This document shows, piece after piece, positions 1-64,000 of a DNA stretch of 64,000 nucleotides (positions are counted from its first letter, which is position 1; every line of letters begins with the position of its first letter). The notes beneath the pieces are model-generated. The model saw nothing but the letters and a program-made list of their open reading frames with translations, made no database searches and was not told where the DNA came from. The DNA comes from an uncultured Anaeroplasmataceae bacterium (GTDB taxonomy: Bacteria; Bacillota_I; Bacilli_A; Acholeplasmatales; Anaeroplasmataceae): the NCBI GenBank assembly GCA_949840955.1, contig CATKXV010000010.1, positions 1 to 64,000 of the forward strand. Direction: 5' to 3'. The translations under genes and the position numbers were made by a program.

Positions 1-118
1 CTTTATTATAGCGGATAAGTGATTTTTTGTATAACTTTTATTTCCCACCCGCATAGCAGGTGGTTTTCTGTTTCTCTTGAACATGCACTGTATGTTCAAG
101 TTCAACTGGCTAAAGCCA
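1..118. mobile_element. Three adjacent hairpins, possible end of an IS200/IS605-like element
   Basis: Three inverted repeats follow one another without a credible gene. The first pairs CCACC (45-49) with GGTGG (59-63), extends through GC/GC and is followed by a T-rich stretch. The second is a perfect 9-bp stem (76-84 with 92-100). The third is TGGC-taaa-GCCA (107-118). Runs of subterminal hairpins are typical of IS200/IS605-family ends and their associated RNAs. The family assignment rests only on this resemblance; no transposase is inside the window. The first hairpin could instead be the terminator of a plus-strand gene ending left of the window. Confidence 0.3.
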
Positions 119-121
119 TAA

Positions 122-150
122 TAAAAAAATCAACTTCGAATCCAAGTTGA
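122..150 (-). terminator. Rho-independent terminator of the superoxide reductase gene
   Basis: A 7-bp stem (130-136 with 144-150, loop of 7) is followed on the minus strand by a run of T residues (complement of 122-129). It lies 24 bases past the stop codon. The plus strand also has a T run after the stem, so it may work both ways. Confidence 0.75.
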
Positions 151-173
151 CTTTTTTATAAGCATTTCTAAAT

Positions 174-539
174 TTATGCCTTCCATAATTTATGAATATT
201 ACAATAAGCATAGGCTGTTAGTACTTCTTCACCATTGGCTAAAACAAATTCTGCCATTGGAGCATCTCCAGGATTTAAATTTTTTAACTGATACCCCTTG
301 TTCGTTTCAAGGATAACCCATTCAATATAATGCTCTGGTGCCATTGGATGAGGAACACTACTTACCTTTACAAGCACATGATTTCCCATTTTTTCTACAA
401 CAGGAATATGCTTCTCTAAGGATGCAGATGTTGAATTTGGCAAAATTTCAGTCAAAGGCTTACCACAGCATGAAAGTCCCTCCTGCTGATTTACAAAGGT
501 TAAAATACTGCCACAGCTTTCACAGGTATAAAATTTCAT
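174..539 (-). CDS. dfx: Desulfoferrodoxin-type superoxide reductase
   Basis: 121 aa. Reduces superoxide to hydrogen peroxide in the cytoplasm without releasing oxygen, a detoxification route typical of anaerobes. The N-terminal desulforedoxin-like domain has four cysteine ligands (C6-x2-C9 and C24-C25), so this is the two-iron form. The catalytic domain keeps the expected centre ligands: H44 in EKHIP, H64, H70, and the C-terminal C113-N-I-H116. Length fits the family. An RBS (GGAGATG) sits just before the ATG. The gene is transcribed alone, divergently from uppS, with its own terminator. I saw no clear PerR box upstream. Confidence 0.93.
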   Translation of the reverse strand: MKFYTCESCGSILTFVNQQEGLSCCGKPLTEILPNSTSASLEKHIPVVEKMGNHVLVKVSSVPHPMAPEHYIEWVILETNKGYQLKNLNPGDAPMAEFVLANGEEVLTAYAYCNIHKLWKA

Positions 540-661
540 AAAATCATCTCCATATATAGTTTATCTATATTCAAAAGAATAATGTATGTGAAGTCCCTTC
601 TTTTTGTTTTTTTTTATTCAAATTTATGCTATACTATATAATACTTAAGGAGGATACCCTA

Positions 662-1387
662 ATGAACCTAGATTTAAATAAAATACCTGTGCATGTAGCT
701 ATGATCCTAGATGGAAACGGCAGATGGGCTAAAAAAAGATTGATGCCAAGAACCTATGGTCATCGTAAAGGAGCCTTTAATATTGTAGACATTGCAAAGG
801 CCTGTAATCAAAGAGGAATAAAGTTTCTAACACTCTTCTGCTTCTCAACAGAAAATTGGAATAGACCTACTACAGAGGTTCAATATTTAATGAATGCTCC
901 CATTCGCTATTATAAAAAATATAAAAATAGAATTTTTAATTCCGACTATAAAGTCCAATTTATTGGTAGACGAGATAGACTACCTAATGCCTTAGTACAG
1001 GTTATAGAGGAAATTGAGGAAAACACAAAGGAGCATACGGGATTAACCCTAACGCTTTGTGTAGATTATGGATCCTATGATGAATTAACTACAGCAACAA
1101 AGCAGATTGCTACGCTTGTTAAGGAAAACAAGCTAAAGGTAGAGGAAATCACACCACAGGTTATAGAGGAGCATCTATTCACCAAGGATTATCCTAAGCT
1201 AGACCTACTGATAAGAACAAGTGGAGAAATTCGAATTAGCAATTATCTTCTTTGGCAGCTAGGCTATGCAGAGCTTTATTTTACAGAGACCCTATGGCCT
1301 GATTTTGATGAAAAGGAATTAGATAAAGCACTCCTCAGCTATCAAGGAAGAGCTCGACGCTTTGGTGGTTTAAATGAAAATCATTAG
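662..1387 (+). CDS. uppS: Isoprenyl transferase (undecaprenyl diphosphate synthase)
   Basis: 241 aa. Cis-prenyltransferase that builds C55 undecaprenyl diphosphate, the lipid carrier for cell-wall synthesis. Motifs run in the family order: MILDGNGRWAKKR with the catalytic Asp, FSTENWNRP, and LLIRTSGEIRISN near the C-terminus. An in-frame ATG at 626 lies within promoter-like sequence (TATACT at 630-635). The ATG at 662 has a strong AAGGAGG (647-653) eight bases upstream and gives the normal family N-terminus, so 662 is chosen. The 3' end overlaps ispH by 14 bases, implying translational coupling. Confidence 0.95.
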   Translation: MNLDLNKIPVHVAMILDGNGRWAKKRLMPRTYGHRKGAFNIVDIAKACNQRGIKFLTLFCFSTENWNRPTTEVQYLMNAPIRYYKKYKNRIFNSDYKVQFIGRRDRLPNALVQVIEEIEENTKEHTGLTLTLCVDYGSYDELTTATKQIATLVKENKLKVEEITPQVIEEHLFTKDYPKLDLLIRTSGEIRISNYLLWQLGYAELYFTETLWPDFDEKELDKALLSYQGRARRFGGLNENH

Positions 1388-2237
1388 ACTCGAACCACAA
1401 GGCTATTGTAGTGGTGTAAAAAATGCCTTAACCATGGCTTATCAAGCCATGGAAAATCCCGATTTACCAAGACCCATTTATCTTTTGGGCTCCATCATTC
1501 ATAATAAAACCGTTATTGAGGATTTTAAAGAAAAAGGAGCTATTTTACTTGAGGAAAAGGGAACCTCTAAAACGGAGCTTTTAAAAAAAATTTCCAAGGG
1601 AACCATTATTATATCAGCTCATGGTGTATCTCAAGAGATATATTCCTTAGCCGATCAAAAGGGATTAAAGCTGATTGATACTACCTGTGGAAATGTCAGA
1701 TGGATTCATAAAAGAATTCAACAGCATTTAGAGGAAGGCTATACATGTCTATATATTGGTATGAAGGGACATCCAGAATGCGAGGGTGTCTTAGGCATTT
1801 CCTCCTCAATTCTTCTGATTGAATCCTTAGAACAGGCGAAATTCATCAAGGCAAATCCAGAAAAAATATACGTTACCAATCAAACCACCTTATCCTTATA
1901 TGATACAAAGCAAATCTATGACTATCTGGCTACTGCCTACCCTAATGCAATTTTAGATAATGCCATATGCAAGGCCACGACAATAAGACAAGAGGCCTGC
2001 TATACTCAGGAAAGGGTTGATTTATGCATAGTCGTTGGGGATAAGGCTTCTTCTAACACAAAAAAGCTAGCCCTAGCTAGCCAATCTGTTGGTATCCCTA
2101 CGATACTTGTTGAAAATGTAACAGATGTTCAAAAGCTATCTCTAAAGCAGATAAGCTCCATTTCTATTACCTCAGGTGCTTCTACTCCTAGCCATGTGGT
2201 AGAAGAAATCATAACCTATTTAGAACAGGAAGTATAA
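1374..2237 (+). CDS. ispH: 4-hydroxy-3-methylbut-2-enyl diphosphate reductase
   Basis: 287 aa. Last enzyme of the MEP pathway, making IPP and DMAPP with a [4Fe-4S] cluster. The three conserved cluster cysteines are visible in GYCSGVKNA near the N-terminus, DTTCGNV around residue 100, and NAICKAT around residue 200. The family's SAHGVS and VTNQTTLS motifs are present. It starts inside the end of uppS (14-base overlap), so precursor synthesis and its use for the lipid carrier are co-expressed. The stop codon lies inside the terminator hairpin. The opposing downstream gene is dxs, the first enzyme of the same pathway. Confidence 0.95.
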   Translation: MKIIRLEPQGYCSGVKNALTMAYQAMENPDLPRPIYLLGSIIHNKTVIEDFKEKGAILLEEKGTSKTELLKKISKGTIIISAHGVSQEIYSLADQKGLKLIDTTCGNVRWIHKRIQQHLEEGYTCLYIGMKGHPECEGVLGISSSILLIESLEQAKFIKANPEKIYVTNQTTLSLYDTKQIYDYLATAYPNAILDNAICKATTIRQEACYTQERVDLCIVVGDKASSNTKKLALASQSVGIPTILVENVTDVQKLSLKQISSISITSGASTPSHVVEEIITYLEQEV

Positions 2238-2257
2238 TTCTACTTCTTGTTTTTTTT
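2226..2257 (+). terminator. Terminator of uppS-ispH
   Basis: A roughly 9-bp stem (2226-2234 with 2241-2249, one G-T pair) with a 6-base loop is followed by eight T residues. The ispH stop codon is in the loop. Confidence 0.85.
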
Positions 2258-2302
2258 ATGAGAAAAAGCAAATTTCTTATTCTTCTTTTACTTTCATCCT
2301 TT

Positions 2303-2333
2303 TTCAAAAGAAAATGAGGCAAAAAAGCCTCAT
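2303..2333 (-). terminator. Terminator of dxs
   Basis: ATGAGGC (2314-2320) pairs with GCCTCAT (2327-2333) around a six-base loop. On the minus strand the stem is followed by a T-rich tract. It begins 3 bases after the dxs stop codon. Confidence 0.8.
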
Positions 2334-2335
2334 AT

Positions 2336-4177
2336 CTACTCTGAATTCCGTATCAAACGGACAATATTTTCATCTGAAAAGCCATAATGATCTAAAACCT
2401 CTTTGATTTTACCATGAGGAAGGAGAATGTCCTTATCAAAGGCTAAGGATTTTACACTATTTTTAAGTCCATTTTGTTGAACAAAGGAAAGAATATCCTC
2501 ATATAGGCCTCCCTTTTGAATTACCTGTTCCATAACAATAATGGTTTTATGCTGCTTTAAAATATCATAAAGCATTTCCTTATCCAAAGGCTTGATATAA
2601 CGAGCATTGACTAAGGAACAAGACAAATGCTCTTCCTCTATCAAATGCTTTATGCGATTTATATCTGGACCATAGGATATCACACAGGTCTTTTTTCCTT
2701 GGATCAAGTAGCTCCAGCTTGGCTCTATTTTCAAATCATAATTTAGACAATCCAAATGAATGAGTACATTTTCTCTAGGATAACGAATAACTATAGGTCC
2801 CTTATGCGTAAATGCATAATTAAAAATACCCACAAGCTCCTCAGGATCCTTTGGCATAGCTACCATAACATTAGGCATAGACCCAAACATAGCTACATCA
2901 TAAATACCCTGATGGGTTGAACCATCCTCTCCAACAACTCCAGCACGATCAATACCAATAATCACAGGTAAATTTTGTCGTGCAATATCATTTAATATTT
3001 CATCATAGGCTCTTTGAGCAAAGGTTGAATAATATAGCAATACAACCTTTTTCTTACTTAAAGCAATTCCAGCTGCCATATCTGCTGCATGCTCCTCTGC
3101 GATACCAACATCATAGAAATCCTTAGGATATTCATAAGCAAATTTTTCTAGCTTAGAGCCTTCCTTCATTGCAGGTGTTATGACGAAAAACTGCTCTTCT
3201 ATTCTCTTCTTTGTTAAATAATGGGTTACAATATCCGAATACGAATGCTCATAGGGATTAAACTTTTTCAAAGGCTCTCCAGTTTCCTTATGAAATGGAC
3301 CAACCCCATGAAAGCTCCCCTCCTGATCCTCTTCTGAGGGGCGATACCCTTTTCCCTTTTGGGTTATAATATGTAAAATAACAGGCTCCTTATTTTTCTC
3401 AACACGCTTTAAAGCCTTGATACAGGACCTCAAATCATTTCCCTTGATTGGACCGTAATAGTCAAAGCCTAAGTCCTCAAAAATGTTATCCTGCTGAATA
3501 AATGCTTTAATTCCACGCTTCATTTGATGAAACCAATTGGTAACAAAGGTTGGAAAAATAAAATTCAAAAATCGCTTAAAGCCTCTCCAAAAATGAGTCC
3601 CTCTAAGTCTAGAAAAAGCCTTAGAAAGTGCTCCAACGGATTTAGAAATACCCATTTTATTATCATTTAATATAATAATAGGAGCTAAATTTTTTAAGGT
3701 ACCTAAATAATTTAATCCTTCAAAGGCAACTCCATTCATAATGGCAGAATCTCCTATGAGGCTGATTACCTTATCCTTTGGATTATCACTTGCAAGAAGC
3801 ATTCCAGCCATTGCAGAGATGGTTGTAGAGGAATGCCCTGATTCCCAAACATCATATTTAGATTCTTCCTTATGTATGTATCCACTCATTCCACCATATT
3901 GGCGTAAATGAACAAAATCCTTGGCCCTACCCGTAAGTATTTTATGTACATAGGATTGATGCCCAACATCAAATAAAAATTTATCATGCTCTGGATCAAA
4001 TACATAATACATTGCTATGGTTATTTCAACTACTCCTAAATTACTGCTTAAATGTCCTCCTGTTTTTGATATGGTATCGACTAAGAATTCTCTAATTTGG
4101 CTTGCAAGCTCTTTTAATTCTTTGATCGACATTTTTTTTATAAACGAAGGATCCTTTATTTCAAGTAAATCAATCAT
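2336..4177 (-). CDS. dxs: 1-deoxy-D-xylulose-5-phosphate synthase
   Basis: 613 aa, family length. Thiamine-diphosphate enzyme that condenses pyruvate and glyceraldehyde 3-phosphate, the first step of the MEP pathway. The N-terminal GGHLSSNLGVVE and ESGHSSTTIS motifs, the middle GIAEEHAADMA with the catalytic Glu, and GEDGSTHQG are all in order. The TPP/metal motif, normally GDG...N, reads GDS (residues 142-144) followed by LNDN at about 170-173; the substitution is discussed in findings. It stands alone between its own promoter and terminator, converging on uppS-ispH. Confidence 0.94.
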   Translation of the reverse strand: MIDLLEIKDPSFIKKMSIKELKELASQIREFLVDTISKTGGHLSSNLGVVEITIAMYYVFDPEHDKFLFDVGHQSYVHKILTGRAKDFVHLRQYGGMSGYIHKEESKYDVWESGHSSTTISAMAGMLLASDNPKDKVISLIGDSAIMNGVAFEGLNYLGTLKNLAPIIILNDNKMGISKSVGALSKAFSRLRGTHFWRGFKRFLNFIFPTFVTNWFHQMKRGIKAFIQQDNIFEDLGFDYYGPIKGNDLRSCIKALKRVEKNKEPVILHIITQKGKGYRPSEEDQEGSFHGVGPFHKETGEPLKKFNPYEHSYSDIVTHYLTKKRIEEQFFVITPAMKEGSKLEKFAYEYPKDFYDVGIAEEHAADMAAGIALSKKKVVLLYYSTFAQRAYDEILNDIARQNLPVIIGIDRAGVVGEDGSTHQGIYDVAMFGSMPNVMVAMPKDPEELVGIFNYAFTHKGPIVIRYPRENVLIHLDCLNYDLKIEPSWSYLIQGKKTCVISYGPDINRIKHLIEEEHLSCSLVNARYIKPLDKEMLYDILKQHKTIIVMEQVIQKGGLYEDILSFVQQNGLKNSVKSLAFDKDILLPHGKIKEVLDHYGFSDENIVRLIRNSE

Positions 4178-4211
4178 AAGCTACACCCTTTTCCTAAAGT
4201 GTTTCTATATA

Positions 4212-4240
4212 ATTATACTAATTTTGGACAACAAATACAA
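4212..4240 (-). promoter_or_regulatory. SigA-type promoter of dxs
   Basis: Minus strand: TTGTAT (4235-4240), 17-base spacer, perfect TATAAT (4212-4217). It lies about 35-60 bases upstream of the dxs start codon. Confidence 0.65.
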
Positions 4241-4324
4241 CCTAAACCCTTAATTTTTCCTATAATTACCATGTTATTATCCCGTTTTGGGCTAAAACTA
4301 TAAGTGTAAAGGATGTGAAAGAAT

Positions 4325-4495
4325 ATGAATAAAAAGATTACCTGTAGACCTTGTAAGGAACAAAACAACTGGGAAATCGAAGATCAATATGGTGAAGTAT
4401 TAGATACACACTATAGCACAAAGGAGTCCTGTATTATTGCAGGAGAACGTATAGCTACAGAATGTGGCTGTGAATTATGCATTTGTGAGGATTAA
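4325..4495 (+). CDS. Cysteine-rich micro-protein, DUF2188-like
   Basis: 56 aa with seven cysteines (C7, C10, C36, C47, C49, C52, C54): an N-terminal CxxC and a C-terminal CxCxxCxC. The core (W16, the HYSTKE segment at 29-34, an alanine-glycine helix, then an ELCIC strand) resembles the small beta-beta-alpha-beta DUF2188 fold. That resemblance is my inference. The cysteine spacing suggests zinc or iron-sulfur binding. An AAAGGA ribosome site precedes the ATG, and a bidirectional terminator follows. It stands alone, divergent from dxs. Function unknown; codon use looks like its neighbours. Confidence 0.75.
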   Translation: MNKKITCRPCKEQNNWEIEDQYGEVLDTHYSTKESCIIAGERIATECGCELCICED

Positions 4496-4525
4496 GAATC
4501 CTTAAAAATCTCTTAATTTTACAAT

Positions 4526-4560
4526 ATAAAAGGGAAGCCATAAAAAGGCTTCCTATTTCT
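4526..4560. terminator. Bidirectional terminator between the Cys-rich gene and the TcdA-patatin gene
   Basis: GGAAGCC (4533-4539) pairs with GGCTTCC (4547-4553) around a 7-base loop. T-rich tracts follow on both strands. It ends at the stop codon of the minus-strand fusion gene. Confidence 0.8.
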
Positions 4561-6076
4561 TTTGAATAAAGGCCTGTAAGGCTTCATAAGAATTTTTAGC
4601 ATCCGCATACCCCAAATTATACGCTTCCTCTAGCTTCTTCTTATCCTTTTCTAGTCGATCAATCTCTAATGCTTTAGATGGACGAAGAATAAAAACATTT
4701 TTATCCTTTTCCATCATCGCAAGAATTTTATTATAATGAATATGTCGTTGATCTAATGCCTTTAATAGTTTAGGATATTTCCTGTATTTAAGCTTAATAG
4801 CTTTAGCTAAGATGGGATTTTGTTTTTGACATAGATAGCCTTGAGGCTTCGTTAATACAACCAAACATTTATTTGCATTCTTTTTGGCTTCCAGATAGGG
4901 CACAGAATCTGCGATTCCTCCATCTAGGTATCCATTTCCGTCAATCGTCTGAATTTCAGCAAGCAGAGGAAGACTAGATGAGGCACATATATATTCAATA
5001 TCCTTAGTATAATCTAGGCAGGGATGATATTCTGCTTTTCCTGTTTCTACATTCGTAACCGTGGCATAAAGCTTACAAGGATTTTGGTGAGCCGTTTCAT
5101 AATCAAAGGGAATAAGCTCATTCGGTATTTTATAATATACAAACTCCTTATTAAAATAATTACCTGTTCTTGTTAAGCTTCTTTTTGAAACACAAGCTGG
5201 ATTATCCACATAATCGACTAAGGAATGATATCCCCTTGTCCTTTGCTTCGATATAAAGCTTGCTCCAACACAGGCTCCTGCTGAAACACCATATACTGAA
5301 TCAAATTCAATATGGTTTTCTAAAAGAAAATCTAGTACACCTGCTGTATAGACTCCCTTCATTCCTCCTCCCTCTAATACGAGATGGATTCGCTTATTTT
5401 TAACTTGCTCCTGAAGGCTTAGAACAACATGTCTTGCTAGGAGAAGTCCTGCTATACTTGGAACAAAGGAAACTGTAGGTAAGTGTTCAAATTCTTTCAT
5501 TACAGGCTCTTCTGTTGAAAATAACACCTCAACATCAGAAATATCTAATTTTTTCAATTCTAGCCTCAGCTTTTTTGCCAAAGGACAAACAGATGTTTTG
5601 GAAATATCCTTAATTTGGAATTTTGTAGGGTCTAGCTTATTGGCTGTTCCACAGCATGAAATGACTCTTTTTCCAGCTTCCTTAGCGTGCTGAATAATAG
5701 CAAGCTTTCCAGCAACATCATCAATGCAATCCAATACAAAATCGAATTTACTAAAATCAATTTTTTCAATTGTTGTAGCATCAATTCGCAAAGGATAAGC
5801 ATAAACCTGAGCCTGGGGATTAATATCTAATATACGACCACCACAGACCTCAATTTTTGGATGCCCTATGGTGGATTCTAATGCATAGAGCTGTCTATTT
5901 TTATTTGAAACTTGAATTACATCATAATCAATAATACTGAAGCATCCTATGCCCTGTCTTGCAAGAGCCTCAACAGCATAGCTACCAACACCACCTAGAC
6001 CAAAAATAGCAACATGTGCATTTTTTAATGCTTCTATCGTTTCTTCACCAAGTAATGGGATAGAGCGTTCCTCCAT
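4553..6076 (-). CDS. Fusion of tRNA t6A dehydratase (TcdA) and patatin-like phospholipase
   Basis: 507 aa in one uninterrupted frame. Residues 1 to about 224 are a ThiF/E1-like TcdA, which cyclises t6A37 of tRNAs to ct6A: GLGGVGS (26-31) for ATP, NRQ (60-62), and the family's KTSVCPLAKKLR (160-171). Residues about 228-507 are a complete patatin hydrolase: GGGMKG oxyanion loop (236-241), GVSAGA with nucleophile Ser265, and the DGG motif with Asp385. The junction KNKR(I) leaves both catalytic halves intact. Each half is normally a separate protein of about 250-290 aa. It follows pepF by 4 bases. Whether the polypeptide is cleaved is unknown. Confidence 0.9.
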   Translation of the reverse strand: MEERSIPLLGEETIEALKNAHVAIFGLGGVGSYAVEALARQGIGCFSIIDYDVIQVSNKNRQLYALESTIGHPKIEVCGGRILDINPQAQVYAYPLRIDATTIEKIDFSKFDFVLDCIDDVAGKLAIIQHAKEAGKRVISCCGTANKLDPTKFQIKDISKTSVCPLAKKLRLELKKLDISDVEVLFSTEEPVMKEFEHLPTVSFVPSIAGLLLARHVVLSLQEQVKNKRIHLVLEGGGMKGVYTAGVLDFLLENHIEFDSVYGVSAGACVGASFISKQRTRGYHSLVDYVDNPACVSKRSLTRTGNYFNKEFVYYKIPNELIPFDYETAHQNPCKLYATVTNVETGKAEYHPCLDYTKDIEYICASSSLPLLAEIQTIDGNGYLDGGIADSVPYLEAKKNANKCLVVLTKPQGYLCQKQNPILAKAIKLKYRKYPKLLKALDQRHIHYNKILAMMEKDKNVFILRPSKALEIDRLEKDKKKLEEAYNLGYADAKNSYEALQAFIQKK

Positions 6077-6080
6077 TATA

Positions 6081-7841
6081 TCACTCCTCTAAAAGCTTCT
6101 TTAATTCTTTGGTTAATTCCTCTAAGCGATGAACAACCGCTAAAAAGGCATCTGTCTTCGTTAAATCCACTCCTGCTGTCTTTACAATCTCAATCGGATA
6201 ATTAGAACCACCCATAGAAAGCATAGCAATATACTTCTTTAATGCCTCCTTAGGATTTTTCTTAACCTCCTCATAAATAGCTAAGCTTGCAGCAAAGCTA
6301 GTGGCATATTGATAAACATAAAATGGCGTATGGAAAAAGTGAGGTATGTATGCCCATACATTGTTTTTTAAAGGCTCTTCCTCTAAATGAATTCCATAAT
6401 AATCCCAATATAGCTCTGTCATAATACTACCTAATGCTTCTGCTGTAACAGGCTTTTTATTCTCAACCAGCTGATGTGCAAGATATTCATAATTCGCAAA
6501 TAGAGTCTGTCGATAAAAGGTAGATACAATATTATCTATCGCCTGCTGCAAGATAACGATTTTTTCGTTCTTATTATTGGAATGCTCCATCATATAATCT
6601 AAAAATAATTGCTCGTTGAAGGTAGAGGCTATTTCAGCTACAAATATTGTATAATTTGCATTGACCTCATCCTGATGCTCATTCGAATATAGGCTATGAA
6701 TGGAATGCCCTGCTTCATGGGCTATTGTAAACGCACTATCTAAATTATCATTATGATTTAGCAAGATGAAGGTTCCTTCCTTGTAGAGTCCTGTTGAATA
6801 AGCACCTGTACGTTTTCCATCCTTAGTATATACAGATACTCTTCCATCCTCTAATGCCTTACAGGCATGCTGATAATAATCCTCTCCTAGCGTTTTACAT
6901 GCTTCTAAAACCATTTTTTTAGAGGCATCGTAAGAGTATACCTCTTTACTTTCAGCAAAGCTTAAAAACCGATCATAGGTGTGTAGAGTCTCTAATTTAA
7001 AGTATTTCTTTCGCAAAGCATAATATTCCTGAAGAGGCCTACTGTTTTCTCTTGCCGTTTGAATTAAGGACAGGAACACCTCCTTTGGTATAGCATTATA
7101 ATATAAATGACTCTCTAATATAGATTGATATCCACGATTTTTCACCTCTGCCAGCTCAGATTGCATAATGCCATCATAAATTGCGGCAAAGGTATTTTTA
7201 TGCTGCTCATAAAATTGATAAATCGCCTCAAATACAACTCTTCGATCCTCTTGATTGGATAATATTCCTAAATAATATTGGAAATTGGATTCATTTAATG
7301 ACAATACCTCTCCAGTAGATATTTTAACCTCAATCCCCTCTCGATCAGAAACGGCTAGCTTATCATATAATCGATTAAATCCACCTGTTGCTTCTCCATA
7401 GTTTGCCATAAGCTCTTCACTTTTCCCATCCAAATAATACCTTTGGTTGCGAAATAATTGATCAAACGAATGCTGGTATTTTATCAGCTTATCGTTTTGT
7501 AAGTATTCAAAAAGCTTTTCCTTGTCATTCGTAAGAATCTCAGGATTGATAAACGCAGATTTACTTATCATTTCATTCCAAAGCTGGTAAACCTTCTGAT
7601 AGTCCACTCCGGATAAAGTATCCTTTTGATTCAAATCATACTTCATAGAAGCATAACAAAAAAGCTTTTCTAAATGCTCATAAATCGGGCTCATCACACG
7701 ATCATATTCAAGAAATCCCTCTAAGGAATTTAATTTTCCCTTTAAGCCTTCTATGGCTTGGATTTCTAAAGGAAAGGCCTCCAATGCCTTTAAAAATTCT
7801 GCATGTGTTTTATAAATTAACTCTAAATTCCATTCATTCAT
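6081..7841 (-). CDS. pepF: Oligoendopeptidase F (M3 metallopeptidase)
   Basis: 586 aa. Cytoplasmic zinc peptidase that degrades short peptides. The HEAGH zinc motif (375-379) with a downstream Glu ligand (about 403, in VAEIASTFNE) identifies the M3B/PepF family, and length is typical. The C-terminal region has the conserved YQYATSF segment. The ATG at 7841 has a GGAGG-like site just upstream. It is the first gene of a two-gene operon with the TcdA-patatin fusion, 4 bases downstream. Confidence 0.93.
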   Translation of the reverse strand: MNEWNLELIYKTHAEFLKALEAFPLEIQAIEGLKGKLNSLEGFLEYDRVMSPIYEHLEKLFCYASMKYDLNQKDTLSGVDYQKVYQLWNEMISKSAFINPEILTNDKEKLFEYLQNDKLIKYQHSFDQLFRNQRYYLDGKSEELMANYGEATGGFNRLYDKLAVSDREGIEVKISTGEVLSLNESNFQYYLGILSNQEDRRVVFEAIYQFYEQHKNTFAAIYDGIMQSELAEVKNRGYQSILESHLYYNAIPKEVFLSLIQTARENSRPLQEYYALRKKYFKLETLHTYDRFLSFAESKEVYSYDASKKMVLEACKTLGEDYYQHACKALEDGRVSVYTKDGKRTGAYSTGLYKEGTFILLNHNDNLDSAFTIAHEAGHSIHSLYSNEHQDEVNANYTIFVAEIASTFNEQLFLDYMMEHSNNKNEKIVILQQAIDNIVSTFYRQTLFANYEYLAHQLVENKKPVTAEALGSIMTELYWDYYGIHLEEEPLKNNVWAYIPHFFHTPFYVYQYATSFAASLAIYEEVKKNPKEALKKYIAMLSMGGSNYPIEIVKTAGVDLTKTDAFLAVVHRLEELTKELKKLLEE

Positions 7842-7906
7842 ATAAAAACCTCCAAAATATATATCCCTATTTTACTATAAAATCTAAAAAAAATAAAGAA
7901 AAATAC

Positions 7907-7935
7907 TTTATCTTTTAAAGATTTAAAGATATAAT
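7907..7935 (+). promoter_or_regulatory. SigA-type promoter of tmcAL
   Basis: TTTATC (7907-7912), 17-base spacer, perfect TATAAT (7930-7935). The transcript would start about a dozen bases before the ATG at 7954, so the leader is very short. Confidence 0.55.
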
Positions 7936-7953
7936 TTAGGTTAGGTGATTCAT

Positions 7954-9039
7954 ATGAAAATTGTAGGAACCATTGTAGAATATAATCCTCTACATACGGG
8001 ACATATTTATGCAATAGAGGAAATAAAAAAGCAAAGTCAGGCCGATGTTTTGGTTGCAGTAATTTCTGGAAATTTTACGATGCGAGGAGATTTATCCTTA
8101 TTTGATAAATTTGAAAAAACGAGGCAAGCGTTACGAGCAGGAATTGATTTGGTTATTGAGCTTCCCTTTGTTTGTGCTGTTCAAAATGCAGATTTTTTCG
8201 CAAATAATGCCATACAGCTTCTTCATTTAGCTCATGTATCTGAGGTATGGATTGGTTCTGAAGCAAACAACCCAAGCCTTTATGATGCCTATTATCAAAA
8301 GTGGCTTGAGCCTGAATCACAAAAGAAAATTAAAGAACTCATAGCCTTAGGAAAATCCTATAAAGAGGCAACTGCTTCTATCATCCAGCTATCAAGTAAT
8401 GATATATTAGGCTTTAGCTACTATAAAGCAATTCAAAAAAATAACCTTCCCATCAGCCTACATACAATAAAAAGAATTGGAAGCTTTGATTCCTTAAAAG
8501 CAGAGCAATTTGCTTCTGCCTACGCGATAAGAAGTGATTTATCCCTAATGAATACCTATTGCCCACCCTATGTTCAGTCAAAGTTTATCCGAGATAAAAC
8601 TCTTTTATTTCCATTTCTTAAATATCAAATTATGAATTCAAGCATAAATGATCTTAGAAATATAGGCTTTGTAGAAGAAGGTCTAGAGCACAAGGTTAAA
8701 GAAATTTTTGCCTTTGCTTCTATAGATGCATTTGTAGAATACCTCTCTACAAAGCGGTATACCAAAAGTAGAATCCAAAGAATGCTAGCTTATATTTTAT
8801 TCAATATTAAAAAGGATGATATACCAACGGATTTGAATTTTTTAAGAATCCTAGGCTATTCAAGAATGGGACAAGCCCATTTAGGGTCAATAAAAAAGAA
8901 AGCCTCAATTTTTACCAATATAAAAGAAGGCTTACATCCAATTTTGGATATTGAAATCAAAATTTCAAAAATTATGGATATCATCTATTCTTCTTCCTTA
9001 ATGAAGAAAGAGCAGGGAAAACCCATAGAAAAAGACTAG
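7954..9039 (+). CDS. tmcAL: tRNA(Met) cytidine acetate ligase (YlbM/TmcAL)
   Basis: 361 aa. Activates acetate with ATP and acetylates C34 of elongator tRNA-Met. The N-terminal nucleotidyltransferase-like segment has IVEYNPLHTGH and SGNFTMRGD, typical of this family. The middle has DILGFSYYKAI. A GTG at 7945 is in frame, but it overlaps the AGGTGA ribosome site, so ATG 7954 is preferred. It is shorter at the C-terminus than the Bacillus protein (about 415 aa). It converges on the Nudix gene with a shared terminator. Confidence 0.9.
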   Translation: MKIVGTIVEYNPLHTGHIYAIEEIKKQSQADVLVAVISGNFTMRGDLSLFDKFEKTRQALRAGIDLVIELPFVCAVQNADFFANNAIQLLHLAHVSEVWIGSEANNPSLYDAYYQKWLEPESQKKIKELIALGKSYKEATASIIQLSSNDILGFSYYKAIQKNNLPISLHTIKRIGSFDSLKAEQFASAYAIRSDLSLMNTYCPPYVQSKFIRDKTLLFPFLKYQIMNSSINDLRNIGFVEEGLEHKVKEIFAFASIDAFVEYLSTKRYTKSRIQRMLAYILFNIKKDDIPTDLNFLRILGYSRMGQAHLGSIKKKASIFTNIKEGLHPILDIEIKISKIMDIIYSSSLMKKEQGKPIEKD

Positions 9040-9066
9040 TTCATTGATAGACTAGCCCTTTTTTAT
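9033..9066. terminator. Weak bidirectional terminator between tmcAL and nudF
   Basis: CTAGT (9036-9040) and ACTAG (9051-9055) form a short stem. T-rich tracts follow on each strand, and both stop codons lie in or beside the stem. Confidence 0.5.
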
Positions 9067-9594
9067 AATTTTATGCTGTTGAATTAAATAGGAATGAATT
9101 GCACATATAGTTTTTGCATCTCGTATAATTCCTTGTTCTATCATATGAACGACTTCCTCTAAATCTATCCATATAGGATCTATGACCTCATCTTCATCAA
9201 GATGAGGCTTTGTTTTAATAAATTGAGTTACAAGATAAATATATATTTTTTCATCTGTATAGCCTACGGTTGGATAAATGGTAGTTAAATAGCTTAAATT
9301 GATCGCCTGATTTCCTGTTTCCTCCTCAAATTCTCTAAACGCTGCTGCCATAGGATCCTCATTTTCTTCAAGCTTTCCAGCAGGGATTTCATAGAGCACC
9401 TCATTATAGGCATACCGAAATTGACGAATCAAAAGAACCTTTTCCTCTTCTGTTACACATAGGATTGCAGCTCCACCATGATGCCGAACAATCTCTCTAT
9501 AGGCTAATTTCCCATTTTCACATTCAACTTGATCTAGTTCAAGCCGTAATATTCTTCCTTGATATAGTACTTTTCTATTCAAAAATTTTTCCAT
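9052..9594 (-). CDS. nudF: Nudix hydrolase, ADP-ribose pyrophosphatase type
   Basis: 180 aa. Hydrolyses ADP-ribose to AMP and ribose 5-phosphate; the exact substrate is inferred from the subfamily. The Nudix box is complete: G-x5-E-x7-REFEEETG, starting at the GKLEENE segment. The preceding AILCVTEEEKVLLIRQFR and the YEIPAG segment are typical of the ADPR-pyrophosphatase subgroup. It follows the MATE gene by 4 bases and is probably co-transcribed with it. Confidence 0.9.
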   Translation of the reverse strand: MEKFLNRKVLYQGRILRLELDQVECENGKLAYREIVRHHGGAAILCVTEEEKVLLIRQFRYAYNEVLYEIPAGKLEENEDPMAAAFREFEEETGNQAINLSYLTTIYPTVGYTDEKIYIYLVTQFIKTKPHLDEDEVIDPIWIDLEEVVHMIEQGIIRDAKTICAIHSYLIQQHKIIKKG

Positions 9595-9598
9595 AGCT

Positions 9599-11116
9599 TT
9601 ACTCCTCTTTTCTTACTTCCTCTTCTATAGTAAGCTTATTCTTTGAAGCTAAATACATTCCATGATACCCTTTTTTCTTTATTTGAATTAAAAACAGAAT
9701 AAGGCATATAATACTCATCAATGCGATACAAATATTAGAAATTCCCATAGATAAGCCTGCGCATTCAACTCCAAGCTGTGGAAATCCATAAAGTAAAATT
9801 AACAGCAGTGGAATTCTAAATACAAAGGCTCTTGCAATATTAATGATCATGGTTAGCTTAGTCTTTCCAAAGCCATACAAAACCCCTAGAACTGCGGAAT
9901 TAATTGCTAGAGCTGGAATGGACCATGAATCATAGTTATGTATCATTTTAACATATTTCATAAACTCTTCTGCATGAGCTGGATCCTGATCTTGACTATA
10001 TAGTCCAATAAGAGAGCTTTGGAAAATAAAACGGATGCATATCCAACCTATCATTCCTATAATAAAGGATATAATAAAGGATTTGAAAAAGCATTCTAAA
10101 GCACGCTTTAAATTTCTATTCCCTAAATTTTGAGAAATGATAGTAGATTCTGTTTCTTCAAAGGCACTTATTGGAGTAGTCGCAATTCCATCTAGATTAT
10201 TCGATACAGATAGTGCTCCTACAACCAAACCAGCAGAGGCCTCTGCCCCAGCAACGGCTATTGGATCAGTAATATCAATTTGAGATTTCAAAATTTCTAG
10301 ATACCGTGCACCAAAGATGGTGTTTACTGCAACCTTCCCAAAGGAAAAGACAAATTTCCCAATAAAGATAGGAATAGAAAGAATTAAGATCGGCTTAACA
10401 TATTTCCATGAAAAGCTAAATTGCTTAACGCTAATTCGAAATATATTATTTTTACGAAGCATAAAGGCACCTAATATGATAAATAAGGTAATTTGAGAGA
10501 TAAGCGTTGCAACTGCTATCCATATAATATGATTCACATGGAAAACGTAAATGAATAATACGTTTAGGACAAGCTTAATCCCCATAGTAATAAAATTCAA
10601 ATAGAAAATGGATTTGGTATTCCCTTTGGATTTTTGTAAGGCAATAAAGACATTATTAAACGCTACAAAAACAAGCTCAATAATTTGAATAATAAAATAT
10701 CCTGTTGATGCCGATGCTTGGACATTAGAGATACCAGACATTTTACAAATAGGATAAGCTAAGGGTATACAAAAAACAACTAAAACACCTGCAACTAAAA
10801 GAACCATTGTAAATAATACATTCGCGTATTTCCGTGCTTCTTTAAAATCACCTGCTCCAAAGCATCGTGCAACTAAAATTGCCCCTCCTGCTGCAAGCCC
10901 TGAGCCAAAGGACGACAATAAATTCTTAATTTGTCCTAACGCTGCAACAGATGAAACAGAATCTGTTGATATTTCATTAGCAAAAATACTATCTACTAGA
11001 TTATACAAAGAATTAAACAAATTATAAATGAACAATGGCGCACATATAGCAAGAATGACCTTCCACATATTTCCATTTAATATTTGAGTTCTTCTTTTCT
11101 CATCTATCCTTGACAT
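9599..11116 (-). CDS. MATE-family efflux transporter
   Basis: 505 aa with about twelve hydrophobic segments. Probably exports cationic drugs or metabolites using a sodium or proton gradient. The family signature appears in the first third (SGLAAGGAILVARCFGAGD and the ARKYAN helix) and again after the midpoint (the ESTIISQNLGNRN segment), reflecting the two-lobe fold. An internal loop in the middle is slightly longer than usual. It is the first gene of an operon with nudF. The substrate cannot be read from the sequence. A second, unrelated MATE gene lies at 48355. Confidence 0.88.
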   Translation of the reverse strand: MSRIDEKRRTQILNGNMWKVILAICAPLFIYNLFNSLYNLVDSIFANEISTDSVSSVAALGQIKNLLSSFGSGLAAGGAILVARCFGAGDFKEARKYANVLFTMVLLVAGVLVVFCIPLAYPICKMSGISNVQASASTGYFIIQIIELVFVAFNNVFIALQKSKGNTKSIFYLNFITMGIKLVLNVLFIYVFHVNHIIWIAVATLISQITLFIILGAFMLRKNNIFRISVKQFSFSWKYVKPILILSIPIFIGKFVFSFGKVAVNTIFGARYLEILKSQIDITDPIAVAGAEASAGLVVGALSVSNNLDGIATTPISAFEETESTIISQNLGNRNLKRALECFFKSFIISFIIGMIGWICIRFIFQSSLIGLYSQDQDPAHAEEFMKYVKMIHNYDSWSIPALAINSAVLGVLYGFGKTKLTMIINIARAFVFRIPLLLILLYGFPQLGVECAGLSMGISNICIALMSIICLILFLIQIKKKGYHGMYLASKNKLTIEEEVRKEE

Positions 11117-11283
11117 TTTTCTTACCTCTTTATATCTTCATTATACGCTTATTCATGATTAAAGTAGGAAAAATTTGCACAAACATTCTATGAAGAATTT
11201 ATATGAAAACATTTTCAATCATCTGAATTATAAAATAGTGATAAAATTATACTGTTCACTTTTAGAAAGGACGAGTGAGAGTT

Positions 11284-12576
11284 ATGTTTTTAGAGGTTGC
11301 AAAAGGGATTGAAGCATTTGAAGTATTATTACCCTTAGCACTAATTTTATTCTTATCAAAATTATTGAGCATTGGTTGTAGAAAAATAGGACTTCCTCAA
11401 GTAGTAGGGATGCTTTTAACAGGAATTCTATTAGGACTTATTACCCTAATTCCGAATCAACCCATATTTAACGATACAGCAATGGCAGGTATTAATTTTA
11501 TAGCAGAAATCGGTGTGATTCTAATCATGTTTTCGGCAGGTATTGAAACCGATTTAAAGCAAATCAAGGCTACTGGAGTTTCTGCAACGGTTATAACACT
11601 ACTAGGAGTATTTGTTCCATTGCTTTTAGGCTTTGGTGTAGCAGGAATCCTACCTGGTGGTTTTGGAAAGGAATATATCCTAAGAAACTTATTCTATGGT
11701 GTGATTTTAACTGCAACATCCGTATCTGTAACTGTGGCTACCCTAAAGGAATTAGGAAAATTAAATTCAAAAATTGGTACAGCTATCGTTTCAGCAGCGA
11801 TTCTAGATGACATTCTAGGCGTAATCATCCTATCTGTTGTTGTATCTTTGAATCAAGCATTAACCAATACATCAGATCATTTAGCTATAGACATTTTGAT
11901 TGTTTTTGGAAAAACCATTGGCTTCTTTGTATTTGCGATTGTATTGGGAATTGCATTTAGAATTTTATTTAAAAAATTGAGCCAAAAATATGGGCATCAC
12001 AGAAGATTACCCATCTTTGGTATTGCTATAGCCTTCTTCTTTTCCTATGCAGCAGAGGAATGGTTTGGAATTGCAGATATAACAGGAGCCTTCTTTGCTG
12101 GGCTAATGCTATCTGGTGGAAAAGATGCAGAATACATTGAGCGAAGAACAGATATCGCATCCTATATGCTTTTTACCCCTGTGTTTTTTGCTAAAGTAGG
12201 CTTGACAAGCTTATCTAGCTTTAGTCAAATTGATTCAACATTTATTCTATTTGGATTTTTATTCATCCTAGCAGGAATTATTGGAAAGCTGTTTGGATGT
12301 GGTTTGGGAGCAAAGCTCACCAAAAACTCATGGAAGGATGCTTATCGCTGTGGACTTGGAATGATGTGTAGAGCAGAGGTATGCTTAATTTGTGCAAATA
12401 AGGGAATCTCAGCAGGAATTATTTCAGCCTCTATTCAGCCCTTCATCCTTTGTATTATTCTAATCACTTCCTTTATTACTCCTGTTCTTCTTAAGCAAAG
12501 CTATAAAAATGAAATTCCACAGGAAATATCTACCGATTTGGTATCAAATGAAAATAACCCTAAATTAGAAGCCTAA
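11284..12576 (+). CDS. Cation/proton antiporter, CPA2 family
   Basis: About 430 aa with 12-13 membrane segments. The AILDDILGVI segment in the fifth-sixth helix region carries the paired aspartates (about 175-176) typical of electrogenic Na+/H+ antiporters of the NapA/CPA2 type. No C-terminal regulatory (TrkA/RCK) domain is present. The start is uncertain: GTG 11275 lies only 3 bases from the AAAGGA site, while ATG 11284 has a looser 12-base spacing. I prefer the ATG because it begins a normal family N-terminus. Transcribed alone. Confidence 0.87.
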   Translation: MFLEVAKGIEAFEVLLPLALILFLSKLLSIGCRKIGLPQVVGMLLTGILLGLITLIPNQPIFNDTAMAGINFIAEIGVILIMFSAGIETDLKQIKATGVSATVITLLGVFVPLLLGFGVAGILPGGFGKEYILRNLFYGVILTATSVSVTVATLKELGKLNSKIGTAIVSAAILDDILGVIILSVVVSLNQALTNTSDHLAIDILIVFGKTIGFFVFAIVLGIAFRILFKKLSQKYGHHRRLPIFGIAIAFFFSYAAEEWFGIADITGAFFAGLMLSGGKDAEYIERRTDIASYMLFTPVFFAKVGLTSLSSFSQIDSTFILFGFLFILAGIIGKLFGCGLGAKLTKNSWKDAYRCGLGMMCRAEVCLICANKGISAGIISASIQPFILCIILITSFITPVLLKQSYKNEIPQEISTDLVSNENNPKLEA

Positions 12577-12602
12577 GACTTGTAATTTAGGGTTTTTCTT
12601 TT
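12558..12602 (+). terminator. Terminator of the antiporter gene
   Basis: A perfect 10-bp stem (12558-12567 with 12583-12592) is followed by TTTTTCTTTTT. The antiporter stop codon is in the loop. Confidence 0.85.
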
Positions 12603-12898
12603 TAACCTAAAACTTCATTGACTATGTCAGGAAATAACTCTATAAACTCCTTAGATGTCATTTCCTCATGGTCATATATCACTTTTTTAGTTGCTATAAA
12701 ACCAGTTTTCGTGTTAATGATAAGCTGATAGTCAAATACAGACTGTACGCCTCCATAGGGTAAAAGCTGCATGGTTATTGGTCCATAATACCGATAAACA
12801 TCAAGTAAAATGAGTTCTTTACCCTTATAGGCAGTATATAGATCTGTACCTATAGCTATTTCATTGTTAAAATCTACATTTTGATTTATAAATTGCAT
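12602..12898 (-). CDS. Hypothetical protein, 98 aa
   Basis: 98 aa, soluble, no signal peptide, not recognised. It has alternating short strands, including a GPITMQLLPYGG turn, and an acidic C-terminal helix (SKEFIELFPDIVNEVL), which reads like a small all-beta domain with one helix. It abuts the next upstream gene: its start codon is one base from that gene's stop codon, so the two are almost certainly co-translated. A role with the membrane protein upstream is inferred from context only. Confidence 0.7.
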   Translation of the reverse strand: MQFINQNVDFNNEIAIGTDLYTAYKGKELILLDVYRYYGPITMQLLPYGGVQSVFDYQLIINTKTGFIATKKVIYDHEEMTSKEFIELFPDIVNEVLG

Positions 12899-13750
12899 TT
12901 ATTTTCTTCCTTTGAATAATGTATTGAATGGTTCAGCCTCATAAGGAGGAACTAAAATTTGAAAAGCTTCAGAATTTAAATTTACCTCAATGCAAAAATA
13001 TGAATTTGCTTCAAAGTGTCTTATCGGAAACCTTCCTATTCTCACCTGATAAAATGATGGCTTCTCCTTCTTATGCCAAAGCTTAAAGGAATAGGTTTCG
13101 TTGACCTCTTCCACCTTTTTTATACTTTCTAGAGGGATTCCTATTACATCAAATAAATCAGCAAAGCATAGCATATCCTTTTCAATAAAAGCATTTAAAA
13201 CGACATTATGATATAGAATATGCTTAGGTTGATGAATTTCTGTATCCTTTTTTAGAACCTGATAGGATAAGACCTCCATTGAAACAGCATTTTCTGGAAC
13301 TCCTAGATATTCTTTAGATAGCTTTAAAATGGAATCAAAGATATCCTCCGCCTTATTTTGTGTTTTATCCTGTTTCATTTTTTTTCGGTAAACTTGTCCT
13401 AAAATTATGGAAAAAACCAAAATAACTAAGCTTATAAGAAAAATAATACAAAGCCATAAATTTTTCTTAAGAAACTCCTGAAAGCTGTTATGCTCATTGG
13501 AAATCAAAGCAACAGTAAGGAAAATAAAGCTCAAAAGGAACAAAGAAGTACATATGCGGCTTAAGGCATAAATCCACTTTGGCGGTAAAAGCCTTTGCCG
13601 GGTGGTTTGAAAGGATTTACTCATAGAATGAATCTTTTCCTCTTGTTTTTTGGATACCTGTCTAAGAATATATCTCTTATATTCAGGCTCTATCGTATTA
13701 TTTTTTTTATTTCCCACAATACAAAATAGATTTTTCAAATTCAATACCAC
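12899..13750 (-). CDS. Hypothetical membrane protein with two transmembrane helices
   Basis: Up to 283 aa. A basic N-terminal cytoplasmic segment, two adjacent membrane helices (roughly residues 63-83 and 96-118), and a cytoplasmic C-terminal domain of about 150 residues. The family is not recognised; the C-terminal part is strand-rich and may be a regulatory domain. The GTG start at 13750 overlaps an AAGGTGG ribosome site. A TTG four codons later is better spaced, so the true start may be at 13738. It sits 9 bases after the L15-like membrane gene, in the same operon. Confidence 0.65.
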   Translation of the reverse strand: MVLNLKNLFCIVGNKKNNTIEPEYKRYILRQVSKKQEEKIHSMSKSFQTTRQRLLPPKWIYALSRICTSLFLLSFIFLTVALISNEHNSFQEFLKKNLWLCIIFLISLVILVFSIILGQVYRKKMKQDKTQNKAEDIFDSILKLSKEYLGVPENAVSMEVLSYQVLKKDTEIHQPKHILYHNVVLNAFIEKDMLCFADLFDVIGIPLESIKKVEEVNETYSFKLWHKKEKPSFYQVRIGRFPIRHFEANSYFCIEVNLNSEAFQILVPPYEAEPFNTLFKGRK

Positions 13751-13759
13751 CTTTTATTC

Positions 13760-14905
13760 CTATTTGCTTCTTCTAGCTTCTCCACCTGTTAAAATAATCA
13801 TTTTTATCGCATCTAAGGAATAATCCTGTGCCTCTACAATTAAAGGCTTATCTAGGCTTCCTCTTGCCAAAACCTTGACATAGTCTACTTTAGCACCAAT
13901 CAGCTTCTTGTCCTTCAAGGCTTCTAAATTAACATAATCGTTTGGTTCAAATGCTTTAGACAAGGTATCAATGTTAATGATATCCTTTTTCGTATAAACT
14001 CTATCCGCCAAGCCCTCAACCTCTTCTACATATTCTAATACAGATTCATCTGTAATTAAGGTTTTTGCTTCTTGAATTGTTATATTCTTTCGAATAATAT
14101 CCTCCACATTAGCTTGCTTTAAAGTTACACCCTCTTCTATATCATCTGAGGTATATACTTTGATAAGATTTTCTTCAATCAATTCTTCCTTTGTTCGTTT
14201 AGGGATTATAATCTCCTCAGCTTCAATTTCTTTAGCCTCAAGATTTTCTCTTGCAAAAAGTAAATCAAATAGCTCTAATGCATATTTTTGTTTTCTTTCA
14301 GAAGATAATTTGATTAGTGTTGGAACCTTTACAAAACGTTTAATTTCACTTAAATCAATGATTCTATATTTGGTATCCTCAAATTCCTTTGGATCTAAAG
14401 CATAGGCAACACATAGCTTTTTTCCTTTAAATACAAGCATAGCGTAAGTATTTCTTCCTAAATAAATACGTTCCTGCTTCCAACTAATTGAGGTTTTTAC
14501 ACCATAGGATTTTACATAATGAATCAATTTTTTATATTCCTCTTGAACCTCTACTGAGGATAGGATAAGCTTTGCCTTAAAGCTATAATTATACTGTACA
14601 AAGATTTGTCTTCCATTGACAACCTCTACACTTCGTTCAGGCTGTTCCTCCTCTGTAAAGGATTCCTCTTCCTCCTGCTCCTCTTCTACTACTGGCTCAG
14701 GCTGAACTTCAGTGATATGTGGCTCCTGTTGGACAGGCTCAAGAATCTCCTTTGGTTCCTCTATCCTTGCTTCCTGGATGGATGATGCTTCTTTAAGCTT
14801 CTTATTTTTATTTTTACTTTTTCTAGAAACACAAAATACTAGTACTCCTAAAAGAAGAATGAATGCAGCAACTGCACCGATAATTATAATTTGTTCTGTA
14901 GTCAT
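13760..14905 (-). CDS. Membrane-anchored protein with ribosomal-protein-L15-like C-terminal domain
   Basis: 381 aa. One N-terminal membrane helix (5-26) and a basic stop-transfer (RKSKNKNKK). Then comes a glutamate-rich linker (47-92), an uncharacterised alpha/beta domain (about 102-218) and a middle segment with short helical repeats. The C-terminal domain (about 308-378) resembles the core of ribosomal protein L15 (KVLARG...PLIVEAQDYSLDA...ILTGG). Known biology gives no function for this arrangement, and the L15 resemblance is by eye. First gene of a three-gene operon of unknown envelope proteins, downstream of ligD. Confidence 0.75.
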   Translation of the reverse strand: MTTEQIIIIGAVAAFILLLGVLVFCVSRKSKNKNKKLKEASSIQEARIEEPKEILEPVQQEPHITEVQPEPVVEEEQEEEESFTEEEQPERSVEVVNGRQIFVQYNYSFKAKLILSSVEVQEEYKKLIHYVKSYGVKTSISWKQERIYLGRNTYAMLVFKGKKLCVAYALDPKEFEDTKYRIIDLSEIKRFVKVPTLIKLSSERKQKYALELFDLLFARENLEAKEIEAEEIIIPKRTKEELIEENLIKVYTSDDIEEGVTLKQANVEDIIRKNITIQEAKTLITDESVLEYVEEVEGLADRVYTKKDIINIDTLSKAFEPNDYVNLEALKDKKLIGAKVDYVKVLARGSLDKPLIVEAQDYSLDAIKMIILTGGEARRSK

Positions 14906-14981
14906 TTTTCAGTTCCTCCCTGATATTTTTTACATAATCCTATTATATCAAATTTGACTTGAAAAATCTACACCATTCCAC

Positions 14982-15926
14982 TTAAATTTCACGAATACAA
15001 TCTTTTGCCTCTTTATCAAAGCGTAATCCTTTCCATACAGGCTGCCTCATAGATTTGGCCTTTGTCTGCTGCATATAATGGGCTGTACCAACAAGCTCGG
15101 GTTTCATCCATATCACATTAGAAAATCCCTCTACTGTAGGTAAAGAAAGCCGATTGTTTTTAGCAAATTCTAGAATAAGTTCCTTTTCTTTTGCAGAAAT
15201 ACCTAGAAAAACCTTCCCACGATAGCAAAGCTGATAAGATGAATTATAATATCCCAGCAATAAATCCTTTAGCTTTCCTTCTTCATCCTGTTGATATCCT
15301 AATATAATTAAATCCTCATCCACCATAGCCTTTATTTTCTGCCAATCCTTCGTTCTTTTTCCAAAAAAATATAGGCTATTCTTTTTTTTGCCAACAATCC
15401 CCTCTAAGGAATTTTCCTTAACCAAATGAAAGAATTGAATTCCATTTTTAAATATAAATCGAGATAGGCTTATACTTTTATTTTCTTTAATACACTTAGA
15501 AAGAATTTCTTTTCTTTGAAGCAAGGGAAGCTTGGTTAAATCGGTATCATTTCTATAAAGAATATCAAACGCCACATAATGAACTGGAAGACGCTGGCTT
15601 GCTATTCTTATTTTAAAGGGGTCTGACATAAGACTTCTTTTTTGTAAACTAAAGAAATCAGGCTTTCCATTTTTTAATACAATGATTTCTCCATCCAAAA
15701 TTACAGTATCCTTCGTACTTGTCATAATATCTGCTAATTCTGGATAAATTTCTGTTACATCCTTATTCCTTTTATTTCTTAGGGACAAAGACTTTTGTCC
15801 TATATAAGCAATACATCTTATTCCATCTAGCTTTAATTCAAAGATAGAATCCTCATCATCATAGGGCTCTACCTCATGGGAAATAAGCATAGGCAGGATG
15901 CTTTTATCTTGAAAAAGATTAGGCAT
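14982..15926 (-). CDS. ligD: ATP-dependent DNA ligase of the NHEJ pathway (stand-alone ligase domain)
   Basis: 314 aa. Seals double-strand breaks with Ku. Contains the nucleotidyltransferase motif I ELKLDGIR (Lys32 is adenylated), motif IV EGIVGKK, motif V WQKIK, and a C-terminal OB fold. The primase-polymerase and 3'-phosphoesterase domains of full-length LigD are absent, so end processing must come from elsewhere. Its start overlaps the end of ku by 8 bases. Such pairs often act in spores, where no second chromosome is available for recombination; that link is inference here. Confidence 0.92.
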   Translation of the reverse strand: MPNLFQDKSILPMLISHEVEPYDDEDSIFELKLDGIRCIAYIGQKSLSLRNKRNKDVTEIYPELADIMTSTKDTVILDGEIIVLKNGKPDFFSLQKRSLMSDPFKIRIASQRLPVHYVAFDILYRNDTDLTKLPLLQRKEILSKCIKENKSISLSRFIFKNGIQFFHLVKENSLEGIVGKKKNSLYFFGKRTKDWQKIKAMVDEDLIILGYQQDEEGKLKDLLLGYYNSSYQLCYRGKVFLGISAKEKELILEFAKNNRLSLPTVEGFSNVIWMKPELVGTAHYMQQTKAKSMRQPVWKGLRFDKEAKDCIREI

Positions 15927-16734
15927 TTGCTCTTGGCCGTTCCTTTTTCTTTGGAGGAACTATCCTTTTTTTGGGAGCGGAATACTCATCTAGGCTTGCC
16001 TTTAATGCATCCATTAAATCCGTTATTTTAGGTTCTGCTTCATGAGATGCTGAAATGATTTCCTTTCCTTGGATTTTCTCCTGAATGGCATGCTCTAATC
16101 TCTTCTTATACTCATCCTGATAGCTTTCTATTTCTAAAGGCGCACTCATTTGTGAAATCAAGCTTTTTGCCAGCTTCAATTCAGAGGCTTTAACCTCTTC
16201 TTGGATATCCTTGCATGGATTTTTTTTGATTTGAGAAGAAAAGAACAGGGTATTTAATAGCATTTGCCCATCCTTACTTCTCAATAATATCAGCGTTTCC
16301 TTATTCCCTAATATTGTTTTTGCAATACCAGCCTTTTGCTCTTCAGCCATTGCCTCAAGAAGAAGCTGAAATGCTTTTTCTCCACCTGTTGGAACAACAT
16401 AATATGCTTTATCATAGTAGATGGGATCAATCTCATTGAGATAAACAAATTGTTCAATGGTTATGCTTTTATCCTTAGGTGTCTTTATTTTTTCAAAATC
16501 CTCCTCATCAAAAAGAACAAATTTGCCCTCCTCATATTCAAACCCCTTTATAATATCCTCATTTCGAATTTCCTTTTCTGCACAATCGACACAGGTTTTT
16601 TTATACTTTACCCTACTTTTTGTCTTTTTTTCTAGGAGCTTAAAGGAAATTGAATTGTCCATAATTGCTGCATGAAGCGTAATAGGAATATAGACCAATC
16701 CAAAGCTTATGCTTCCCTTATAGCTATATGCCAT
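15919..16734 (-). CDS. ku: Ku protein, DNA end-binding
   Basis: 271 aa. Homodimeric ring protein that binds DNA ends and recruits LigD. It opens with MAYSYKGSISFGLVYIPI, the usual Ku N-terminus, and keeps CVDC(x2)E, the YYVVPTGGEKAF segment and a lysine-rich tail. A longer frame would start at 16770, but ATG 16734 has an ideal GAGGTG site 7 bases upstream and gives the family start. First gene of the ku-ligD pair. In Bacillus these genes are under SigG control; sigG lies in this window, but I see no clear SigG promoter here. Confidence 0.94.
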   Translation of the reverse strand: MAYSYKGSISFGLVYIPITLHAAIMDNSISFKLLEKKTKSRVKYKKTCVDCAEKEIRNEDIIKGFEYEEGKFVLFDEEDFEKIKTPKDKSITIEQFVYLNEIDPIYYDKAYYVVPTGGEKAFQLLLEAMAEEQKAGIAKTILGNKETLILLRSKDGQMLLNTLFFSSQIKKNPCKDIQEEVKASELKLAKSLISQMSAPLEIESYQDEYKKRLEHAIQEKIQGKEIISASHEAEPKITDLMDALKASLDEYSAPKKRIVPPKKKERPRANA

Positions 16735-16801
16735 TGGAATCACCTCTTTTTTATTTTTACCCAATTTCAATTTTTTAAAAAGAAAAATAGCAGGTTTTCT
16801 G

Positions 16802-17389
16802 CTATTCTTCTATATTTTGTTCAATTTTTTCTAAAACAAGATTAATACCTAATTTTGTTTCAGAGGAGGTTAAAATAAAATCATCTCCAGGCAGTAGCTC
16901 CAGAGCCTCCAATATTATTTTTTTATTTTTACCATATTCACTTTTCTTTACCTTGTCTGCCTTTGTTGCTAAAACACAAACCTTTTTATCATAATACTTT
17001 AAATATTTATACATCGTTATATCATCTTGAGTTGGCTTATGTCTAAAATCAACAAGTAAAAAGGCCACCTTCAGCTGTTTGCTGTGAACAATATAATCCT
17101 CTATCATTTTTCCAAAGGATGCCTTCACTGTTTTTGATACATTGGCATAGCCGTATCCTGGAACATCTATAAAATAAAAGGAATCATTTAGATAATAAAT
17201 ATTAAGGGTTTGTGTCTTTCCAGGGTTTGATGAGGTCTTGGCTAGCTTTTTTCGATTGGTTAATGCATTAATAAAAGAAGATTTTCCAACATTTGATCTA
17301 CCACAGAACATAAACTCGGATTGAAGATGTACGGGGATTCCCTCATATTTTACTGCTGATTTAACAAATTCTGCTTTTGTAATTACCAT
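16802..17389 (-). CDS. engB: Ribosome-biogenesis GTPase YsxC/EngB
   Basis: 195 aa. Essential GTPase for large-subunit assembly. G1 GRSNVGKS, G3 DVPGYG, G4 TKADK and the C-terminal TSS G5 are visible, with the NPGKTQT switch region. Length is typical. The start overlaps the stop of the upstream PHP gene by 7 bases, showing translational coupling; the ribosome site is correspondingly weak. Confidence 0.95.
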   Translation of the reverse strand: MVITKAEFVKSAVKYEGIPVHLQSEFMFCGRSNVGKSSFINALTNRKKLAKTSSNPGKTQTLNIYYLNDSFYFIDVPGYGYANVSKTVKASFGKMIEDYIVHSKQLKVAFLLVDFRHKPTQDDITMYKYLKYYDKKVCVLATKADKVKKSEYGKNKKIILEALELLPGDDFILTSSETKLGINLVLEKIEQNIEE

Positions 17390-18198
17390 ATGTTCCCCAG
17401 CCTTTCTACTATAGGTTGAAATTCCTCTTCATTTAATGTTGATGTTCCAATCATAGCATGCTTTGTGCCATGGTCTCCGTGAAAATCGGAGCCTGCTGAA
17501 ATAAACATATTGTATTTTTTGGCTAATTCTATAAAATATGCTTCATCATCAGGCTGATTTTTAGGATATCTAGCTTCAATACCATCAAATTCATATTGCA
17601 AAAGCTCCTCAACAATATCCTTAGGAAGCAAGCAGGGATGGGCAAGAATAGTAATACAGCCAAGTTTTTTTACCATTTGCAAACCCTCCTCTGTAGAAAG
17701 CTTTGTAGAAGGGATATAGGCCTTGGATTTATTACTAATATAAACCTCTGCTTCTTTTTCTGTAATATGATTGCATTTCGCAATATTATAGCACATATTG
17801 GCTCGAGTAATGATTTCATTTTCCTGGAGTAAGGCATCCAAATCAATTTTGACATGATAAATCTCCTGAATCTTCTGCATCATTTTGACTGCACGAAGCT
17901 CTCTTTCTTTTTTCTTATCCAATGAAAATTGAATCATTTCCTGAGGAACAACATTATTTGGAAACAGACAAACAATATGAACCGAATGATGCTTGTAATG
18001 GGTAGATAGCTCCATTCCAGAAATTACATGAATTCCTTCCTGCTTTGCAAATTTTTGAATTTCATCACAGCCAAATACACTATCATGATCGGTTATGGCA
18101 AAGCAATCTACCTTTTGCTTTTTAGCAAGCTCAACCACTTCCTTCGGCGTATAAAGTCCATCAGAATATGAGGTATGATTATGCAAATCTATTTTCAT
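17383..18198 (-). CDS. PHP-domain phosphoesterase (RNase AM/TrpH-like)
   Basis: 271 aa. Metal-dependent phosphoesterase. The metal-binding motifs are in order: DLHNHTSYSDG at the N-terminus, ITDHD near residue 36-40, GMELST, LAHPCLL around 195-201 and GSDFHGDHG near the C-terminus. Homologues trim 5' ends of RNAs or hydrolyse 3',5'-bisphosphates; which applies here is not decided by sequence. Overlaps engB (7 bases) and the DUF5662 gene (4 bases) in one operon. Confidence 0.9.
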   Translation of the reverse strand: MKIDLHNHTSYSDGLYTPKEVVELAKKQKVDCFAITDHDSVFGCDEIQKFAKQEGIHVISGMELSTHYKHHSVHIVCLFPNNVVPQEMIQFSLDKKKERELRAVKMMQKIQEIYHVKIDLDALLQENEIITRANMCYNIAKCNHITEKEAEVYISNKSKAYIPSTKLSTEEGLQMVKKLGCITILAHPCLLPKDIVEELLQYEFDGIEARYPKNQPDDEAYFIELAKKYNMFISAGSDFHGDHGTKHAMIGTSTLNEEEFQPIVERLGNIW

Positions 18199-18737
18199 AA
18201 ATATTTCTCCATTTCCCTATAAGATTTTATTTTTTTTATTTTCTTCAATGCTTTTCTATGCCCCAATTCACTAACCCATATCAGCCACTGATGCAACACC
18301 TTAGCCGTATCTGGATGCATAAATTTTGCGTCCATTCGACTTTCAAAATACACTAAAGGAGATTGATTCGTATACTTTTTTTTCATATATATTTTACTTG
18401 CCGCAATACGATCACAAAGACTTTCCTTCAAATATTTTATAGGCATAGCTACAGGCTGATACTCTCCTTGAATGATATCGGTCCAATATTCATAATGATG
18501 CTTATTTCTCCCCTTGTGATGCATCCAAGCTAGAGAATACCCTCTTTTTATACGCTCCATAGCATTGGGAGAGCAATTTCCTGTATAATATCTAGCTCCA
18601 TTAAAAAACTCAACTAAAGAATATTTGGATAAATCATGAAATAATCCCTGAAACCCAATGCCTACGAAAAAGCAATAGCCTATGACCTTATGCCTATGCC
18701 TTGTTATTGTTATAAAATGCTTCACAGGATGAATCAT
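18195..18737 (-). CDS. DUF5662 family protein
   Basis: 180 aa, soluble. The GLFHDLSKYS motif near residue 31, an HHKGRNKHHYEYW segment in the middle and the SRMDAKFMHPDT stretch identify the DUF5662 family. The spaced HD and HH motifs suggest an HD-like metal site, which is inference; function is unknown. Its first 44 bases overlap the end of the upstream ArsR-family gene, a long overlap for this genome. The start is supported by the family N-terminus (HP[V/I]KHF). It overlaps the PHP gene by 4 bases. Confidence 0.82.
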   Translation of the reverse strand: MIHPVKHFITITRHRHKVIGYCFFVGIGFQGLFHDLSKYSLVEFFNGARYYTGNCSPNAMERIKRGYSLAWMHHKGRNKHHYEYWTDIIQGEYQPVAMPIKYLKESLCDRIAASKIYMKKKYTNQSPLVYFESRMDAKFMHPDTAKVLHQWLIWVSELGHRKALKKIKKIKSYREMEKYL

Positions 18738-19062
18738 ATTCTTCTCCTTTAAATTGCTTCAACTGCTCTAATAGCTGGATTAAGGTATTGAAGAGATCTG
18801 TATCTAAGGTTAAATAATAAAAGTTTTTAGTCCCTTCACTATAATATGAAATGATTCCTGCTTTACATAAAAGCTTTAAATGATGAGACATTGTAGGTCT
18901 TGCTAGACATTTTTTATTCTTAAAATCCTTAATTCTTTTCCCTTTTGGATAAATCATAGCCAGCTCTAAAATCATATCCTGACGAATTTTAGAAGAGATT
19001 GCTTCTAAAAAGCACCCAAATTGCTGGAAGGTTGCTTGTAAAGAATGAATAGCCTGCTCCAT
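18694..19062 (-). CDS. ArsR-family winged-helix transcription regulator
   Basis: 122 aa. The recognition region RPTMSHHLKLLCKAGII (about 56-72) followed by a wing (YYSEGTKNFYYL) marks an ArsR/SmtB-type DNA-binding fold. No CVC metal motif is seen, so it is probably not a classic metal sensor. It lies 3 bases after the ABC exporter gene and may control it, which is inference from neighbourhood. The DUF5662 gene begins 44 bases before its end. Confidence 0.85.
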   Translation of the reverse strand: MEQAIHSLQATFQQFGCFLEAISSKIRQDMILELAMIYPKGKRIKDFKNKKCLARPTMSHHLKLLCKAGIISYYSEGTKNFYYLTLDTDLFNTLIQLLEQLKQFKGEEYDSSCEAFYNNNKA

Positions 19063-19065
19063 AAA

Positions 19066-21762
19066 TTACTCCGTACGTAAGGCTACAACAGGATCCTTTT
19101 TCGCTGCTGAACGTGCAGGAATTAGTCCTGATACTAGAGTCAATAGAATACTTACTAAAATCATTATTGCTGCTTGCCAAATTGGTAAGGAAGCAATTGG
19201 TGTTACTCCTGTCATATTCTCAACAATTATATTTAAAATTAAAGAAATAAGATAGGTAACAACAATTCCAAATACTCCTGAAATTAAGCCTATGATGAAG
19301 GTTTCTGCATTGAATAAGTGTGTTACATCCTTCTTGCGTCCTCCTAAAGAACGAATGACACCAATTTCCTTTACCCTTTCTACCACAGACACATAGGTAA
19401 TGATTGCAATCATAAAACAAGAAACAACCAATGAAAGGGCTGTAAAAGCAATTAATGCTGTTGTAATTAAATTAATCAGACTATTAATCATATCAATCAT
19501 AACGGCAATATTATCTGTATAGGTAATTTGTTCTCTTTCTTCTGCCCGTAAGGTTATCGTTTCTCCAGAACGATTTTTGAAGGTTAAGGTCTCATTTGAA
19601 TTCCAATGATCTAAATGCTCTGTAACACCATCCTTTAATTCAAAATTAACAGGATAAATAGATATATTGTTTGCTACATCTATGCCACCAAGCTGACGTA
19701 AGGACAAGGTTGTATACATTGCTGTATTTTGTGGAGTGCCTCCACCAGTTCCTCCCATCATACTACCTAAAAGCTCAGTCATAGCATTGACTGTACCAAC
19801 AAGACCCACTGCTGGCTTTACATTTCCATTAGAATCCTGGAATGTATAATTATACGTGATGAATTTTGAATTATTTTGATCGTAGGCTCCAAAATAAGAT
19901 AATTCATGATCATTTAAATATTTTACTACTGTAGAGGATAGTCCTTCTTGAATAAATCTTTTAGTAAAGGCCTCTGTATAAAAAAATCCACTTGTCATAC
20001 AGCCATAGGAAATTGAATCCTTAGGTCGTAAAATAGCTTTAACTGTAAGCTCCTTAGCCCCTTCTTTTTCCATTTTAAAATTATATGTATAAGGAGAATA
20101 GACAGAGGTCATTGGATTCTTATTTTCTACATAAATATCATCATTCGTATAATAATAGAACTTTTTCCCAACAAGCTCACTATAGTCAAACCTATTTTTA
20201 TCTATTTCAGGATTATAATTTGGATCATTTAAATGACGATACATTGTATTAATAAATTGTTCTTGTGTATAATATCCTAGCTGTGCTAGCAATAAATCCG
20301 TCAATTCCTGATCCTTGTTTACAACAATCATTATCTCGTCTTCTTTGGTAGCAACATCCTCTCCATAAAGGAGATCATATTGACTTAGAATATATTCCTT
20401 ATCATTCGGTGCCTGCTGAAAAACATTGGTAAGCCCTGTGACATAGCTTGCATATTGAGAATACTCTGTTTCCTTTAATACTGAGGTGTATATTGCCTTA
20501 ATTGCAGATAAGGAAATATTCTCCTTTGTTAAATCATTCTGATTGACTTGAAAGTCGGTGTAAATATTATTTGTTACATCAACTCCATAATCTAGGCTTA
20601 TAGCTGCTGCATACCCATCCTCAATACTATATACATAATCGATATAATTCTGGGTGATATTATTTTTTATTTGCATCTTATCCATGGCCTGACCTTGGCT
20701 GATCAGTCGCTTTAAAATAGAATTCACATTGATTTTTCCATCAATAATTTCTAAGCTCTCTAGCTTATCTGCCATACCCATTCCACTCATCATAGCTGAT
20801 AAATCATAGGCAGACTCTGAAATTTGGACTGGATTTCCAGAAAGCATATCATCCTGCATAGAGGTAATATAGCCTTGTACTCCACTGGAAACAGCTAAAA
20901 CACTGGAAACACCAATGATTCCAATTGAACCAGCAACACAGATTAAGGCGGTCCTTGCCTTCTTGGTAAACAAATTTCTTAAAGATAGCTTAAAAGCTGT
21001 CCAAAAAGACATTTTTGCCTTTTCTTTTTTCTGAACAACTGTTGGATTTTCAGGATGGGTTGTTTCCATCCTTTCCTCTTCCAAAGTATATGGATTAGAA
21101 TCTGTTATAAGCTCTCCATCCAAAAGACGAACAATTCGAGTTGAATATTGCTTTGCCAAATCTGGATTATGCGTAACCATAATAACTAATTTTTCTTTGG
21201 AAATTTCTTGAATCAATTCCATGATTTGAATTGAGGTTTGAGTATCTAAGGCTCCAGTTGGCTCATCAGCAAGTAGGATCTCAGGCTCATTAACCAAAGC
21301 TCTTGCTATTGCTACTCTTTGGCATTGTCCTCCAGATAATTGATTTGGCCTTTTATTATATTGTCCCTCTAAGCCTACACGATCAATGGCCTTCTTTGCT
21401 CGTTCTATACGCTCCTCCTTTGTTAAACCTGCAATGGTTAAAGCAAGCTCAACATTTCCTAATATGGTTTGATGAGGAATTAAATTGTAGCTTTGAAAAA
21501 TAAATCCTATTCTATGATTTCTATAAATATCCCAATCCTTATCCTTGAAATCCTTAGTACTTACCCCATTAATAAATAAATCCCCTGAGGTGTATTTATC
21601 TAAGCCTCCAATAATATTAAGCATGGTAGTCTTGCCACAACCTGAAGGACCTAATATTGAAACAAATTCATTTGCCCTAAATGCTAAACTAACTCCCTTT
21701 AAAGCATGTACATAGGTATCAGCTACCTTGTAATCCTTTGTTATATTTTCTAATCTTAACAT
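19066..21762 (-). CDS. ABC exporter, ATPase fused to FtsX/MacB-type permease
   Basis: 898 aa. The N-terminal ATPase (about 1-225) has GPSGCGKTT (Walker A), LSGGQCQRVAIARAL (signature) and LLADEPTGALD (Walker B). A linker leads to a membrane helix near 275. A large extracytoplasmic region (about 300-730) follows, then three C-terminal helices with the FtsX repeat (VKEIGVIRSLGGRK). This MacB-like layout is common in Bacilli and moves substrates such as peptides, lipids or drugs; the substrate is unknown. An AAAGGATG site precedes the ATG. The ArsR-like regulator follows by 3 bases. Confidence 0.9.
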   Translation of the reverse strand: MLRLENITKDYKVADTYVHALKGVSLAFRANEFVSILGPSGCGKTTMLNIIGGLDKYTSGDLFINGVSTKDFKDKDWDIYRNHRIGFIFQSYNLIPHQTILGNVELALTIAGLTKEERIERAKKAIDRVGLEGQYNKRPNQLSGGQCQRVAIARALVNEPEILLADEPTGALDTQTSIQIMELIQEISKEKLVIMVTHNPDLAKQYSTRIVRLLDGELITDSNPYTLEEERMETTHPENPTVVQKKEKAKMSFWTAFKLSLRNLFTKKARTALICVAGSIGIIGVSSVLAVSSGVQGYITSMQDDMLSGNPVQISESAYDLSAMMSGMGMADKLESLEIIDGKINVNSILKRLISQGQAMDKMQIKNNITQNYIDYVYSIEDGYAAAISLDYGVDVTNNIYTDFQVNQNDLTKENISLSAIKAIYTSVLKETEYSQYASYVTGLTNVFQQAPNDKEYILSQYDLLYGEDVATKEDEIMIVVNKDQELTDLLLAQLGYYTQEQFINTMYRHLNDPNYNPEIDKNRFDYSELVGKKFYYYTNDDIYVENKNPMTSVYSPYTYNFKMEKEGAKELTVKAILRPKDSISYGCMTSGFFYTEAFTKRFIQEGLSSTVVKYLNDHELSYFGAYDQNNSKFITYNYTFQDSNGNVKPAVGLVGTVNAMTELLGSMMGGTGGGTPQNTAMYTTLSLRQLGGIDVANNISIYPVNFELKDGVTEHLDHWNSNETLTFKNRSGETITLRAEEREQITYTDNIAVMIDMINSLINLITTALIAFTALSLVVSCFMIAIITYVSVVERVKEIGVIRSLGGRKKDVTHLFNAETFIIGLISGVFGIVVTYLISLILNIIVENMTGVTPIASLPIWQAAIMILVSILLTLVSGLIPARSAAKKDPVVALRTE

Positions 21763-21829
21763 AGTATCATCCTTTCATTGGTCGATTTTTTTCTACATTA
21801 TTAATTATACAACAGATTTCTTTTTCAAA

Positions 21830-21869
21830 GAAGAAAAAATATCGCCTCGAAAAACGTTTTCAAAGCGAT
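21830..21869 (-). terminator. Terminator of the 207-aa membrane protein gene
   Basis: ATCGC (21841-21845) pairs with GCGAT (21865-21869), with an inner GAAAA/TTTTC stem. A T run follows on the minus strand. It abuts the stop codon at 21869. Confidence 0.65.
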
Positions 21870-22492
21870 CATATGATGTGTCCAAAAAACTTGGCAATCA
21901 ATGGAACTAATAAGGTACCAAAGAAAAAATATAATGCGGTATAAAGTACATCATTGGGATGAGGAATATAATTATAGCAAAGAGATAGAATTCCTATTCC
22001 AATCAAGCCTATCGTTGAGGTTAAGCCTATACATCTCCATGTAAAGAAATTAATATTATAATCCCATACAAAATTATCCTTATATTTATCTTTAGTTAAA
22101 GTCAAGTAATATTCGATTAGCAGATTATATAGCTCCTTCTTCTTTGCCTTTTCTGGATGCTTTCGCATAGAAGATGGAGAAAAGTAGATGCCATTTAATG
22201 CAGATTTTACTACCTCTAAATTTGTTTCATTTCCCTCTATAAAATCTAAAAGAACAAATAAATTATTCAATTTTTCATTACTTCGATCCAAATGCTCTAT
22301 TTTTTGTAAAAATAAGAAGCGTCTTTTTTTATTTAATAAATGATAGGAGATAAACATCCAGCCAATGATTGTAACAGCAAAGGATAAGACAGTGAACATG
22401 GTTAAATTGGGAGATGGAATAAGAATATCTGTTATAAGTAAGGCTATAGAAAAAGTCGACAGTATACTAAATATTATAATTACAACCACCAT
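21869..22492 (-). CDS. Hypothetical membrane protein with four transmembrane helices
   Basis: 207 aa from ATG 22492 (GGAAG site 8 bases upstream; an earlier in-frame GTG at 22501 overlaps that site). Two N-terminal helices (about 2-24 and 32-50), a charged cytoplasmic middle of about 95 residues, and two C-terminal helices (about 152-173 and 182-203). Not recognised. It stands alone, just left of a gene-poor AT-rich stretch and the tRNA-Arg element, and could belong to accessory DNA; nothing in the sequence decides this. Confidence 0.65.
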   Translation of the reverse strand: MVVVIIIFSILSTFSIALLITDILIPSPNLTMFTVLSFAVTIIGWMFISYHLLNKKRRFLFLQKIEHLDRSNEKLNNLFVLLDFIEGNETNLEVVKSALNGIYFSPSSMRKHPEKAKKKELYNLLIEYYLTLTKDKYKDNFVWDYNINFFTWRCIGLTSTIGLIGIGILSLCYNYIPHPNDVLYTALYFFFGTLLVPLIAKFFGHII

Positions 22493-22671
22493 GTCAATCA
22501 CTTCCTTTTTTATATTATTTATTTTATTCTTTTTTCACTAAATTAGCAAGGAAAAATAAAAAGCTTTAAAAGAATTTTTCTTAATTTAGCTTTAAAAGTT
22601 TTTCTTATTATTTATTTGTAAATAAATTAGAAATTTAAAGCAGAAAAATATCACTTCTTATCATTAAAAAA

Positions 22672-23364
22672 TTAGTGTACACTAGCAATTTTTTTATACT
22701 TTTTTGTTTTTTTCGCTTTTTTCTTATTATCTTTTATGAAATAAACAAGCTTAGGATTTTCAGGACGAACTAAAGAAATTGTTTCTTTTTTTACCTGTAA
22801 TGGACTAAATATAGCAATATATTTATGATTTGAAGTTCGCACATACCACTCAGAATAGGTATCACGAATAGGATAAATGGTTGCTAGAACTGAATCTAAA
22901 GCAAACAAAAAATAATTAGAATTTTTATGTCGAACAATATCTCCAACTTTTACACTAGCATATTTCTGACACTTTGAAAGAAATTGATTCAAAGGAGGTC
23001 GAGTAAATCCATTCCTTACGATTTCTGTTAATTCCTGATCAGTCAAATATCCATGCTTTTTATTCATAAACTGCCAAACATCAATAATATACATCTTATT
23101 ATAATATACAAAAAATGTTTTTTTGCCTCTAAGAATAGGCAGAACATTTCTACCACTCTTAGTTGACTCATATAGGCAATATATCTTATTCTCCTTTTGC
23201 TCAATGAAAACAAAAGGTCTTTTACGATGCCCTTCTTCAAATTTTCTACCATCATATTCCTTAATATTAGCCCAAAATTCATCACCAAATTTCATTTGCG
23301 AAATCAATGCAATGTTCTTTCTATTTTTAATTTTTCTAATCCAATTAATGACTATTTTAAACAA
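22672..23364 (-). CDS. Protein with two PemK/MazF-like barrel segments, possible toxin relative
   Basis: 230 aa, very basic C-terminus (KKKAKKTKKYKK). Two stretches look like PemK/MazF-type SH3 barrels: residues about 27-120 (GDEFWANI... with HRKRPFVFIE and CLYESTKS) and about 140-215 (VGDIVRHKNSNYFLFAL). The first keeps the G-x-x-[FW] opening and R-P-[FV]-V core of the family. A TTG start at 23364 has AGAGGG 7 bases upstream. No antitoxin is adjacent. It flanks the tRNA-Arg element remnant and may be cargo. Assignment is by eye and tentative. Confidence 0.5.
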   Translation of the reverse strand: MFKIVINWIRKIKNRKNIALISQMKFGDEFWANIKEYDGRKFEEGHRKRPFVFIEQKENKIYCLYESTKSGRNVLPILRGKKTFFVYYNKMYIIDVWQFMNKKHGYLTDQELTEIVRNGFTRPPLNQFLSKCQKYASVKVGDIVRHKNSNYFLFALDSVLATIYPIRDTYSEWYVRTSNHKYIAIFSPLQVKKETISLVRPENPKLVYFIKDNKKKAKKTKKYKKIASVH

Positions 23365-23435
23365 TATTTTTCCCTCTTGTTCCCTTTATTTTTATGATAT
23401 ATATTATATCATATTGAATTTATAAAAACACATAA

Positions 23436-23446
23436 AAAGTATGCCA
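23436..23446 (+). repeat. Copy 1 of the 11-bp repeat AAAGTATGCCA
   Basis: Identical to the two tandem copies at 24368-24389. It lies at the left side of the element remnant; see findings. Confidence 0.7.
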
Positions 23447-23476
23447 TTTTTTTAAGATAATTTTTTTCTTTTTCCA

Positions 23477-23505
23477 TTGGTGTTATACCTCGTTTGATGT
23501 ATAAT
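23477..23505 (+). promoter_or_regulatory. SigA-type promoter inside the element remnant
   Basis: TTGGTG (23477-23482), 17-base spacer, perfect TATAAT (23500-23505). The transcript would begin near 23512 and run through the small-gene region to the terminator at 24030-24062. Confidence 0.6.
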
Positions 23506-23511
23506 ATAAGT

Positions 23512-23660
23512 ATAAAAAGGAAGACATGGATAATAAAAAATATCTTAGGAATTATAGCAAGTATCCTAGTCATTGCAGTGAACGAATACAAGATAATAAA
23601 ATTCCTAAGACAATTAACCAAGAGGGGTAAATAAGCCCCTCACCCTTTGGGACCACTACT
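23512..23660 (+). other. Structured leader or small RNA region, may encode a 34-aa peptide
   Basis: Follows the promoter at 23477. CTTAGGAATT (23544-23553) pairs perfectly with AATTCCTAAG (23600-23609), and GAGGGG (23622-23627) pairs with CCCCTC (23636-23641). A 34-aa frame (23526-23630) begins with ATG behind AAAAAGGA but resembles nothing. The overlapping frame reads as a hydrophobic segment but has no start after the promoter. The region may be a structured RNA, or a decayed gene. Confidence 0.35.
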
Positions 23661-23671
23661 ATTATTATACC

Positions 23672-23788
23672 ATGTTAAAGAAAATTATGCAAGTTTTAGA
23701 AATTGTATTCTATGCATTTGTTATAGCAGCTTGTTTAATTGCTGTGGCTGTCATGATTCTTGAAAATAAGAAACGAAAGGAGGAATAA
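23672..23788 (+). CDS. 38-aa single-helix membrane peptide
   Basis: 38 aa: short start, a hydrophobic helix (about residues 8-29), then a highly charged tail ENKKRKEE. This design (one helix, charged C-terminus, under 50 aa) matches type I toxin or holin-like peptides in form, but no sequence family is recognised. The ATG has no obvious ribosome site; ATG at 23687 is an alternative. The next gene starts 2 bases after the stop, and its AAAGGAGG site lies in this gene's last codons. It lies between the structured region and an HTH gene. Confidence 0.5.
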   Translation: MLKKIMQVLEIVFYAFVIAACLIAVAVMILENKKRKEE

Positions 23789-23790
23789 GT

Positions 23791-24012
23791 ATGCATCCAG
23801 TTGATGCTATTTTGCAGGAGTATAACGTTACTAGATACTTTTTTAATAAAACATATGGTTTTAATATAAATCGTCTTAGAAATCTTGTTATAAGGGATAC
23901 TCCTGTAGATAATCTCCAAGTATCTATCATTCATGCTATGAGTCAGTGTTTCAATATTTCTATGGATGAAGTGTATTTTAAATTAAAGCAGTATGAAACT
24001 ATGAATAAGTAA
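23791..24012 (+). CDS. Small helix-turn-helix protein, phage or element type
   Basis: 73 aa. Predicted helices fit a Cro/CI-type HTH fold: LQEYNVTRYFFNKTYG, then the recognition-like NINRLRNLVIRD, then an SIIHAMSQCFNISMDEV helix. A strong AAAGGAGG site precedes the ATG. Such small regulators are common in phages and integrative elements and as antitoxins. It is followed by a terminator and then by the recombinase fragment. Function is inferred from fold and location. Confidence 0.6.
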   Translation: MHPVDAILQEYNVTRYFFNKTYGFNINRLRNLVIRDTPVDNLQVSIIHAMSQCFNISMDEVYFKLKQYETMNK

Positions 24013-24029
24013 TCTTAATCAAAAATAAA

Positions 24030-24062
24030 TGCCCTAGCCAGTTATAGCTAGAGCATTTTTTT
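24030..24062 (+). terminator. Terminator after the HTH gene
   Basis: A 9-position stem with one mismatch (24030-24038 with 24047-24055) is followed by seven T residues. It ends 18-50 bases past the HTH stop. Confidence 0.75.
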
Positions 24063-24168
24063 ATATTTTGATAGATGCCAGTTCATCCCTATAAGATTGA
24101 AGCCTTGCTTCTATGTCCTCTACTTCTGCTTGAAACTTTGAAGCAGTTACATATGCCTCATACGTTCT
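24061..24168 (-). pseudogene. C-terminal coiled-coil fragment of an unidentified gene
   Basis: On the minus strand a 35-codon tail reads through a heptad-like helix (KFQAEVEDIEARLQSY) to a stop at 24061. Just upstream the frame runs into the antisense of the recombinase fragment and meets a stop. It therefore looks like the 3' end of a longer gene whose body was deleted at about 24155-24170. No family recognised. Confidence 0.35.
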
Positions 24169-24291
24169 GGAGTTCCTCTGAAAATTGTATCTGAACGTTT
24201 AGGACATTCTAGGGTATTAACAACATTAAATATTTATACTCACGTTGTGAAAGGTGATGAGATGGCTGTATTAAATTATTTGAATATATAA
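24166..24291 (+). pseudogene. Tyrosine recombinase (integrase), C-terminal fragment
   Basis: 41 codons remain. They encode SGVPLKIVSERLGHS, TTLNIYTHV and a short helical tail. This is the catalytic end of a phage/ICE-type tyrosine recombinase, with the LGH motif histidine and the nucleophilic tyrosine in NIYTHV. Everything N-terminal is gone. The break lies about where the minus-strand fragment begins. It ends 175 bases before the 3' end of tRNA-Arg, the usual attachment target of such enzymes. A GCAA-loop terminator follows. Confidence 0.8.
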
Positions 24292-24296
24292 TTTAT

Positions 24297-24319
24297 AAGG
24301 GTTGCAAAACCCTTTTTCT
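24297..24319 (+). terminator. Terminator of the recombinase fragment
   Basis: AAGGGTT (24297-24303) pairs with AACCCTT (24308-24314) around a GCAA loop, followed by T residues. Confidence 0.75.
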
Positions 24320-24367
24320 ATGTAAAAATATATAACTAAACATAAAATTACAAATATAAGAAAATAT

Positions 24368-24389
24368 AAAGTATGCCAAAAGTATGCCA
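24368..24389 (+). repeat. Two tandem copies of the 11-bp repeat AAAGTATGCCA
   Basis: Perfect head-to-tail copies at 24368-24378 and 24379-24389; a third is at 23436-23446. They lie between the recombinase fragment and tRNA-Arg, where integrase arm-binding sites are expected. Confidence 0.7.
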
Positions 24390-24404
24390 CTTGCAACTAG
24401 AAGT

Positions 24405-24452
24405 AAAATAAAAAAGTCTAAAATATATTGATATTACAATGTATTTTAGACT
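24405..24452 (-). terminator. Terminator of tRNA-Arg
   Basis: AGTCTAAAATA (24415-24425) pairs perfectly with TATTTTAGACT (24442-24452). A T run follows on the minus strand. It begins 14 bases after the tRNA 3' end. Confidence 0.8.
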
Positions 24453-24465
24453 ATAGCTTGTAAAC

Positions 24466-24542
24466 TGGCGTCCCTAAATGGATTCGAACCATCGACTGAT
24501 CACTTCGGAGGCGATTCCTCTATCCAACTGAGGTATAGGGAC
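24466..24542 (-). tRNA. tRNA-Arg (anticodon CCG)
   Basis: 77 bases with encoded CCA. The acceptor stem GTCCCTA/TAGGGAC, D arm CCTC...GAGG, anticodon stem ATCGC/GTGAT with loop CTCCGAA (anticodon CCG, reads CGG) and T arm GATGG-TTCGAAT-CCATT all fold. Its 5' end is 2 bases after the stop codon of the GNAT gene on the same strand. Its 3' end faces the element remnant. Confidence 0.95.
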
Positions 24543-24544
24543 AT

Positions 24545-24817
24545 CTATTTTAAAATATCCTGATACTTCGGATTATTTAAAAACCATTTTTCAGCATAGG
24601 AGCAATGAACGATTACCTTTAAATTAGAAGCCTTTAAAACCTCATAGGCGGCTTGTAATAATTGTTGTGCAATCCCCATTCCTCTCAAAGATGAATCAAC
24701 AAATGTACTTTCTATTACAGCTGTTTGCTCATCTAATTTAGGAAACAGCACATAGGCAATTTCTTTTTGTTCATCATTTAAAATATAAACTTTTTCCTTT
24801 GTTTTTTCTATTTTCAT
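24545..24817 (-). CDS. Small GNAT-fold N-acetyltransferase
   Basis: 90 aa from ATG 24817, which has an AGGG site about 6 bases upstream; longer starts at 24835 lack one. The acetyl-CoA loop reads RGMGIAQQLL (about residues 44-53), followed by a conserved VIVHCSYAEKWF segment of the short YjdJ-like GNAT subfamily. The acceptor is unknown. The stop codon is 2 bases from the tRNA-Arg gene, so the tRNA is probably processed from this transcript. Confidence 0.85.
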   Translation of the reverse strand: MKIEKTKEKVYILNDEQKEIAYVLFPKLDEQTAVIESTFVDSSLRGMGIAQQLLQAAYEVLKASNLKVIVHCSYAEKWFLNNPKYQDILK

Positions 24818-24865
24818 ATTATCCCTCATTACCATTATACTACTTTTCTTGTAAAAAGAAACAAA

Positions 24866-24893
24866 AAAATAAAAAACACCAATGGTGTTTTTT
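24866..24893 (-). terminator. Terminator of the OB-fold-like lipoprotein gene
   Basis: AAAAAACACC (24871-24880) and GGTGTTTTTT (24884-24893) form a 10-bp stem with a 3-base loop. T residues follow on the minus strand. Confidence 0.7.
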
Positions 24894-24897
24894 AAAA

Positions 24898-26328
24898 TTA
24901 TTTGGTTGGGGTTACCTTAGTTACGTGAGGCTGAACTCCATTATACCAATATAGGAAACCCTCTATATCTATCTTATCTCCATCTTTTAAGGCTTCTACT
25001 GCCTTATAGCAATCTGAATTTTCATCACACAGATAGGATTCAACTGTAAATGTATAGGTTGTTTTCCCATCACTTACATCAAAATATATATCATCTCCAC
25101 GAGTTCCTGCATTATTATGCTTATAATAAATTACATGCTCCTTATCCTTTGCAACAACCGTTAAGCCTTTAAATTTAGCAAACATATTTTGATATTGAAG
25201 TAAAGAGTCTTTTCCTAACTCATTTGTAGCATCTATTGGAGAGGCTGTATAGCGATCCCCTAAAACCTCATAGGTTGCTTCTGCTCCTGGAGCTAAGCCG
25301 TCAATTTCATTTTCTCCTGCCCAAGATGTTTTATTTCCTTTGATTCTAATCTTTTTTCCAAGGGTAAGCTTTGTATCATAATCGGATTTAGTACAAGGTA
25401 AATTATAGGCAAAATAACCACCTACATTATCTTCTAAATAAAAGGAAGCAACTCCTATTCCATCATTTTCCCACCATGCTTGTTTTCCTTGAATAAAGGC
25501 TTCTATCACAAGGGGTGTCCCATTTTCTGCTTTAGCATACTCTGCATGGGTGTTTGTTCCTTGTGCTTTGGTAAAAATGTTTGTTCCTGTTTTTGTAACC
25601 TTAGTTACATGAGGCTGTGCTCCATTATACCAATATAGGAAGGCCTCTACATTAACCTTATCTCCAACAGCAAGTGTCTTAACTGCGTTATAAACCTCGC
25701 TATCCTTATCACATAAATAGGATTCTACACAAGCTGATAGATAATGAACACCATCAGATAAGGTCAAATATAGGTCATCTCCATCTTTTCCTGAATTATC
25801 ATATTTATAATAAAATGCTGAAGTTCTATCCTCTTGAGCAACAACATATAAATCCTTAAATTCAACAGCCATATTTTGAGAATCAAGTAAAGTATCTGTA
25901 CCTAAAAATGCTGTTACATCCTTTGGAGTAGCAATATATTTTTTGTCCTTTAAAACGGTATAGGTTGCCTCTGCTCCTTCAGCTAAACCAGCTATCTCAA
26001 TTTCTCCAGCCCAATCCGTCTTCTGTCCTGTTACTTGAATCTTAGTTCCTATTGTCAAATCATTATCATAGGCATTTTTATCACAAGGAAGATTATAAAC
26101 GAAATATCCTCCATCTTGATCCTGTAAATAGAAGGTTGCTACACCAATTCCATCACTTTCCCACCAAGCTTGTTTCCCTTGAATATAGGCTTCAATTGTT
26201 ACTGTTGTCCCTTTTTCTGCTTTCAAATATTCTGCATGAGTTAAAGCCTTGGTTTCTTCCTTACTGCTACAAGAGCCTAAAAAAGCAACTGAAAGTATAG
26301 CTAAAAATCCTACAAATAATTTTTTCAT
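24898..26328 (-). CDS. Secreted lipoprotein with two long tandem repeats, OB-fold-like
   Basis: 476 aa from ATG 26328 (GAGAGG 7 bases upstream). A lipoprotein signal ends in LGSC. The mature protein is two copies of a unit of about 220 residues. Each copy holds IEA[YF]IQGKQAWWE, GG[YF]F.YNLPC, a [DS]WAGE.EI segment, VESYLCD and FLYWYNG.QPHVTKV. The copies are clearly homologous over their full length. The strand pattern and '[DG]xLxxGxKIxxxG' segments suggest OB-like barrels, which is inference. Acts outside the membrane; ligand unknown. It has a perfect consensus promoter and is a single-gene unit. Confidence 0.8.
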   Translation of the reverse strand: MKKLFVGFLAILSVAFLGSCSSKEETKALTHAEYLKAEKGTTVTIEAYIQGKQAWWESDGIGVATFYLQDQDGGYFVYNLPCDKNAYDNDLTIGTKIQVTGQKTDWAGEIEIAGLAEGAEATYTVLKDKKYIATPKDVTAFLGTDTLLDSQNMAVEFKDLYVVAQEDRTSAFYYKYDNSGKDGDDLYLTLSDGVHYLSACVESYLCDKDSEVYNAVKTLAVGDKVNVEAFLYWYNGAQPHVTKVTKTGTNIFTKAQGTNTHAEYAKAENGTPLVIEAFIQGKQAWWENDGIGVASFYLEDNVGGYFAYNLPCTKSDYDTKLTLGKKIRIKGNKTSWAGENEIDGLAPGAEATYEVLGDRYTASPIDATNELGKDSLLQYQNMFAKFKGLTVVAKDKEHVIYYKHNNAGTRGDDIYFDVSDGKTTYTFTVESYLCDENSDCYKAVEALKDGDKIDIEGFLYWYNGVQPHVTKVTPTK

Positions 26329-26363
26329 ACTAAAACCTCTCTTCATATTAAATATACACAAAT

Positions 26364-26392
26364 ATTATATTTTTTTTGATAAAATATGTCAA
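26364..26392 (-). promoter_or_regulatory. Perfect consensus SigA promoter of the lipoprotein gene
   Basis: Minus strand: TTGACA (26387-26392), 17-base spacer, TATAAT (26364-26369). It predicts high constitutive expression. Confidence 0.8.
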
Positions 26393-26444
26393 CAAATCTT
26401 AAAAAATAGTATAGTTTTTTGTCTTTTTTTTACTATTTTATAGT

Positions 26445-27878
26445 TTATTTTATCTCATATGTTGAAAGTTTATACCTTGTATCAACTAAAGAAAACAATT
26501 CCTCAATACTTTTTTTATCTCTAAATTTTTTATTAAACATAGCCTCAATTAAATAGCCTGCTGCTGATCTACAAAGGGAGGATCCATTAAATACAGGGGT
26601 AACAAACGTATGATCTATGTTATCAATAATGAGCTTTGTAGCCTTTCGTTTTACATCATACTCCGCTTCGTCCTTTAAATATTGCTGAAATTCATTAGAC
26701 TCAACCGCAGTTTTGGTTACAGGCAAATACCCTTCTGTCTTAGAAAAGGAAATCTGCGTTTTTTGAGTTAGTAAATATTGCATAAATAGCCAGGTTGCTA
26801 AAACCTCTTGTGGATCCTCCTTATAAAATAAGCACATAGATGGTCCCTGTGATATCATCCAAGGATTTTCCTTATTCACTTGAGGAACTGTAGTTACAAG
26901 AGTTTCAAAGTCTACAACCTCAGATTGAGGAATATCAAGCAAAGGAGCTTTACTCCCTAGCCATGTAGATCCCGCTGTAGAATCTATAGCAAAAATACAT
27001 TGACCTTTATTATAAAAATTTCCTGGATAGCTAACGCGCTTAAAGGTATCAAAATAGCCTTGATCAATAGGCTCAACCAAATCAAGAAGCATTTGACTTA
27101 CCTCTTCACTTAGGAATTCTACCTTTCCCTTAGAGGTTGTATATTTAAAATTATGCTGCTTACAAAGCTGTATAAACATATTATCTGTGGATTTGTAGAT
27201 TAAAGGAATCATAGCCTTTTGTTCCAAAGTAGCCTTTTGCTTTGCATATTTTGATACCTCCCATATATACTCCCAGGTAAAGGTTTCAGGTATCTCAAAG
27301 CCATTTTCCTTTAAATAGGTTTGATTCACATAAAGGGCTTCAGAGGAACGCATAAAGGGGAGGATACAATACTTATCCTGAATGATACATTCATCCAAAA
27401 ACTTAGAAAAAATATCTTCCTTATGTATCGATTGAAATTTTAATTCTTTTCCACCCAAGCCATATTTTTCATTTTCTATTAACGAATTTAAAGGAACGAC
27501 AACATTTTGCCCTTCCATATAGGTTGCAACATGATCTGGATAGGCAATAGATGCATTGGGCGTTGTATTCGTAGAAATATTGGTTATCACATCTGAATAA
27601 ATTTTTGTATAATCACTATATTGGATAACCTGAATATGGATATTTGGATATAATTTTTGAAATTCCTCTACAGCTTGATTAAAAATTTCCTGCTGAATTT
27701 TATTCGTATCATTTTTTGCCCAAAAGGTAATTTGATGCTCCTTTGTTTCATCAAAAGCCTCTGGAACCTCAAAATCAATCGCTTCTATTTTATCATTCTT
27801 GGGAACAAGCCTTCCATGACAGGCCGTTAAACCAAGAGTAAGAAAAGCTATGCTAAGAATTATGTAAATTTTTTTCAT
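26445..27878 (-). CDS. Extracellular solute-binding lipoprotein of a carbohydrate ABC importer
   Basis: 477 aa. A lipoprotein signal ends in LTAC. The mature part has the family-1 sugar-binding opening (HQITFWAKNDT, then VEEFQKLYPNIHIQV) and the C-terminal WLFMQYLLT hinge segment. It delivers a sugar to the two permeases encoded directly upstream (6 bases away). ATG 27878 is chosen; TTG 27887 and an out-of-frame ATG lie within the ribosome-site region. No ATPase gene is near, so a shared MsmK/MalK-type ATPase elsewhere is expected. Substrate unknown. Confidence 0.88.
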   Translation of the reverse strand: MKKIYIILSIAFLTLGLTACHGRLVPKNDKIEAIDFEVPEAFDETKEHQITFWAKNDTNKIQQEIFNQAVEEFQKLYPNIHIQVIQYSDYTKIYSDVITNISTNTTPNASIAYPDHVATYMEGQNVVVPLNSLIENEKYGLGGKELKFQSIHKEDIFSKFLDECIIQDKYCILPFMRSSEALYVNQTYLKENGFEIPETFTWEYIWEVSKYAKQKATLEQKAMIPLIYKSTDNMFIQLCKQHNFKYTTSKGKVEFLSEEVSQMLLDLVEPIDQGYFDTFKRVSYPGNFYNKGQCIFAIDSTAGSTWLGSKAPLLDIPQSEVVDFETLVTTVPQVNKENPWMISQGPSMCLFYKEDPQEVLATWLFMQYLLTQKTQISFSKTEGYLPVTKTAVESNEFQQYLKDEAEYDVKRKATKLIIDNIDHTFVTPVFNGSSLCRSAAGYLIEAMFNKKFRDKKSIEELFSLVDTRYKLSTYEIK

Positions 27879-27893
27879 GCATTTCAACTCCTT

Positions 27894-28736
27894 TTATCCC
27901 TTTGAACCACTTCTAGCTACACCAGACATGATTTGCTTTCTAAATACTATAAATAAAAGTAAGATGGGTACAGAAACACATACAACAGCAGCCATCATTC
28001 CAGGTATATCTGCCATACCCATGCTTTGCTCCTTTATCATTTGAATTCCATTGCTGACAAGATAGTAATCCTTATCCGTTGTAATTAGTCTAGGCCATAC
28101 ATAGGAGTTCCAGCATTCAATAAATTTTAAAATAGTTATGGTAAGAATGGTTGGCTTAGATAAGGGGAATAAAATCTTGAATAGATATTTAAAATCAGAG
28201 GTTCCATCTATTTTTGCCGCATAATATATATCATCAGAAACCTGCATGAAATTTTGCCTTAATAAATAGATATAGAATACAGACAGGATGGATGGTAAAA
28301 TTAAACCAACAAAGGTATTTCGCCAATCCAAATGAACAACCGTAACATAATTTGTTATGATAACAAGCTCATTAGGAATCATCATCATAGCTAAAAACAA
28401 AACAAAAACAATATTTTTTCCTCTAAATTCTAATCTTGCAAATGCAAAAGCTGCAAGCAAAGAAACAAAAACCATAAGAAATGTTGTAGTTGTAGAAAAA
28501 ATAATTGTATTGAGCATATATCTTCCTAGCTTCGATACTGTCCAAACGGATATATAGTTCTCAAAGGTAGGAGGTATAGCAATGAATTGAGGTATCGTCT
28601 CTGAATTATAGGCTGAATATGTTTTAAAGGAGGTTAATACCATCCAATAAAATGGAAATAACACAAATAAAGCCCATACAAGCAAAAGGATATAAATTCC
28701 GATTTTACTTATGACTTTTCTTCTTTTTTCTTCCAT
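27894..28736 (-). CDS. Carbohydrate ABC permease, MalG type
   Basis: 280 aa, six membrane helices. The cytoplasmic EAA loop reads YYAAKIDGTSDFKYLFKILF (about residues 181-200), the contact site for the ATPase. The C-terminal end (ARSGSKG) matches MalG-type CUT1 permeases. It partners the MalF-type permease 14 bases upstream and the binding protein downstream. Confidence 0.93.
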   Translation of the reverse strand: MEEKRRKVISKIGIYILLLVWALFVLFPFYWMVLTSFKTYSAYNSETIPQFIAIPPTFENYISVWTVSKLGRYMLNTIIFSTTTTFLMVFVSLLAAFAFARLEFRGKNIVFVLFLAMMMIPNELVIITNYVTVVHLDWRNTFVGLILPSILSVFYIYLLRQNFMQVSDDIYYAAKIDGTSDFKYLFKILFPLSKPTILTITILKFIECWNSYVWPRLITTDKDYYLVSNGIQMIKEQSMGMADIPGMMAAVVCVSVPILLLFIVFRKQIMSGVARSGSKG

Positions 28737-28750
28737 GGTGTACTCCTTCC

Positions 28751-29638
28751 CTAATAATATACTTTCTTATTACTTACAAACAGATTGATACAGGTTATTG
28801 TAAATATGATACAGAACAAAAGGATTGCAGCTGCGGCAGCATAGGATGGATAGCCTCCTGTTTCAAAATAAAGCATATTGTAAACATAGCCTACAATGGT
28901 ATTCATTTCTGAAGAATTCAAATCCTCACCAAATAAAGCTACTGCATTATTATACTCCTTAAATGCACCGATAAAGCCTGTAATCAGTAAATAAGCTATC
29001 ATTGGAGAAATCATAGGAACCGTTATCTTACGAAACATAGTAAAGCCTGAGGCTTGATCTAGCTTTGCTGCATTATAATATTGCTTATTAACAGACTGTA
29101 AAGCTCCTACGAGTACAAGAACCTTAAAGGGCATTACGGTCCAGATAATATAAAAGCTTAAAACCAGCATCTTTGCCCAATGAGGTCCACGAATAAAATC
29201 AATTGGATCAATATGAAACCAGCCCAAAATCATATTAGCTAGTCCATTACTTAAGGGGGTTTTATCAAATATGATTAGGAAAACAAGTCCTACAGCTAAG
29301 GTGTTTGTCACATAGGGCAAAAAGAAAATGGTCTCAAAGATTTTTTTCAAAGGCTTGATGCTATTTAATCCAACAGCCAATAAAATTGCAATCAGGGTGG
29401 ATATAGGAACAGTAATTAAAATGATAAAGGAATTTTTTACCGCAGATAAAAAATCAGGATCCTTTAAAACATATTGATAATTTCCAAAGCCAACCCCTGT
29501 GTAGGTTTGGGTTACAAACGCAAAATTTTCTTCAAAGGAATAAATGATAACGTCAATTAAAGGATAGAGCATAAAAACACTGAGTAATACAAGTGCTGGT
29601 AATAAATAGAGCCATGCCTTCCAATTGTTTTTTTTCAT
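28751..29638 (-). CDS. Carbohydrate ABC permease, MalF type
   Basis: 295 aa, six membrane helices. The EAA loop reads YYNAAKLDQASGFTMFRKIT (about 187-206). An N-terminal YLLPALVLLSVFMLYPL helix is typical of the CUT1 MalF-like subunit. It follows the CotH-like gene by 33 bases and is part of the same operon. Confidence 0.93.
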   Translation of the reverse strand: MKKNNWKAWLYLLPALVLLSVFMLYPLIDVIIYSFEENFAFVTQTYTGVGFGNYQYVLKDPDFLSAVKNSFIILITVPISTLIAILLAVGLNSIKPLKKIFETIFFLPYVTNTLAVGLVFLIIFDKTPLSNGLANMILGWFHIDPIDFIRGPHWAKMLVLSFYIIWTVMPFKVLVLVGALQSVNKQYYNAAKLDQASGFTMFRKITVPMISPMIAYLLITGFIGAFKEYNNAVALFGEDLNSSEMNTIVGYVYNMLYFETGGYPSYAAAAAILLFCIIFTITCINLFVSNKKVYY

Positions 29639-29671
29639 TTTTCATCTTCTCCTTTCTCTGCACAAAATGAG

Positions 29672-31543
29672 CTATTTTTTTATAATAGAAAGTCCTTCAT
29701 CTAGAATTTGAATGGTATAATAGCCAGATTCCTTCACTCCTATATTATGATTATCACTTGCAGAAAGAAAGAGCTTATTATCTATCAAATTCGTATAATT
29801 CCATTCTGTCTTCCAATCCCTAGAAGCAATTTTAAAGGATTGATTTGCCTCTAAAAAAATTTCTATCGTGGGTATACCAGCAATCATTCTCAATTGATAT
29901 GAGGACTCTATGCCATTCCAGTCATTCATATTTCCTCTAAGATAGTAGGAGGAATAGTTAATTTCTTCGATTTGACTTGTCCAGTCCTTGCTTAAAAAGC
30001 TTTCTCTTTTTTTCGTCAAATAAACTTCTATGGATAAATTCCACTCATCCTCTAGGCTTGTCGCCTCTTTTAACGAAAATACTATAGGCTTTGTTAAGAT
30101 ATTTTTTCCTAATTTAACATCTTCTTCATATTGCAGGGCCTTTGTATAATACTTCAAAAATGTATCAAAGGAAAACCATTTTGTATCCAGTATTTCCTGA
30201 ATTCTTCTCACATAATCCTTACGGATTTGTTCATTTCCTCCACTCAATATGCTTTTCTCAAAGAAAGGCATATCATTGGGCATATATCCCGTTTGTAAAT
30301 CAAAAGGTCCATTTAAGGCACCGTGATGCTTCGTAGGGTTCCCCGTTCCTCCTGTTGACCCTAAAGCACGATCAGAATCTGTTGGAATAAAAAATGCGAG
30401 AGATGTATCCTTAGTAAAATATAGATATGTGTTATTAAAATTACCTCTTAAATCATCTGGATCCCCTAGCAAATAGGAAATAGCTAAATAGGTTATAACA
30501 CTATCATATACGGTATTCTTTTTGAGAAAATCATCAAAATCTGAAGTGGAGGTATCCATAATTTCCTGAATAAAGGCTTTTAATGCCTCATGCTTGGAGG
30601 TTTTCTTATTGGATTTTAAATCATAGGGAAAAGAAATCTCTTTGTAATGATCTCCATCCTTGATTTGATATTCTACTCCAAATAAAGAATCATCTAAGGA
30701 ATTCAGCTTTGCACCAACATTCGTCCAACCTAATTTATATAAATCCCCTTTAGCACTTTCCTTTACAAGATTTCTTTTAATAAAGTCCTTATTGATATCC
30801 TCTATTGCTAAATAAACTCCTAAATTCTCTTTTTGATTCTTTATATTCATTTCCAATTGGATTAAATTACAATGGGGTGCAAGTACATCATTATTCCGAT
30901 AAATTTCATTTGCATAATATTCCTTTAAATACGTTCCATCTGCATTTCTATTCCATCTTAAAATCAATTTATCTAGTCCGAAAAAGGTTCTATTTTCTCG
31001 ATAATCCAAAGCCTCTTTATCCTGCCATACATCCTTTTCATCACGAAACTCATCATCAAAGGTTTCACTGAAGGACAGTTTATAATGTCTTAAATTGATT
31101 TTACCATCCTCTGTTAAAATGCTGCCTCTAGATGAATTTCCCTTTTGACGGATTCCAACATCCTCATAATGAAATTGTAATGTATTATAATATATATTTA
31201 AATTACACTTATGATAGCTTTCCTTATTTCCAACCTCATAGTCCTGGTTCAATTTTTGTAATGTTTCTTGCGTTATCTCTACTTCTAGCTTGATTTTATA
31301 ATCTAAATTGAAAAAATCTAAGGCTCCCTTTTGATATTTGGATTGAAATATGCCCTTGCGAATACCAACCTGCTCCGCTGATAAGACCTTATATTCCTCT
31401 TCCATAGAGGTATCTTGGGTAGATGTTTGAACATAATCCCCATATCCCAAATCATATTTTCCTAGCAAATCTTTTTTAGCTTTACAGCTCGTAAAAGCCA
31501 AAAGCATACCGATGATAGCTATAAAATAAAATAATTTTTTCAT
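29672..31543 (-). CDS. CotH-family lipoprotein with a C-terminal carbohydrate-binding-like domain
   Basis: 623 aa. A lipoprotein signal ends in FTSC. The middle is a CotH kinase-like domain (about 75-420). It includes VGIRQKGNSSRG, a DPDDLRGNFNN segment and TDSDRALG, which holds the conserved acidic/Arg pair. CotH phosphorylates spore-coat proteins in Bacillus. The last 93 residues (531-623) resemble a starch-module-like beta sandwich (YYLRGNMNDWNG, then FKIASRDWKTEW). It overlaps uvrC by 4 bases and precedes the sugar permeases. A role in surface glycan handling fits the context but is inferred. Confidence 0.83.
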   Translation of the reverse strand: MKKLFYFIAIIGMLLAFTSCKAKKDLLGKYDLGYGDYVQTSTQDTSMEEEYKVLSAEQVGIRKGIFQSKYQKGALDFFNLDYKIKLEVEITQETLQKLNQDYEVGNKESYHKCNLNIYYNTLQFHYEDVGIRQKGNSSRGSILTEDGKINLRHYKLSFSETFDDEFRDEKDVWQDKEALDYRENRTFFGLDKLILRWNRNADGTYLKEYYANEIYRNNDVLAPHCNLIQLEMNIKNQKENLGVYLAIEDINKDFIKRNLVKESAKGDLYKLGWTNVGAKLNSLDDSLFGVEYQIKDGDHYKEISFPYDLKSNKKTSKHEALKAFIQEIMDTSTSDFDDFLKKNTVYDSVITYLAISYLLGDPDDLRGNFNNTYLYFTKDTSLAFFIPTDSDRALGSTGGTGNPTKHHGALNGPFDLQTGYMPNDMPFFEKSILSGGNEQIRKDYVRRIQEILDTKWFSFDTFLKYYTKALQYEEDVKLGKNILTKPIVFSLKEATSLEDEWNLSIEVYLTKKRESFLSKDWTSQIEEINYSSYYLRGNMNDWNGIESSYQLRMIAGIPTIEIFLEANQSFKIASRDWKTEWNYTNLIDNKLFLSASDNHNIGVKESGYYTIQILDEGLSIIKK

Positions 31544-33309
31544 GATTGACTCTCTTCCTTTTTAAAATATTCATAAATCGTTTTTGCTAGAGCTTCAGGC
31601 ATTCCTGAGGTCTTTAGTTCCTCTATAGAGGCTTCCTTAATATGGTCTATACTGACAAAATAGGTTAATAGCTGTTCCTTTCTCTTTGGACCTAAGCCGG
31701 GAATTGGATCAAGCAAAGAAGAGAAAAGTCCCTTAGCCTTATTGCTTCTAAAAAAACTAATTGCGAAATCATGAACTCGCTGAGATATATCAGCCAAAAG
31801 TAAATAAATAGAGGAATTTTTGTCTAAGGAAATTAATGCTTCCTCAAAGAAGATTTTTGAAGCCTTATGGCGATCATTTTTCTGTATTCCCATGACAGGA
31901 ATATCAATATTAAGACCTTCAAGTACCTCTTTGGCAGCATGGACCTGAATTTCTCCACCATCCATTACAATTAAATCTGGGAATACTCCCTCCTCCATAA
32001 GCAAACGAAAGTATCTACGATAGATGACCTCCTTCATAGATTCATAATCATTTGCACCAACAACCGTTTTAATATGATATTTTCGAAACTCCTTAGGGGC
32101 AGGCTTACCATTGATATAGCATACCATTGCAGAAACAGGATACTCTCCATATAAATTGGAATTATCAAAGGCTTCAATTCTTTTTGGAGTTGGTATACCT
32201 AAAAGATTTCCTAATTCCTCTATGGTTTCTAATTTTTTTAATACTTGATTTCTATAAATGTTTCTCTTATTTTCCAAATTGAATTTTGCATTATCATTTG
32301 CCATATCCAAAATTTCTTTTTTCTTGCCTAGCTTGGCCTCATAAATCTGTATCCCTAGAGCCTCAGCAAGCAGGGTGGCATCAAAGGCCTTAAAGCAGAT
32401 TTCCTTAGGCTTAGAATTCACCTCATAAAATTGCAAAAGATAGTTGATGGTTTCATCCTCTAAGCTATCATATTTATTGATAATCGTTTGATGATTCTGG
32501 ACAATATTTCCATTACGAGTAATAAGAATATCGATGGAAATATCATCCTCATCCTGATATATTCCGATATAATCCCTACTCGTCAAATCATTGATAGAAA
32601 TCTTCTGCTTAGCTATGGTATCCTCAATTGCTAATTTCAAATCACGATACTCTTTGGCCTTTTCAAATTCAAGCTTTGAAGAGGCCTCTAGCATTCGCTT
32701 GGTAATATCCTCTAATACCTCCTTAGCATCTCCATTTAAAAAGCTCGTCACCTTAGCCCTATGTACAGTATAATCCATGGATTCCTTATGGATACAAGGT
32801 CCCAAGCATTGATGAAGATGATAGTAAAGGCATTCCTTTTTTGGAAGGGTATGACATTTTCTAAAGGGATAAATCTGATTTAATACATCAATGGTTGTCC
32901 TTGCAGCTCTAACGTTCGGATAGGGTCCAAAATATCGAGCAAAGCTTTTCTTTCTTTGATTTCTTGTTACAATCAGTCTTGGATGCTCCTCATTTGTAAG
33001 AGCTATATAAGGGTAGGTTTTATCATCCTTTAGCATAATATTATACTTCGGATCATATTCCTTAATCATGTTAATTTCTAATACAAATGCCTCTAGTTCG
33101 CTTGCTGTAATCACATAAGAAAAATCAGCAATTTCACTAACCAAGCGTGTTGTCTTTGCGTTATGGACTCCATGAAAATAGCTTCGAACTCTATTTTTAA
33201 GATTTTTAGCCTTACCCACATAAATAATTTCATTATTCTTATCTCGCATCTGGTAGCAGCCTGGACGATCAGGTAAAAGCTTTAGCTTTTCTTCTATAAT
33301 CGCTATCAT
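31540..33309 (-). CDS. uvrC: Excinuclease ABC subunit C
   Basis: 589 aa. Makes both incisions in nucleotide-excision repair. An N-terminal GIY-YIG nuclease (RPGCYQMRDKNN, IIYVGKAKNLKNRV), a UVR helix pair (FEKAKEYRDLKLAIE near 216), the RNase H-like endonuclease (DNSNLYGEYPVSAMV, then VMDGGEIQV) and C-terminal helix-hairpin-helix (IPGLGPKRKEQLL) are all present. The start is immediately after the upstream gene's stop, and the end overlaps the CotH-like gene by 4 bases. Confidence 0.95.
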   Translation of the reverse strand: MIAIIEEKLKLLPDRPGCYQMRDKNNEIIYVGKAKNLKNRVRSYFHGVHNAKTTRLVSEIADFSYVITASELEAFVLEINMIKEYDPKYNIMLKDDKTYPYIALTNEEHPRLIVTRNQRKKSFARYFGPYPNVRAARTTIDVLNQIYPFRKCHTLPKKECLYYHLHQCLGPCIHKESMDYTVHRAKVTSFLNGDAKEVLEDITKRMLEASSKLEFEKAKEYRDLKLAIEDTIAKQKISINDLTSRDYIGIYQDEDDISIDILITRNGNIVQNHQTIINKYDSLEDETINYLLQFYEVNSKPKEICFKAFDATLLAEALGIQIYEAKLGKKKEILDMANDNAKFNLENKRNIYRNQVLKKLETIEELGNLLGIPTPKRIEAFDNSNLYGEYPVSAMVCYINGKPAPKEFRKYHIKTVVGANDYESMKEVIYRRYFRLLMEEGVFPDLIVMDGGEIQVHAAKEVLEGLNIDIPVMGIQKNDRHKASKIFFEEALISLDKNSSIYLLLADISQRVHDFAISFFRSNKAKGLFSSLLDPIPGLGPKRKEQLLTYFVSIDHIKEASIEELKTSGMPEALAKTIYEYFKKEESQS

Positions 33310-34065
33310 TTATTCATCATCCTTATTATTCAAATGCTTGGCTATAAATTCCGTTATACTCAACCGCTTTTTTCCTTTTCCAACCTTACGCAAAGATAAA
33401 TTAGGATATTTTGCAATAAATTCCTTTAATTTTAAAGCTATTGTCGTATTATTCAAATACTCCTTCGTCTCATTTAGCTTTTCTTGAGCTGATTGCTTAA
33501 TTTCCTTTAAACGATCTCCTGCCTCTTCGGTAAGATGATTTATCTTGGCAACAACCTTAGCTATATTTATATTCTTAATTGTAGAGAAAATCGTATCTAT
33601 ACTTATGCCGATTCCCAAAATGATATCTATAATTCGGATGGATAAGCCCCCCATCATTTCCACCATTTTGGATATGAGTGGGTGAATTCCATAAATAACA
33701 AGCATGACTAAGCCTCCAAAAAGTAAGGAATTTAATAGGCATACACGTCCATTGATATTGCATTTTCTCTTAGAGTAATCCCACCAGCGCATATGAAAAA
33801 TAAGCTCCATTACATAGCTTGTCAAATATTCTAGGGTTGAGGTTAAAAGAATCCCTAATAAAAATACCAAATACCACATTTTAGAAATTGGGAGCATAGC
33901 TAAAAGAATAATGACTGCCCCAAATCCATAAATTGGACAGATGGGCATATATAAATACCCACGATTGACAAGTTTCCTTTGACCGATAGAACAATAGACA
34001 ACCTCACAAAGATAGCCTAAAAAGGCATAAACAAAAAAACAAAAAACATATTTTTCAAAATCCAT
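33310..34065 (-). CDS. CmpB-like membrane protein (putative ABC-transporter type IV family)
   Basis: 251 aa from ATG 34065 (AAGGGGTGG just upstream; the earlier GTG lies in that site). About five N-terminal membrane helices contain the family motifs GYLCEVVYCSI, NRGYLYMPICPIYG, LEYLTSY and MRWWDYS. A charged coiled-coil-like tail of about 85 residues follows. The family is annotated as an ABC-transporter relative, but its function is unknown. It is the first gene of the operon that continues with uvrC, the CotH-like gene and the sugar importer. Confidence 0.85.
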   Translation of the reverse strand: MDFEKYVFCFFVYAFLGYLCEVVYCSIGQRKLVNRGYLYMPICPIYGFGAVIILLAMLPISKMWYLVFLLGILLTSTLEYLTSYVMELIFHMRWWDYSKRKCNINGRVCLLNSLLFGGLVMLVIYGIHPLISKMVEMMGGLSIRIIDIILGIGISIDTIFSTIKNINIAKVVAKINHLTEEAGDRLKEIKQSAQEKLNETKEYLNNTTIALKLKEFIAKYPNLSLRKVGKGKKRLSITEFIAKHLNNKDDE

Positions 34066-34085
34066 AACGACCACCCCTTAAAGAG

Positions 34086-34125
34086 AAAAATGTGGCTAAT
34101 AGCTTTAGCTAAAACTATTAACCAC
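34086..34125 (-). terminator. Terminator of gmk-rpoZ
   Basis: GTGGCTAATAG (34092-34102) pairs with CTATTAACCAC (34115-34125), one mismatch. A T-rich tract follows on the minus strand just before the CmpB-like gene. Confidence 0.75.
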
Positions 34126-34131
34126 AGTATA

Positions 34132-34353
34132 TTACTTAAATGTCATCTTAGTTTTGCCAACTAAAATTTCTTCTAATGCCTGCCCAACAGGCTTAACGCA
34201 CATACCATCCTCATAGGAAGTATAATCCTCTTCCTCAATAATCTTGGCTCTTTTAGCTGCTGCATAGGCTAATTTATATTTTGAATCAATTTTATCCAGT
34301 AATGCATCTACAGAAGGATAACGCATACCATCATAATTCTTTCTATTTGACAT
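34132..34353 (-). CDS. rpoZ: RNA polymerase omega subunit
   Basis: 73 aa from ATG 34353 (GGAAG 7 bases upstream). Assembles RNA polymerase. It has the short family pattern: RYPSVDALLDKIDSKYKL at the N-terminus, AAAKRAK helix, and a KPVGQALEEILVGK end. It lies 64 bases after gmk, the usual order in Bacilli. Confidence 0.93.
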   Translation of the reverse strand: MSNRKNYDGMRYPSVDALLDKIDSKYKLAYAAAKRAKIIEEEDYTSYEDGMCVKPVGQALEEILVGKTKMTFK

Positions 34354-34417
34354 CTTTTTTCTTCCTTTCAAACTACTTTTAATTATAACATATTTATGAA
34401 AAAAATAAAGAAAATAT

Positions 34418-35038
34418 TTAATTTTCATCGATTAATTCCATATATTTGTGTATGGATCGCTCTGTTTTTGCATGTTCAGCACGAATGATGGCCATAATAC
34501 GATCTGCCGCATTGTGAACCTCATCATTAACAACAATATAATCATAGCGATGAGCCAGCTTAAATTCACGATTTGCCTTAGCAATTCGCTCCGTAATAAT
34601 CTCCTCTGATTCTGTTCCACGTCTTCTGAGTCGATCATATAATGCAGATTTTCCAGGTGGAACAATAAATATCATTACACAATCTGGCATCTTCTTTTTA
34701 ACCTGCTGAGCTCCATCAACCTCAATCTCTAAAACAACCTCATTCCCTAAATCTAGCTGTTCATTTACCTTATCTAGAGGTGTTCCATAATAATTTCCAA
34801 CAAATTCAGCTGTTTCTAAAAATTTTCCAGTTTTTTTTCTTTTCAAAAATTCTTCCTTTGATACAAAGTAGTAATCTACCCCATCAATCTCTCCTGGTCT
34901 TTTTGGACGTGTCGTCATAGACACGCTATATACCAAATTATTATTAGGCATATCAAAAAGGGCCTTACGAACTGTTCCTTTGCCCACACCAGAAGGGCCT
35001 GATATTACAACAAGTAAACCACGGTCATTTAATTTCAT
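34418..35038 (-). CDS. gmk: Guanylate kinase
   Basis: 206 aa. Phosphorylates GMP to GDP. P-loop SGPSGVGKGT, the SMTTRPKRPGEIDGVDY GMP-binding segment, and the LRRRGTES lid are complete. It pairs with rpoZ downstream, the conserved gmk-rpoZ order. Confidence 0.96.
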   Translation of the reverse strand: MKLNDRGLLVVISGPSGVGKGTVRKALFDMPNNNLVYSVSMTTRPKRPGEIDGVDYYFVSKEEFLKRKKTGKFLETAEFVGNYYGTPLDKVNEQLDLGNEVVLEIEVDGAQQVKKKMPDCVMIFIVPPGKSALYDRLRRRGTESEEIITERIAKANREFKLAHRYDYIVVNDEVHNAADRIMAIIRAEHAKTERSIHKYMELIDEN

Positions 35039-35104
35039 ACCATACTACCTTCCCTTTTATTCATTTTAACACTAACAAAGAAAGAAAACAAGGAAAAAGC
35101 GTTT

Positions 35105-35488
35105 TTATAAGAATTCTATGTCGTTTTCTAACATATACACACTTTCAATCCATGCATCAAAAGCACCGATATCTAAATCATTCAAAAAAAACCGATATTC
35201 CATAACAACAACGCCTTCTTCATTTATAAATGCCTTGAAAAATTTTGATTTTTGATTGAATTCATTCAGAAATTCATAATTAAAGTTCTTTAAACTATGC
35301 TTTGATATGTTTATATCTACACTACAAAGAGATGGATTTATTGTAAGGTAGGGATATAAAATATATCCCTTTTCTTTAAAATAAAATTCTAGCTCAATCA
35401 TAGAATCATCTTTTATTTTATATGGGATATGCTTATTTTCAAAATAGCTACCGATTTTTGCCAAGATTTTCTTTTTACTCCAAGCCAT
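35105..35488 (-). CDS. Hypothetical protein, YbjN-like fold
   Basis: 127 aa, soluble. The pattern (N-terminal helix, strands, then FLNEFNQKSKFFKAFINEEG and MEYRFFL, ending in helix AWIESVYML) recalls the YbjN/type III chaperone-like fold, a domain that often assists partner proteins. This is a fold-level guess. It stands alone between gmk and the divergent rqcH. Function unknown. Confidence 0.6.
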   Translation of the reverse strand: MAWSKKKILAKIGSYFENKHIPYKIKDDSMIELEFYFKEKGYILYPYLTINPSLCSVDINISKHSLKNFNYEFLNEFNQKSKFFKAFINEEGVVVMEYRFFLNDLDIGAFDAWIESVYMLENDIEFL

Positions 35489-35584
35489 AAATATCAGCTC
35501 CTTTTTTACATTTTATCATATTTTTTATAGAAAAACCATATGTATAATTTATATTTTATGATATACTTTAAAGTGGTGATAAAA

Positions 35585-37219
35585 ATGAGCTTTGATGGTG
35601 TTTTTTTACATAAACTCCTAGGGGAATTGAATTCAATAAAAACGGGTCGCATAACCAAAATCATGGAATCAGGAGATACAGATTTTATCTTTACTATAAG
35701 GGCAGATAAAACCAATTATCATCTTCTCTTCAGCTTTTCTTGTGATTTTGCAAGAATTCACTTTACAACAAAGCGGTATGATTTTCCTTCAAATCCCAAA
35801 AGCCTTACCATGTTTTTAAGAAAGCATATAGAAGGGTATTTTATAGAGGATATATATCAATATAATAATGATCGTATTTTAGTGTTTAAGCTTACTGGAT
35901 ATAACGAATTAAGGGATTATACCCAAAAATATTTAATTTGTGAGTTTATGGGGCGGTATTCCAATATGCTATTAACAGATGAGAATTACCGTATCTTAGA
36001 GGTTTTAAAGCATGCCGGTGTATCTGAATTCGGAAGAACGATGCTGCCAAATGCAACATATGTATTCCCTACTACAACGAAAATGAATCCCTTTAAGCTT
36101 ACCCTAGAGGAGCTAGAGGCTTTACAAATATCCTCTCCAAAGGAATTATGCATAAAACTTGAAGGCATTTCAATGAATCTTGCAAGCTATGTCTATACAA
36201 AGGAAAGGGCTATTCCCTTTTTCTATGAGCTATTGCATAAGGAGATAGAGCCCTGTATCTATAAACAGGCAAACGAAAAAAAAGAGTATTATTATATCCC
36301 CTTAGGTGAAAAGGTTTATTCCTTTTCTTCCTGCTCAGCTATGCTAGATGCCTATTATTATGATATGGATAACCAAGCAAAAATCAAGGCCAAAACAAAT
36401 GATTTAGAGCGCGTTATTGAAAGACAAATTATAAAAAATGAAAAAAAATTAAAAAAATTAGAGCTAGAAGCTATAGATGCTTCTTCTGCAATGGATTATA
36501 AGATTAAAGGTGATTTATTATTAAGCTATCCTCATTTGAAATCTAAGGAACAAAGGGTTGAGGTTTACGACTATTATAATCAAAAAAATATTATGATTGA
36601 GCTCGATCCAAAGTATGATATAATTACCAATAGTCAAAGGTATTATAAGAAATATCAAAAAATGAAAACTGCGGTTCACTATATCCAAGACCAAATGAAT
36701 TTTGCAAGAAATGAAATTGAATATTTTAAAATTCTTTCTGAGCAATTAAAATGTGCAAGCATTCATGATGCTGTAGAAATTCAACAGGAATTAATAGAAA
36801 ATCATTATATATTTAAAGAGGAAGGAAAAGCCAAGCGAAAGGCTAAGCCGAATTATCTAACCTACCTAATCGAGGATACAGAAATCTTTGTAGGAAAAAA
36901 CAATTTACAGAATGAATATTTAACCCATAAGCTTGCAAGGGGAACTGATTTTTGGTTTCATGTTCAAAATGCAAGTGGAAGTCATGTTATCGTAGCAACA
37001 AACGAGCTGACTGAGGAATTATGTAGAAGTGCTGCAATGCTTGCTGCCTCCTATTCTTCTTTGAAAAATTCTTCTTCTATTCCTGTAGATTATACACAGG
37101 TAAAAAACATAAAAAAAATTCCAGGAAAAAGAAATTGCTTTGTTACCTATACGAAGCAAAAAACAATTTATATTGACATTGATCCAAATAAAGTGGAAGG
37201 GATGAAGCTCAAAAAATGA
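35585..37219 (+). CDS. rqcH: Ribosome-associated quality-control protein RqcH (FbpA/NFACT)
   Basis: 544 aa from ATG 35585 (GTGGTG site). Binds obstructed 50S subunits and adds C-terminal alanine tails to stalled chains. The N-terminal NFACT-N opens DGVFLHKLLGEL, a coiled-coil middle follows, and the C-terminal NFACT-R has FWFHVQNASGSHVIV. An earlier in-frame ATG (35540) lies in promoter-like sequence. Its end overlaps the next gene by 4 bases (ATGA). Confidence 0.93.
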   Translation: MSFDGVFLHKLLGELNSIKTGRITKIMESGDTDFIFTIRADKTNYHLLFSFSCDFARIHFTTKRYDFPSNPKSLTMFLRKHIEGYFIEDIYQYNNDRILVFKLTGYNELRDYTQKYLICEFMGRYSNMLLTDENYRILEVLKHAGVSEFGRTMLPNATYVFPTTTKMNPFKLTLEELEALQISSPKELCIKLEGISMNLASYVYTKERAIPFFYELLHKEIEPCIYKQANEKKEYYYIPLGEKVYSFSSCSAMLDAYYYDMDNQAKIKAKTNDLERVIERQIIKNEKKLKKLELEAIDASSAMDYKIKGDLLLSYPHLKSKEQRVEVYDYYNQKNIMIELDPKYDIITNSQRYYKKYQKMKTAVHYIQDQMNFARNEIEYFKILSEQLKCASIHDAVEIQQELIENHYIFKEEGKAKRKAKPNYLTYLIEDTEIFVGKNNLQNEYLTHKLARGTDFWFHVQNASGSHVIVATNELTEELCRSAAMLAASYSSLKNSSSIPVDYTQVKNIKKIPGKRNCFVTYTKQKTIYIDIDPNKVEGMKLKK

Positions 37220-37914
37220 ATGAATATAAATATTTTGCTTATTTTTATGATGATATATTTTCTGAGGTTTGCTATAGGGACTGGTATGATTTTGTTCTGC
37301 CCTATTTAAAGGATACCTCCACAATTCTAGATTTAGCCTGTGGAAGTGGGACATTAGCAATTCTACTTAAGCTAAAGGGCTATGAGGTGGAGGGATTAGA
37401 TCTATCTTCCTCTATCCTAGAGCTAGCAAGAAAAAAGGCCAAAATGCACCATGTAGCCATTCCCTTTTATACAGCAGATATGACAAATTTCTCGTTGAAT
37501 AAAACGTATGATGTGATAACTTGCTTCTTTGACTCTGTAAATTTTTTAAAAACAGAAAAAGAAATAAAAGACCTGTTTTCCTGTGTCTATCAGCATTTAT
37601 CCACCAATGGACTTTTTATAATGGATTGCTTTTCTAAGCAAATGATGAAGGATTATCGTCACAATAAGAAAAAGTTCCGTACAAAAACACATGCTCTTCT
37701 TTGGAAAACAAAGCAGATAGATTCTTCGACTCTAAAGCATACCATTCGAATGAAAGAGGGAAAGGAAACATATATAGAAAGCTATTTTGAATACTATCAT
37801 GATATAAAAGCCTTCCAGCCTGATGGATTTGAAGTCATTAAAATATGTGGTGACTTTGAGGATACCCTGCAGCCTAAGGATTCTAGAATTCTTATGATAT
37901 TAAAAAAACTATGA
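37216..37914 (+). CDS. Class I SAM-dependent methyltransferase
   Basis: 232 aa. Motif I LDLACGSGT (about residues 37-45), a GLDLSSSIL acidic loop, and ADMTNF with ITCFFDSVN motif IV/post-I segments show a class I methyltransferase. The substrate is unknown; a small molecule or protein is more likely than RNA because no RNA-binding domain is visible. Translationally coupled to rqcH by a 4-base overlap. The stop codon is inside the terminator stem. Confidence 0.85.
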   Translation: MNEYKYFAYFYDDIFSEVCYRDWYDFVLPYLKDTSTILDLACGSGTLAILLKLKGYEVEGLDLSSSILELARKKAKMHHVAIPFYTADMTNFSLNKTYDVITCFFDSVNFLKTEKEIKDLFSCVYQHLSTNGLFIMDCFSKQMMKDYRHNKKKFRTKTHALLWKTKQIDSSTLKHTIRMKEGKETYIESYFEYYHDIKAFQPDGFEVIKICGDFEDTLQPKDSRILMILKKL

Positions 37915-37938
37915 GATTTGAACTCTCATAGTTTTTTT
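37906..37938 (+). terminator. Terminator of rqcH-methyltransferase operon
   Basis: A perfect 11-bp stem (37906-37916 with 37924-37934), 7-base loop, and T run. The minus strand also has T residues (complement of A run at 37902), so it may also serve apeB. Confidence 0.88.
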
Positions 37939-37949
37939 ATTCTTATAAC

Positions 37950-39236
37950 TTAAAAGGAAATTTCATCCTCTTCTAGCTCTAAAATATCTGTACTAAAGTA
38001 TTCCTTGATGCACTGGATAAAATAAGCTAAATCCTTTGAACCAGCTGTTTCATAGGCAGAATGCATCGCAAGCTGAGCTAGTCCAATATCAACAGAGGGA
38101 ATAGAAACTTGAGCAAGAGAAATAGCTCCTAGGGTTGATCCCCCTCGAATGTCACTCCGATTTGTAGTAAATTGTACAGGTACTCCTGCCCTCTTGCAAA
38201 TTGCTTGGAATACTGCACTAGAATAAGCACTTGTCGTATATGCCCCATTCGCAGCATTTTTTATTACAATCCCTTCATTTAAAAAGCAAGGATTGGTTTT
38301 ATCATATTTTTCAGGATAATTGGGATGATATCCCTGGGCATTATCAGCAGATATAAAGAAAGAATTTCCTAAAAGCATCATATGCTCTTCTTCTGTTTGA
38401 TTCAATGCAATACTTATCCTTTTTAATACATGAGCTAAAAAGGTGGAAGCTGCTCCCTGTAGGGTTTGAGAACCAATTTCTTCATTATCAAATAAGGCAC
38501 AAACATTAATTTTTTTTGAAGAGGCTGAGTCCAACAAACCACAAATAAGTCCATAGGAGCATTCCAAATTATCTAACTGAGGCGCCATTAGAAATTCATT
38601 TTTAACACCCACAAGGCATCCTCGATCTAGATTGGTTAAATATAAATCACTACTTACAATTTGTGAAGAGAATATCCCTAATTTTTGAGCAATGACCTCA
38701 TATAAAGAGGTATAGTCCTTCGTTGAATAAAGAGGAAGCATATCCACTTGAGGATTTAATTCAACGCCCTTATTGACGTTTCTATTGTAATGTATTGGAA
38801 GATTTGGAATACATACCATAGGTTGATTTAGGTTAACTAATTTTGCTGTAATTTTGTTATCCTTTGAAACAAATACACGACCAGCAATACCTAAAGGTCG
38901 ATCCATCCAGGTGGAATAGATTGGGCCACCATAAACCTCTGTATTTAGCTTCACGTATTTCCCTTGCTCTAATATAAAATTTGGCTTCAGTTTAAAGGTT
39001 GGTGAATCTAAATGGGCAGAGGCAATTTGAAAGCCAGTAGCTAAATTTGAAGGAATCGTAAATACAATCAAAGAGGACATATTTCTTCCAATAAAATATT
39101 TTCCACCTTTTTTCAAATTCCATTTTTCATTATCTCTTACTTCCTCAAAGCCTTGCTTAAGTAATATCTCCTTTATTTTACTAGCAGCATGAAATGCTGT
39201 TGGGGTATCCTTTATAAAATCTAAAAATTTTTTCAT
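37950..39236 (-). CDS. apeB: M18 family aminopeptidase
   Basis: 428 aa from ATG 39236 (AGGAGAAG site). Zinc aminopeptidase of the aspartyl/leucyl type. The metal motifs are visible: SAHLDSPTFKLKP, FDNEEIGSQT, SADNAQGYHPNY and a C-terminal IDVGLAQLAMHS with the last metal histidine. The start overlaps the thioesterase stop by 4 bases, so the pair is co-translated. Confidence 0.93.
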   Translation of the reverse strand: MKKFLDFIKDTPTAFHAASKIKEILLKQGFEEVRDNEKWNLKKGGKYFIGRNMSSLIVFTIPSNLATGFQIASAHLDSPTFKLKPNFILEQGKYVKLNTEVYGGPIYSTWMDRPLGIAGRVFVSKDNKITAKLVNLNQPMVCIPNLPIHYNRNVNKGVELNPQVDMLPLYSTKDYTSLYEVIAQKLGIFSSQIVSSDLYLTNLDRGCLVGVKNEFLMAPQLDNLECSYGLICGLLDSASSKKINVCALFDNEEIGSQTLQGAASTFLAHVLKRISIALNQTEEEHMMLLGNSFFISADNAQGYHPNYPEKYDKTNPCFLNEGIVIKNAANGAYTTSAYSSAVFQAICKRAGVPVQFTTNRSDIRGGSTLGAISLAQVSIPSVDIGLAQLAMHSAYETAGSKDLAYFIQCIKEYFSTDILELEEDEISF

Positions 39237-39967
39237 ATTTGTTCTTCTCCTATAATGCATTCAAAGCATCGTTCATCCTGTATATATCCAATAAAGGCCA
39301 GCTTATCATCAATAGAATAATATCCAATTTGAATTTTATCCTTATACTTTGCTTCCTTAAGATAACTAATTTCAACCGTTTTAATATAAACCCTACTTTC
39401 AAAGGTATGGAATCTATCCTCTATAATATGCAAATATCTTGAATTATTCATATGTCCATTATGGTCTATATCCTCTAGCTCTACTTCATAGGTAAGATGA
39501 TTTTGAATTTTTGTTTCATCCAAATTAAGTCTTCTTTTGCACTTTTCTTCAAAATTCGTAAAGCTTTCATACGTTCCATCAAAGGCAATATCTCTACTTC
39601 TTACTAGACCTCTTGTATTCAAATCCATAACTACCCAATTGGAAATTCCTTTTACTAATTCCTTTCCAGATTTATCTTTGATGAAATATTCACGTTCAAA
39701 TTCCAATTTCTGCTTGGGCTTAGGCCATGTGGTTAAGGAAATAAAATCCAAATAGGGTGGCAAAGCCATTATCTCAAATTTTTGATACAATACAACCCAA
39801 GCATAGTTTTTTTCCTTTAAATCCTCATACCCAACCTTGAGCTTATCCGCATGAATTCCAGCAATATCCTGAAACATATCTAAAATGGCTGAGGCTCGAA
39901 TGATATCGTTATGATTTACATCCTTTGTATGAATAAAAAAATCCATTGTCAGCTTCATTACTTCCAT
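39233..39967 (-). CDS. Acyl-ACP thioesterase (FatA/TesA hot-dog fold)
   Basis: 244 aa. Releases fatty acids from acyl-carrier protein. Two hot-dog halves are seen: the first opens with VNHNDIIRASAILDMFQDIAG and contains the WVVLYQKFEI strand; the second has VELEDIDHNGHMNNSRYL with the catalytic Asn/His region. Start is ATG 39967 (GGTGAT site); ATG 39958 is possible. It is the first gene of an operon with apeB, downstream of a strong promoter and a palindrome described separately. It could control fatty-acid supply for membranes or spores (inference). Confidence 0.88.
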   Translation of the reverse strand: MEVMKLTMDFFIHTKDVNHNDIIRASAILDMFQDIAGIHADKLKVGYEDLKEKNYAWVVLYQKFEIMALPPYLDFISLTTWPKPKQKLEFEREYFIKDKSGKELVKGISNWVVMDLNTRGLVRSRDIAFDGTYESFTNFEEKCKRRLNLDETKIQNHLTYEVELEDIDHNGHMNNSRYLHIIEDRFHTFESRVYIKTVEISYLKEAKYKDKIQIGYYSIDDKLAFIGYIQDERCFECIIGEEQI

Positions 39968-40024
39968 ATTTTATCACCATTTATCATTATACACGAAAAA
40001 TATCAAAAATGAAATAAAAAAAAC

Positions 40025-40052
40025 ATCAATAAAGGACATGTCCTAAATTGAT
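40025..40052 (-). promoter_or_regulatory. 28-bp palindrome, operator or early attenuator
   Basis: ATCAAT...ATTGAT flanks a perfect AGGACATGTCCT core, with only the middle AA/AA steps unpaired. It starts 6 bases after the -10 of the perfect promoter at 40059, so it covers the transcription start. Its minus-strand right side runs into GTTTTTTTT. Either a repressor operator or a start-proximal terminator. Confidence 0.6.
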
Positions 40053-40058
40053 ATTACT

Positions 40059-40087
40059 ATTATATTCACTTTTAAAAAAAGTGTCAA
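40059..40087 (-). promoter_or_regulatory. Perfect consensus SigA promoter of the thioesterase-apeB operon
   Basis: Minus strand: TTGACA (40082-40087), 17-base spacer, TATAAT (40059-40064). It is the exact consensus. Confidence 0.85.
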
Positions 40088-40159
40088 TATAAGTTGCTAT
40101 GAAAACGTAATCATAGATTTTATTGGAAAAATATGTTACAATAGGTAAAGGTGATGATC

Positions 40160-41041
40160 ATGAAAAATTATTTACAAAAAGCATATGCATTTGATGGTAC
40201 TGTGCGGATTTATGCAGCCATTACAACTGAGCTTGTAAAAAAGGCTCAGGAAATCCATAATTTATGGCCAACCTCCTGTGCAGCCTTAGGAAGATGCTTA
40301 ACGATTGCAGCAATTATGTCCTGTACCTACAAAGCCTCTGAGCATCTAACCATAAAGGTTTGTGGGGATGGCCCTATTGGTAAAATAACTTTAGAAGCAA
40401 CCGATGGAAAGGTACGAGGATTTGTACAGAATCCTGGAGTTTATCTTTCTTTCAATAATGGAAAGCTCAATGTAGGGGATGCCGTTGGTCGTTCTGGATA
40501 TATTGAGGTTATAAAGGATTTACATATGAGAGCGCCTTTTTCTTCTACTTCCAGTTTAATCAGTGGTGAAATTGCAGAGGATTTTACCTACTATTTTGCA
40601 CAATCAGAACAAATTCCTTCCTCTGTTGGCTTAGGCGTTCTAATTGACCCTGATGGAAAGGTTATCAGTTCTGGTGGCTTTCTTATACAAATTATGCCTG
40701 GCTGTAAGGAAGAAACAATACAATTTTTAGAAGAGCATTTAAATCAAATGAAGCCATGCTCAGATATGATTCAACTCGGATATTCTGCTGAGGAAATCAT
40801 TCATGAGATAACCAATGGAGATTATCAGCTTTTAGAAACAAAAGAATTATTCTATTCTTGCCCTTGTTCTAAGGAACGCTTTCGAAGAGGCTTACTAAGC
40901 CTAGGAAAACAGGAGCTTACCTCCATAGTTCAGGAAGATCATCAAGCAAATATCACCTGTAATTTTTGTCAAAAGAAATACACCTTTACTGAAGCAGACC
41001 TTGTAGATATGATAGATGAGTTATCCTCTAAAAAAGCTTAA
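40160..41041 (+). CDS. hslO: Hsp33 redox-regulated chaperone
   Basis: 293 aa from ATG 40160 (GGTGATG site). Holdase chaperone activated by oxidation. The C-terminal zinc switch is complete: CPC at about 235-237 and CNFC at about 268-271. The N-terminal domain has the EHLTIKVCGDGPIG segment of the family. Its last 21 bases overlap the convergent DUF6512 gene. Confidence 0.94.
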   Translation: MKNYLQKAYAFDGTVRIYAAITTELVKKAQEIHNLWPTSCAALGRCLTIAAIMSCTYKASEHLTIKVCGDGPIGKITLEATDGKVRGFVQNPGVYLSFNNGKLNVGDAVGRSGYIEVIKDLHMRAPFSSTSSLISGEIAEDFTYYFAQSEQIPSSVGLGVLIDPDGKVISSGGFLIQIMPGCKEETIQFLEEHLNQMKPCSDMIQLGYSAEEIIHEITNGDYQLLETKELFYSCPCSKERFRRGLLSLGKQELTSIVQEDHQANITCNFCQKKYTFTEADLVDMIDELSSKKA

Positions 41042-41482
41042 ATTCGGAACATAGAAGCTAAAGGTTAGAATGGCTATAAAAAGAATTAAACTAAAAATGA
41101 CACTGTTAGAAAAACTAATAAGTGTCTTTTTTTTATATATAAAGCCAAATCCAATAAAAATAGAAATGTAATACAAAAGGATATTGATAGGATCTATGTT
41201 TTTCCCAATAAAACCACTATAGGTATAATATCCAATGATAATACAACTCATTGACACTAAAATTGCTGTTAAAAAAGAGGAAAACAGAGCTCTTCCATCC
41301 TCCTTATAAAAGGGTAATATCATAAAGAAAGTCAGAAAAAAAGGAAAAACAACCAATTTCATATGCTCAAATATACTTTCATTTCTTGGAAAAAGAATCA
41401 AAGGTACATAGGAATACAGGAAATGAAAAAGGGTTCCCATTCCACATACCATAAAAAAACCGATGATTGTTAATTTCTTCAT
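41021..41482 (-). CDS. DUF6512-family membrane protein
   Basis: 153 aa from ATG 41482 (AGGTGG site; the GTG at 41491 overlaps it). Five membrane helices. An extracellular loop holds PRNESIFEHMKL, the family signature. Unknown function. It overlaps the 3' end of hslO by 21 bases on the opposite strand. Confidence 0.8.
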   Translation of the reverse strand: MKKLTIIGFFMVCGMGTLFHFLYSYVPLILFPRNESIFEHMKLVVFPFFLTFFMILPFYKEDGRALFSSFLTAILVSMSCIIIGYYTYSGFIGKNIDPINILLYYISIFIGFGFIYKKKTLISFSNSVIFSLILFIAILTFSFYVPNLSFFRG

Positions 41483-41522
41483 ATGCTCCACCTAAATGTA
41501 GTATATTCCAATTCAAATAGAA

Positions 41523-42143
41523 TTATACAAATAACTTAAGAAGCCGATTGGAAAAATCAGCAACGTAATCTTTTGCAATTAGAACAAAAGTATGCATGAT
41601 GTAATGATCAAACATTTGATATGAAATACACTCTGTGAAGTACTGCCAAAGGCTGAAGCAGGCTTCCTTTTTTTCCTTAACAGCAAAGCTTCTTTTTTCT
41701 AATTCTTTCCGAATTTCCATAATTGTATTCTGCTGGACCTCCGTAAGCTCTCGGTAACTATATCCCATGGTCTCTTCTGTAAATACATCATTTAGGCTTC
41801 GACAAAAGATTTTATGACAAGGATAGGAATAGCTTTTCCCATCTATCCTAAGTGTTTTTATCTCCTCTTCTTCTGCAATTTTTTCTACAACTAAAAAATC
41901 ATCATTTCCATCAACTTTAACGATAGAATGTATCTGAAGATCACCATCCTTGAAATCCGTGCTTAGGACAAGAAGACTATTCTCTTCTAAAAAGATTTGT
42001 TTTGTTATAAAGCCTCCCAAAATGGGCTTGCTATATATAGTCATACGGGTGCTAGCCGAATACTTTTTCAGTTCTCGATTTCCTTCTTCAATTGTTCGAT
42101 AGATTTTTTGCTTGGCTTGAGTGAAAAGTTCCTTAAAGCTCAT
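41523..42143 (-). CDS. Hypothetical protein near RecQ
   Basis: 206 aa from ATG 42143 (GAGGTG 7 bases upstream). Soluble, not recognised. A charged N-terminal helix, a strand-rich centre (about 35-120), then a basic helical C-terminal third (SYRELTEVQQNTIMEIRKEL). The 40-base spacing to recQ on the same strand suggests co-expression. Earlier in-frame starts (42212) would overlap recQ and lack a ribosome site. No function proposed. Confidence 0.65.
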   Translation of the reverse strand: MSFKELFTQAKQKIYRTIEEGNRELKKYSASTRMTIYSKPILGGFITKQIFLEENSLLVLSTDFKDGDLQIHSIVKVDGNDDFLVVEKIAEEEEIKTLRIDGKSYSYPCHKIFCRSLNDVFTEETMGYSYRELTEVQQNTIMEIRKELEKRSFAVKEKKEACFSLWQYFTECISYQMFDHYIMHTFVLIAKDYVADFSNRLLKLFV

Positions 42144-42183
42144 TTTCTTCACCTCATTATTAGTATAGATAAATCTTTGCATT

Positions 42184-43389
42184 TTATCTATGTTGTTTGA
42201 AGCAATTATCACAAAATTTTATGCAGGAATCTATTTTTTGATTAAAATACTTACCAATAAAATGATGCCTACATTTTTTTGTCAAGCAATAATCAATAAG
42301 CGCATCTCTTTTCTTTATGGTCTGTTTTTTAACGAGAGGATCCTCTACTTGTGCTATAAAATAATCAATGGTTTTAATATCCTTAAAAGAAAATAGAACA
42401 ATTCCTTCTCCATAGCCTCCATCTCTAGAAGCCCTTCCCATTTGTTGAACCAAATCCTCTAAGGATTGCGGAAGACTGTATTCTATTACATAACGAATGT
42501 TGGGTATATCGATTCCCATACCAAATGCATTCGTACAAACCATAATGGTTGCTAATCCATTTGTAAAATCCTGCTGATTTTTATTTTTAATTTCTGGGCT
42601 TAGTCCACCATGATATATTGTACTCAAAAAGCCATGCTGAATAAGATTGTTATTTACCTGCTCAGCTTCTTTTCTTGTTAGGCAGTATAGAATTCCCTTT
42701 TCCTTCCTATGCTTTGATAGGTAGGGATAAATAAACGCAAATTTATTTTCCTCAAAAATGACCCTGTAGAATAAATTTTTACGATCCATAGGTGCCTCTA
42801 TGATTAGAGGATGCTGAAGATGCAAATAGGATATGATTTTTTGAAGTGTTATTTGCGTAGCTGTTGCGGTTAAAGCAAGTAGCCTAGGGCGAGCCCCAAC
42901 TTCATCAATAAACCTATGTATTCTTCCAAAGGCCTCTCTAAAGCCCTCTGCCCAAAGAATTGTATGAGCCTCATCAACCACTACCATAGAAACCGTACAG
43001 GATCGAATATATTTCATAAAGCGCACATTTTCTAATCGCTCTGGAGAAACATAAAGAAGCTTGTACTGATTTTTTATTAAATTTTTATAAATTTGCTCCT
43101 GCCTTTCATAGGTTAAATTTGAATTTAAAATTGCTGCTGGAATATTTTTTTTCTTTAAGGCTGAAAGCTGATCCTCCATTAACGCAATTAACGGAGATAC
43201 CACAATACTCACTCCCTCTAGCAATAAGGACAGAACTTGAAATATAATGGATTTTCCAAAGCCTGTTGGCAATACTCCAATCACATCTTTCCCCTCTAAA
43301 ACCCTATCTATAATATAATCCTGAGGATATTTAAATGTATCATATCCAAATTTTTCTTTTAATATTTCATATGAATCCAAATCTATCAC
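42184..43389 (-). CDS. recQ: RecQ-family DNA helicase, short form
   Basis: 401 aa. 3'-5' DNA helicase. Walker A VLPTGFGKS, DEAH box in VVVDEAHTILWAEGF (the usual CISQWGHDF follow-up is changed), and C-terminal motif VI QQMGRASRDG are present. A zinc-binding subdomain (CLTKKC...CIKFCDNC) closes the protein. The RQC winged-helix and HRDC domains are absent. The start is uncertain: GTG 43389 overlaps the AGGTGA site, and TTG 43380 fits better. Confidence 0.9.
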   Translation of the reverse strand: MIDLDSYEILKEKFGYDTFKYPQDYIIDRVLEGKDVIGVLPTGFGKSIIFQVLSLLLEGVSIVVSPLIALMEDQLSALKKKNIPAAILNSNLTYERQEQIYKNLIKNQYKLLYVSPERLENVRFMKYIRSCTVSMVVVDEAHTILWAEGFREAFGRIHRFIDEVGARPRLLALTATATQITLQKIISYLHLQHPLIIEAPMDRKNLFYRVIFEENKFAFIYPYLSKHRKEKGILYCLTRKEAEQVNNNLIQHGFLSTIYHGGLSPEIKNKNQQDFTNGLATIMVCTNAFGMGIDIPNIRYVIEYSLPQSLEDLVQQMGRASRDGGYGEGIVLFSFKDIKTIDYFIAQVEDPLVKKQTIKKRDALIDYCLTKKCRHHFIGKYFNQKIDSCIKFCDNCFKQHR

Positions 43390-43461
43390 CTATAAAAAGT
43401 ATATCCTAGCTTAAAGGATTTATTTTAAAAAAATCAATGGATAAAACTATGGTACAAAAAT

Positions 43462-43494
43462 AAAAAAAATCCTTTTAGATTGAATCTAAAAGGA
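43462..43494 (-). terminator. Terminator of galE
   Basis: TCCTTTTAGAT (43470-43480) pairs perfectly with ATCTAAAAGGA (43484-43494). The minus strand runs into TTTTTTTT. Confidence 0.88.
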
Positions 43495-43501
43495 AAAATT
43501 C

Positions 43502-44518
43502 TTACTTTTCATATCCATTTGGATTTTTCTTTTGCCAATTCCAAGCATCTCTTGCCATATCCTCTATAGAATATTTTGCTTTAAAGCCCAATTCCTGATA
43601 AGCCTTTAATGGAGATGCGTAGCAAGCTGGAATATCTCCAGCACGTCTTGGCTTAAAACTATATGGAATTTCCTTACCCACAGCCTTTTCCATAGCATGG
43701 AGCACCTCTAATACGCTATAGCCATTTCCAGTACCTAAATTATAGGTAACCAATCCACAGCCAGAAAACAACTTATTTAAGGCTAAAATATGTCCTTCTG
43801 CCAAATCACAAACATGAATATAGTCTCTTATACAAGTTCCATCAGGTGTAGGATAATCATTTCCAAATATTCCTAAAGAAGCTAGCTTTCCAATAGCTAC
43901 CTGAGTAATATATGGAACTAAATTGTTTGGAATTCCATTAGGATTTTCTCCAATATTTCCTGAAGGATGAGCACCAATTGGATTGAAATAACGTAATAAA
44001 GCAATATTAAATTTTGGATTAACTCTAGATAAATCCCTTAAAATATCTTCAATCATGAGCTTTGTTCTACCATAAGGATTGAAAACATGAAGCTCAAAAT
44101 CTTCAAAAATAGGAACACTCTTTGGATCACCATATACTGTAGCTGAGCTAGAAAAAGCTAGATTATATACCTCGTATTTTCCCATAAGCTTTAAAAGATT
44201 CATTGTAGAAACTAGATTATTCTCATAGTACTTCAAAGGTAAGGCAACGGACTCTCCAACAGCCTTCAGGCCAGCGAAATGGATAACAGCATCAATCGAA
44301 TTCTCTGCAAAAACCTTTTCAAAATCTGCTAGATTACAGCAATCATAAGGATAAAGCTTTACCTTTTTTCCGGCCATTTGCTCTACTCTTCTTAAAGATT
44401 CCTGATTTGAGTTGATAAAATTATCAATCACAATAACATTATAGCCCTTTTCTAATAATAACAATACGGTATGTGAACCAATGTATCCAGCTCCACCTGT
44501 TACTAAAATAGTTTTCAT
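43502..44518 (-). CDS. galE: UDP-glucose 4-epimerase
   Basis: 338 aa from ATG 44518 (GAGGTGATTTTA). Interconverts UDP-glucose and UDP-galactose. The NAD motif TGGAGYIGSH, SSSATVYG, and the catalytic YGRTK (Y-x3-K) are complete. It follows the RsmC-like gene on the same strand, with a 60-base gap. Confidence 0.95.
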   Translation of the reverse strand: MKTILVTGGAGYIGSHTVLLLLEKGYNVIVIDNFINSNQESLRRVEQMAGKKVKLYPYDCCNLADFEKVFAENSIDAVIHFAGLKAVGESVALPLKYYENNLVSTMNLLKLMGKYEVYNLAFSSSATVYGDPKSVPIFEDFELHVFNPYGRTKLMIEDILRDLSRVNPKFNIALLRYFNPIGAHPSGNIGENPNGIPNNLVPYITQVAIGKLASLGIFGNDYPTPDGTCIRDYIHVCDLAEGHILALNKLFSGCGLVTYNLGTGNGYSVLEVLHAMEKAVGKEIPYSFKPRRAGDIPACYASPLKAYQELGFKAKYSIEDMARDAWNWQKKNPNGYEK

Positions 44519-44578
44519 TAAAATCACCTCTTCAATTTTTCTATACGTATTTTACCATAGTTTTTATACTTTTTCAAA

Positions 44579-45190
44579 TCAATACTTTATTGCTTTTAAT
44601 ATATAATATCCTTTATCCCTTGCCACAATACAGCAATTTCCAAAAAGCTGGGTTATATATTCCTTAGAAGATGGGGCTCCCTGCTTTTTTTGAATCACAA
44701 CCCAGAGCTCCCCATTTTTCTTTAGATGCTGAAAGGCTCCCTCATAGATCGCAAAAACCGTTTGCTTTCCGGCTCGAATCGGTGGATTTGTCACAATACA
44801 AGCAAATTCAATAGAGGAATCCAAAGCCTCATATAAATTCGAATGGTAGGGATGAGCTTGATCAATATGGTTTTCTTTTATATTTTTCAAAAGTAATCCA
44901 TAAGCTCTTTCATTAATTTCACAAAAGGAAATCTCCTTCTTATATAATCTTGCCAAAACAATTCCTATGGGACCATAGCCTGCTCCCATATCCAATATGC
45001 AGCCATCCAATGAAGGAGGAACAAAGGCTTTTAATAGTGCATAGGAGCCATAATCAATATAGCCCTTGGAAAATACTCCATCATCTGTATGGAATGTAAA
45101 ATGCTCATTTTGAAAATAAAAATCAAATCTTGCTGGATTAGAATGCAAATCCTCTTGGTTTTCTTGATAATAATGATAATTATTCTTCAT
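44579..45190 (-). CDS. RsmC-like 16S rRNA methyltransferase (YbxB type)
   Basis: 203 aa. Class I methyltransferase: DMGAGYGPIG motif I (about 68-77), and IVTNPPIRAG (NPPY-like motif for base methylation). In Bacillus the YbxB gene sits beside rplL, as here, which supports the call. Probably methylates a guanine of 16S rRNA. Confidence 0.87.
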   Translation of the reverse strand: MKNNYHYYQENQEDLHSNPARFDFYFQNEHFTFHTDDGVFSKGYIDYGSYALLKAFVPPSLDGCILDMGAGYGPIGIVLARLYKKEISFCEINERAYGLLLKNIKENHIDQAHPYHSNLYEALDSSIEFACIVTNPPIRAGKQTVFAIYEGAFQHLKKNGELWVVIQKKQGAPSSKEYITQLFGNCCIVARDKGYYILKAIKY

Positions 45191-45199
45191 CGTCTTTGT

Positions 45200-45236
45200 T
45201 TTATTAAAATAGACCTGAGTTTATCCTCAGGTCTAT
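45200..45236 (-). terminator. Partial terminator between rplL and the RsmC-like gene
   Basis: A perfect 9-bp stem AGACCTGAG (45213-45221) with CTCAGGTCT (45228-45236). The minus-strand T tract is interrupted by A residues, so read-through into rsmC is likely. Confidence 0.6.
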
Positions 45237-45251
45237 AATTCTAAACACTAA

Positions 45252-45626
45252 TTACTTAACTTCAACAGTTGCGCCTGCAGCTTCAAGCTTAGCCTTTAAT
45301 TCATCAGCCTCAGCCTTAGAAACCTTTTCCTTAACTGGCTTTGGTGCACCATCTACTAAATCCTTAGATTCCTTTAAACCTAAACCAGTAACTTCTTTAA
45401 CAACCTTGATAACTCCAAGCTTAGCAGCACCTGCATTTGTTAAAATTACATCAAATTCAGTTTGCTCTGCAGCAGCAGCTGGAGCAGCACCTGCAGCTGG
45501 AGCAGCAGCTACAGCAGTAGGATCAATACCAAATTCTTCCTTCATAGCATCAACTAATTCTTTAATTTCAAGAATAGTCATTTCCTTTAATGATTCAATA
45601 AATACTTCTTTTGTTAATTTAGCCAT
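45252..45626 (-). CDS. rplL: Ribosomal protein bL12 (L7/L12)
   Basis: 124 aa. Stalk protein that recruits translation factors. N-terminal dimer domain, Ala-rich hinge (about 38-54), and the C-terminal [13 protein letters not shown] domain. It follows rplJ closely (29 bases) in the ribosomal operon. Confidence 0.97.
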
Positions 45627-45655
45627 TTTCTTTTTCCTCCGTTTTCTTTCTTTAA

Positions 45656-46147
45656 TTAAGCTTCTTGACCTTTTTCAACTAACATATTTAATCCAATAGA
45701 TAACTGGCTTAATGTTCCTAACATACCAGCAGCTAATTGTGTTAATAATGTTTCGTATGATGGTAATTGTGATAATGTTTTAAGCTGTTCAAATGAATAA
45801 ACATCTCCATCAACTACACCCTTTACAACCTCAACCTTGTCATTTGTTCCAGCTACTTTAAAAAGTACCTTAGAAGGTGCAACAAGATCTTCCTTAGAAA
45901 ATGCAAGTGCAATAGGTCCAACAAATGCATCCTCTAAATCGTAGCCACATTCCTTTGCAGCACGGCGAGAGATATTGTTTTTAATAACCTCAATCTCACA
46001 TCCTAAGCTGCGCATTTCTTTACGTAAGTTTTGAAAAGCTTCTACTGTTAGACCTTGATATTTAAAAGCCACAACAGATGCAGCGCTTTTCATCTTTTCG
46101 CTTACTTCTGCAACTTCTTTTTGTTTTTGTAACAAAATGTCTTTCAT
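45656..46147 (-). CDS. rplJ: Ribosomal protein uL10
   Basis: 163 aa from ATG 46147, with an AGGAGGT site. Anchors the L12 stalk. N-terminal [17 protein letters not shown], then VIKNN and the [11 protein letters not shown] segment. It is preceded by an autoregulatory leader. The ATG of an earlier in-frame start (46189) lies inside that leader. Confidence 0.97.
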
Positions 46148-46174
46148 TGATTTACCTCCTATAATAAATTGAAT

Positions 46175-46275
46175 GAAAAAACTTCTCACCGAGGGCGAGA
46201 AGTCATAAAAAACTCAATACGCATACCTCGGTAGAAATTAAGTGCTTTCGCACACCTACTGTCTTCGGTTCTTTA
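46175..46275 (-). ncRNA. L10 (rplJ) leader with intrinsic attenuator
   Basis: The minus-strand leader begins with GAACCGAAGACAGTAGG, the conserved L10-leader core that binds the L10(L12)4 complex. It ends with a terminator hairpin ACTTCTC...GAGAAGT (46197-46203 with 46181-46187) and a T run. Excess L10-L12 complex would end transcription before rplJ. The core motif is diagnostic of this Rfam-type leader. Confidence 0.85.
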
Positions 46276-46276
46276 C

Positions 46277-46972
46277 TTATAATTTGGCGATTGTATCAGA
46301 ATCGACCTTAACGCCAGGACCCATAGTGGATGCAACAGATACATTCTTCATATAGGCTCCCTTAACAGTGGAAGGACGTACTTTCATAAGTGCATCATAC
46401 ACTGCCTTTAAATTTTCTTGAAGCTTTGCTGCACCAAAGGATACCTTACCGATAGTCATTTGAATATTACCAATCTTATCTGGACGATATTCAACCTTAC
46501 CAGCCTTAATTTCCTTTACTGCTTGGGCAACGTTCATCGTTACTGTTCCTGTCTTAGGATTTGGCATTAAGCCCTTAGGTCCTAATACTCTACCCAAACG
46601 ACCAAGCTCACCCATCATATCTGGTGTTGCAACAATTACATCAAACTCAAACCAACCTTGATTGATTTTAGCTATCATATCATAATCACCAACAAAATCT
46701 GCTCCAGCCTCTTTAGCTTCAGCCTGCTTTGCACCACGGCAAATAACTAAAACCTTACGAGTCTTACCAGTTCCATTAGGTAATACGATAGCACCACGGA
46801 TATTTTGTTCTGCTTTACGTGGATCAATGTTTAAACGGAAAGCAACATCCACAGATGCGTCAAACTTAGCAGTAGATGTTTTGCAAGCTAAATCTAATGC
46901 TTCTTGAACAGGATAAGCCTTGCTACGATCTACTAGCTTTGCAGCTTCAACGTATTTTTTTCCTCTCTTCAT
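46277..46972 (-). CDS. rplA: Ribosomal protein uL1
   Basis: 231 aa from ATG 46972. Forms the L1 stalk and, in many bacteria, represses its own operon. The signature [20 protein letters not shown] is clear. It is between rplK (75 bases upstream) and the L10 leader. Confidence 0.97.
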
Positions 46973-47047
46973 ATTATTCCTCCTAAAATGTGGTATAAGC
47001 GGGAATTCCTCCCACAAATTTAGGCTGCTATTAACAACCTTAAGAAA

Positions 47048-47473
47048 TTAGTCCTCAACGACAATGCCCATGTTTCTTGCAGTACCACAAATAATATTTG
47101 TAGCAGCTTCTACATCATTAGCATTTAAGTCAGGCATCTTCATCTCGGCAATTTCTCTTGCCTTCTGTCTAGATATTTTTGCTACAGTGTGCTTCTTTGA
47201 ATTTTCAGAACCCTTACTAATTCCTGCAGCCTTCATTAATAAATCTGAAGCTGGTGGAGTCTTTACAATAAATGTAAAGGAACGATCCTCATAAACAGAG
47301 ATTACTACTGGTAGCGTATATCCCATTTTATCCTTTGTCTGGTCATTGAATTGAGAACAAAAGCCTGGAATATTTACACCTGCTTGTCCTAGTGCTGGAC
47401 CTACTGGTGGAGCTGGATTAGCTTTGCCGGCTGGAATTTGTAACTTTACAACCTTTACAACCTTCTTTGCCAT
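47048..47473 (-). CDS. rplK: Ribosomal protein uL11
   Basis: 141 aa. Part of the GTPase centre. N-terminal [20 protein letters not shown] and C-terminal GTARNMGI are conserved. It is the first gene of the rplKA-rplJL operon. No secE or nusG lies upstream (HAD gene instead), unlike Bacillus. Confidence 0.97.
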
Positions 47474-47567
47474 AATTGTTTCCTCCTTCTTTCAATGATG
47501 TGGTTCAACAGATTCTTCTTAAGAACCCTCCCACTCCATGCTTATATTGCCATAAACATGCTTATAC

Positions 47568-47596
47568 ATTATATCAAACAATATTGTTCCTGTCAA
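47568..47596 (-). promoter_or_regulatory. Perfect consensus SigA promoter of the ribosomal operon
   Basis: Minus strand: TTGACA (47591-47596), 17-base spacer, TATAAT (47568-47573). The -35 box overlaps the end of the HAD gene. The leader is about 90 bases; it contains the repeat described in findings. Confidence 0.85.
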
Positions 47597-48324
47597 TTAT
47601 TTTTTGTGATTTTATCACTTTTTTCTTTTATCTCTATATACCTCAGCAATTGTTCAAAATTTCCATGAGGATATAGAGTAATATCTTCTTTATTCCGATT
47701 AATCAAATGATCTGTAATTAAGAAAACATCAATACCAAGCTCCTTTGATACCATATCCTCCGATACATCATTACCAACCATAAGGCAATCCGCCGCTTTA
47801 AGATGAAATTGAATCAAAATTTCCTCGTAGTATTTTAGTTTTGGTTTGCAATATTTTGAATTTTCATAAGAGGTAATATAGGCAAAATCCTGAGGGTTTA
47901 CTCCGGCCCACTGCATTCTTTTTTTCTGTGCAACCAAAGGAAAAACTGGATTAGATGCAATAATTAAAATCTTATTTTTTTGCTTCAAATTTTGTATTAA
48001 GGACTTCACTTGATTTTCCTTGTGACAGAATTGCTTTAATTCATCAAATTCATTTTCATAAAATTTTTCAAGCAAAGCTTTATCAGATGCTGCTTCTTTA
48101 CCAAGAATCGAGGAATATGCCTCCCAAAACACTTCTTCATTTGTCTTATCTCCCTGATTCATTAGCATTCGCTGAGTTCCCTCCATTACAGCTTGTAATG
48201 CAGGCTGACTAGCTCCTTTATTCCTTATAAAAAATCGATTTAAAGAGGCAAAATATTCCTTTATAAATAAATCCTGATCCATAGGCAATAGCGTGGCATC
48301 TAAATCAAATAAGATAGCTTTCAT
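47593..48324 (-). CDS. HAD-family hydrolase
   Basis: 243 aa. Catalytic DLDATLLP (Asp nucleophile, DxD) at the N-terminus, motif II IIASNPVFP, Lys in YCKPKLKYY, and motif IV VGNDVSEDM are complete. The cap domain is between motifs I and II (C1 type). Substrate unknown; small phosphates are typical. Its end is overlapped by the -35 box of the ribosomal operon promoter. Confidence 0.9.
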   Translation of the reverse strand: MKAILFDLDATLLPMDQDLFIKEYFASLNRFFIRNKGASQPALQAVMEGTQRMLMNQGDKTNEEVFWEAYSSILGKEAASDKALLEKFYENEFDELKQFCHKENQVKSLIQNLKQKNKILIIASNPVFPLVAQKKRMQWAGVNPQDFAYITSYENSKYCKPKLKYYEEILIQFHLKAADCLMVGNDVSEDMVSKELGIDVFLITDHLINRNKEDITLYPHGNFEQLLRYIEIKEKSDKITKNN

Positions 48325-48354
48325 TGGTTCTTCTCCTTTTCTTCTTATAAAGTA

Positions 48355-49731
48355 TTATACTTCTGAACTACAGCATGGCTTCGTTATTCCAATTTTTTTG
48401 CAGACAAAGACAAAATAAATCAATACAGAGACAGCTGTTAATATCCAAGAAATCGGATAGAGCAGATAAAGGGAGGAGATGCTTTTAAAATGGGCAAATA
48501 CAGTAAACACCCAAAGAATTCTAAAAACACAAGAGCCCAAGATTAAAAAGATGGTCGGAATAATGGTTTTTCCTAAGCCTCTTAAAGCAGCAATCGTTGC
48601 ATCCATAAATGCAGATATAAAATAAGAGCTGCCCATAATAATCAATCGGCTCATTCCTGCCTCGATTACCTCTTCATCCGTAGAAAAAAGAGCTAAAAAA
48701 TTTCTTCCAAGCAAAACAAAGAACAATCCCAGAATAAGACCTGCTAAGCAGGAATATAAAAGTCCTATAAAATAGCATTTAAGAATATTTCTATTTTTTC
48801 CAGCACCATAGTTTTGTGCAATAAAGCTGGAAATTGCCATATAAAATGCTGCCATAACATCATAAACCAATGCATCCGAATTAGAGGCTGCTGCATTCCC
48901 CTCTACCATAATTGTGTCAAAGCTATTTACTCCTGACTGAATAAACAAATTTGCCATAGAAAAAATTGCATTTTGTAAACCCGCAGGTAAGCCTAGGGAC
49001 AATATAGCCTTAGCTTCTTTTCTATCTATTTTTAAAAGTCTGAGATGAAGCTGATAGGGACGACGGGTTCGAATCAAGGATATTAATATTAAACAGGCTG
49101 AAATATACTGGGAAATGATACTTGCTAAAGCAACACCAACAACCGTCATATGACAAGCAATAACAAAAAATAAATTTAATAAAATATTAATCACTCCAGA
49201 AAAGGACAAAAAAATTAATGGCCTTTTTGTATCTCCATCTGCACTTAAGATTCCATTTCCATAATTATAAATTGCTAAAGCAGGTAATCCAGCAAAAACA
49301 ATATATACATATAAAACAGCATCCTCTAATAGCTCAGCCTTTGTGTTTAATACAATAAGCATAGGTCGAACAAGACCAATTCCTAAGCCTACTAATATTA
49401 TACTAATGATAATACTCACAATTAAGCCTGTATGAGAAATTAAAGATACCCTTTTATCCTCTTTAGCACCTAAAAATCTTGCTACCAAGGAATTGATACC
49501 ACTACCAATTCCAATGAGTATACCTGTAAATAGTATGACATATGTTGTTGTAGATCCAACAGACCCTAGAGCCTCTTTGGATCCAAATCTTCCAACCACA
49601 GCCACATCTGACATATTAAACAAAACCTGAAGCAGATTAGAAAGCATTAAAGGTAAGCTAAAAAGCATTATTTTTTTAAAGGGTGATCCACTTGTCAAAT
49701 CATTTGGATTTCTAGAAGTATCCTTTGTCAT
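48355..49731 (-). CDS. MATE-family efflux transporter
   Basis: 458 aa from ATG 49731 (GAGGTG 7 bases upstream). Twelve membrane helices. MATE signatures LMLSNLLQVLFNMSDVAVVG and GNGILSADGDT are visible, with the C-terminal half containing IAQNYGAGKN. It is a different subfamily from the MATE gene at 9599. A HAD hydrolase follows at 30 bases. Confidence 0.9.
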   Translation of the reverse strand: MTKDTSRNPNDLTSGSPFKKIMLFSLPLMLSNLLQVLFNMSDVAVVGRFGSKEALGSVGSTTTYVILFTGILIGIGSGINSLVARFLGAKEDKRVSLISHTGLIVSIIISIILVGLGIGLVRPMLIVLNTKAELLEDAVLYVYIVFAGLPALAIYNYGNGILSADGDTKRPLIFLSFSGVINILLNLFFVIACHMTVVGVALASIISQYISACLILISLIRTRRPYQLHLRLLKIDRKEAKAILSLGLPAGLQNAIFSMANLFIQSGVNSFDTIMVEGNAAASNSDALVYDVMAAFYMAISSFIAQNYGAGKNRNILKCYFIGLLYSCLAGLILGLFFVLLGRNFLALFSTDEEVIEAGMSRLIIMGSSYFISAFMDATIAALRGLGKTIIPTIFLILGSCVFRILWVFTVFAHFKSISSLYLLYPISWILTAVSVLIYFVFVCKKIGITKPCCSSEV

Positions 49732-49789
49732 ATCTACACACCTCATATAACTAGAGAAATTATATCACTTGAGGCAAAAACAGTCAATC

Positions 49790-49822
49790 TAAATTAAAAG
49801 GGCTGAATAAAGATTCAACCCC
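49790..49822 (-). terminator. Terminator of the AraC gene
   Basis: GGGCTGAAT (49800-49808) pairs with ATTCAaCCC (49813-49821, one mismatch). T residues follow on the minus strand. Confidence 0.7.
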
Positions 49823-49830
49823 ACTTCTAT

Positions 49831-50724
49831 CTATTTTCTTTTTACTGGAATCCAAATTTCGGATAAATAATCCTCAGCCTCCATATCCTTATCATTACTA
49901 TACCATTCTATATCAAATCTTCCATCTATTTCAAATTCCTTATTTCCTGGAAGCCACTCCTTATATATACGAGTATTCACTTCCTGTAAGGCCATAGGCA
50001 TAGGTCCTACACATCGAAACTTAGCCCATAATGCTTCTGGAAATTCAAAAACCTCTAAGCCTTTTGGAATCTTCTTTCCACGAAAAGCCCCCGCAATCCA
50101 ATACTTGAATTTTCCTTCCTCATTGGTTTGACTTATGCATACTCCATATTCTCCAATTTGATTTTCTAATATCGCTTCTTCAATTTCTGTTTCAGGAGCT
50201 TTTCCAGAATATAATTTCTTTAAATATTTTTGTGCGACCTCATCCCAAAATGTAGGGATATCCACATAGGATGTTTCAAAACTAAAAACTTTAGAAAAGC
50301 CAATAACCTTGAAGCTAGGTATTTTTTCTACAACATAATCCATAAAATTTCCTCCTTTTATCGTTATTTCAATTTGCAGAGGATAGAATGCTTTTAATTG
50401 ATCTGGACATTTTTTTAGTTCCTTAGGTGTAATATGATGAAACCTATAAAATGCCTTAGTAAAGCTTTCTGGAGTTTCATATCCATAGCGATAAGCTATA
50501 TCAATTATTTTTTCCTTACCTGCAAGGATAGCTCTTCCCGATTCAAATAATCTTCTATTTCGAACATATTCTCCTATCGTATAACCGGTTAATACTTGGA
50601 ATCCTCTTTGTAAATAAATTGTTGAAATACAAACATGCTTTGAAACATCAGCTGGACTGATTTGCTCTAATAAATGCTTTTCAATATAGCTGATGGCCTC
50701 CTTAATACAGGTTACCCACTCCAT
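49831..50724 (-). CDS. AraC-family regulator with GyrI-like effector domain
   Basis: 297 aa. The N-terminal AraC double helix-turn-helix (about 1-105; IAYRYGYETPESFTKAFYR is the second recognition region) is fused to a C-terminal GyrI-like small-molecule-binding domain (about 128-297). Such proteins sense drugs or metabolites. It is upstream of a MATE exporter on the same strand, a likely target. Its N-terminus has a good start. Confidence 0.92.
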   Translation of the reverse strand: MEWVTCIKEAISYIEKHLLEQISPADVSKHVCISTIYLQRGFQVLTGYTIGEYVRNRRLFESGRAILAGKEKIIDIAYRYGYETPESFTKAFYRFHHITPKELKKCPDQLKAFYPLQIEITIKGGNFMDYVVEKIPSFKVIGFSKVFSFETSYVDIPTFWDEVAQKYLKKLYSGKAPETEIEEAILENQIGEYGVCISQTNEEGKFKYWIAGAFRGKKIPKGLEVFEFPEALWAKFRCVGPMPMALQEVNTRIYKEWLPGNKEFEIDGRFDIEWYSNDKDMEAEDYLSEIWIPVKRK

Positions 50725-50803
50725 ACTCTATTTCTTCTCCTCTATCACACATTATATAGCTAACGTTCAAATAAATCCTGTCTTTAAAGAAAAAGATTTG
50801 TCT

Positions 50804-51310
50804 TTACTCATTCTTTTTGCTTAACTTCCAATAGTCATAATACTTTCTGCCATCATGTCCTATAAGAGGAGCAGTTTGATAAATAAAATTCAAATGCTTC
50901 AATGCCTCGATTCTTTCTATAGCATATAGGGGTGCTTTTGTTGCAATCATATCACAGTGAAATAGCTCATAAAAAGAGTCAATACATAAAGATAAAATTT
51001 CTTGAATACATTCTGCTTTTTCATAAGCCCTTGCAACATCTAATCTTAATAGACCACAATTCGTAAAATAATCCTTAGCATCTCGATGAAATACTTCTAT
51101 CGTGCCAATGGCTTTTTTTATTTTTTTATCTAGAATAGAAAACCGAACAAAGCCCTGGGTTTCATAGTATTCCTTTAACCAATATTTGATAGTTTCATCC
51201 ATGTATTCTTGTTTTGAACAATAAAAATTACTTCCGTGACAATTATCACTATTCAAAAAGGGCAATACCAATGGATCGCTATATACCTCAAATAAATCCT
51301 TTGAATCCAA
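50804..51310 (-). CDS. GNAT N-acetyltransferase lacking an ordinary start codon
   Basis: 168 aa counted from TTG 51310, but clear family sequence continues upstream in the same frame (YEVCPIFENKNYVIRLID). GNAT-like segments include RFSILDK, AIGTIEVF and GLLRLDVARAYE. An AGAGGTG site (51384-51390) lies 7 bases before an in-frame ATA at 51376. The nearest ATG (51372) is out of frame. It may start at AUA, or be a mutated start or frameshifted pseudogene. The coding frame is otherwise intact. Confidence 0.75.
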   Translation of the reverse strand: MDSKDLFEVYSDPLVLPFLNSDNCHGSNFYCSKQEYMDETIKYWLKEYYETQGFVRFSILDKKIKKAIGTIEVFHRDAKDYFTNCGLLRLDVARAYEKAECIQEILSLCIDSFYELFHCDMIATKAPLYAIERIEALKHLNFIYQTAPLIGHDGRKYYDYWKLSKKNE

Positions 51311-51406
51311 TAAATCAATGAGTCGTATTACATAATTCTTATTTTCAAATATTGGACAAACTTCATAAACATTTATTATAAAACACCTCTTTTATCTATC
51401 ATACTT

Positions 51407-52609
51407 TTAAAATAATCGAATATTTTCACTAATTCTTTGATCAATCAAACCAAAAGCAGCTAAAGGCCTTGCAAGAGCTTTAAAGAATACAAACAGTAAT
51501 ATGCTTTGAGGAAGTAAATATAAGATGTTTTTTGGAAGTGCCGTTAAAATGATGTAGGTTTGATAAGCATCCCAATCTAAGCTATAAATGATTTTCCACC
51601 AAAAGGCACCCAAAACCACATTTACGAAAAGATTAACAACAACTCGTGCAATAAAGCAGTTAGCAAAGCTGATTCTCTTTTTGTAAAAGCATACTCCATA
51701 GGTAAATCCAGCCATCATAGCATCCAAGGTATATCCCAAGAAAAATACACCACTTGTATGAATAAAATACCCTAAAATATCAGAACAAAACCCAATAAAT
51801 AAACCACAAACTGGACCATATATCCAACAGATTAAAGCAAAAAATAAATAGGTAAAGCCTAAGCCTAGGCTTCCAAAGCCTGAAGGAATTGGTAAAAGCT
51901 TACATATCAGCATACATCCAAATAGTGCACTGATACTACACATTTTTTTAACATGCTTTGTAAAGGAAATCGATTCCTTCCAATAGGATTTATGAAAAAT
52001 AGAGGTAAAAATATTCTCATTATCCTCTAGCCTGCCCTCATCCTCTTTACCCAAAAATGCATATAAAGAAAGACTGCATAGCCAAAGCGCTGCTCCTATT
52101 CCTAGAGCTATTCCCCCCATAATCCAAGGATTGTGGTTGTCAACAAGCTCAACGGTTTCAAAGCTTGTATCATACTCTGTATATCCTAATATTAAATTGA
52201 AATAATTTTTTACTCGATTTAGGCTTGGATTAACCTTACCTGTAGTTGAACTCACAATATTAGGAAAAAATCTTTTTTGTATTCTCAATTCAAATCTATC
52301 ATTTCTTGAGGTAAGCCTTGCTGTTTTGAGCATTTCCTTATAGTCAATTTTGGCATAGCTTATCTTTTTATAAGTAGAATCCGTTTCTGCCAACTGATTA
52401 TTCTCATCTATTTTTTTAAAAACCTCTGTATAAAATGCTTCATCTAAAATGAGATTGGGTTCTTCTTGCGTTGCTTTAAAGCAATAGACATAGGATGCTT
52501 GATATGAATTCACAAAAAATTCAGTAACAAAATAGCCGGCAAAAAAGCATACAAGCAAAAAAATTAAAATAAAAAATTTATAACGTCGGATTAATTTAAG
52601 AAAACTCAT
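51407..52609 (-). CDS. folT: Membrane domain fused to an ECF-type folate S component
   Basis: 400 aa. Residues about 1-195 are TM-extracytoplasmic-TM (helices 11-33 and 162-186; about 125 residues outside), a layout like Wzz-type chain-length regulators. Residues about 220-390 match an ECF S component (six helices; GFGSLGLGFTYLFFALICWIYGP and FLGYTLDAMMAG are FolT-like). A THF riboswitch upstream makes folate the expected substrate. AAGGAGGTC precedes the ATG. S components are normally about 170-200 aa. Energy-coupling subunits are not in the window. Confidence 0.82.
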   Translation of the reverse strand: MSFLKLIRRYKFFILIFLLVCFFAGYFVTEFFVNSYQASYVYCFKATQEEPNLILDEAFYTEVFKKIDENNQLAETDSTYKKISYAKIDYKEMLKTARLTSRNDRFELRIQKRFFPNIVSSTTGKVNPSLNRVKNYFNLILGYTEYDTSFETVELVDNHNPWIMGGIALGIGAALWLCSLSLYAFLGKEDEGRLEDNENIFTSIFHKSYWKESISFTKHVKKMCSISALFGCMLICKLLPIPSGFGSLGLGFTYLFFALICWIYGPVCGLFIGFCSDILGYFIHTSGVFFLGYTLDAMMAGFTYGVCFYKKRISFANCFIARVVVNLFVNVVLGAFWWKIIYSLDWDAYQTYIILTALPKNILYLLPQSILLFVFFKALARPLAAFGLIDQRISENIRLF

Positions 52610-52647
52610 AAATAAAAGACCTCCTTAAGAGATCCACCATATACTAT

Positions 52648-52737
52648 ACAGCGGATGCGAAAAATCACCGCCACAAAAGTGTTCGTCAATATCAATCACC
52701 CATGATAAAGCACTTAACGCAATTTTTCTTTTTCTGT
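52648..52737 (-). ncRNA. Tetrahydrofolate riboswitch (folE motif)
   Basis: The minus strand has the diagnostic core: GCGTTAAGTG, then GGGTGATTG, GACGAA, and GGCGGTGATTTTTCGCATC with CCGCT. The ends pair (ACAG 52734-52737 region with CTGT 52648-52651). This order matches the THF riboswitch, which turns folate transport or synthesis genes down when THF is present. It sits between the promoter region and the FolT fusion's ribosome site (52619-52626). Confidence 0.9.
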
Positions 52738-52834
52738 TCAATGGATTGATTATATATTATATAAGGAAAAATAACAAGCCTTAATTTAAAAAATCCACAA
52801 TTTAAAATTTAAAAGCAATCCAATATTCTTCTTA

Positions 52835-52864
52835 GCACTTAAATTCCATTTGATTCATATACTA
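52835..52864 (+). promoter_or_regulatory. Possible SigK-type promoter of cotE
   Basis: CATATACTA (52856-52864) matches the SigK -10 pattern CATAnnnTA, and AC (52837-52838) is 17 bases before it. In Bacillus cotE is transcribed by mother-cell sigma factors. Short motifs like this occur by chance, so the call is tentative. Confidence 0.35.
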
Positions 52865-52884
52865 GCATTAGGGAGGTATGTATA

Positions 52885-53400
52885 ATGAATGAAGTCCGTG
52901 AAATTGTTACTAAGGCAGTAGTAGCTAAAGGTAAAAAGGCTATGCATATAACACATAGTATTAATACAACAAAGCATCCCTATTCAGTATTAGGATGCTG
53001 GATCATTAATCATGAGTTTGAAGCAACTAGAAACAATGACCTTGTAGACATCAATGGCGAATTTGAGGTTAATATTTGGTATTCTACTGAAGAAAATTCA
53101 AGAACCGATGTTTTAAGAGAAAAGGTAGCTTATAAAAAGGATATCAAAGTGAAACGCATTGTAAATGAATATTTAAAAAATAGCGATGATGTGTTAGCCA
53201 AAATCTTAAAGCATCCTACAGTAACGAATGCCAAAATCATTGATAACGAAATCAAACTTGACATTGACTTAGAAATCTTAGCTGAAGTCATTGGTGAAAC
53301 AAAAATGCAAGTAACCGTGTTTACGCCAGTTGTTAATGAAGACGATGACATTGATGATTTAGATATTGAAGTTAATGAAGATTTTTTAAATGATAAGTAG
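52885..53400 (+). CDS. cotE: Spore-coat morphogenetic protein CotE
   Basis: 171 aa. Builds the outer spore coat. VREIVTKAVVAKGKK and VLGCWIINHEFEA near the N-terminus, and NIWYSTE in the centre, are the CotE signature. The C-terminal tail is acidic, as in family members. GGGAGGT precedes the ATG. Transcribed alone, divergent from the FolT fusion. Confidence 0.93.
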   Translation: MNEVREIVTKAVVAKGKKAMHITHSINTTKHPYSVLGCWIINHEFEATRNNDLVDINGEFEVNIWYSTEENSRTDVLREKVAYKKDIKVKRIVNEYLKNSDDVLAKILKHPTVTNAKIIDNEIKLDIDLEILAEVIGETKMQVTVFTPVVNEDDDIDDLDIEVNEDFLNDK

Positions 53401-53408
53401 TAGAATCT

Positions 53409-53439
53409 AAAGGAGTGAGCAAAGCTCCTTTTTCTTTTT
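53409..53439 (+). terminator. Terminator of cotE
   Basis: AAAGGAG (53409-53415) pairs with CTCCTTT (53425-53431), T-rich tract following. Confidence 0.8.
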
Positions 53440-53483
53440 GTTCCTTTAAAATTTAAAATTTGCTTCTTCTATTTCTTTATTAT

Positions 53484-53520
53484 GATAAAAAAGGACTAAA
53501 ATCTATTAAAATTTTAGTCC
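53484..53520 (-). terminator. Terminator of the twin ABC operon
   Basis: GGACTAAAAT (53493-53502) pairs perfectly with ATTTTAGTCC (53511-53520). The minus strand has a T run. Confidence 0.85.
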
Positions 53521-53527
53521 AAAGCTT

Positions 53528-56149
53528 TTAAATATCATATTTTGAAATGATTTCTGCTGGAGTTTTTCTCATAAGCATTAAAATTGGGAATAAACCAAAT
53601 ATTAAATTTAGAACGTAAAGGAGTACTACACCTAGTAAACTAAATACATAACTACTTTTTAATGCATTTAAAGAAATGGCGTCATTTACATTTGCAACAA
53701 TTGTATCATATACAATGGTTGTGATACCATATCCGATAAGGGAGGTTAAGGTTACAACAACTATAATATCACTGACAAAGCGTAAAATAATTCTAAATCG
53801 TGAGGCTCCTAAGCTTCTATAAACGCCAATTGGATAAATATCTGAAATCATTCTACTTCTCATAATAAAGTAGATAAAGATAGCAATTGTAATAATTAAG
53901 ACTAAGGATAATAATCCAAAAACCAAAAGCTGAATGGTTTGATTTTCATAAAGTATATTATGATAATAGGTATAAATATTTTGTACATAAAAGCCTGAAT
54001 CCAACATTTCATTAATTACATCAATGTTTTCTTGCTGAAACCATAGCAATCTATGATAAAACACTCTGTCTAGCATAATCAACTCTCGAGAAAAGAGAAG
54101 GCCTTTTCCCGTAGTTGCATCGTCACTTATATATTTTCCTACAATTTTATATGGAATATTGGACTCTGTAACATAACCTATATCTCCAACCTCATAAGGG
54201 GAATAAACGGAAACGATGCATTCATCATATTTTACAGGAGCTTTTCCTTCAACGATATCATACTTTTTATATTCATAGCAAAAGCCATTTCCAGCCATAC
54301 CATTTTCTATCGAATCAGAATATCGTATGATAACTTGCTCTGTATCACAAGGGAATGCCTTAAAATCAAAGATACCAACTACAGTATATTCTGTTTTCCC
54401 ATAGTAATAGGTTTTCCCTAGTAGATGCTTATAAGGAGCGCTCATTAAAATATTTGTACTCTCCTTATCTTCTTGGATTAAATCTCTTCCTGCTATAATC
54501 GTATAGGTGTCATATTTTTTTTCTATTTCAAAAGACCGTGTAGGCTTTCCTCTATTGTAGTTATTTCCCTCAAGGTAAAGGATATAGCTTTCATCATTCA
54601 TATAACACAATTCATAGTCATTATCTACAATACCACTTACTATATACTGGGAAGATTCAACTCCAAATTTTAGTCCCAGCATAGAATCATAATCAGGATA
54701 ATACTGCTTAACTTCATTTAAAAATTTATCTGCATATTTCTTGCTAAAAACGATTTCTCCCTTTTCTGGAGCCTTACCAACAATAAATTTTAATTTTTCA
54801 CTTCCTTTATAGCTAATCACAGTTTGATAACTATGTGTATCAATCCTTTCCGAATAGTTTAATATTTTTATAAAATAAATATCTGCACTACAAGGTAATG
54901 TTACATTTTCTATGGAATCTATAACCTTAGTATATTGATCCACATAATTTCTTTGAGAGGCATATTCATCTGTTTGAATAATATTAAAGTTAGGATCAAT
55001 TTCTAAAGTAGATTCATCAATAATAATGAAATTAGAAAAGCCAATCACACATATGGATAAAAGTACACCAATCATAAAGAAGGCAAAATATAAAAACTTA
55101 GCTCTTCTTTTACCAAAGCGCATTTTATTAAAGCTAATTTTTAATGCGTGTCCTATACGCTTGAATATATTTTCCTTTCTCTTATCCTCCTGGTACCATG
55201 AGGTATCATAATCAAATTCATTAATTGTAGATTGCTCTAGCGCTTGATAATGACTATCTAGTACCTTGATATTCGTTTCCTCTAAAAGCTTCAATTTTTC
55301 ATTGGAGGATATAAAGTAGGTCCCATTTTTTTCAATGATCCTCAGCTCTAATGGTTTAAGATCATCACTGCCATAATATTTTAAGGTGACAAACTCTCCC
55401 GCTTCTTCCTTTAGATTTAAATCCTTTAAATAGATTGTATTTGCCTGTTCTGTTTTTAAAGATTTCATTCCTTCATTTTGATAGGAATCTAAAATCAAAC
55501 CATCTTGTATTTTAATTACTTGATCAGAATAAAAGTTAGCAACCTCTTCATTATGTGTTACAATTAAAACTAAGGAACTTTTAGATATCTTTTTTAAGAT
55601 ATTCATAACCTCTATTGTATTTTCACTATCCAAGTTACCTGTAGGCTCATCTGCTATAATAATCTTAGCCTTTTTCACTAAGGCTCGTGCTATACTAACC
55701 CTTTGCTGCTGTCCACCAGACAAAGCATAAGCGCGTTTTTTTCTATATTTATACATTCCTACTGCTTTTAATGTATATTCAATACGCTTTTCTTGTTCTT
55801 CCTTATCATATATACCTATCATTTCTAAGGCGATTTCTAAATTACTATAAACCGTTTCCTCTAATAGCAAATTATAATTTTGAAAAACATAGCCTATCTC
55901 TTTACTACGGAAAGCATCAATTTTATGCATATTATAGCTTTCCATATTTAAATCATCATAAAGAATAGTTCCCTTAGCCTTATCTAGACCACCGATGACA
56001 TTTAGTAGCGTTGTTTTACCAGAACCAGAGGGTCCTAAAAAGGAAATCAGCCCACTATTTGGAAGTTCTAGAGTGACATTATTTATCACATGAATTTCAT
56101 TTTCTTTTCCCTTATTGTAATACTTATTTAGGTTTTGAATCTTAATCAT
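53528..56149 (-). CDS. ABC exporter, ATPase-FtsX fusion (second gene of pair)
   Basis: 873 aa. ATPase domain (about 1-225) with GPSGSGKTTLL, LSGGQQQRVSIARAL and IIADEPTGNLD. A linker to residue about 330, then one helix, a long outer region (about 385-730), and three C-terminal helices with the FtsX pattern (PIGVYRSLGASR). Its start overlaps the end of the upstream ABC gene by 8 bases, so the two proteins are made together and may pair as a heterodimer. Substrate unknown; no sensor kinase is adjacent. Confidence 0.88.
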   Translation of the reverse strand: MIKIQNLNKYYNKGKENEIHVINNVTLELPNSGLISFLGPSGSGKTTLLNVIGGLDKAKGTILYDDLNMESYNMHKIDAFRSKEIGYVFQNYNLLLEETVYSNLEIALEMIGIYDKEEQEKRIEYTLKAVGMYKYRKKRAYALSGGQQQRVSIARALVKKAKIIIADEPTGNLDSENTIEVMNILKKISKSSLVLIVTHNEEVANFYSDQVIKIQDGLILDSYQNEGMKSLKTEQANTIYLKDLNLKEEAGEFVTLKYYGSDDLKPLELRIIEKNGTYFISSNEKLKLLEETNIKVLDSHYQALEQSTINEFDYDTSWYQEDKRKENIFKRIGHALKISFNKMRFGKRRAKFLYFAFFMIGVLLSICVIGFSNFIIIDESTLEIDPNFNIIQTDEYASQRNYVDQYTKVIDSIENVTLPCSADIYFIKILNYSERIDTHSYQTVISYKGSEKLKFIVGKAPEKGEIVFSKKYADKFLNEVKQYYPDYDSMLGLKFGVESSQYIVSGIVDNDYELCYMNDESYILYLEGNNYNRGKPTRSFEIEKKYDTYTIIAGRDLIQEDKESTNILMSAPYKHLLGKTYYYGKTEYTVVGIFDFKAFPCDTEQVIIRYSDSIENGMAGNGFCYEYKKYDIVEGKAPVKYDECIVSVYSPYEVGDIGYVTESNIPYKIVGKYISDDATTGKGLLFSRELIMLDRVFYHRLLWFQQENIDVINEMLDSGFYVQNIYTYYHNILYENQTIQLLVFGLLSLVLIITIAIFIYFIMRSRMISDIYPIGVYRSLGASRFRIILRFVSDIIVVVTLTSLIGYGITTIVYDTIVANVNDAISLNALKSSYVFSLLGVVLLYVLNLIFGLFPILMLMRKTPAEIISKYDI

Positions 56150-58259
56150 TTCTAGCCACCTCCCCTTTCATCGTCGTATTTACACTAAATTTATATAGTC
56201 TACGATTGAATCTTTTTGCGATAAAATAAGAAAATATCAGCATAATTACAAAATATAAAAGAACGATTCCAAAATTCATAAAATCACCCATTGTAAATAT
56301 ATCCGTCGTTGTATTATATACAATAACAAATACAATAAAGGATAGGATTGAAGCGATAAAGCCCGTAGCAAGTACTTCCAATATAACAATTCTACCCAAT
56401 TGCTTTTTCACCATACCTAAGCTTCTAAGAACACCATAATCCTTGTTCTTTGAGGCATACACTCTAGATAAAATTACATAGGAAATGAAATAAAGACATA
56501 CCAGTGCCATAATAGCTAAGGCTAGAAATAGGTAAAGGATTGCTAAATTAATAACAGATGCTTTTACCTTTTGATCCATTGGAACAGAAACATTATAGCC
56601 CTGCTTCTCTAAAAAGGCTTTAGCCTCCTTAACATTTTTTGTATAAAGAACAGCCTCATATACTGAATTCAATTCAGGTAGGATCGGGTTCTCTTCATCA
56701 TAAAATAGATAAGGCCTTACATACTCTTCATTATATTCAAAGTCAAAATCCAAGGTATACTCATAGATAGAATTTAGGTAATGGTGAACCTCAACTTCTT
56801 TTCCCTCATATTTTTTAGGTAGGACAATTGCATTTCTATTGGATGCCACAAAAGACATTTCAAGGGAAGGTCCATCCTCTAACACACAGTAGCTGTTTTT
56901 CTGCATGGACTGAATTACCAATTGCTTCACATCAGATGAAATTTCACCATAGGAAATTAGATAGGAGTATTCTACGTCCTTAGACCACCCTATTCCTGTA
57001 ATCTTACCAATAATCTCATATTCATACTTATGATACTTTTTTATCCCTATATTCTTTTGTAGAATAGATAAAAAATCAAAATAATATCCGTTTTTATATT
57101 GCTCAGGAATGACAAGATAATACTCATTTTCATTTTGAGGCATCGTTCCTTGGATCAATTTATTTTTGATTTTATGCTCTGAAAAGCAAACATCCAGGCT
57201 TATAGGATAATTTCCTTGAGGATCGCATGCAATCGTTAGCTTTGTCTCCTCATAAAAAGCATTATAATAAATCTCATCATATTTTACCTTATTCAATATT
57301 TCTTCATCTAAGGCTTGGTGATCCATTCTATACACAATCATACGATCCTCTGCTTGAAGATTATAATTATGATTTGCATCTGAATAGGTTTCATAGGAGC
57401 GTTCTAGCATCATTAAAAATAAAATAAGTGTTATAAAAGAGATTACCATAAATACTGTTATAGAAAATATCGTCTTTTTAGGTGTAGATAATACATTTTG
57501 AAGAGCAAGCTTTAAGTAGGTTGATTTTTTCACCTTACGCTCCTCTAAGGACATCGTATTATTTTCCTCAACCTCTTGTTGCTCCTGAAGATGAATATCT
57601 TCTACAACCTCTCCATCTGCTATTTTAATTCTTCTTGTAGCAATAGAGCTTACCTGATTGTAATTATGAGTTACAATTAAAACCAATTTATCCTTTGCGA
57701 CCTCTTGGATAAGCCTTATAATTTCTTCTCCCGTTTGGCTATCTAAGTTTCCTGTTGGCTCATCACAGGCTAGAATCATAGAATCGCTAGCTAAAGCTCT
57801 GGCAATAACACAACGCTGTTTTTCTCCACCTGAAAGCTTAGTTCCTTTATGTTTTATCCGTTTAGAAAGACCAACCTTATCAATAATTTCCTTAGCCTCT
57901 TTTCTTGCCTCCTCATGATTTTTTCCTGCAAGCAGCAATGGAAGCATTACATTTTCTAAAACTGTATAGGAATCAATAATATTATAATTTTGGAAGATAA
58001 AGGATACATAGTTTTTTCGAAAGGTATCCATATCATTTTGATTAAAATAGGAGGTTTCATTTCCTTCAAAATAAATTTCCCCCTCCTCATAGGTATCTAC
58101 TGCTGTAATTACATTGAGCAGCGTTGATTTACCACTACCAGAATCTCCTGTAATAGCAACAATTTCTCCCTGATTTAATTTCAAATTGATGTTTCTAAGT
58201 CCAAGTGTAACTACACCATTGTTGGTGTAGTATTTGCTGACATTTTTCAATTCAATCAT
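56142..58259 (-). CDS. ABC exporter, ATPase-FtsX fusion (first gene of pair)
   Basis: 705 aa. ATPase domain (1-220) with GDSGSGKSTLL, LSGGEKQRCVIARAL and ACDEPTGNLD, then a permease with one N-terminal and three C-terminal helices and a smaller outer region (about 290-575). FtsX pattern KDYGVLRSLGMVKK. It overlaps the 873-aa gene by 8 bases. A near-consensus promoter with three repeats lies upstream. Confidence 0.88.
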   Translation of the reverse strand: MIELKNVSKYYTNNGVVTLGLRNINLKLNQGEIVAITGDSGSGKSTLLNVITAVDTYEEGEIYFEGNETSYFNQNDMDTFRKNYVSFIFQNYNIIDSYTVLENVMLPLLLAGKNHEEARKEAKEIIDKVGLSKRIKHKGTKLSGGEKQRCVIARALASDSMILACDEPTGNLDSQTGEEIIRLIQEVAKDKLVLIVTHNYNQVSSIATRRIKIADGEVVEDIHLQEQQEVEENNTMSLEERKVKKSTYLKLALQNVLSTPKKTIFSITVFMVISFITLILFLMMLERSYETYSDANHNYNLQAEDRMIVYRMDHQALDEEILNKVKYDEIYYNAFYEETKLTIACDPQGNYPISLDVCFSEHKIKNKLIQGTMPQNENEYYLVIPEQYKNGYYFDFLSILQKNIGIKKYHKYEYEIIGKITGIGWSKDVEYSYLISYGEISSDVKQLVIQSMQKNSYCVLEDGPSLEMSFVASNRNAIVLPKKYEGKEVEVHHYLNSIYEYTLDFDFEYNEEYVRPYLFYDEENPILPELNSVYEAVLYTKNVKEAKAFLEKQGYNVSVPMDQKVKASVINLAILYLFLALAIMALVCLYFISYVILSRVYASKNKDYGVLRSLGMVKKQLGRIVILEVLATGFIASILSFIVFVIVYNTTTDIFTMGDFMNFGIVLLYFVIMLIFSYFIAKRFNRRLYKFSVNTTMKGEVARND

Positions 58260-58285
58260 TTTTCCACCCCTTTGGTTACGAATGT

Positions 58286-58314
58286 ATTATACTGTATTAA
58301 CTGTATTTAGTCAA
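58286..58314 (-). promoter_or_regulatory. Promoter of the twin ABC operon with embedded repeats
   Basis: Minus strand: TTGACT (58309-58314), 17-base spacer, TATAAT (58286-58291). AATACA occurs three times in and next to the spacer (plus-strand TGTATT at 58283, 58293 and 58302). The periods of 9-10 bases suggest a repressor site. Confidence 0.75.
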
Positions 58315-58447
58315 GAAAAAAATATTGAAATAAATATCGCTTAATTTTTAATTTTTGTAGCTTTTATCATTTTAGTTTAAAGAATGAAAGAAAAATTTAC
58401 AATAGAAAAGAAATATGTTATAATTTAAAATTAAGGATGGTGATGAG

Positions 58448-59308
58448 ATGAATATCATATCTTTAGCAGTATCGACATTCATATTTAATTATATTATTAT
58501 GGCAATTATAAGAATTTTGCCCTTACGTAAAAAAAGAATTTGGCAAACTGCAATTATCTCAGTGGTTTGCTTTGGAGAAATAGCCAACTATCTTGCGATT
58601 ATGCTCCTTACAAGGGAAACAGACTTTTTATTTCTCCTAGAAATGGTAGGAAGTGTATTTGGAGTTATCATTGGCTATGTCGCATCTATGATGATTATTT
58701 TGGATGGAATTACCTTATTTAAATCCAAGCGATTAAGAGAATTTGAAAGAAATCTAAATCATAAGGATGGAATATCTGTTCCAAGAAAAGTATTAGGAAG
58801 TATAGCTATTACACTGGGAGGTATTCTTTTAGTCTATGGTATTGTTCTTCTTCTTAACTATGATCCTGCTTTGCTGATTACTACAATTGGTGTTTTTATT
58901 GGAGCTGTATGCTTTATAGGTGTTGCTATCTACTTCTTTATCTCTGGTGCACCTCAGCATAAATCCATCCATGCAGAGCATCTGCTTTTTGTAGTGGATT
59001 TAGATGGAAGTAAAATTCTTTATCAAGCCAATCTTTCTAAGGAGTTTCCTATAGAAAGAGCCTTAGGGAAGCTTATGGAGCTCTATTTAATTGATGAATA
59101 TGGACTAATTGTTACTCCTAAGAGCCACTATATTGTTAAGGGAATTAAATTAGAATATCGTGCAAAAGAGCTTTTACAGGATTTAGCCATGACTCTATAT
59201 GAGGGTCATGAATTTGATGAGGCACTCTCTCATTTTCAAAAGTATAATCGGAAAAAAATCATTTTAAATGAAAATAATGAAATAATAAAAATAAGTCAAA
59301 TAAAATAA
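58448..59308 (+). CDS. Hypothetical membrane protein with soluble C-terminal domain
   Basis: 286 aa. Four membrane helices (about 5-25, 33-54, 60-88 and two merged in 118-168), then a cytoplasmic alpha/beta tail of about 115 residues. Not recognised. A GATGGTGATG site precedes the ATG. Divergent from the ABC pair, with its own terminator. It could be linked to the exporter, but only position says so. Confidence 0.7.
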   Translation: MNIISLAVSTFIFNYIIMAIIRILPLRKKRIWQTAIISVVCFGEIANYLAIMLLTRETDFLFLLEMVGSVFGVIIGYVASMMIILDGITLFKSKRLREFERNLNHKDGISVPRKVLGSIAITLGGILLVYGIVLLLNYDPALLITTIGVFIGAVCFIGVAIYFFISGAPQHKSIHAEHLLFVVDLDGSKILYQANLSKEFPIERALGKLMELYLIDEYGLIVTPKSHYIVKGIKLEYRAKELLQDLAMTLYEGHEFDEALSHFQKYNRKKIILNENNEIIKISQIK

Positions 59309-59315
59309 AAAAAAT

Positions 59316-59350
59316 CTCCATACAATTTTAAAATTGTTGGAGTTTTTTTA
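59316..59350 (+). terminator. Terminator of the 286-aa gene
   Basis: CTCCA/TGGAG plus ACAATTTT/AAAATTGT form a 13-bp stem (59316-59342) with one bulge; seven T residues follow. Confidence 0.85.
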
Positions 59351-59361
59351 TTAAGCTAATA

Positions 59362-60462
59362 TTAAACATTAAATTTAAACAATAGAACGTCGCCATCCTG
59401 TACAGCATAATCCTTACCCTCTTGGCGCACTAGCCCTGCTTCCTTAGCCTTTAGCATAGAGCCACACTTGATTAAATCATCATAGGCTACAGTTTCTGCC
59501 CGAATGAAACCTCTTTGAAAATCTGTATGAATAATGCCAGCACACTCAGGAGCTAGCATTCCCTTTTTAAAGGTCCATGCTCTACATTCATCAGGTCCTG
59601 TAGTAAAATAGGTTGCATAGCCTAAAAGGTCATAGGTAGCTTGAACAAGGCGATTTAAGCCTGGTTCCTTTAAGCCTAAATCCTGTAAAAACATTTCCTT
59701 ATCCTCATCAGAAAGCTCTGCAAGCTCTGCCTCAATTTGAGCAGATATGGCTATGATTCTAGAATGAGTTTTAGAAGCATATTCCTTTAGCCTTAAAAAT
59801 TCTTTATCCTCTTCGGGATGAGAAATATGATCCATAGAAATATTAGCAATCAGCATAAATGGCTTTGAGGTCAATAATCCATAATTCTTTAGATACAGTG
59901 CCTCTGCTTCAGTAAAGCTTAGGGTTCGCACAGGTAATTCCTTTTCCAAGGTATTTTTAATCTTCTTTAAAAGCTCAAATTCAAATGGGGCATCATCAAC
60001 CTTTGATTGAGCCTTTTTTTCTATTTTAACTATACGCTTGTCAATGGATTCTAAATCAGCTAAAATCAGCTCTAGCTGAATAATTTCTGCATCTCTTACA
60101 GAATCAATTGTTCCTTCAACATGCGTAATATTCCCATCCTCAAAACAGCGTACGACCTCTAAAACTGCATCACAATTTCGGATATTTCCTAAAAACTGAT
60201 TCCCAAGTCCCTCTCCCTTAGACGCTCCCTTAACTAGCCCTGCAATATCCGTAAACTCACAGACAGCATGGGTAGATTTTTTAGGATGATACATGCTTGT
60301 TAATATCTCTAATCTTTCATCTGGAACCTCAACCATACCTACATTAGGTTCAATCGTGGCGAAAGGATAATTCGCAGCTAGAGCACCTGCCTTTGTGATT
60401 GCGTTAAATAAAGTAGATTTTCCAACATTGGGTAATCCAACGATTCCTGCCGTTAATGCCAT
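59362..60462 (-). CDS. ychF: Redox-responsive ATPase/GTPase YchF (OLA1 family)
   Basis: 366 aa. Ribosome-associated ATPase. G1 GLPNVGKST, NYPFATIEPN switch region, DIAGLVKGAS and a C-terminal TGS domain (CGSMLKAKEAG). Length is typical. It follows ppa by 18 bases. Confidence 0.95.
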   Translation of the reverse strand: MALTAGIVGLPNVGKSTLFNAITKAGALAANYPFATIEPNVGMVEVPDERLEILTSMYHPKKSTHAVCEFTDIAGLVKGASKGEGLGNQFLGNIRNCDAVLEVVRCFEDGNITHVEGTIDSVRDAEIIQLELILADLESIDKRIVKIEKKAQSKVDDAPFEFELLKKIKNTLEKELPVRTLSFTEAEALYLKNYGLLTSKPFMLIANISMDHISHPEEDKEFLRLKEYASKTHSRIIAISAQIEAELAELSDEDKEMFLQDLGLKEPGLNRLVQATYDLLGYATYFTTGPDECRAWTFKKGMLAPECAGIIHTDFQRGFIRAETVAYDDLIKCGSMLKAKEAGLVRQEGKDYAVQDGDVLLFKFNV

Positions 60463-60480
60463 ATGTATAACTTCTCCTTA

Positions 60481-61014
60481 CTATTTAATATATAAATTTT
60501 TATAGGCTTGTATAGATTCTTCTACAATGCGTTCTGCCTCTTCTCTTCCACAAACCTCTGTGATTACAGTCTTTTTCCCTTCTAGAGATTTATAAACTGT
60601 AAAGAAATGAGATATTTCATCAAAACGATGCTGAGGAAGCTCACTTATATCCGTATAGCGATTCATAGATGGATCATTTTGACAAACTGCTATAATTTTT
60701 TCATCACTTTCCTGCTGATCTATCATTTTCACAACACCAATAGGAAAGCATTTAACTAAAACAAGAGGATCAAATATTTCATCACAAAGAACTAAAACAT
60801 CTAACGGGTCCTTATCCTGGGAATATGTTCTAGGAATAAAGCCATAATTTGCAGGATAATGGGTTGAGGTATATAAAATTCGATCCAATATAATTAATCC
60901 TGTTTCCTTATCTAATTCATATTTTTTCTTGCTCCCCTTAGGGATTTCAATACATGCTATAAAATCATCCTTGTGGATTCTATCATCGTCAATATCATGC
61001 CATATATTATTCAT
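60481..61014 (-). CDS. ppa: Inorganic pyrophosphatase, soluble type I
   Basis: 177 aa from ATG 61014; the earlier TTG (61032) has no ribosome site, and the site for 61014 is also weak. Hydrolyses pyrophosphate. The metal motif DKDPLDVLVL, NYGFIPRTY and YELDKETG are intact. Precedes ychF by 18 bases, co-transcribed. Confidence 0.93.
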   Translation of the reverse strand: MNNIWHDIDDDRIHKDDFIACIEIPKGSKKKYELDKETGLIILDRILYTSTHYPANYGFIPRTYSQDKDPLDVLVLCDEIFDPLVLVKCFPIGVVKMIDQQESDEKIIAVCQNDPSMNRYTDISELPQHRFDEISHFFTVYKSLEGKKTVITEVCGREEAERIVEESIQAYKNLYIK

Positions 61015-61102
61015 AATCCATATTATAATCAAACAGAGTTGATTATTTCTCCTTTCTTTTCTTCATAAAGTAGCATTGCTTTTAATATCATACCACAAAA
61101 AT

Positions 61103-61139
61103 GAATAAAAATAAAGGCTAACTTTTCATTAGCCTTTAT
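61103..61139 (-). terminator. Terminator of sigG
   Basis: ATAAAGGCTAA (61111-61121) pairs perfectly with TTAGCCTTTAT (61129-61139), overlapping the stop codon. The minus strand runs into T residues. Confidence 0.85.
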
Positions 61140-61906
61140 CGCATAGAATCATACATAATTTTTAAAGCATTTTTTTCTAATCTTGAAACTTGAGCCTGAG
61201 AAATATCAAGCTCCTGAGCAATTTCCATTTGTGTCTTATCCAAATAATATCGATCATAAATTATAGCCTGCTCTCGTTTTGAAAGCTTAGAGAAGGCTTC
61301 CTTAATCATATTATTACGCATCCAATTTTCTGTAATATAATCATTACCACCCAATTGGTCCTCTAATTCTATTACATCTCCACCATTATCATAAATTGGT
61401 GTAGACATACTAATGGTATCCTGAATCGCCTCTAATGCCAAGATAACATCTACACTATCCACATTGAGATACTCAGCAATTTCATTAATAGAGGGCTCCT
61501 TATGATGTTCTAAAAGATACTTATCCTTATAGCTTATGGCTTTATAAGCAATATCCTTATAGCTTCTAGAAACACGAATTGAACCATTATCTCGCAGATG
61601 TCTTCTAACTTCTCCGATAATCATAGGACACGCATAAGTTGAAAACCGAACATTATGCGATAAGTCAAAATTATCGATAGCCTTCATTAACCCAATACAG
61701 CCAACCTGAAAGAGATCATCCATACTCTCCTTTCGGTCATTAAAGCGCTTAAGAACAGATAAAACCAACTTCAAATTACCAGCAATCATTTTTTCTCTAG
61801 CCTGCATATCTCCATCTTTTATTTTATGTAATAATGCTTGCTGCTCCTCATTGGATAGAGTCTTTAGCTTAGAGGTGTCTACTCCCGTTATCTCAACCTT
61901 ATGCAT
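61136..61906 (-). CDS. sigG: Forespore sigma factor SigG
   Basis: 256 aa. Late forespore sigma factor. The N-terminus KVEITGVDTSKL is the SigG signature; region 2 (DLFQVGCIGLMKAID) and region 4 (MEIAQELDISQAQVSRLEK) are intact. It lies 50 bases after sigE. In Bacillus it controls ku and ligD, both present in this window. Confidence 0.94.
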   Translation of the reverse strand: MHKVEITGVDTSKLKTLSNEEQQALLHKIKDGDMQAREKMIAGNLKLVLSVLKRFNDRKESMDDLFQVGCIGLMKAIDNFDLSHNVRFSTYACPMIIGEVRRHLRDNGSIRVSRSYKDIAYKAISYKDKYLLEHHKEPSINEIAEYLNVDSVDVILALEAIQDTISMSTPIYDNGGDVIELEDQLGGNDYITENWMRNNMIKEAFSKLSKREQAIIYDRYYLDKTQMEIAQELDISQAQVSRLEKNALKIMYDSMR

Positions 61907-61956
61907 AAAATCTTCCTTTCATATTTAATATGGAAGACTTCTACGAAAACTATTCA

Positions 61957-62661
61957 TTATTTAGATACAATTGTTAACTTTTTTTCCATTTCATTTTTTA
62001 GCTTATCAATGATTTTCTTTTCAAGTCTAGATATATAGCTTTGACTTATTCCTAATTTATCTGCAACCTCCTTTTGTGTCATTTCCTCTTGCTTGTATAA
62101 TCCAAAGCGAAGGGTGATAATCTCCCTTTCTCTTACAGAAAGCTTTTCAACCGCCTCGTACATCATTTTCTCTTTTTCATTGGATATTGCCTCATCAATA
62201 GCTAAGGCCTGATTCGTTGGAATAACGTCTGCTAAAAGTAACTCATTTCCATCTCCATCCACGTTTAAAGCCTCATCTAAAGAGATTTCATTTTTTTGCT
62301 TACTTATTTTCCTTAAAAACATTAGGATTTCATTTTCAATGCATCGTGAAGCATATGTTGCAAGCTTTATATTTTTATCTAGCTTGAAGGTTTCAACTCC
62401 TTTGATTAATCCCATAGAGCCTATGGATATTAAATCCTCTAAAAGAACCTTTGGTGATTCAAACCGTTTGGCAATAAAAACAACCAATCGCATATTGTGC
62501 TCTATTAAAACATTACGCGCAGTTAAATCACCATCCAGCATTCTCGTAACGTATAATTTTTCATTTGCTTCATCTAATGGCTCTGGTAAGCACATTTGAT
62601 TATATAAATAACATACCTCATCCTTCTTAAAAAGCTTAGATAAAAGCTTAACAATAAACAT
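61957..62661 (-). CDS. sigE: Mother-cell sigma factor SigE (pro-SigE)
   Basis: 234 aa. Early mother-cell sigma factor, made with an N-terminal pro-sequence of about 25-30 residues (FIVKLLSKLFKKDE) that SpoIIGA removes. Region 2 DLISIGSMGLIKGVETF and region 4 (KEVADKLGISQSYISRLEKK) are complete. AGGGGGAT precedes the ATG; spoIIGA stops 1 base earlier. Confidence 0.95.
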   Translation of the reverse strand: MFIVKLLSKLFKKDEVCYLYNQMCLPEPLDEANEKLYVTRMLDGDLTARNVLIEHNMRLVVFIAKRFESPKVLLEDLISIGSMGLIKGVETFKLDKNIKLATYASRCIENEILMFLRKISKQKNEISLDEALNVDGDGNELLLADVIPTNQALAIDEAISNEKEKMMYEAVEKLSVREREIITLRFGLYKQEEMTQKEVADKLGISQSYISRLEKKIIDKLKNEMEKKLTIVSK

Positions 62662-62662
62662 A

Positions 62663-63382
62663 TTATCCCCCTAGTAAATTTGATCCAAACATCACATTAA
62701 AGGCAATGTCCCCATAGGCTAGGTAGACATCCTTTTTTACATATTTATTTTTTATTTTTATTTTAAAACTTTTTACCTCAAAGATAGGAATCCTTGTATT
62801 TGTACTCACACTATGAATTGAGATTGTTTTATAATAATGCCCTATCTGAATATTTTTCTTCAAAAATACAATGGGGATATTATCCTCCGTTGTAAGAAAA
62901 TTTCCTGTATCACAAAAGCCACTCAAATATATCGTTCTATTGTCGTCTTCTATCATCACCTCGTATTCTAATACATCTGGCCTAAAATGAAATTTTTTAT
63001 AAATTGCATATAAGGCAAATAAAACTAAAATACTGCCCAAACAAATTAAGACTACTGTAAAATGATTCATCATTTTATATAAAATTCCTGCACTCCCTCC
63101 CAAAGTAAAATTTAGCATTAAATAAATGAGACATAAGAATAATGCCTTCGTCGGTCTTTTAGTAATGAAAGGACATAAGGATATAATCATCATTAACAAA
63201 TAGCGATAGGGTTCAATTTGATATGGAATGAAGATATATAATAGAATGTAAATTCCATCTAAAAGACATGAAATACTTATAGCAATATTATTGGGTTTAA
63301 TTCTTAGCAGATAATATGCTATCTTCACAAAGCATAAGTGAATTATGATGTTCATAAGAACAAGGAGCTCTATATATTTCAT
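62663..63382 (-). CDS. spoIIGA: Sporulation sigma-E processing peptidase SpoIIGA
   Basis: 239 aa, shorter than the Bacillus protein (about 309 aa). Five N-terminal membrane helices, then a soluble aspartic-protease-like half with SGFCDTGN (catalytic Asp in DTGN) followed by IPIVFLK. It cleaves pro-SigE, encoded directly downstream. Upstream of its ATG, TATACT (minus strand) could be a -10. The missing part is at the C-terminus. Confidence 0.9.
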   Translation of the reverse strand: MKYIELLVLMNIIIHLCFVKIAYYLLRIKPNNIAISISCLLDGIYILLYIFIPYQIEPYRYLLMMIISLCPFITKRPTKALFLCLIYLMLNFTLGGSAGILYKMMNHFTVVLICLGSILVLFALYAIYKKFHFRPDVLEYEVMIEDDNRTIYLSGFCDTGNFLTTEDNIPIVFLKKNIQIGHYYKTISIHSVSTNTRIPIFEVKSFKIKIKNKYVKKDVYLAYGDIAFNVMFGSNLLGG

Positions 63383-63415
63383 GCTGCTAGTATACTCTAT
63401 TCCATCATAAAAAAA

Positions 63416-63456
63416 TGTAGAAAAAAAAGATAGCCTAAAATTATTTTTAGACTATC
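63416..63456 (-). terminator. Terminator of the phosphohexomutase gene
   Basis: GATAG...CTATC with inner CTAAAA/TTTTAG (63429-63456) forms a stem with one mismatch. The minus strand runs into eight T residues. Confidence 0.8.
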
Positions 63457-63483
63457 CTATAAATCCATAAATTTTATTTATAC

Positions 63484-64000
63484 TTATACAATTTTATTTA
63501 CAATATCCATAACTTCATTCGTTAGCTGAGATAGCTTTTCTTCTGCGGCCTTTGAGGTAGTTCCAACAACACCATAGTAAACCTTGAGCTTAGGCTCTGT
63601 TCCTGAAGGTCTTAATACAAACCACATATTATCATTTAAATAATATTTAATAACATTGCTCTTAGGCAAATGGATTGCTTCTGTTGTATGCGTCTTGTAA
63701 TTCGTTTTTACACTAAGCTTAACATCATCCTTAGCCAATAAATCAAAGCTCTTTAAAGCAATGTCATTGGTTCTAAAGTAGTCCATAATTCTTTGAATCT
63801 TCGCTGCACCCTCAAGTCCTTGTAAGCCTATATTTGTAATACCTTCTTTATAGTATCCATATTCCTCATAAACAGCATGTAGAGCATCTACCAAATCCAT
63901 ACCCTTTTCACGATAGTAGGCAGCTGTTTCGCAAAGCATTAAAATGGCTTGAATGGAGTCCTTATCTCTTACACAATCAGAAATAAGACAGCCATAGGAT
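63484..64000 (-). CDS. Phosphoglucomutase/phosphomannomutase, C-terminal part (cut by window edge)
   Basis: At least 172 codons; the gene continues beyond base 64000. The visible part starts with a segment like the family's ESYGYLVGDHVRDKD (here SYGCLISDCVRDKD). It ends with the domain-4 motif RPSGTEPKLKVYY, which binds the substrate phosphate. It converts hexose 1- and 6-phosphates. Because the first half is out of view, phosphoglucomutase versus phosphomannomutase cannot be decided. Confidence 0.88.
   Translation of the reverse strand, partial: SYGCLISDCVRDKDSIQAILMLCETAAYYREKGMDLVDALHAVYEEYGYYKEGITNIGLQGLEGAAKIQRIMDYFRTNDIALKSFDLLAKDDVKLSVKTNYKTHTTEAIHLPKSNVIKYYLNDNMWFVLRPSGTEPKLKVYYGVVGTTSKAAEEKLSQLTNEVMDIVNKIV

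Follow-up and report, generated by a model that had tools for sequence, protein, structure and literature searches.

A predicted membrane protein joining a uL15-type domain to a basic module of an apparently undescribed family in a gut relative of Anaeroplasma

The window, a stretch of 64,000 nucleotides, comes from a gut bacterium related to Anaeroplasma. On its minus strand lies an ORF of 381 codons plus stop at 13760-14905, with an ATG start and a GGGAGG-type ribosome-binding site about 9 bases 5' of it. The product (381 aa; 13760..14905) consists of a transmembrane helix, an acidic linker, a middle domain that we call M and an L15-like domain. The hydrophobic helix (residues ~5-28; 14822..14893) is followed by a Lys/Arg cluster, and the C-terminus is predicted to lie inside, from the sequence and from a positive-inside count of 83/103 in the family. 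The next 68 residues, 29-96 (14618..14821), form a Glu/Pro linker with a counted net charge of -12. Both the helix and the Glu-rich linker, which the initial annotation had named, can be read directly in the sequence. M (residues ~97-253; 14147..14617) has a basic core and a YjbR/YdhG-like double-wing or frataxin-like predicted fold. A conserved pre-L15 segment (residues ~254-308; 13982..14146), over much of which model confidence was lower, leads to the uL15-type C-terminal domain (residues 309-377; 13775..13981), which was recognized by profile and predicted structure. Within the N-terminal part, Pfam matches that stayed below their cut-offs, for example to PepSY_TM_like_2, SCIMP and PH, were taken as chance.

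The neighbouring genes are on the same minus strand. The next gene (12899..13750) encodes 283 aa with two hydrophobic stretches by eye and no accepted Pfam match, and the second following gene (12602..12898) encodes 98 aa with no Pfam match. Both were kept downstream in six of six same-genus orthologous loci (L031-L036). A gene for a YsxC/EngB-like GTPase lies at 16802..17389; YsxC is a GTPase of 50S assembly. In all four of the same-genus loci with upstream sequence, ysxC stood directly 5' of the orthologue, whereas in the window the genes of a non-homologous end joining pair, Ku and the ATP-dependent DNA ligase LigD (14982-16770), come between. Their absence from this place in those four loci suggests a lineage-specific insertion or loss, and Ku/LigD was dropped as a candidate partner because it is not beside the gene there. 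The other same-genus loci with M and the L15-like domain, L037 and L040, did not share the neighbourhood of L031-L036.

The initial annotation had placed an L15-like stretch at residues 308-378, and the range was right. Residues 309-377 matched Pfam PF00828 (Ribosomal_L27A: L15/L18e/L27A) with an E-value of 1.3e-11 and 45.2 bits, above the curated membership cut-off of 21.5 bits. A 19-row profile of the domain reached the uL15 chains of solved ribosomes in the PDB with an E-value of 1.3e-13. In the model of residues 95-381 (pLDDT 83.4, pTM 0.56), the predicted L15-like structure resembled uL15 with a Foldseek probability of 1.00 and an E-value of 2.7e-5, and the VIA comparison with uL15 gave a Z of 11.7 and an rmsd of 3.4 over 80 residues. 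The profile comparison with L15/L18e and the structure prediction, both of which had been proposed as checks, gave a significant match and a uL15 fold, not a different one. Residues 309-377 are a true uL15-type domain, far beyond chance.

The product of 13760-14905 is not ribosomal protein L15, since rplO is encoded elsewhere in the genome and the N-terminal half of L15 is missing. The match to TIGR01071 (rplO) covered positions 71-142 only (E 4.9e-10), and its 39.4 bits missed the equivalog cut-off of 77.95. A full rplO with 179.6 bits was found on another contig of the same genome, and the PF00828 search of the genome returned exactly two places, rplO and the gene at 13760-14905. Among 60 relatives, 55 had an rplO match above the cut-off. 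The separate rplO and the shortened domain ruled out a duplicate rplO. When 50 rplO domains were compared with 56 L15-like domains, N311, K344, L346, G349, K353, S363, A366, G374 and G375 were common to both sets. The rplO lysines at 358 and 361 were mostly replaced by Glu and Asp, respectively, in the L15-like set, those at 337 and 354 were largely gone, and R348, D352, K368 and M369 were characteristic of the L15-like set. The mean net charge was -1.0 for the L15-like domain (40 distinct) compared with +1.2 for the rplO domain (26 distinct). RNA binding may thus have been lost from the L15-like domain, as far as the sequence can suggest. A tree of the 56 L15-like and 50 rplO domains over 70 columns left a single origin unsettled (group support 48/0, 56% of bootstrap trees).

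The middle domain, which had been called unknown, has no Pfam or NCBIfam family: 23 M sequences searched against both gave nothing convincing (best E 0.0022 and 0.0043), including no Pfam match to the YjbR/MmcQ, YdhG/DUF1801 or frataxin families in the 23 rows and no NCBIfam match to them. The M profile had only two matches among PDB sequences, with E-values of 0.32 and 0.37. The window's M, as modelled by AlphaFold (pLDDT 93.3, pTM 0.86), resembled YjbR (2fki) with a Foldseek probability of 1.00 and an E-value of 2.9e-3; VIA gave a Z of 8.5 and an rmsd of 3.0 over 94 residues. Further Z values were 8.3 for PSPTO_3016, 7.7-7.8 for YdhG-like proteins, 7.0 for the MotA C-terminal domain and about 6 for frataxins. 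Judged by the model, M is likely to be homologous to the YjbR/YdhG-type fold, although a Z near 8 may also reflect a common arrangement, and a remote homology to the YjbR/MmcQ, YdhG/DUF1801 or frataxin families is possible. YjbR is described as a double-wing, CyaY-like fold with possible DNA binding (PMC7641849). The M core is strongly basic, with a mean charge of +10.1 (n = 151 copies) and +8 in the window's copy (residues 103-227), compared with -0.8 (sd 6.4) in 600 segments taken from other ORFs; a charge of +10 is reached by 4% of these segments. K112, R151, K162 and K199 are basic positions that are widely retained.

In the first search, 49 genomes out of 60 related ones gave a match, a number that takes in those with rplO-only matches. 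In a sample of 295 genomes from the phylum of the window, the M profile found M in 49. G335, the genome behind L091, which is a MAG titled Clostridia, was the only one of 398 genomes of its phylum with M, and M was present in 126 of 297 genomes of its order. The named records comprise MAGs titled Anaeroplasma, Anaeroplasmataceae, Acholeplasmatales, Mollicutes, Clostridia and Eubacteriales, and the window's genome has six M copies over four ORFs. Among the fetched loci there were 129 distinct M ORFs, counted after rows with identical last 120 residues were dropped. The L15-like domain was present in 54 of them, always after M, and absent from 75. Apart from the 50 rplO, M was missing from only two L15-type ORFs: that of L172 and that of L063, which is cut where its contig ends. 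Most of the listed copies were open, with no internal stops.

A helix was predicted by a hydropathy rule in 104 of the 129 M ORFs, some of which were cut at the ends of the fetched stretch, and M came after the helix in 103 of these; the other 25 had no predicted helix, some possibly because they were cut. Lys and Arg were more numerous after the last helix than before it in 83 of the 103, equal in nine and fewer in 11. This excess places M inside in most, so that by the positive-inside rule M would be on the cytoplasmic side in the majority of these 103. Some members are built otherwise. The proteins of L057-L061 and L065-L068 are polytopic, with ~745-881 aa and ~9-12 predicted helices, and end in M and the L15-like domain; the one of them that was scanned, L059, had no Pfam match. 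In the window's genome, L072:5053-5886 (+) encodes an apparently soluble M followed by a CBM20 starch-binding domain, with no predicted helix.

The genes upstream of M were then compared with control ORFs of the same loci. An upstream ORF that could be read, lay on the same strand and reached 300 aa or more was available for 36 M genes; it was of surface type in 19 of them, compared with 4 of 136 control ORFs. Surface type was defined by hydropathy as a C-terminal helix with no internal helix, and many upstream ORFs were truncated by the fetched flank. The Fisher p of 5.5e-12 is smaller than it should be and overstates independence, the loci being related. The gaps between surface ORF and M gene were -34 to +16 bp, and 17 of the 36 M genes had no surface-type upstream neighbour. 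A looser list, drawn from 114 M ORFs below 850 aa, gave 31 upstream neighbours, several of these being ordinary genes such as ABC-type or membrane proteins. The surface link is carried mainly by M members without the L15-like domain, since only L210 and L212 among the 19 cases have both. In addition, M shares one ORF with Flg_new repeats in L052 and with MBG_2 repeats in L092, and the 1135-aa ORF of L090 has a long N-terminal part without Pfam names ahead of its helices. The surface ORF adjacent to M in L050 had a BspA-LRR match, and in the window's genome a paralogue with three M domains (L071) overlaps with a surface ORF that is 2031 aa long or longer. Another paralogue of this genome, L073:2923-5841 (+), is an EAL protein that ends in M; it also has a GGDEF region, degenerate-looking by eye, and a charged stretch resembling a coiled coil. 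Its overlap with the adjacent surface ORF, which is cadherin-like and no shorter than 974 aa, is 4 bp. An EAL domain was present in one of nine family proteins scanned; L078 and L079, outside the nine, are similar. No giant surface gene lies beside 13760-14905 in the window, and this is the main weakness in extending the family reading to the window's member.

We tentatively favour the reading that the protein is an inside-facing membrane partner, in which the basic M holds an acidic partner and the L15-like domain is an added head, within a family that serves surface and membrane proteins. The family would be centred on M and would accompany surface-exposed or polytopic membrane proteins, M often being encoded immediately behind a giant adhesin-like protein and at times forming that protein's cytoplasmic tail. 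M might grip an acidic partner in the cytoplasm (nucleic acid, ribosome, acidic protein or acidic membrane lipid), and this grip could position the surface protein or couple it. The C-terminal domain of uL15 would have departed from the ribosome to become an optional extra binding head. We infer the coupling, and likewise every binding partner of M and of the L15-like part, from this arrangement. Were M a narrow anchor, the EAL protein with M and the M beside CBM20 would be left unexplained.

The combination of an L15-like fold with a membrane anchor had first been taken to suggest RNA binding or ribosome docking at the membrane. The combination stood up by profile, predicted structure and sequence, while the overall interpretation was supported in part. 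A membrane dock, in which the L15-like domain, M or both bind rRNA or the 50S subunit, for example while very long surface proteins are exported co-translationally, would fit the retained uL15 fold with K344, G349, K353, S363, A366 and the Gly pair, the strongly basic M with its double-wing-like predicted fold, the pairing with giant surface proteins and the orthologues adjoining ysxC. But the rplO that is present should take up the ribosomal site of L15; moreover, Glu and Asp replace the rplO lysines at 358 and 361, the N-terminal half of L15 is absent and 75 of the 129 M ORFs do without the L15-like domain, and we consider such a dock unlikely. If a nucleic acid or ribosome is held, M is a better candidate for it than the L15-like part. 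A related reading, in which M and the ex-ribosomal uL15 domain make a membrane-tethered grip on ribosomes or their mRNA, co-encoded with very long surface proteins so that these would be both made and exported at their place of display, seems quite improbable to us. We also give little weight to a sensor of ribosome assembly or translation, in which the L15-like domain, as a mimic of uL15, would bind one of its partners or an assembly factor such as YsxC and so link 50S maturation to the envelope. The upstream ysxC in four of four same-genus loci is consistent with it, as are a Lon-type protease ORF (by eye) and ysxC preceding the M and L15-like ORF of L090 (in a MAG titled Clostridia), yet no ysxC neighbours L037, L040 or most of the wider loci, and the gene may simply be a stable neighbour.

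Signalling was also considered, with M as an input or output domain on diverse membrane proteins and the surface adjacency reflecting adhesin regulation, as in the release of adhesins under c-di-GMP. The layout of L073 speaks for this, but with EAL in just one of the nine proteins scanned we regard it as rather improbable. We find it scarcely credible that the domain is simply ribosomal L15, duplicated or decayed, without a new role: its L15 homology is clear, but it is kept with M across genera, it has the family-specific R348, D352, K368 and M369, and internal stops are lacking in most of the listed copies.

The literature search, with most subscription papers and all preprints outside its scope, found neither a report of membrane proteins with an L15 domain nor a description of the M family. 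The M family is apparently undescribed, and the protein apparently presents known folds in an undescribed arrangement. The reuse of a core ribosomal-protein domain on a membrane protein is unusual, and the L15 homology could lead automatic annotation to label such proteins ribosomal. M is an apparently unnamed module of gut bacteria of the Acholeplasmatales type and of one order of MAGs titled Clostridia. It offers a handle on how surface proteins are held or controlled from inside in such bacteria, some of which are wall-less. One study takes Anaeroplasmataceae as a reference family deficient in peptidoglycan and gives 40-60% as the share of its genomes that have peptidoglycan genes (PMC10868615). 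The window's genome had a MurG-like match under the cut-off (165.8 compared with 250.25).

Compared with known systems, the protein differs from ribosomal uL15 (rplO) in that its L15-like domain lacks the N-terminal half, is membrane-anchored and is joined to M. The predicted fold of M is similar to those of YjbR (DUF419), YdhG (DUF1801), frataxin/CyaY and the T4 MotA double wing, and M is set apart from the YjbR, YdhG and frataxin families by its highly basic character and its place mostly on membrane proteins. Giant surface proteins of Gram-positive bacteria that bear MBG, Flg_new, BspA-LRR or cadherin-like repeats adjoin M proteins or are fused with them; their known domain names describe the outside part only, and the M and L15-like end is named only by PF00828. 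In systems of the LapD type, adhesins are under the control of c-di-GMP. L073 is like these in having a membrane EAL protein beside an adhesin-like gene, a likeness seen in the gene layout alone, and unlike them in having M at the place of the known output.

Follow-up and report, generated by a model that had tools for sequence, protein, structure and literature searches.

The S components of group II ECF transporters are viewed as small, solitary subunits; they compete with one another for a common module and topple in the course of transport. In the known systems (Wzz, Wzc, KpsE), PCP domes form oligomers. In the folate S component EfFolT, the pterin is contacted by Asp64, Phe80, Thr81 and Arg26 and the glutamate by Asn117, Thr121, Arg142, Lys36 and Lys145, and both Lys36 and Arg142 are required for tight folate binding (PMC4525288). 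A survey of the S-component fold describes AxxxA as a contact motif in helix 1; its passages on fusions place these in the receptor branch (5TMR proteins) and mention none for transport S components (PMC11109136). KpsE, a PCP of class 3, encloses the ABC transporter KpsMT; its dome follows TM1, with the last strand directly before TM2, and it bears a helical-hairpin crown (PMC11041684). A literature search returned no paper linking ECF transporters to Wzz or to Anaeroplasmataceae, and the combination of a FolT with a putative Wzz-type dome, as proposed here, was not found described elsewhere.

The window analysed is a stretch of 64,000 nucleotides from an uncultured Anaeroplasmataceae bacterium, and the locus of interest within it is, on balance, best explained as a THF-repressed FolT with a PCP-type platform dome. 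The features of the locus are as follows.

52647..52738, reverse strand: THF (tetrahydrofolate) riboswitch aptamer, RF01831 (cmscan 48.7 bits, gathering score 36, full model 1-99)
52632..52656, reverse strand: alternative 11-bp hairpin AUCCGCUGUAU/AUAUGGUGGAU (MFE fold)
52618..52634, reverse strand: Shine-Dalgarno-hiding hairpin GAUCUC/GAGGUC, covering GGAGG
51407..52609, reverse strand: ORF of 400 aa, putative PCP-like domain fused to a folate ECF S component
52511..52579, reverse strand: TM1, residues 11-33 (hydropathy; model helix 11-33)
52130..52510, reverse strand: outer domain, residues 34-160, predicted beta-alpha-beta-beta-alpha-beta, putative Wzz/PCP-type dome without helical hairpin
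52043..52129, reverse strand: TM2, residues 161-189 (hydropathy and model)
51944..52042, reverse strand: conserved cytoplasmic linker, residues 190-222, family motif DNxxIFKTPFHKxYW
51470..51943, reverse strand: folate S component core, residues 223-380 (TIGR04518, structures, site residues)
51410..51469, reverse strand: C-terminal tail, residues 381-400, family pattern LIDxxIxxNIxxF (alignment)

The ORF at 52609-51407 (-) is a single open frame with an ATG start and GGAGG about 10 bases before it, and was matched in 60 of 100 relatives. The original prediction had described a THF riboswitch, a folate S component and an added TM-outer-TM domain that made the architecture unusual. The riboswitch was confirmed by its score above the gathering threshold, the S component by the matches given below, and the added domain, together with the unusual architecture, by hydropathy, the model and the relatives. 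A search for the same domain order recovered it in many genomes from at least five families of one class; since the TM-outer-TM plus S component layout recurs across many independent genomes, an artefact of sequencing or reading frame can be dismissed.

Residues 219-379 match TIGR04518 at 75.1 bits (cut-off 60), a family matched by all 48 aligned relatives, and the best solved structures by sequence are the FolT entries 9kym, 4huq and 4z7f (E 1.7e-12 to 5.6e-11). A fold search with the model, which is weak to modest over the full protein (mean pLDDT 56.6), placed 4huq first (Z 12.4, 158 residues, 3.5 A), followed by 7nnt, 5d3m, 5jsz and 4z7f (Z 10.8 for 4z7f). Hydropathy and the model give the S part six helices, reaching about residue 385. 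From these matches we consider the window protein very likely a folate S component. It shares with FolT (EfFolT 4z7f, LbFolT 4huq, TIGR04518) the six-helix S fold and five site residues, the equivalents of Asp64, Phe80, Thr81, Asn117 and Lys145 of EfFolT being Asp277, Tyr293, Thr294, Asn330 and Lys360. It departs from FolT in its N-terminal TM-dome-TM and C-terminal tail, in the replacement of Lys36 and Arg142, and in a longer L1 loop, PSGFGxLG. At the AxxxA position of helix 1 the window protein has SALFG and its relatives a small-xxx-small pattern, e.g. AILFA or SILFA.

The alignment of the 48 relatives shows the Asp, Tyr/Phe, Thr/Ser (one Met), Asn117 and Lys145 positions preserved and an Arg in helix 5 invariant, while the Lys36 position is Gly and the Arg142 position Ser, Ala or Glu in every one of them. 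As the equivalents of both Lys36 and Arg142 are replaced throughout, the precise substrate might be something other than folic acid. It is possible, if the lesser possibility, that the S component transports a different derivative of folate or pterin, e.g. reduced folates or short polyglutamates, a reading favoured by the loss of these two residues in 48/48 relatives with retention of the pterin contacts (Asp, the aromatic residue and Thr) and of Asn117. However, all 48 still match TIGR04518 and a THF riboswitch lies upstream. Moreover, the plain FolT proteins of the sister families f19 and f22, which have Lys or Arg at the Lys36 position and often Ser at the Arg142 position, are in many cases encoded downstream of THF riboswitches, those with Ser likewise. 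Judged by these residues, a folate of some kind would be by far the likeliest substrate, with a handling of the glutamate tail that differs from that of EfFolT.

The host's own genome (97% complete) contains no member of the dihydropteroate synthase family PF00809, which is present in 13 of 14 control genomes, and folate is thus presumably imported from outside. As for FolT of group II ECF transporters, the genes of the ECF module lie apart from folT: EcfT and a pair of EcfA genes are clustered on a different contig (G000:C7, about 114-117 kb). The S part would bind folate outside and be powered by this shared EcfA-EcfA'-T module. The genome encodes only three PF12822 S components, including FolT. 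The presence of the same outer domain on other S components of the genome was considered and rejected, the other two PF12822 proteins being plain; one of them is encoded beside a gene resembling type III pantothenate kinase.

The leader of the gene carries a full RF01831 aptamer ahead of a folate S component gene, an arrangement shared by many relatives, and differs from described THF riboswitches in nothing essential, translational control being likely. In the window 37 bases separate the riboswitch from the 400-residue ORF, and an Rfam scan found a THF riboswitch before most folT copies of the long-form relatives. The 11-bp pairing AUCCGCUGUAU/AUAUGGUGGAU would occupy the 3' strand of the closing helix of the aptamer. 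In eight relatives, 96.6% of cells were paired in this hairpin, vs 26-50% when it was slid along the alignment; for the GAUCUC/GAGGUC hairpin the values were 100% vs 50-69%, with three pairs preserved via one-side changes. Covariation in these eight relatives was not significant for the 11-bp hairpin and, for both hairpins, too sparse for proof. With THF bound, the closing helix would stay and the downstream RNA would form the GAUCUC/GAGGUC hairpin, hiding the Shine-Dalgarno sequence (OFF), whereas in the absence of THF the 11-bp hairpin would capture the 3' strand of the aptamer and free the Shine-Dalgarno sequence (ON). The leader is, from these pairings, probably a THF-OFF translational switch. 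Variant arrangements were seen in other genera: genus g5 has two tandem THF aptamers before folT (G014:C9:8233-8439, 40.8 and 36.4 bits; G020:C23:9065-9279, 41.8 and 36.2 bits), and genus g3 has reduced aptamers before folT that cover model positions 11-86, fall under the gathering score and are without the outer closing helix (L022 2781-2850, L023 1390-1459, L037 3178-3249).

The outer domain was called unknown in the original prediction, a description that we can now replace by that of a probable Wzz/PCP-type dome without its helical hairpin, as indicated by hhalign, profile and fold matches. An alignment of 43 N-domains of FolT fusions (A2) was compared by hhalign with the Wzz-like proteins of the same genus, giving a probability of 98.2% and a score of 89 over a homologous span of residues 1-192; the score in reversed and shuffled controls (60 shuffles) never exceeded 21 (best shuffle 20.6). 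The outer part alone gave 96.4% against these proteins. Against Wzz/BY-kinase-like proteins the N-domain gave 92.7% over 169 columns with both TM helices in register; the outer part alone, without the TM helices, showed no significant match to true Wzz/BY-kinase domes (0.4%). A profile search of 100 genomes with A2 found, besides FolT, the N-termini of proteins of 383-486 aa (E down to 2.5e-15), which among those read have a TM-dome-coiled coil-TM layout. The possibility that this set represented further vitamin transporters was rejected, its members being Wzz-like and having a coiled coil. One of them is encoded in the host's own genome (L100 1355-2692, G000:C14), near dUTPase-like and glucose-6-phosphate isomerase-like genes and with no obvious capsule locus around it.

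PF02706 (Wzz) has no match in the window protein and weak matches in 8 of 48 FolT members; the best score of a FolT member lies in the N-terminal half of the G035 protein (E 1.8e-4, 22.2-23.3 bits). The own genome's Wzz-like protein scores 24.9-27.7 bits (cut-off 25.5) and most of the genus's Wzz-like proteins are themselves without a Pfam Wzz match; it is these proteins that form the homology bridge to Wzz. The Pfam search of the outer domain of the window protein, at E up to 10, gave nothing and the PDB profile search gave TM-driven noise only (best E 0.11), and a known binding or enzyme family was thus rejected. Structure prediction was run with three input sequences and for the N-domain yielded a weak model (mean pLDDT 60.7), with the order beta-alpha-(alpha)-beta-beta-alpha-beta between the TM helices; an alpha/beta dome was obtained and its top structural matches were Wzc (seven entries, Z 7.0-7.3), WzzE (5.8) and KpsE (5.0), although Z values under 8 can reflect a common arrangement. 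The helical hairpin, or crown, is missing, the outer domain having 127 residues without a coiled coil and its Wzz-like relatives a long extra helical region.

Each of these lines is inconclusive alone but they agree with one another, and on sequence and modelling together homology of the outer domain to PCP proteins appears highly likely. We speak of a PCP-like dome and not of a Wzz member because no FolT member reaches the Pfam cut-off of 25.5 bits, the crown is absent and no polysaccharide genes were found beside folT in the loci read. The window FolT shares TM1, the alpha/beta dome pattern and the TM2 topology with the Wzz-like proteins of 383-486 aa from the same genomes, which differ in having a long helical hairpin and an EEGISLGEIF leader, both absent in FolT, the dome of which is instead fused to a transporter subunit. 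Like KpsE, the window FolT has a TM-dome-TM arrangement with the last dome strand directly before the second TM, and would likewise be in contact with an ABC transporter; KpsE, however, belongs to an exporter as a subunit of its own and bears a crown, while the window dome is part of an importer subunit and a cage is only conjectural here.

The fusion was found in at least five families of one class, including f2, f11, f21 and f32, and in no genome sampled outside that class. A tree built from 64 S parts places the long form together with five short forms from genus g4 in a single branch (100/100 support), which adjoins the plain FolT of f19. The latter already carry an SPFxKxYW-like linker motif near their N-terminus, which indicates that the module was inserted before an existing N-terminal helix. 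Sequence and tree show that, in an ancestor of several families, a probable Wzz/PCP-type module (TM-dome-TM, with its crown hairpin lost) was joined before the N-terminal helix of FolT, and the simplest history is probably a single gain and one sure loss, in genus g4. In the five short g4 proteins the dome is gone and the two TM helices are kept, joined by a short loop; the gene directly adjoins another gene upstream, with no THF riboswitch even at a relaxed threshold. A dome remnant upstream of the short gene was sought and rejected, as another gene directly adjoins and no remnant was found. G028, assigned to the same genus, has a long FolT copy under riboswitch control. G355 was rejected as a second dome loss and not counted, its ORF running off the contig end.

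As PCP domes are oligomeric elsewhere, self-association or spacing is the likeliest remaining role for the FolT dome. By analogy, the dome would most likely self-associate FolT or fix its position on the outer face of the membrane, in the manner of PCP domes, with the linker inside leaving the S part free to topple and the dome binding no folate; we put forward this oligomerising or spacing platform tentatively. A more elaborate form, in which the domes cluster FolT in a ring around, or feeding, one ECF module, as KpsE does with KpsMT, is a distinctly speculative extension of the same analogy. If true, such a ring would be a novel mode of organising how S components compete for a common ECF module. 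That the S fold tolerates a large outer attachment is shown by this natural FolT, with its putative capsule-export-type dome and two additional TM helices; the fusion also makes it straightforward to test whether S components are clustered or fixed in position, with the dome-less genus as a natural deletion control.

Other roles have to be weighed against this platform. It is rather unlikely that the added module is a relict with a role limited to membrane insertion or stability of the S component. The short g4 hairpin, in which both TM helices outlive the dome, and the fast divergence of the dome sequence (mean pairwise identity 21%, vs 52% for the S core) fit such a relict, but the reading frame of the module has been preserved across long divergence in at least five families and the domain is still recognisable in 43 sequences.

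The original prediction had also suggested a link to the cell envelope. This part is possible, since relatives of the domain organise envelope polysaccharide export, but the gene neighbourhood points to no such link. The folT neighbours in the loci read were ribosomal protein, MATE, AraC-type, GNAT-like and CotE genes and, in other genera, pflB, priA, fmt and uracil-DNA glycosylase-like genes. A specific version, in which the dome would mix with full-length Wzz-like proteins and so tie FolT to the polysaccharide or wall machinery, draws on the Wzz-like proteins of those genomes being the closest relatives of the dome and on FtsW/RodA in the genome, which makes a wall plausible. We regard it as unlikely in view of the lack of polysaccharide genes mentioned above and of the distribution of the partners: G004 (96% complete) has the fusion and no Wzz-like protein was found in it, while G023 and G034 have a Wzz-like protein but a dome-less FolT, which argues against an obligatory pairing.

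The other suggestion of the original prediction, capture of folates by the dome and their handing to the S component, was not supported and is very improbable: although the dome is fused to a folate S component on the folate-binding side, and the two missing glutamate-tail contacts could be replaced by something else, it is the least conserved part of the protein, ranges in length between 108 and 223 residues and, among 43 N-domains, shows near-invariance at Phe115 only and no invariant polar residue, the low identity and lack of a conserved pocket arguing against capture, its relatives are PCP-type proteins, and the dome-less genus has an unchanged core with identical changes in the folate site, so that the dome does not supply the missing contacts.

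Several further features of the surroundings were recorded. SAM riboswitches (RF00162) lie close behind folT, downstream in L009, L022 and L023 and also in L034 and L064, and genus g6 has fmt and metK genes after folT; by gene content, the predicted setting is a one-carbon neighbourhood.

The host order is best known for wall-less bacteria. A CotE spore-coat gene (PF10628, E 3.6e-47) adjoins folT at 52885-53400 (+) of the window, and the own genome has Spo0A (151.7 bits) and FtsW/RodA/SpoVE (357 bits), with G000:C4:142257-142568 and G000:C11:49432-50481 listed with CotE. These genes suggest a walled, perhaps spore-forming bacterium.

Elsewhere in the window, an L10 ribosomal protein leader (RF00557, 46166-46286 (-), 73.5 bits) precedes the L10 and L7/L12 genes, as expected, and the segment 53528-58259 (-) encodes two adjoining MacB/FtsX-like ABC proteins of 873 and 705 aa, each with ATPase and permease in a single chain.
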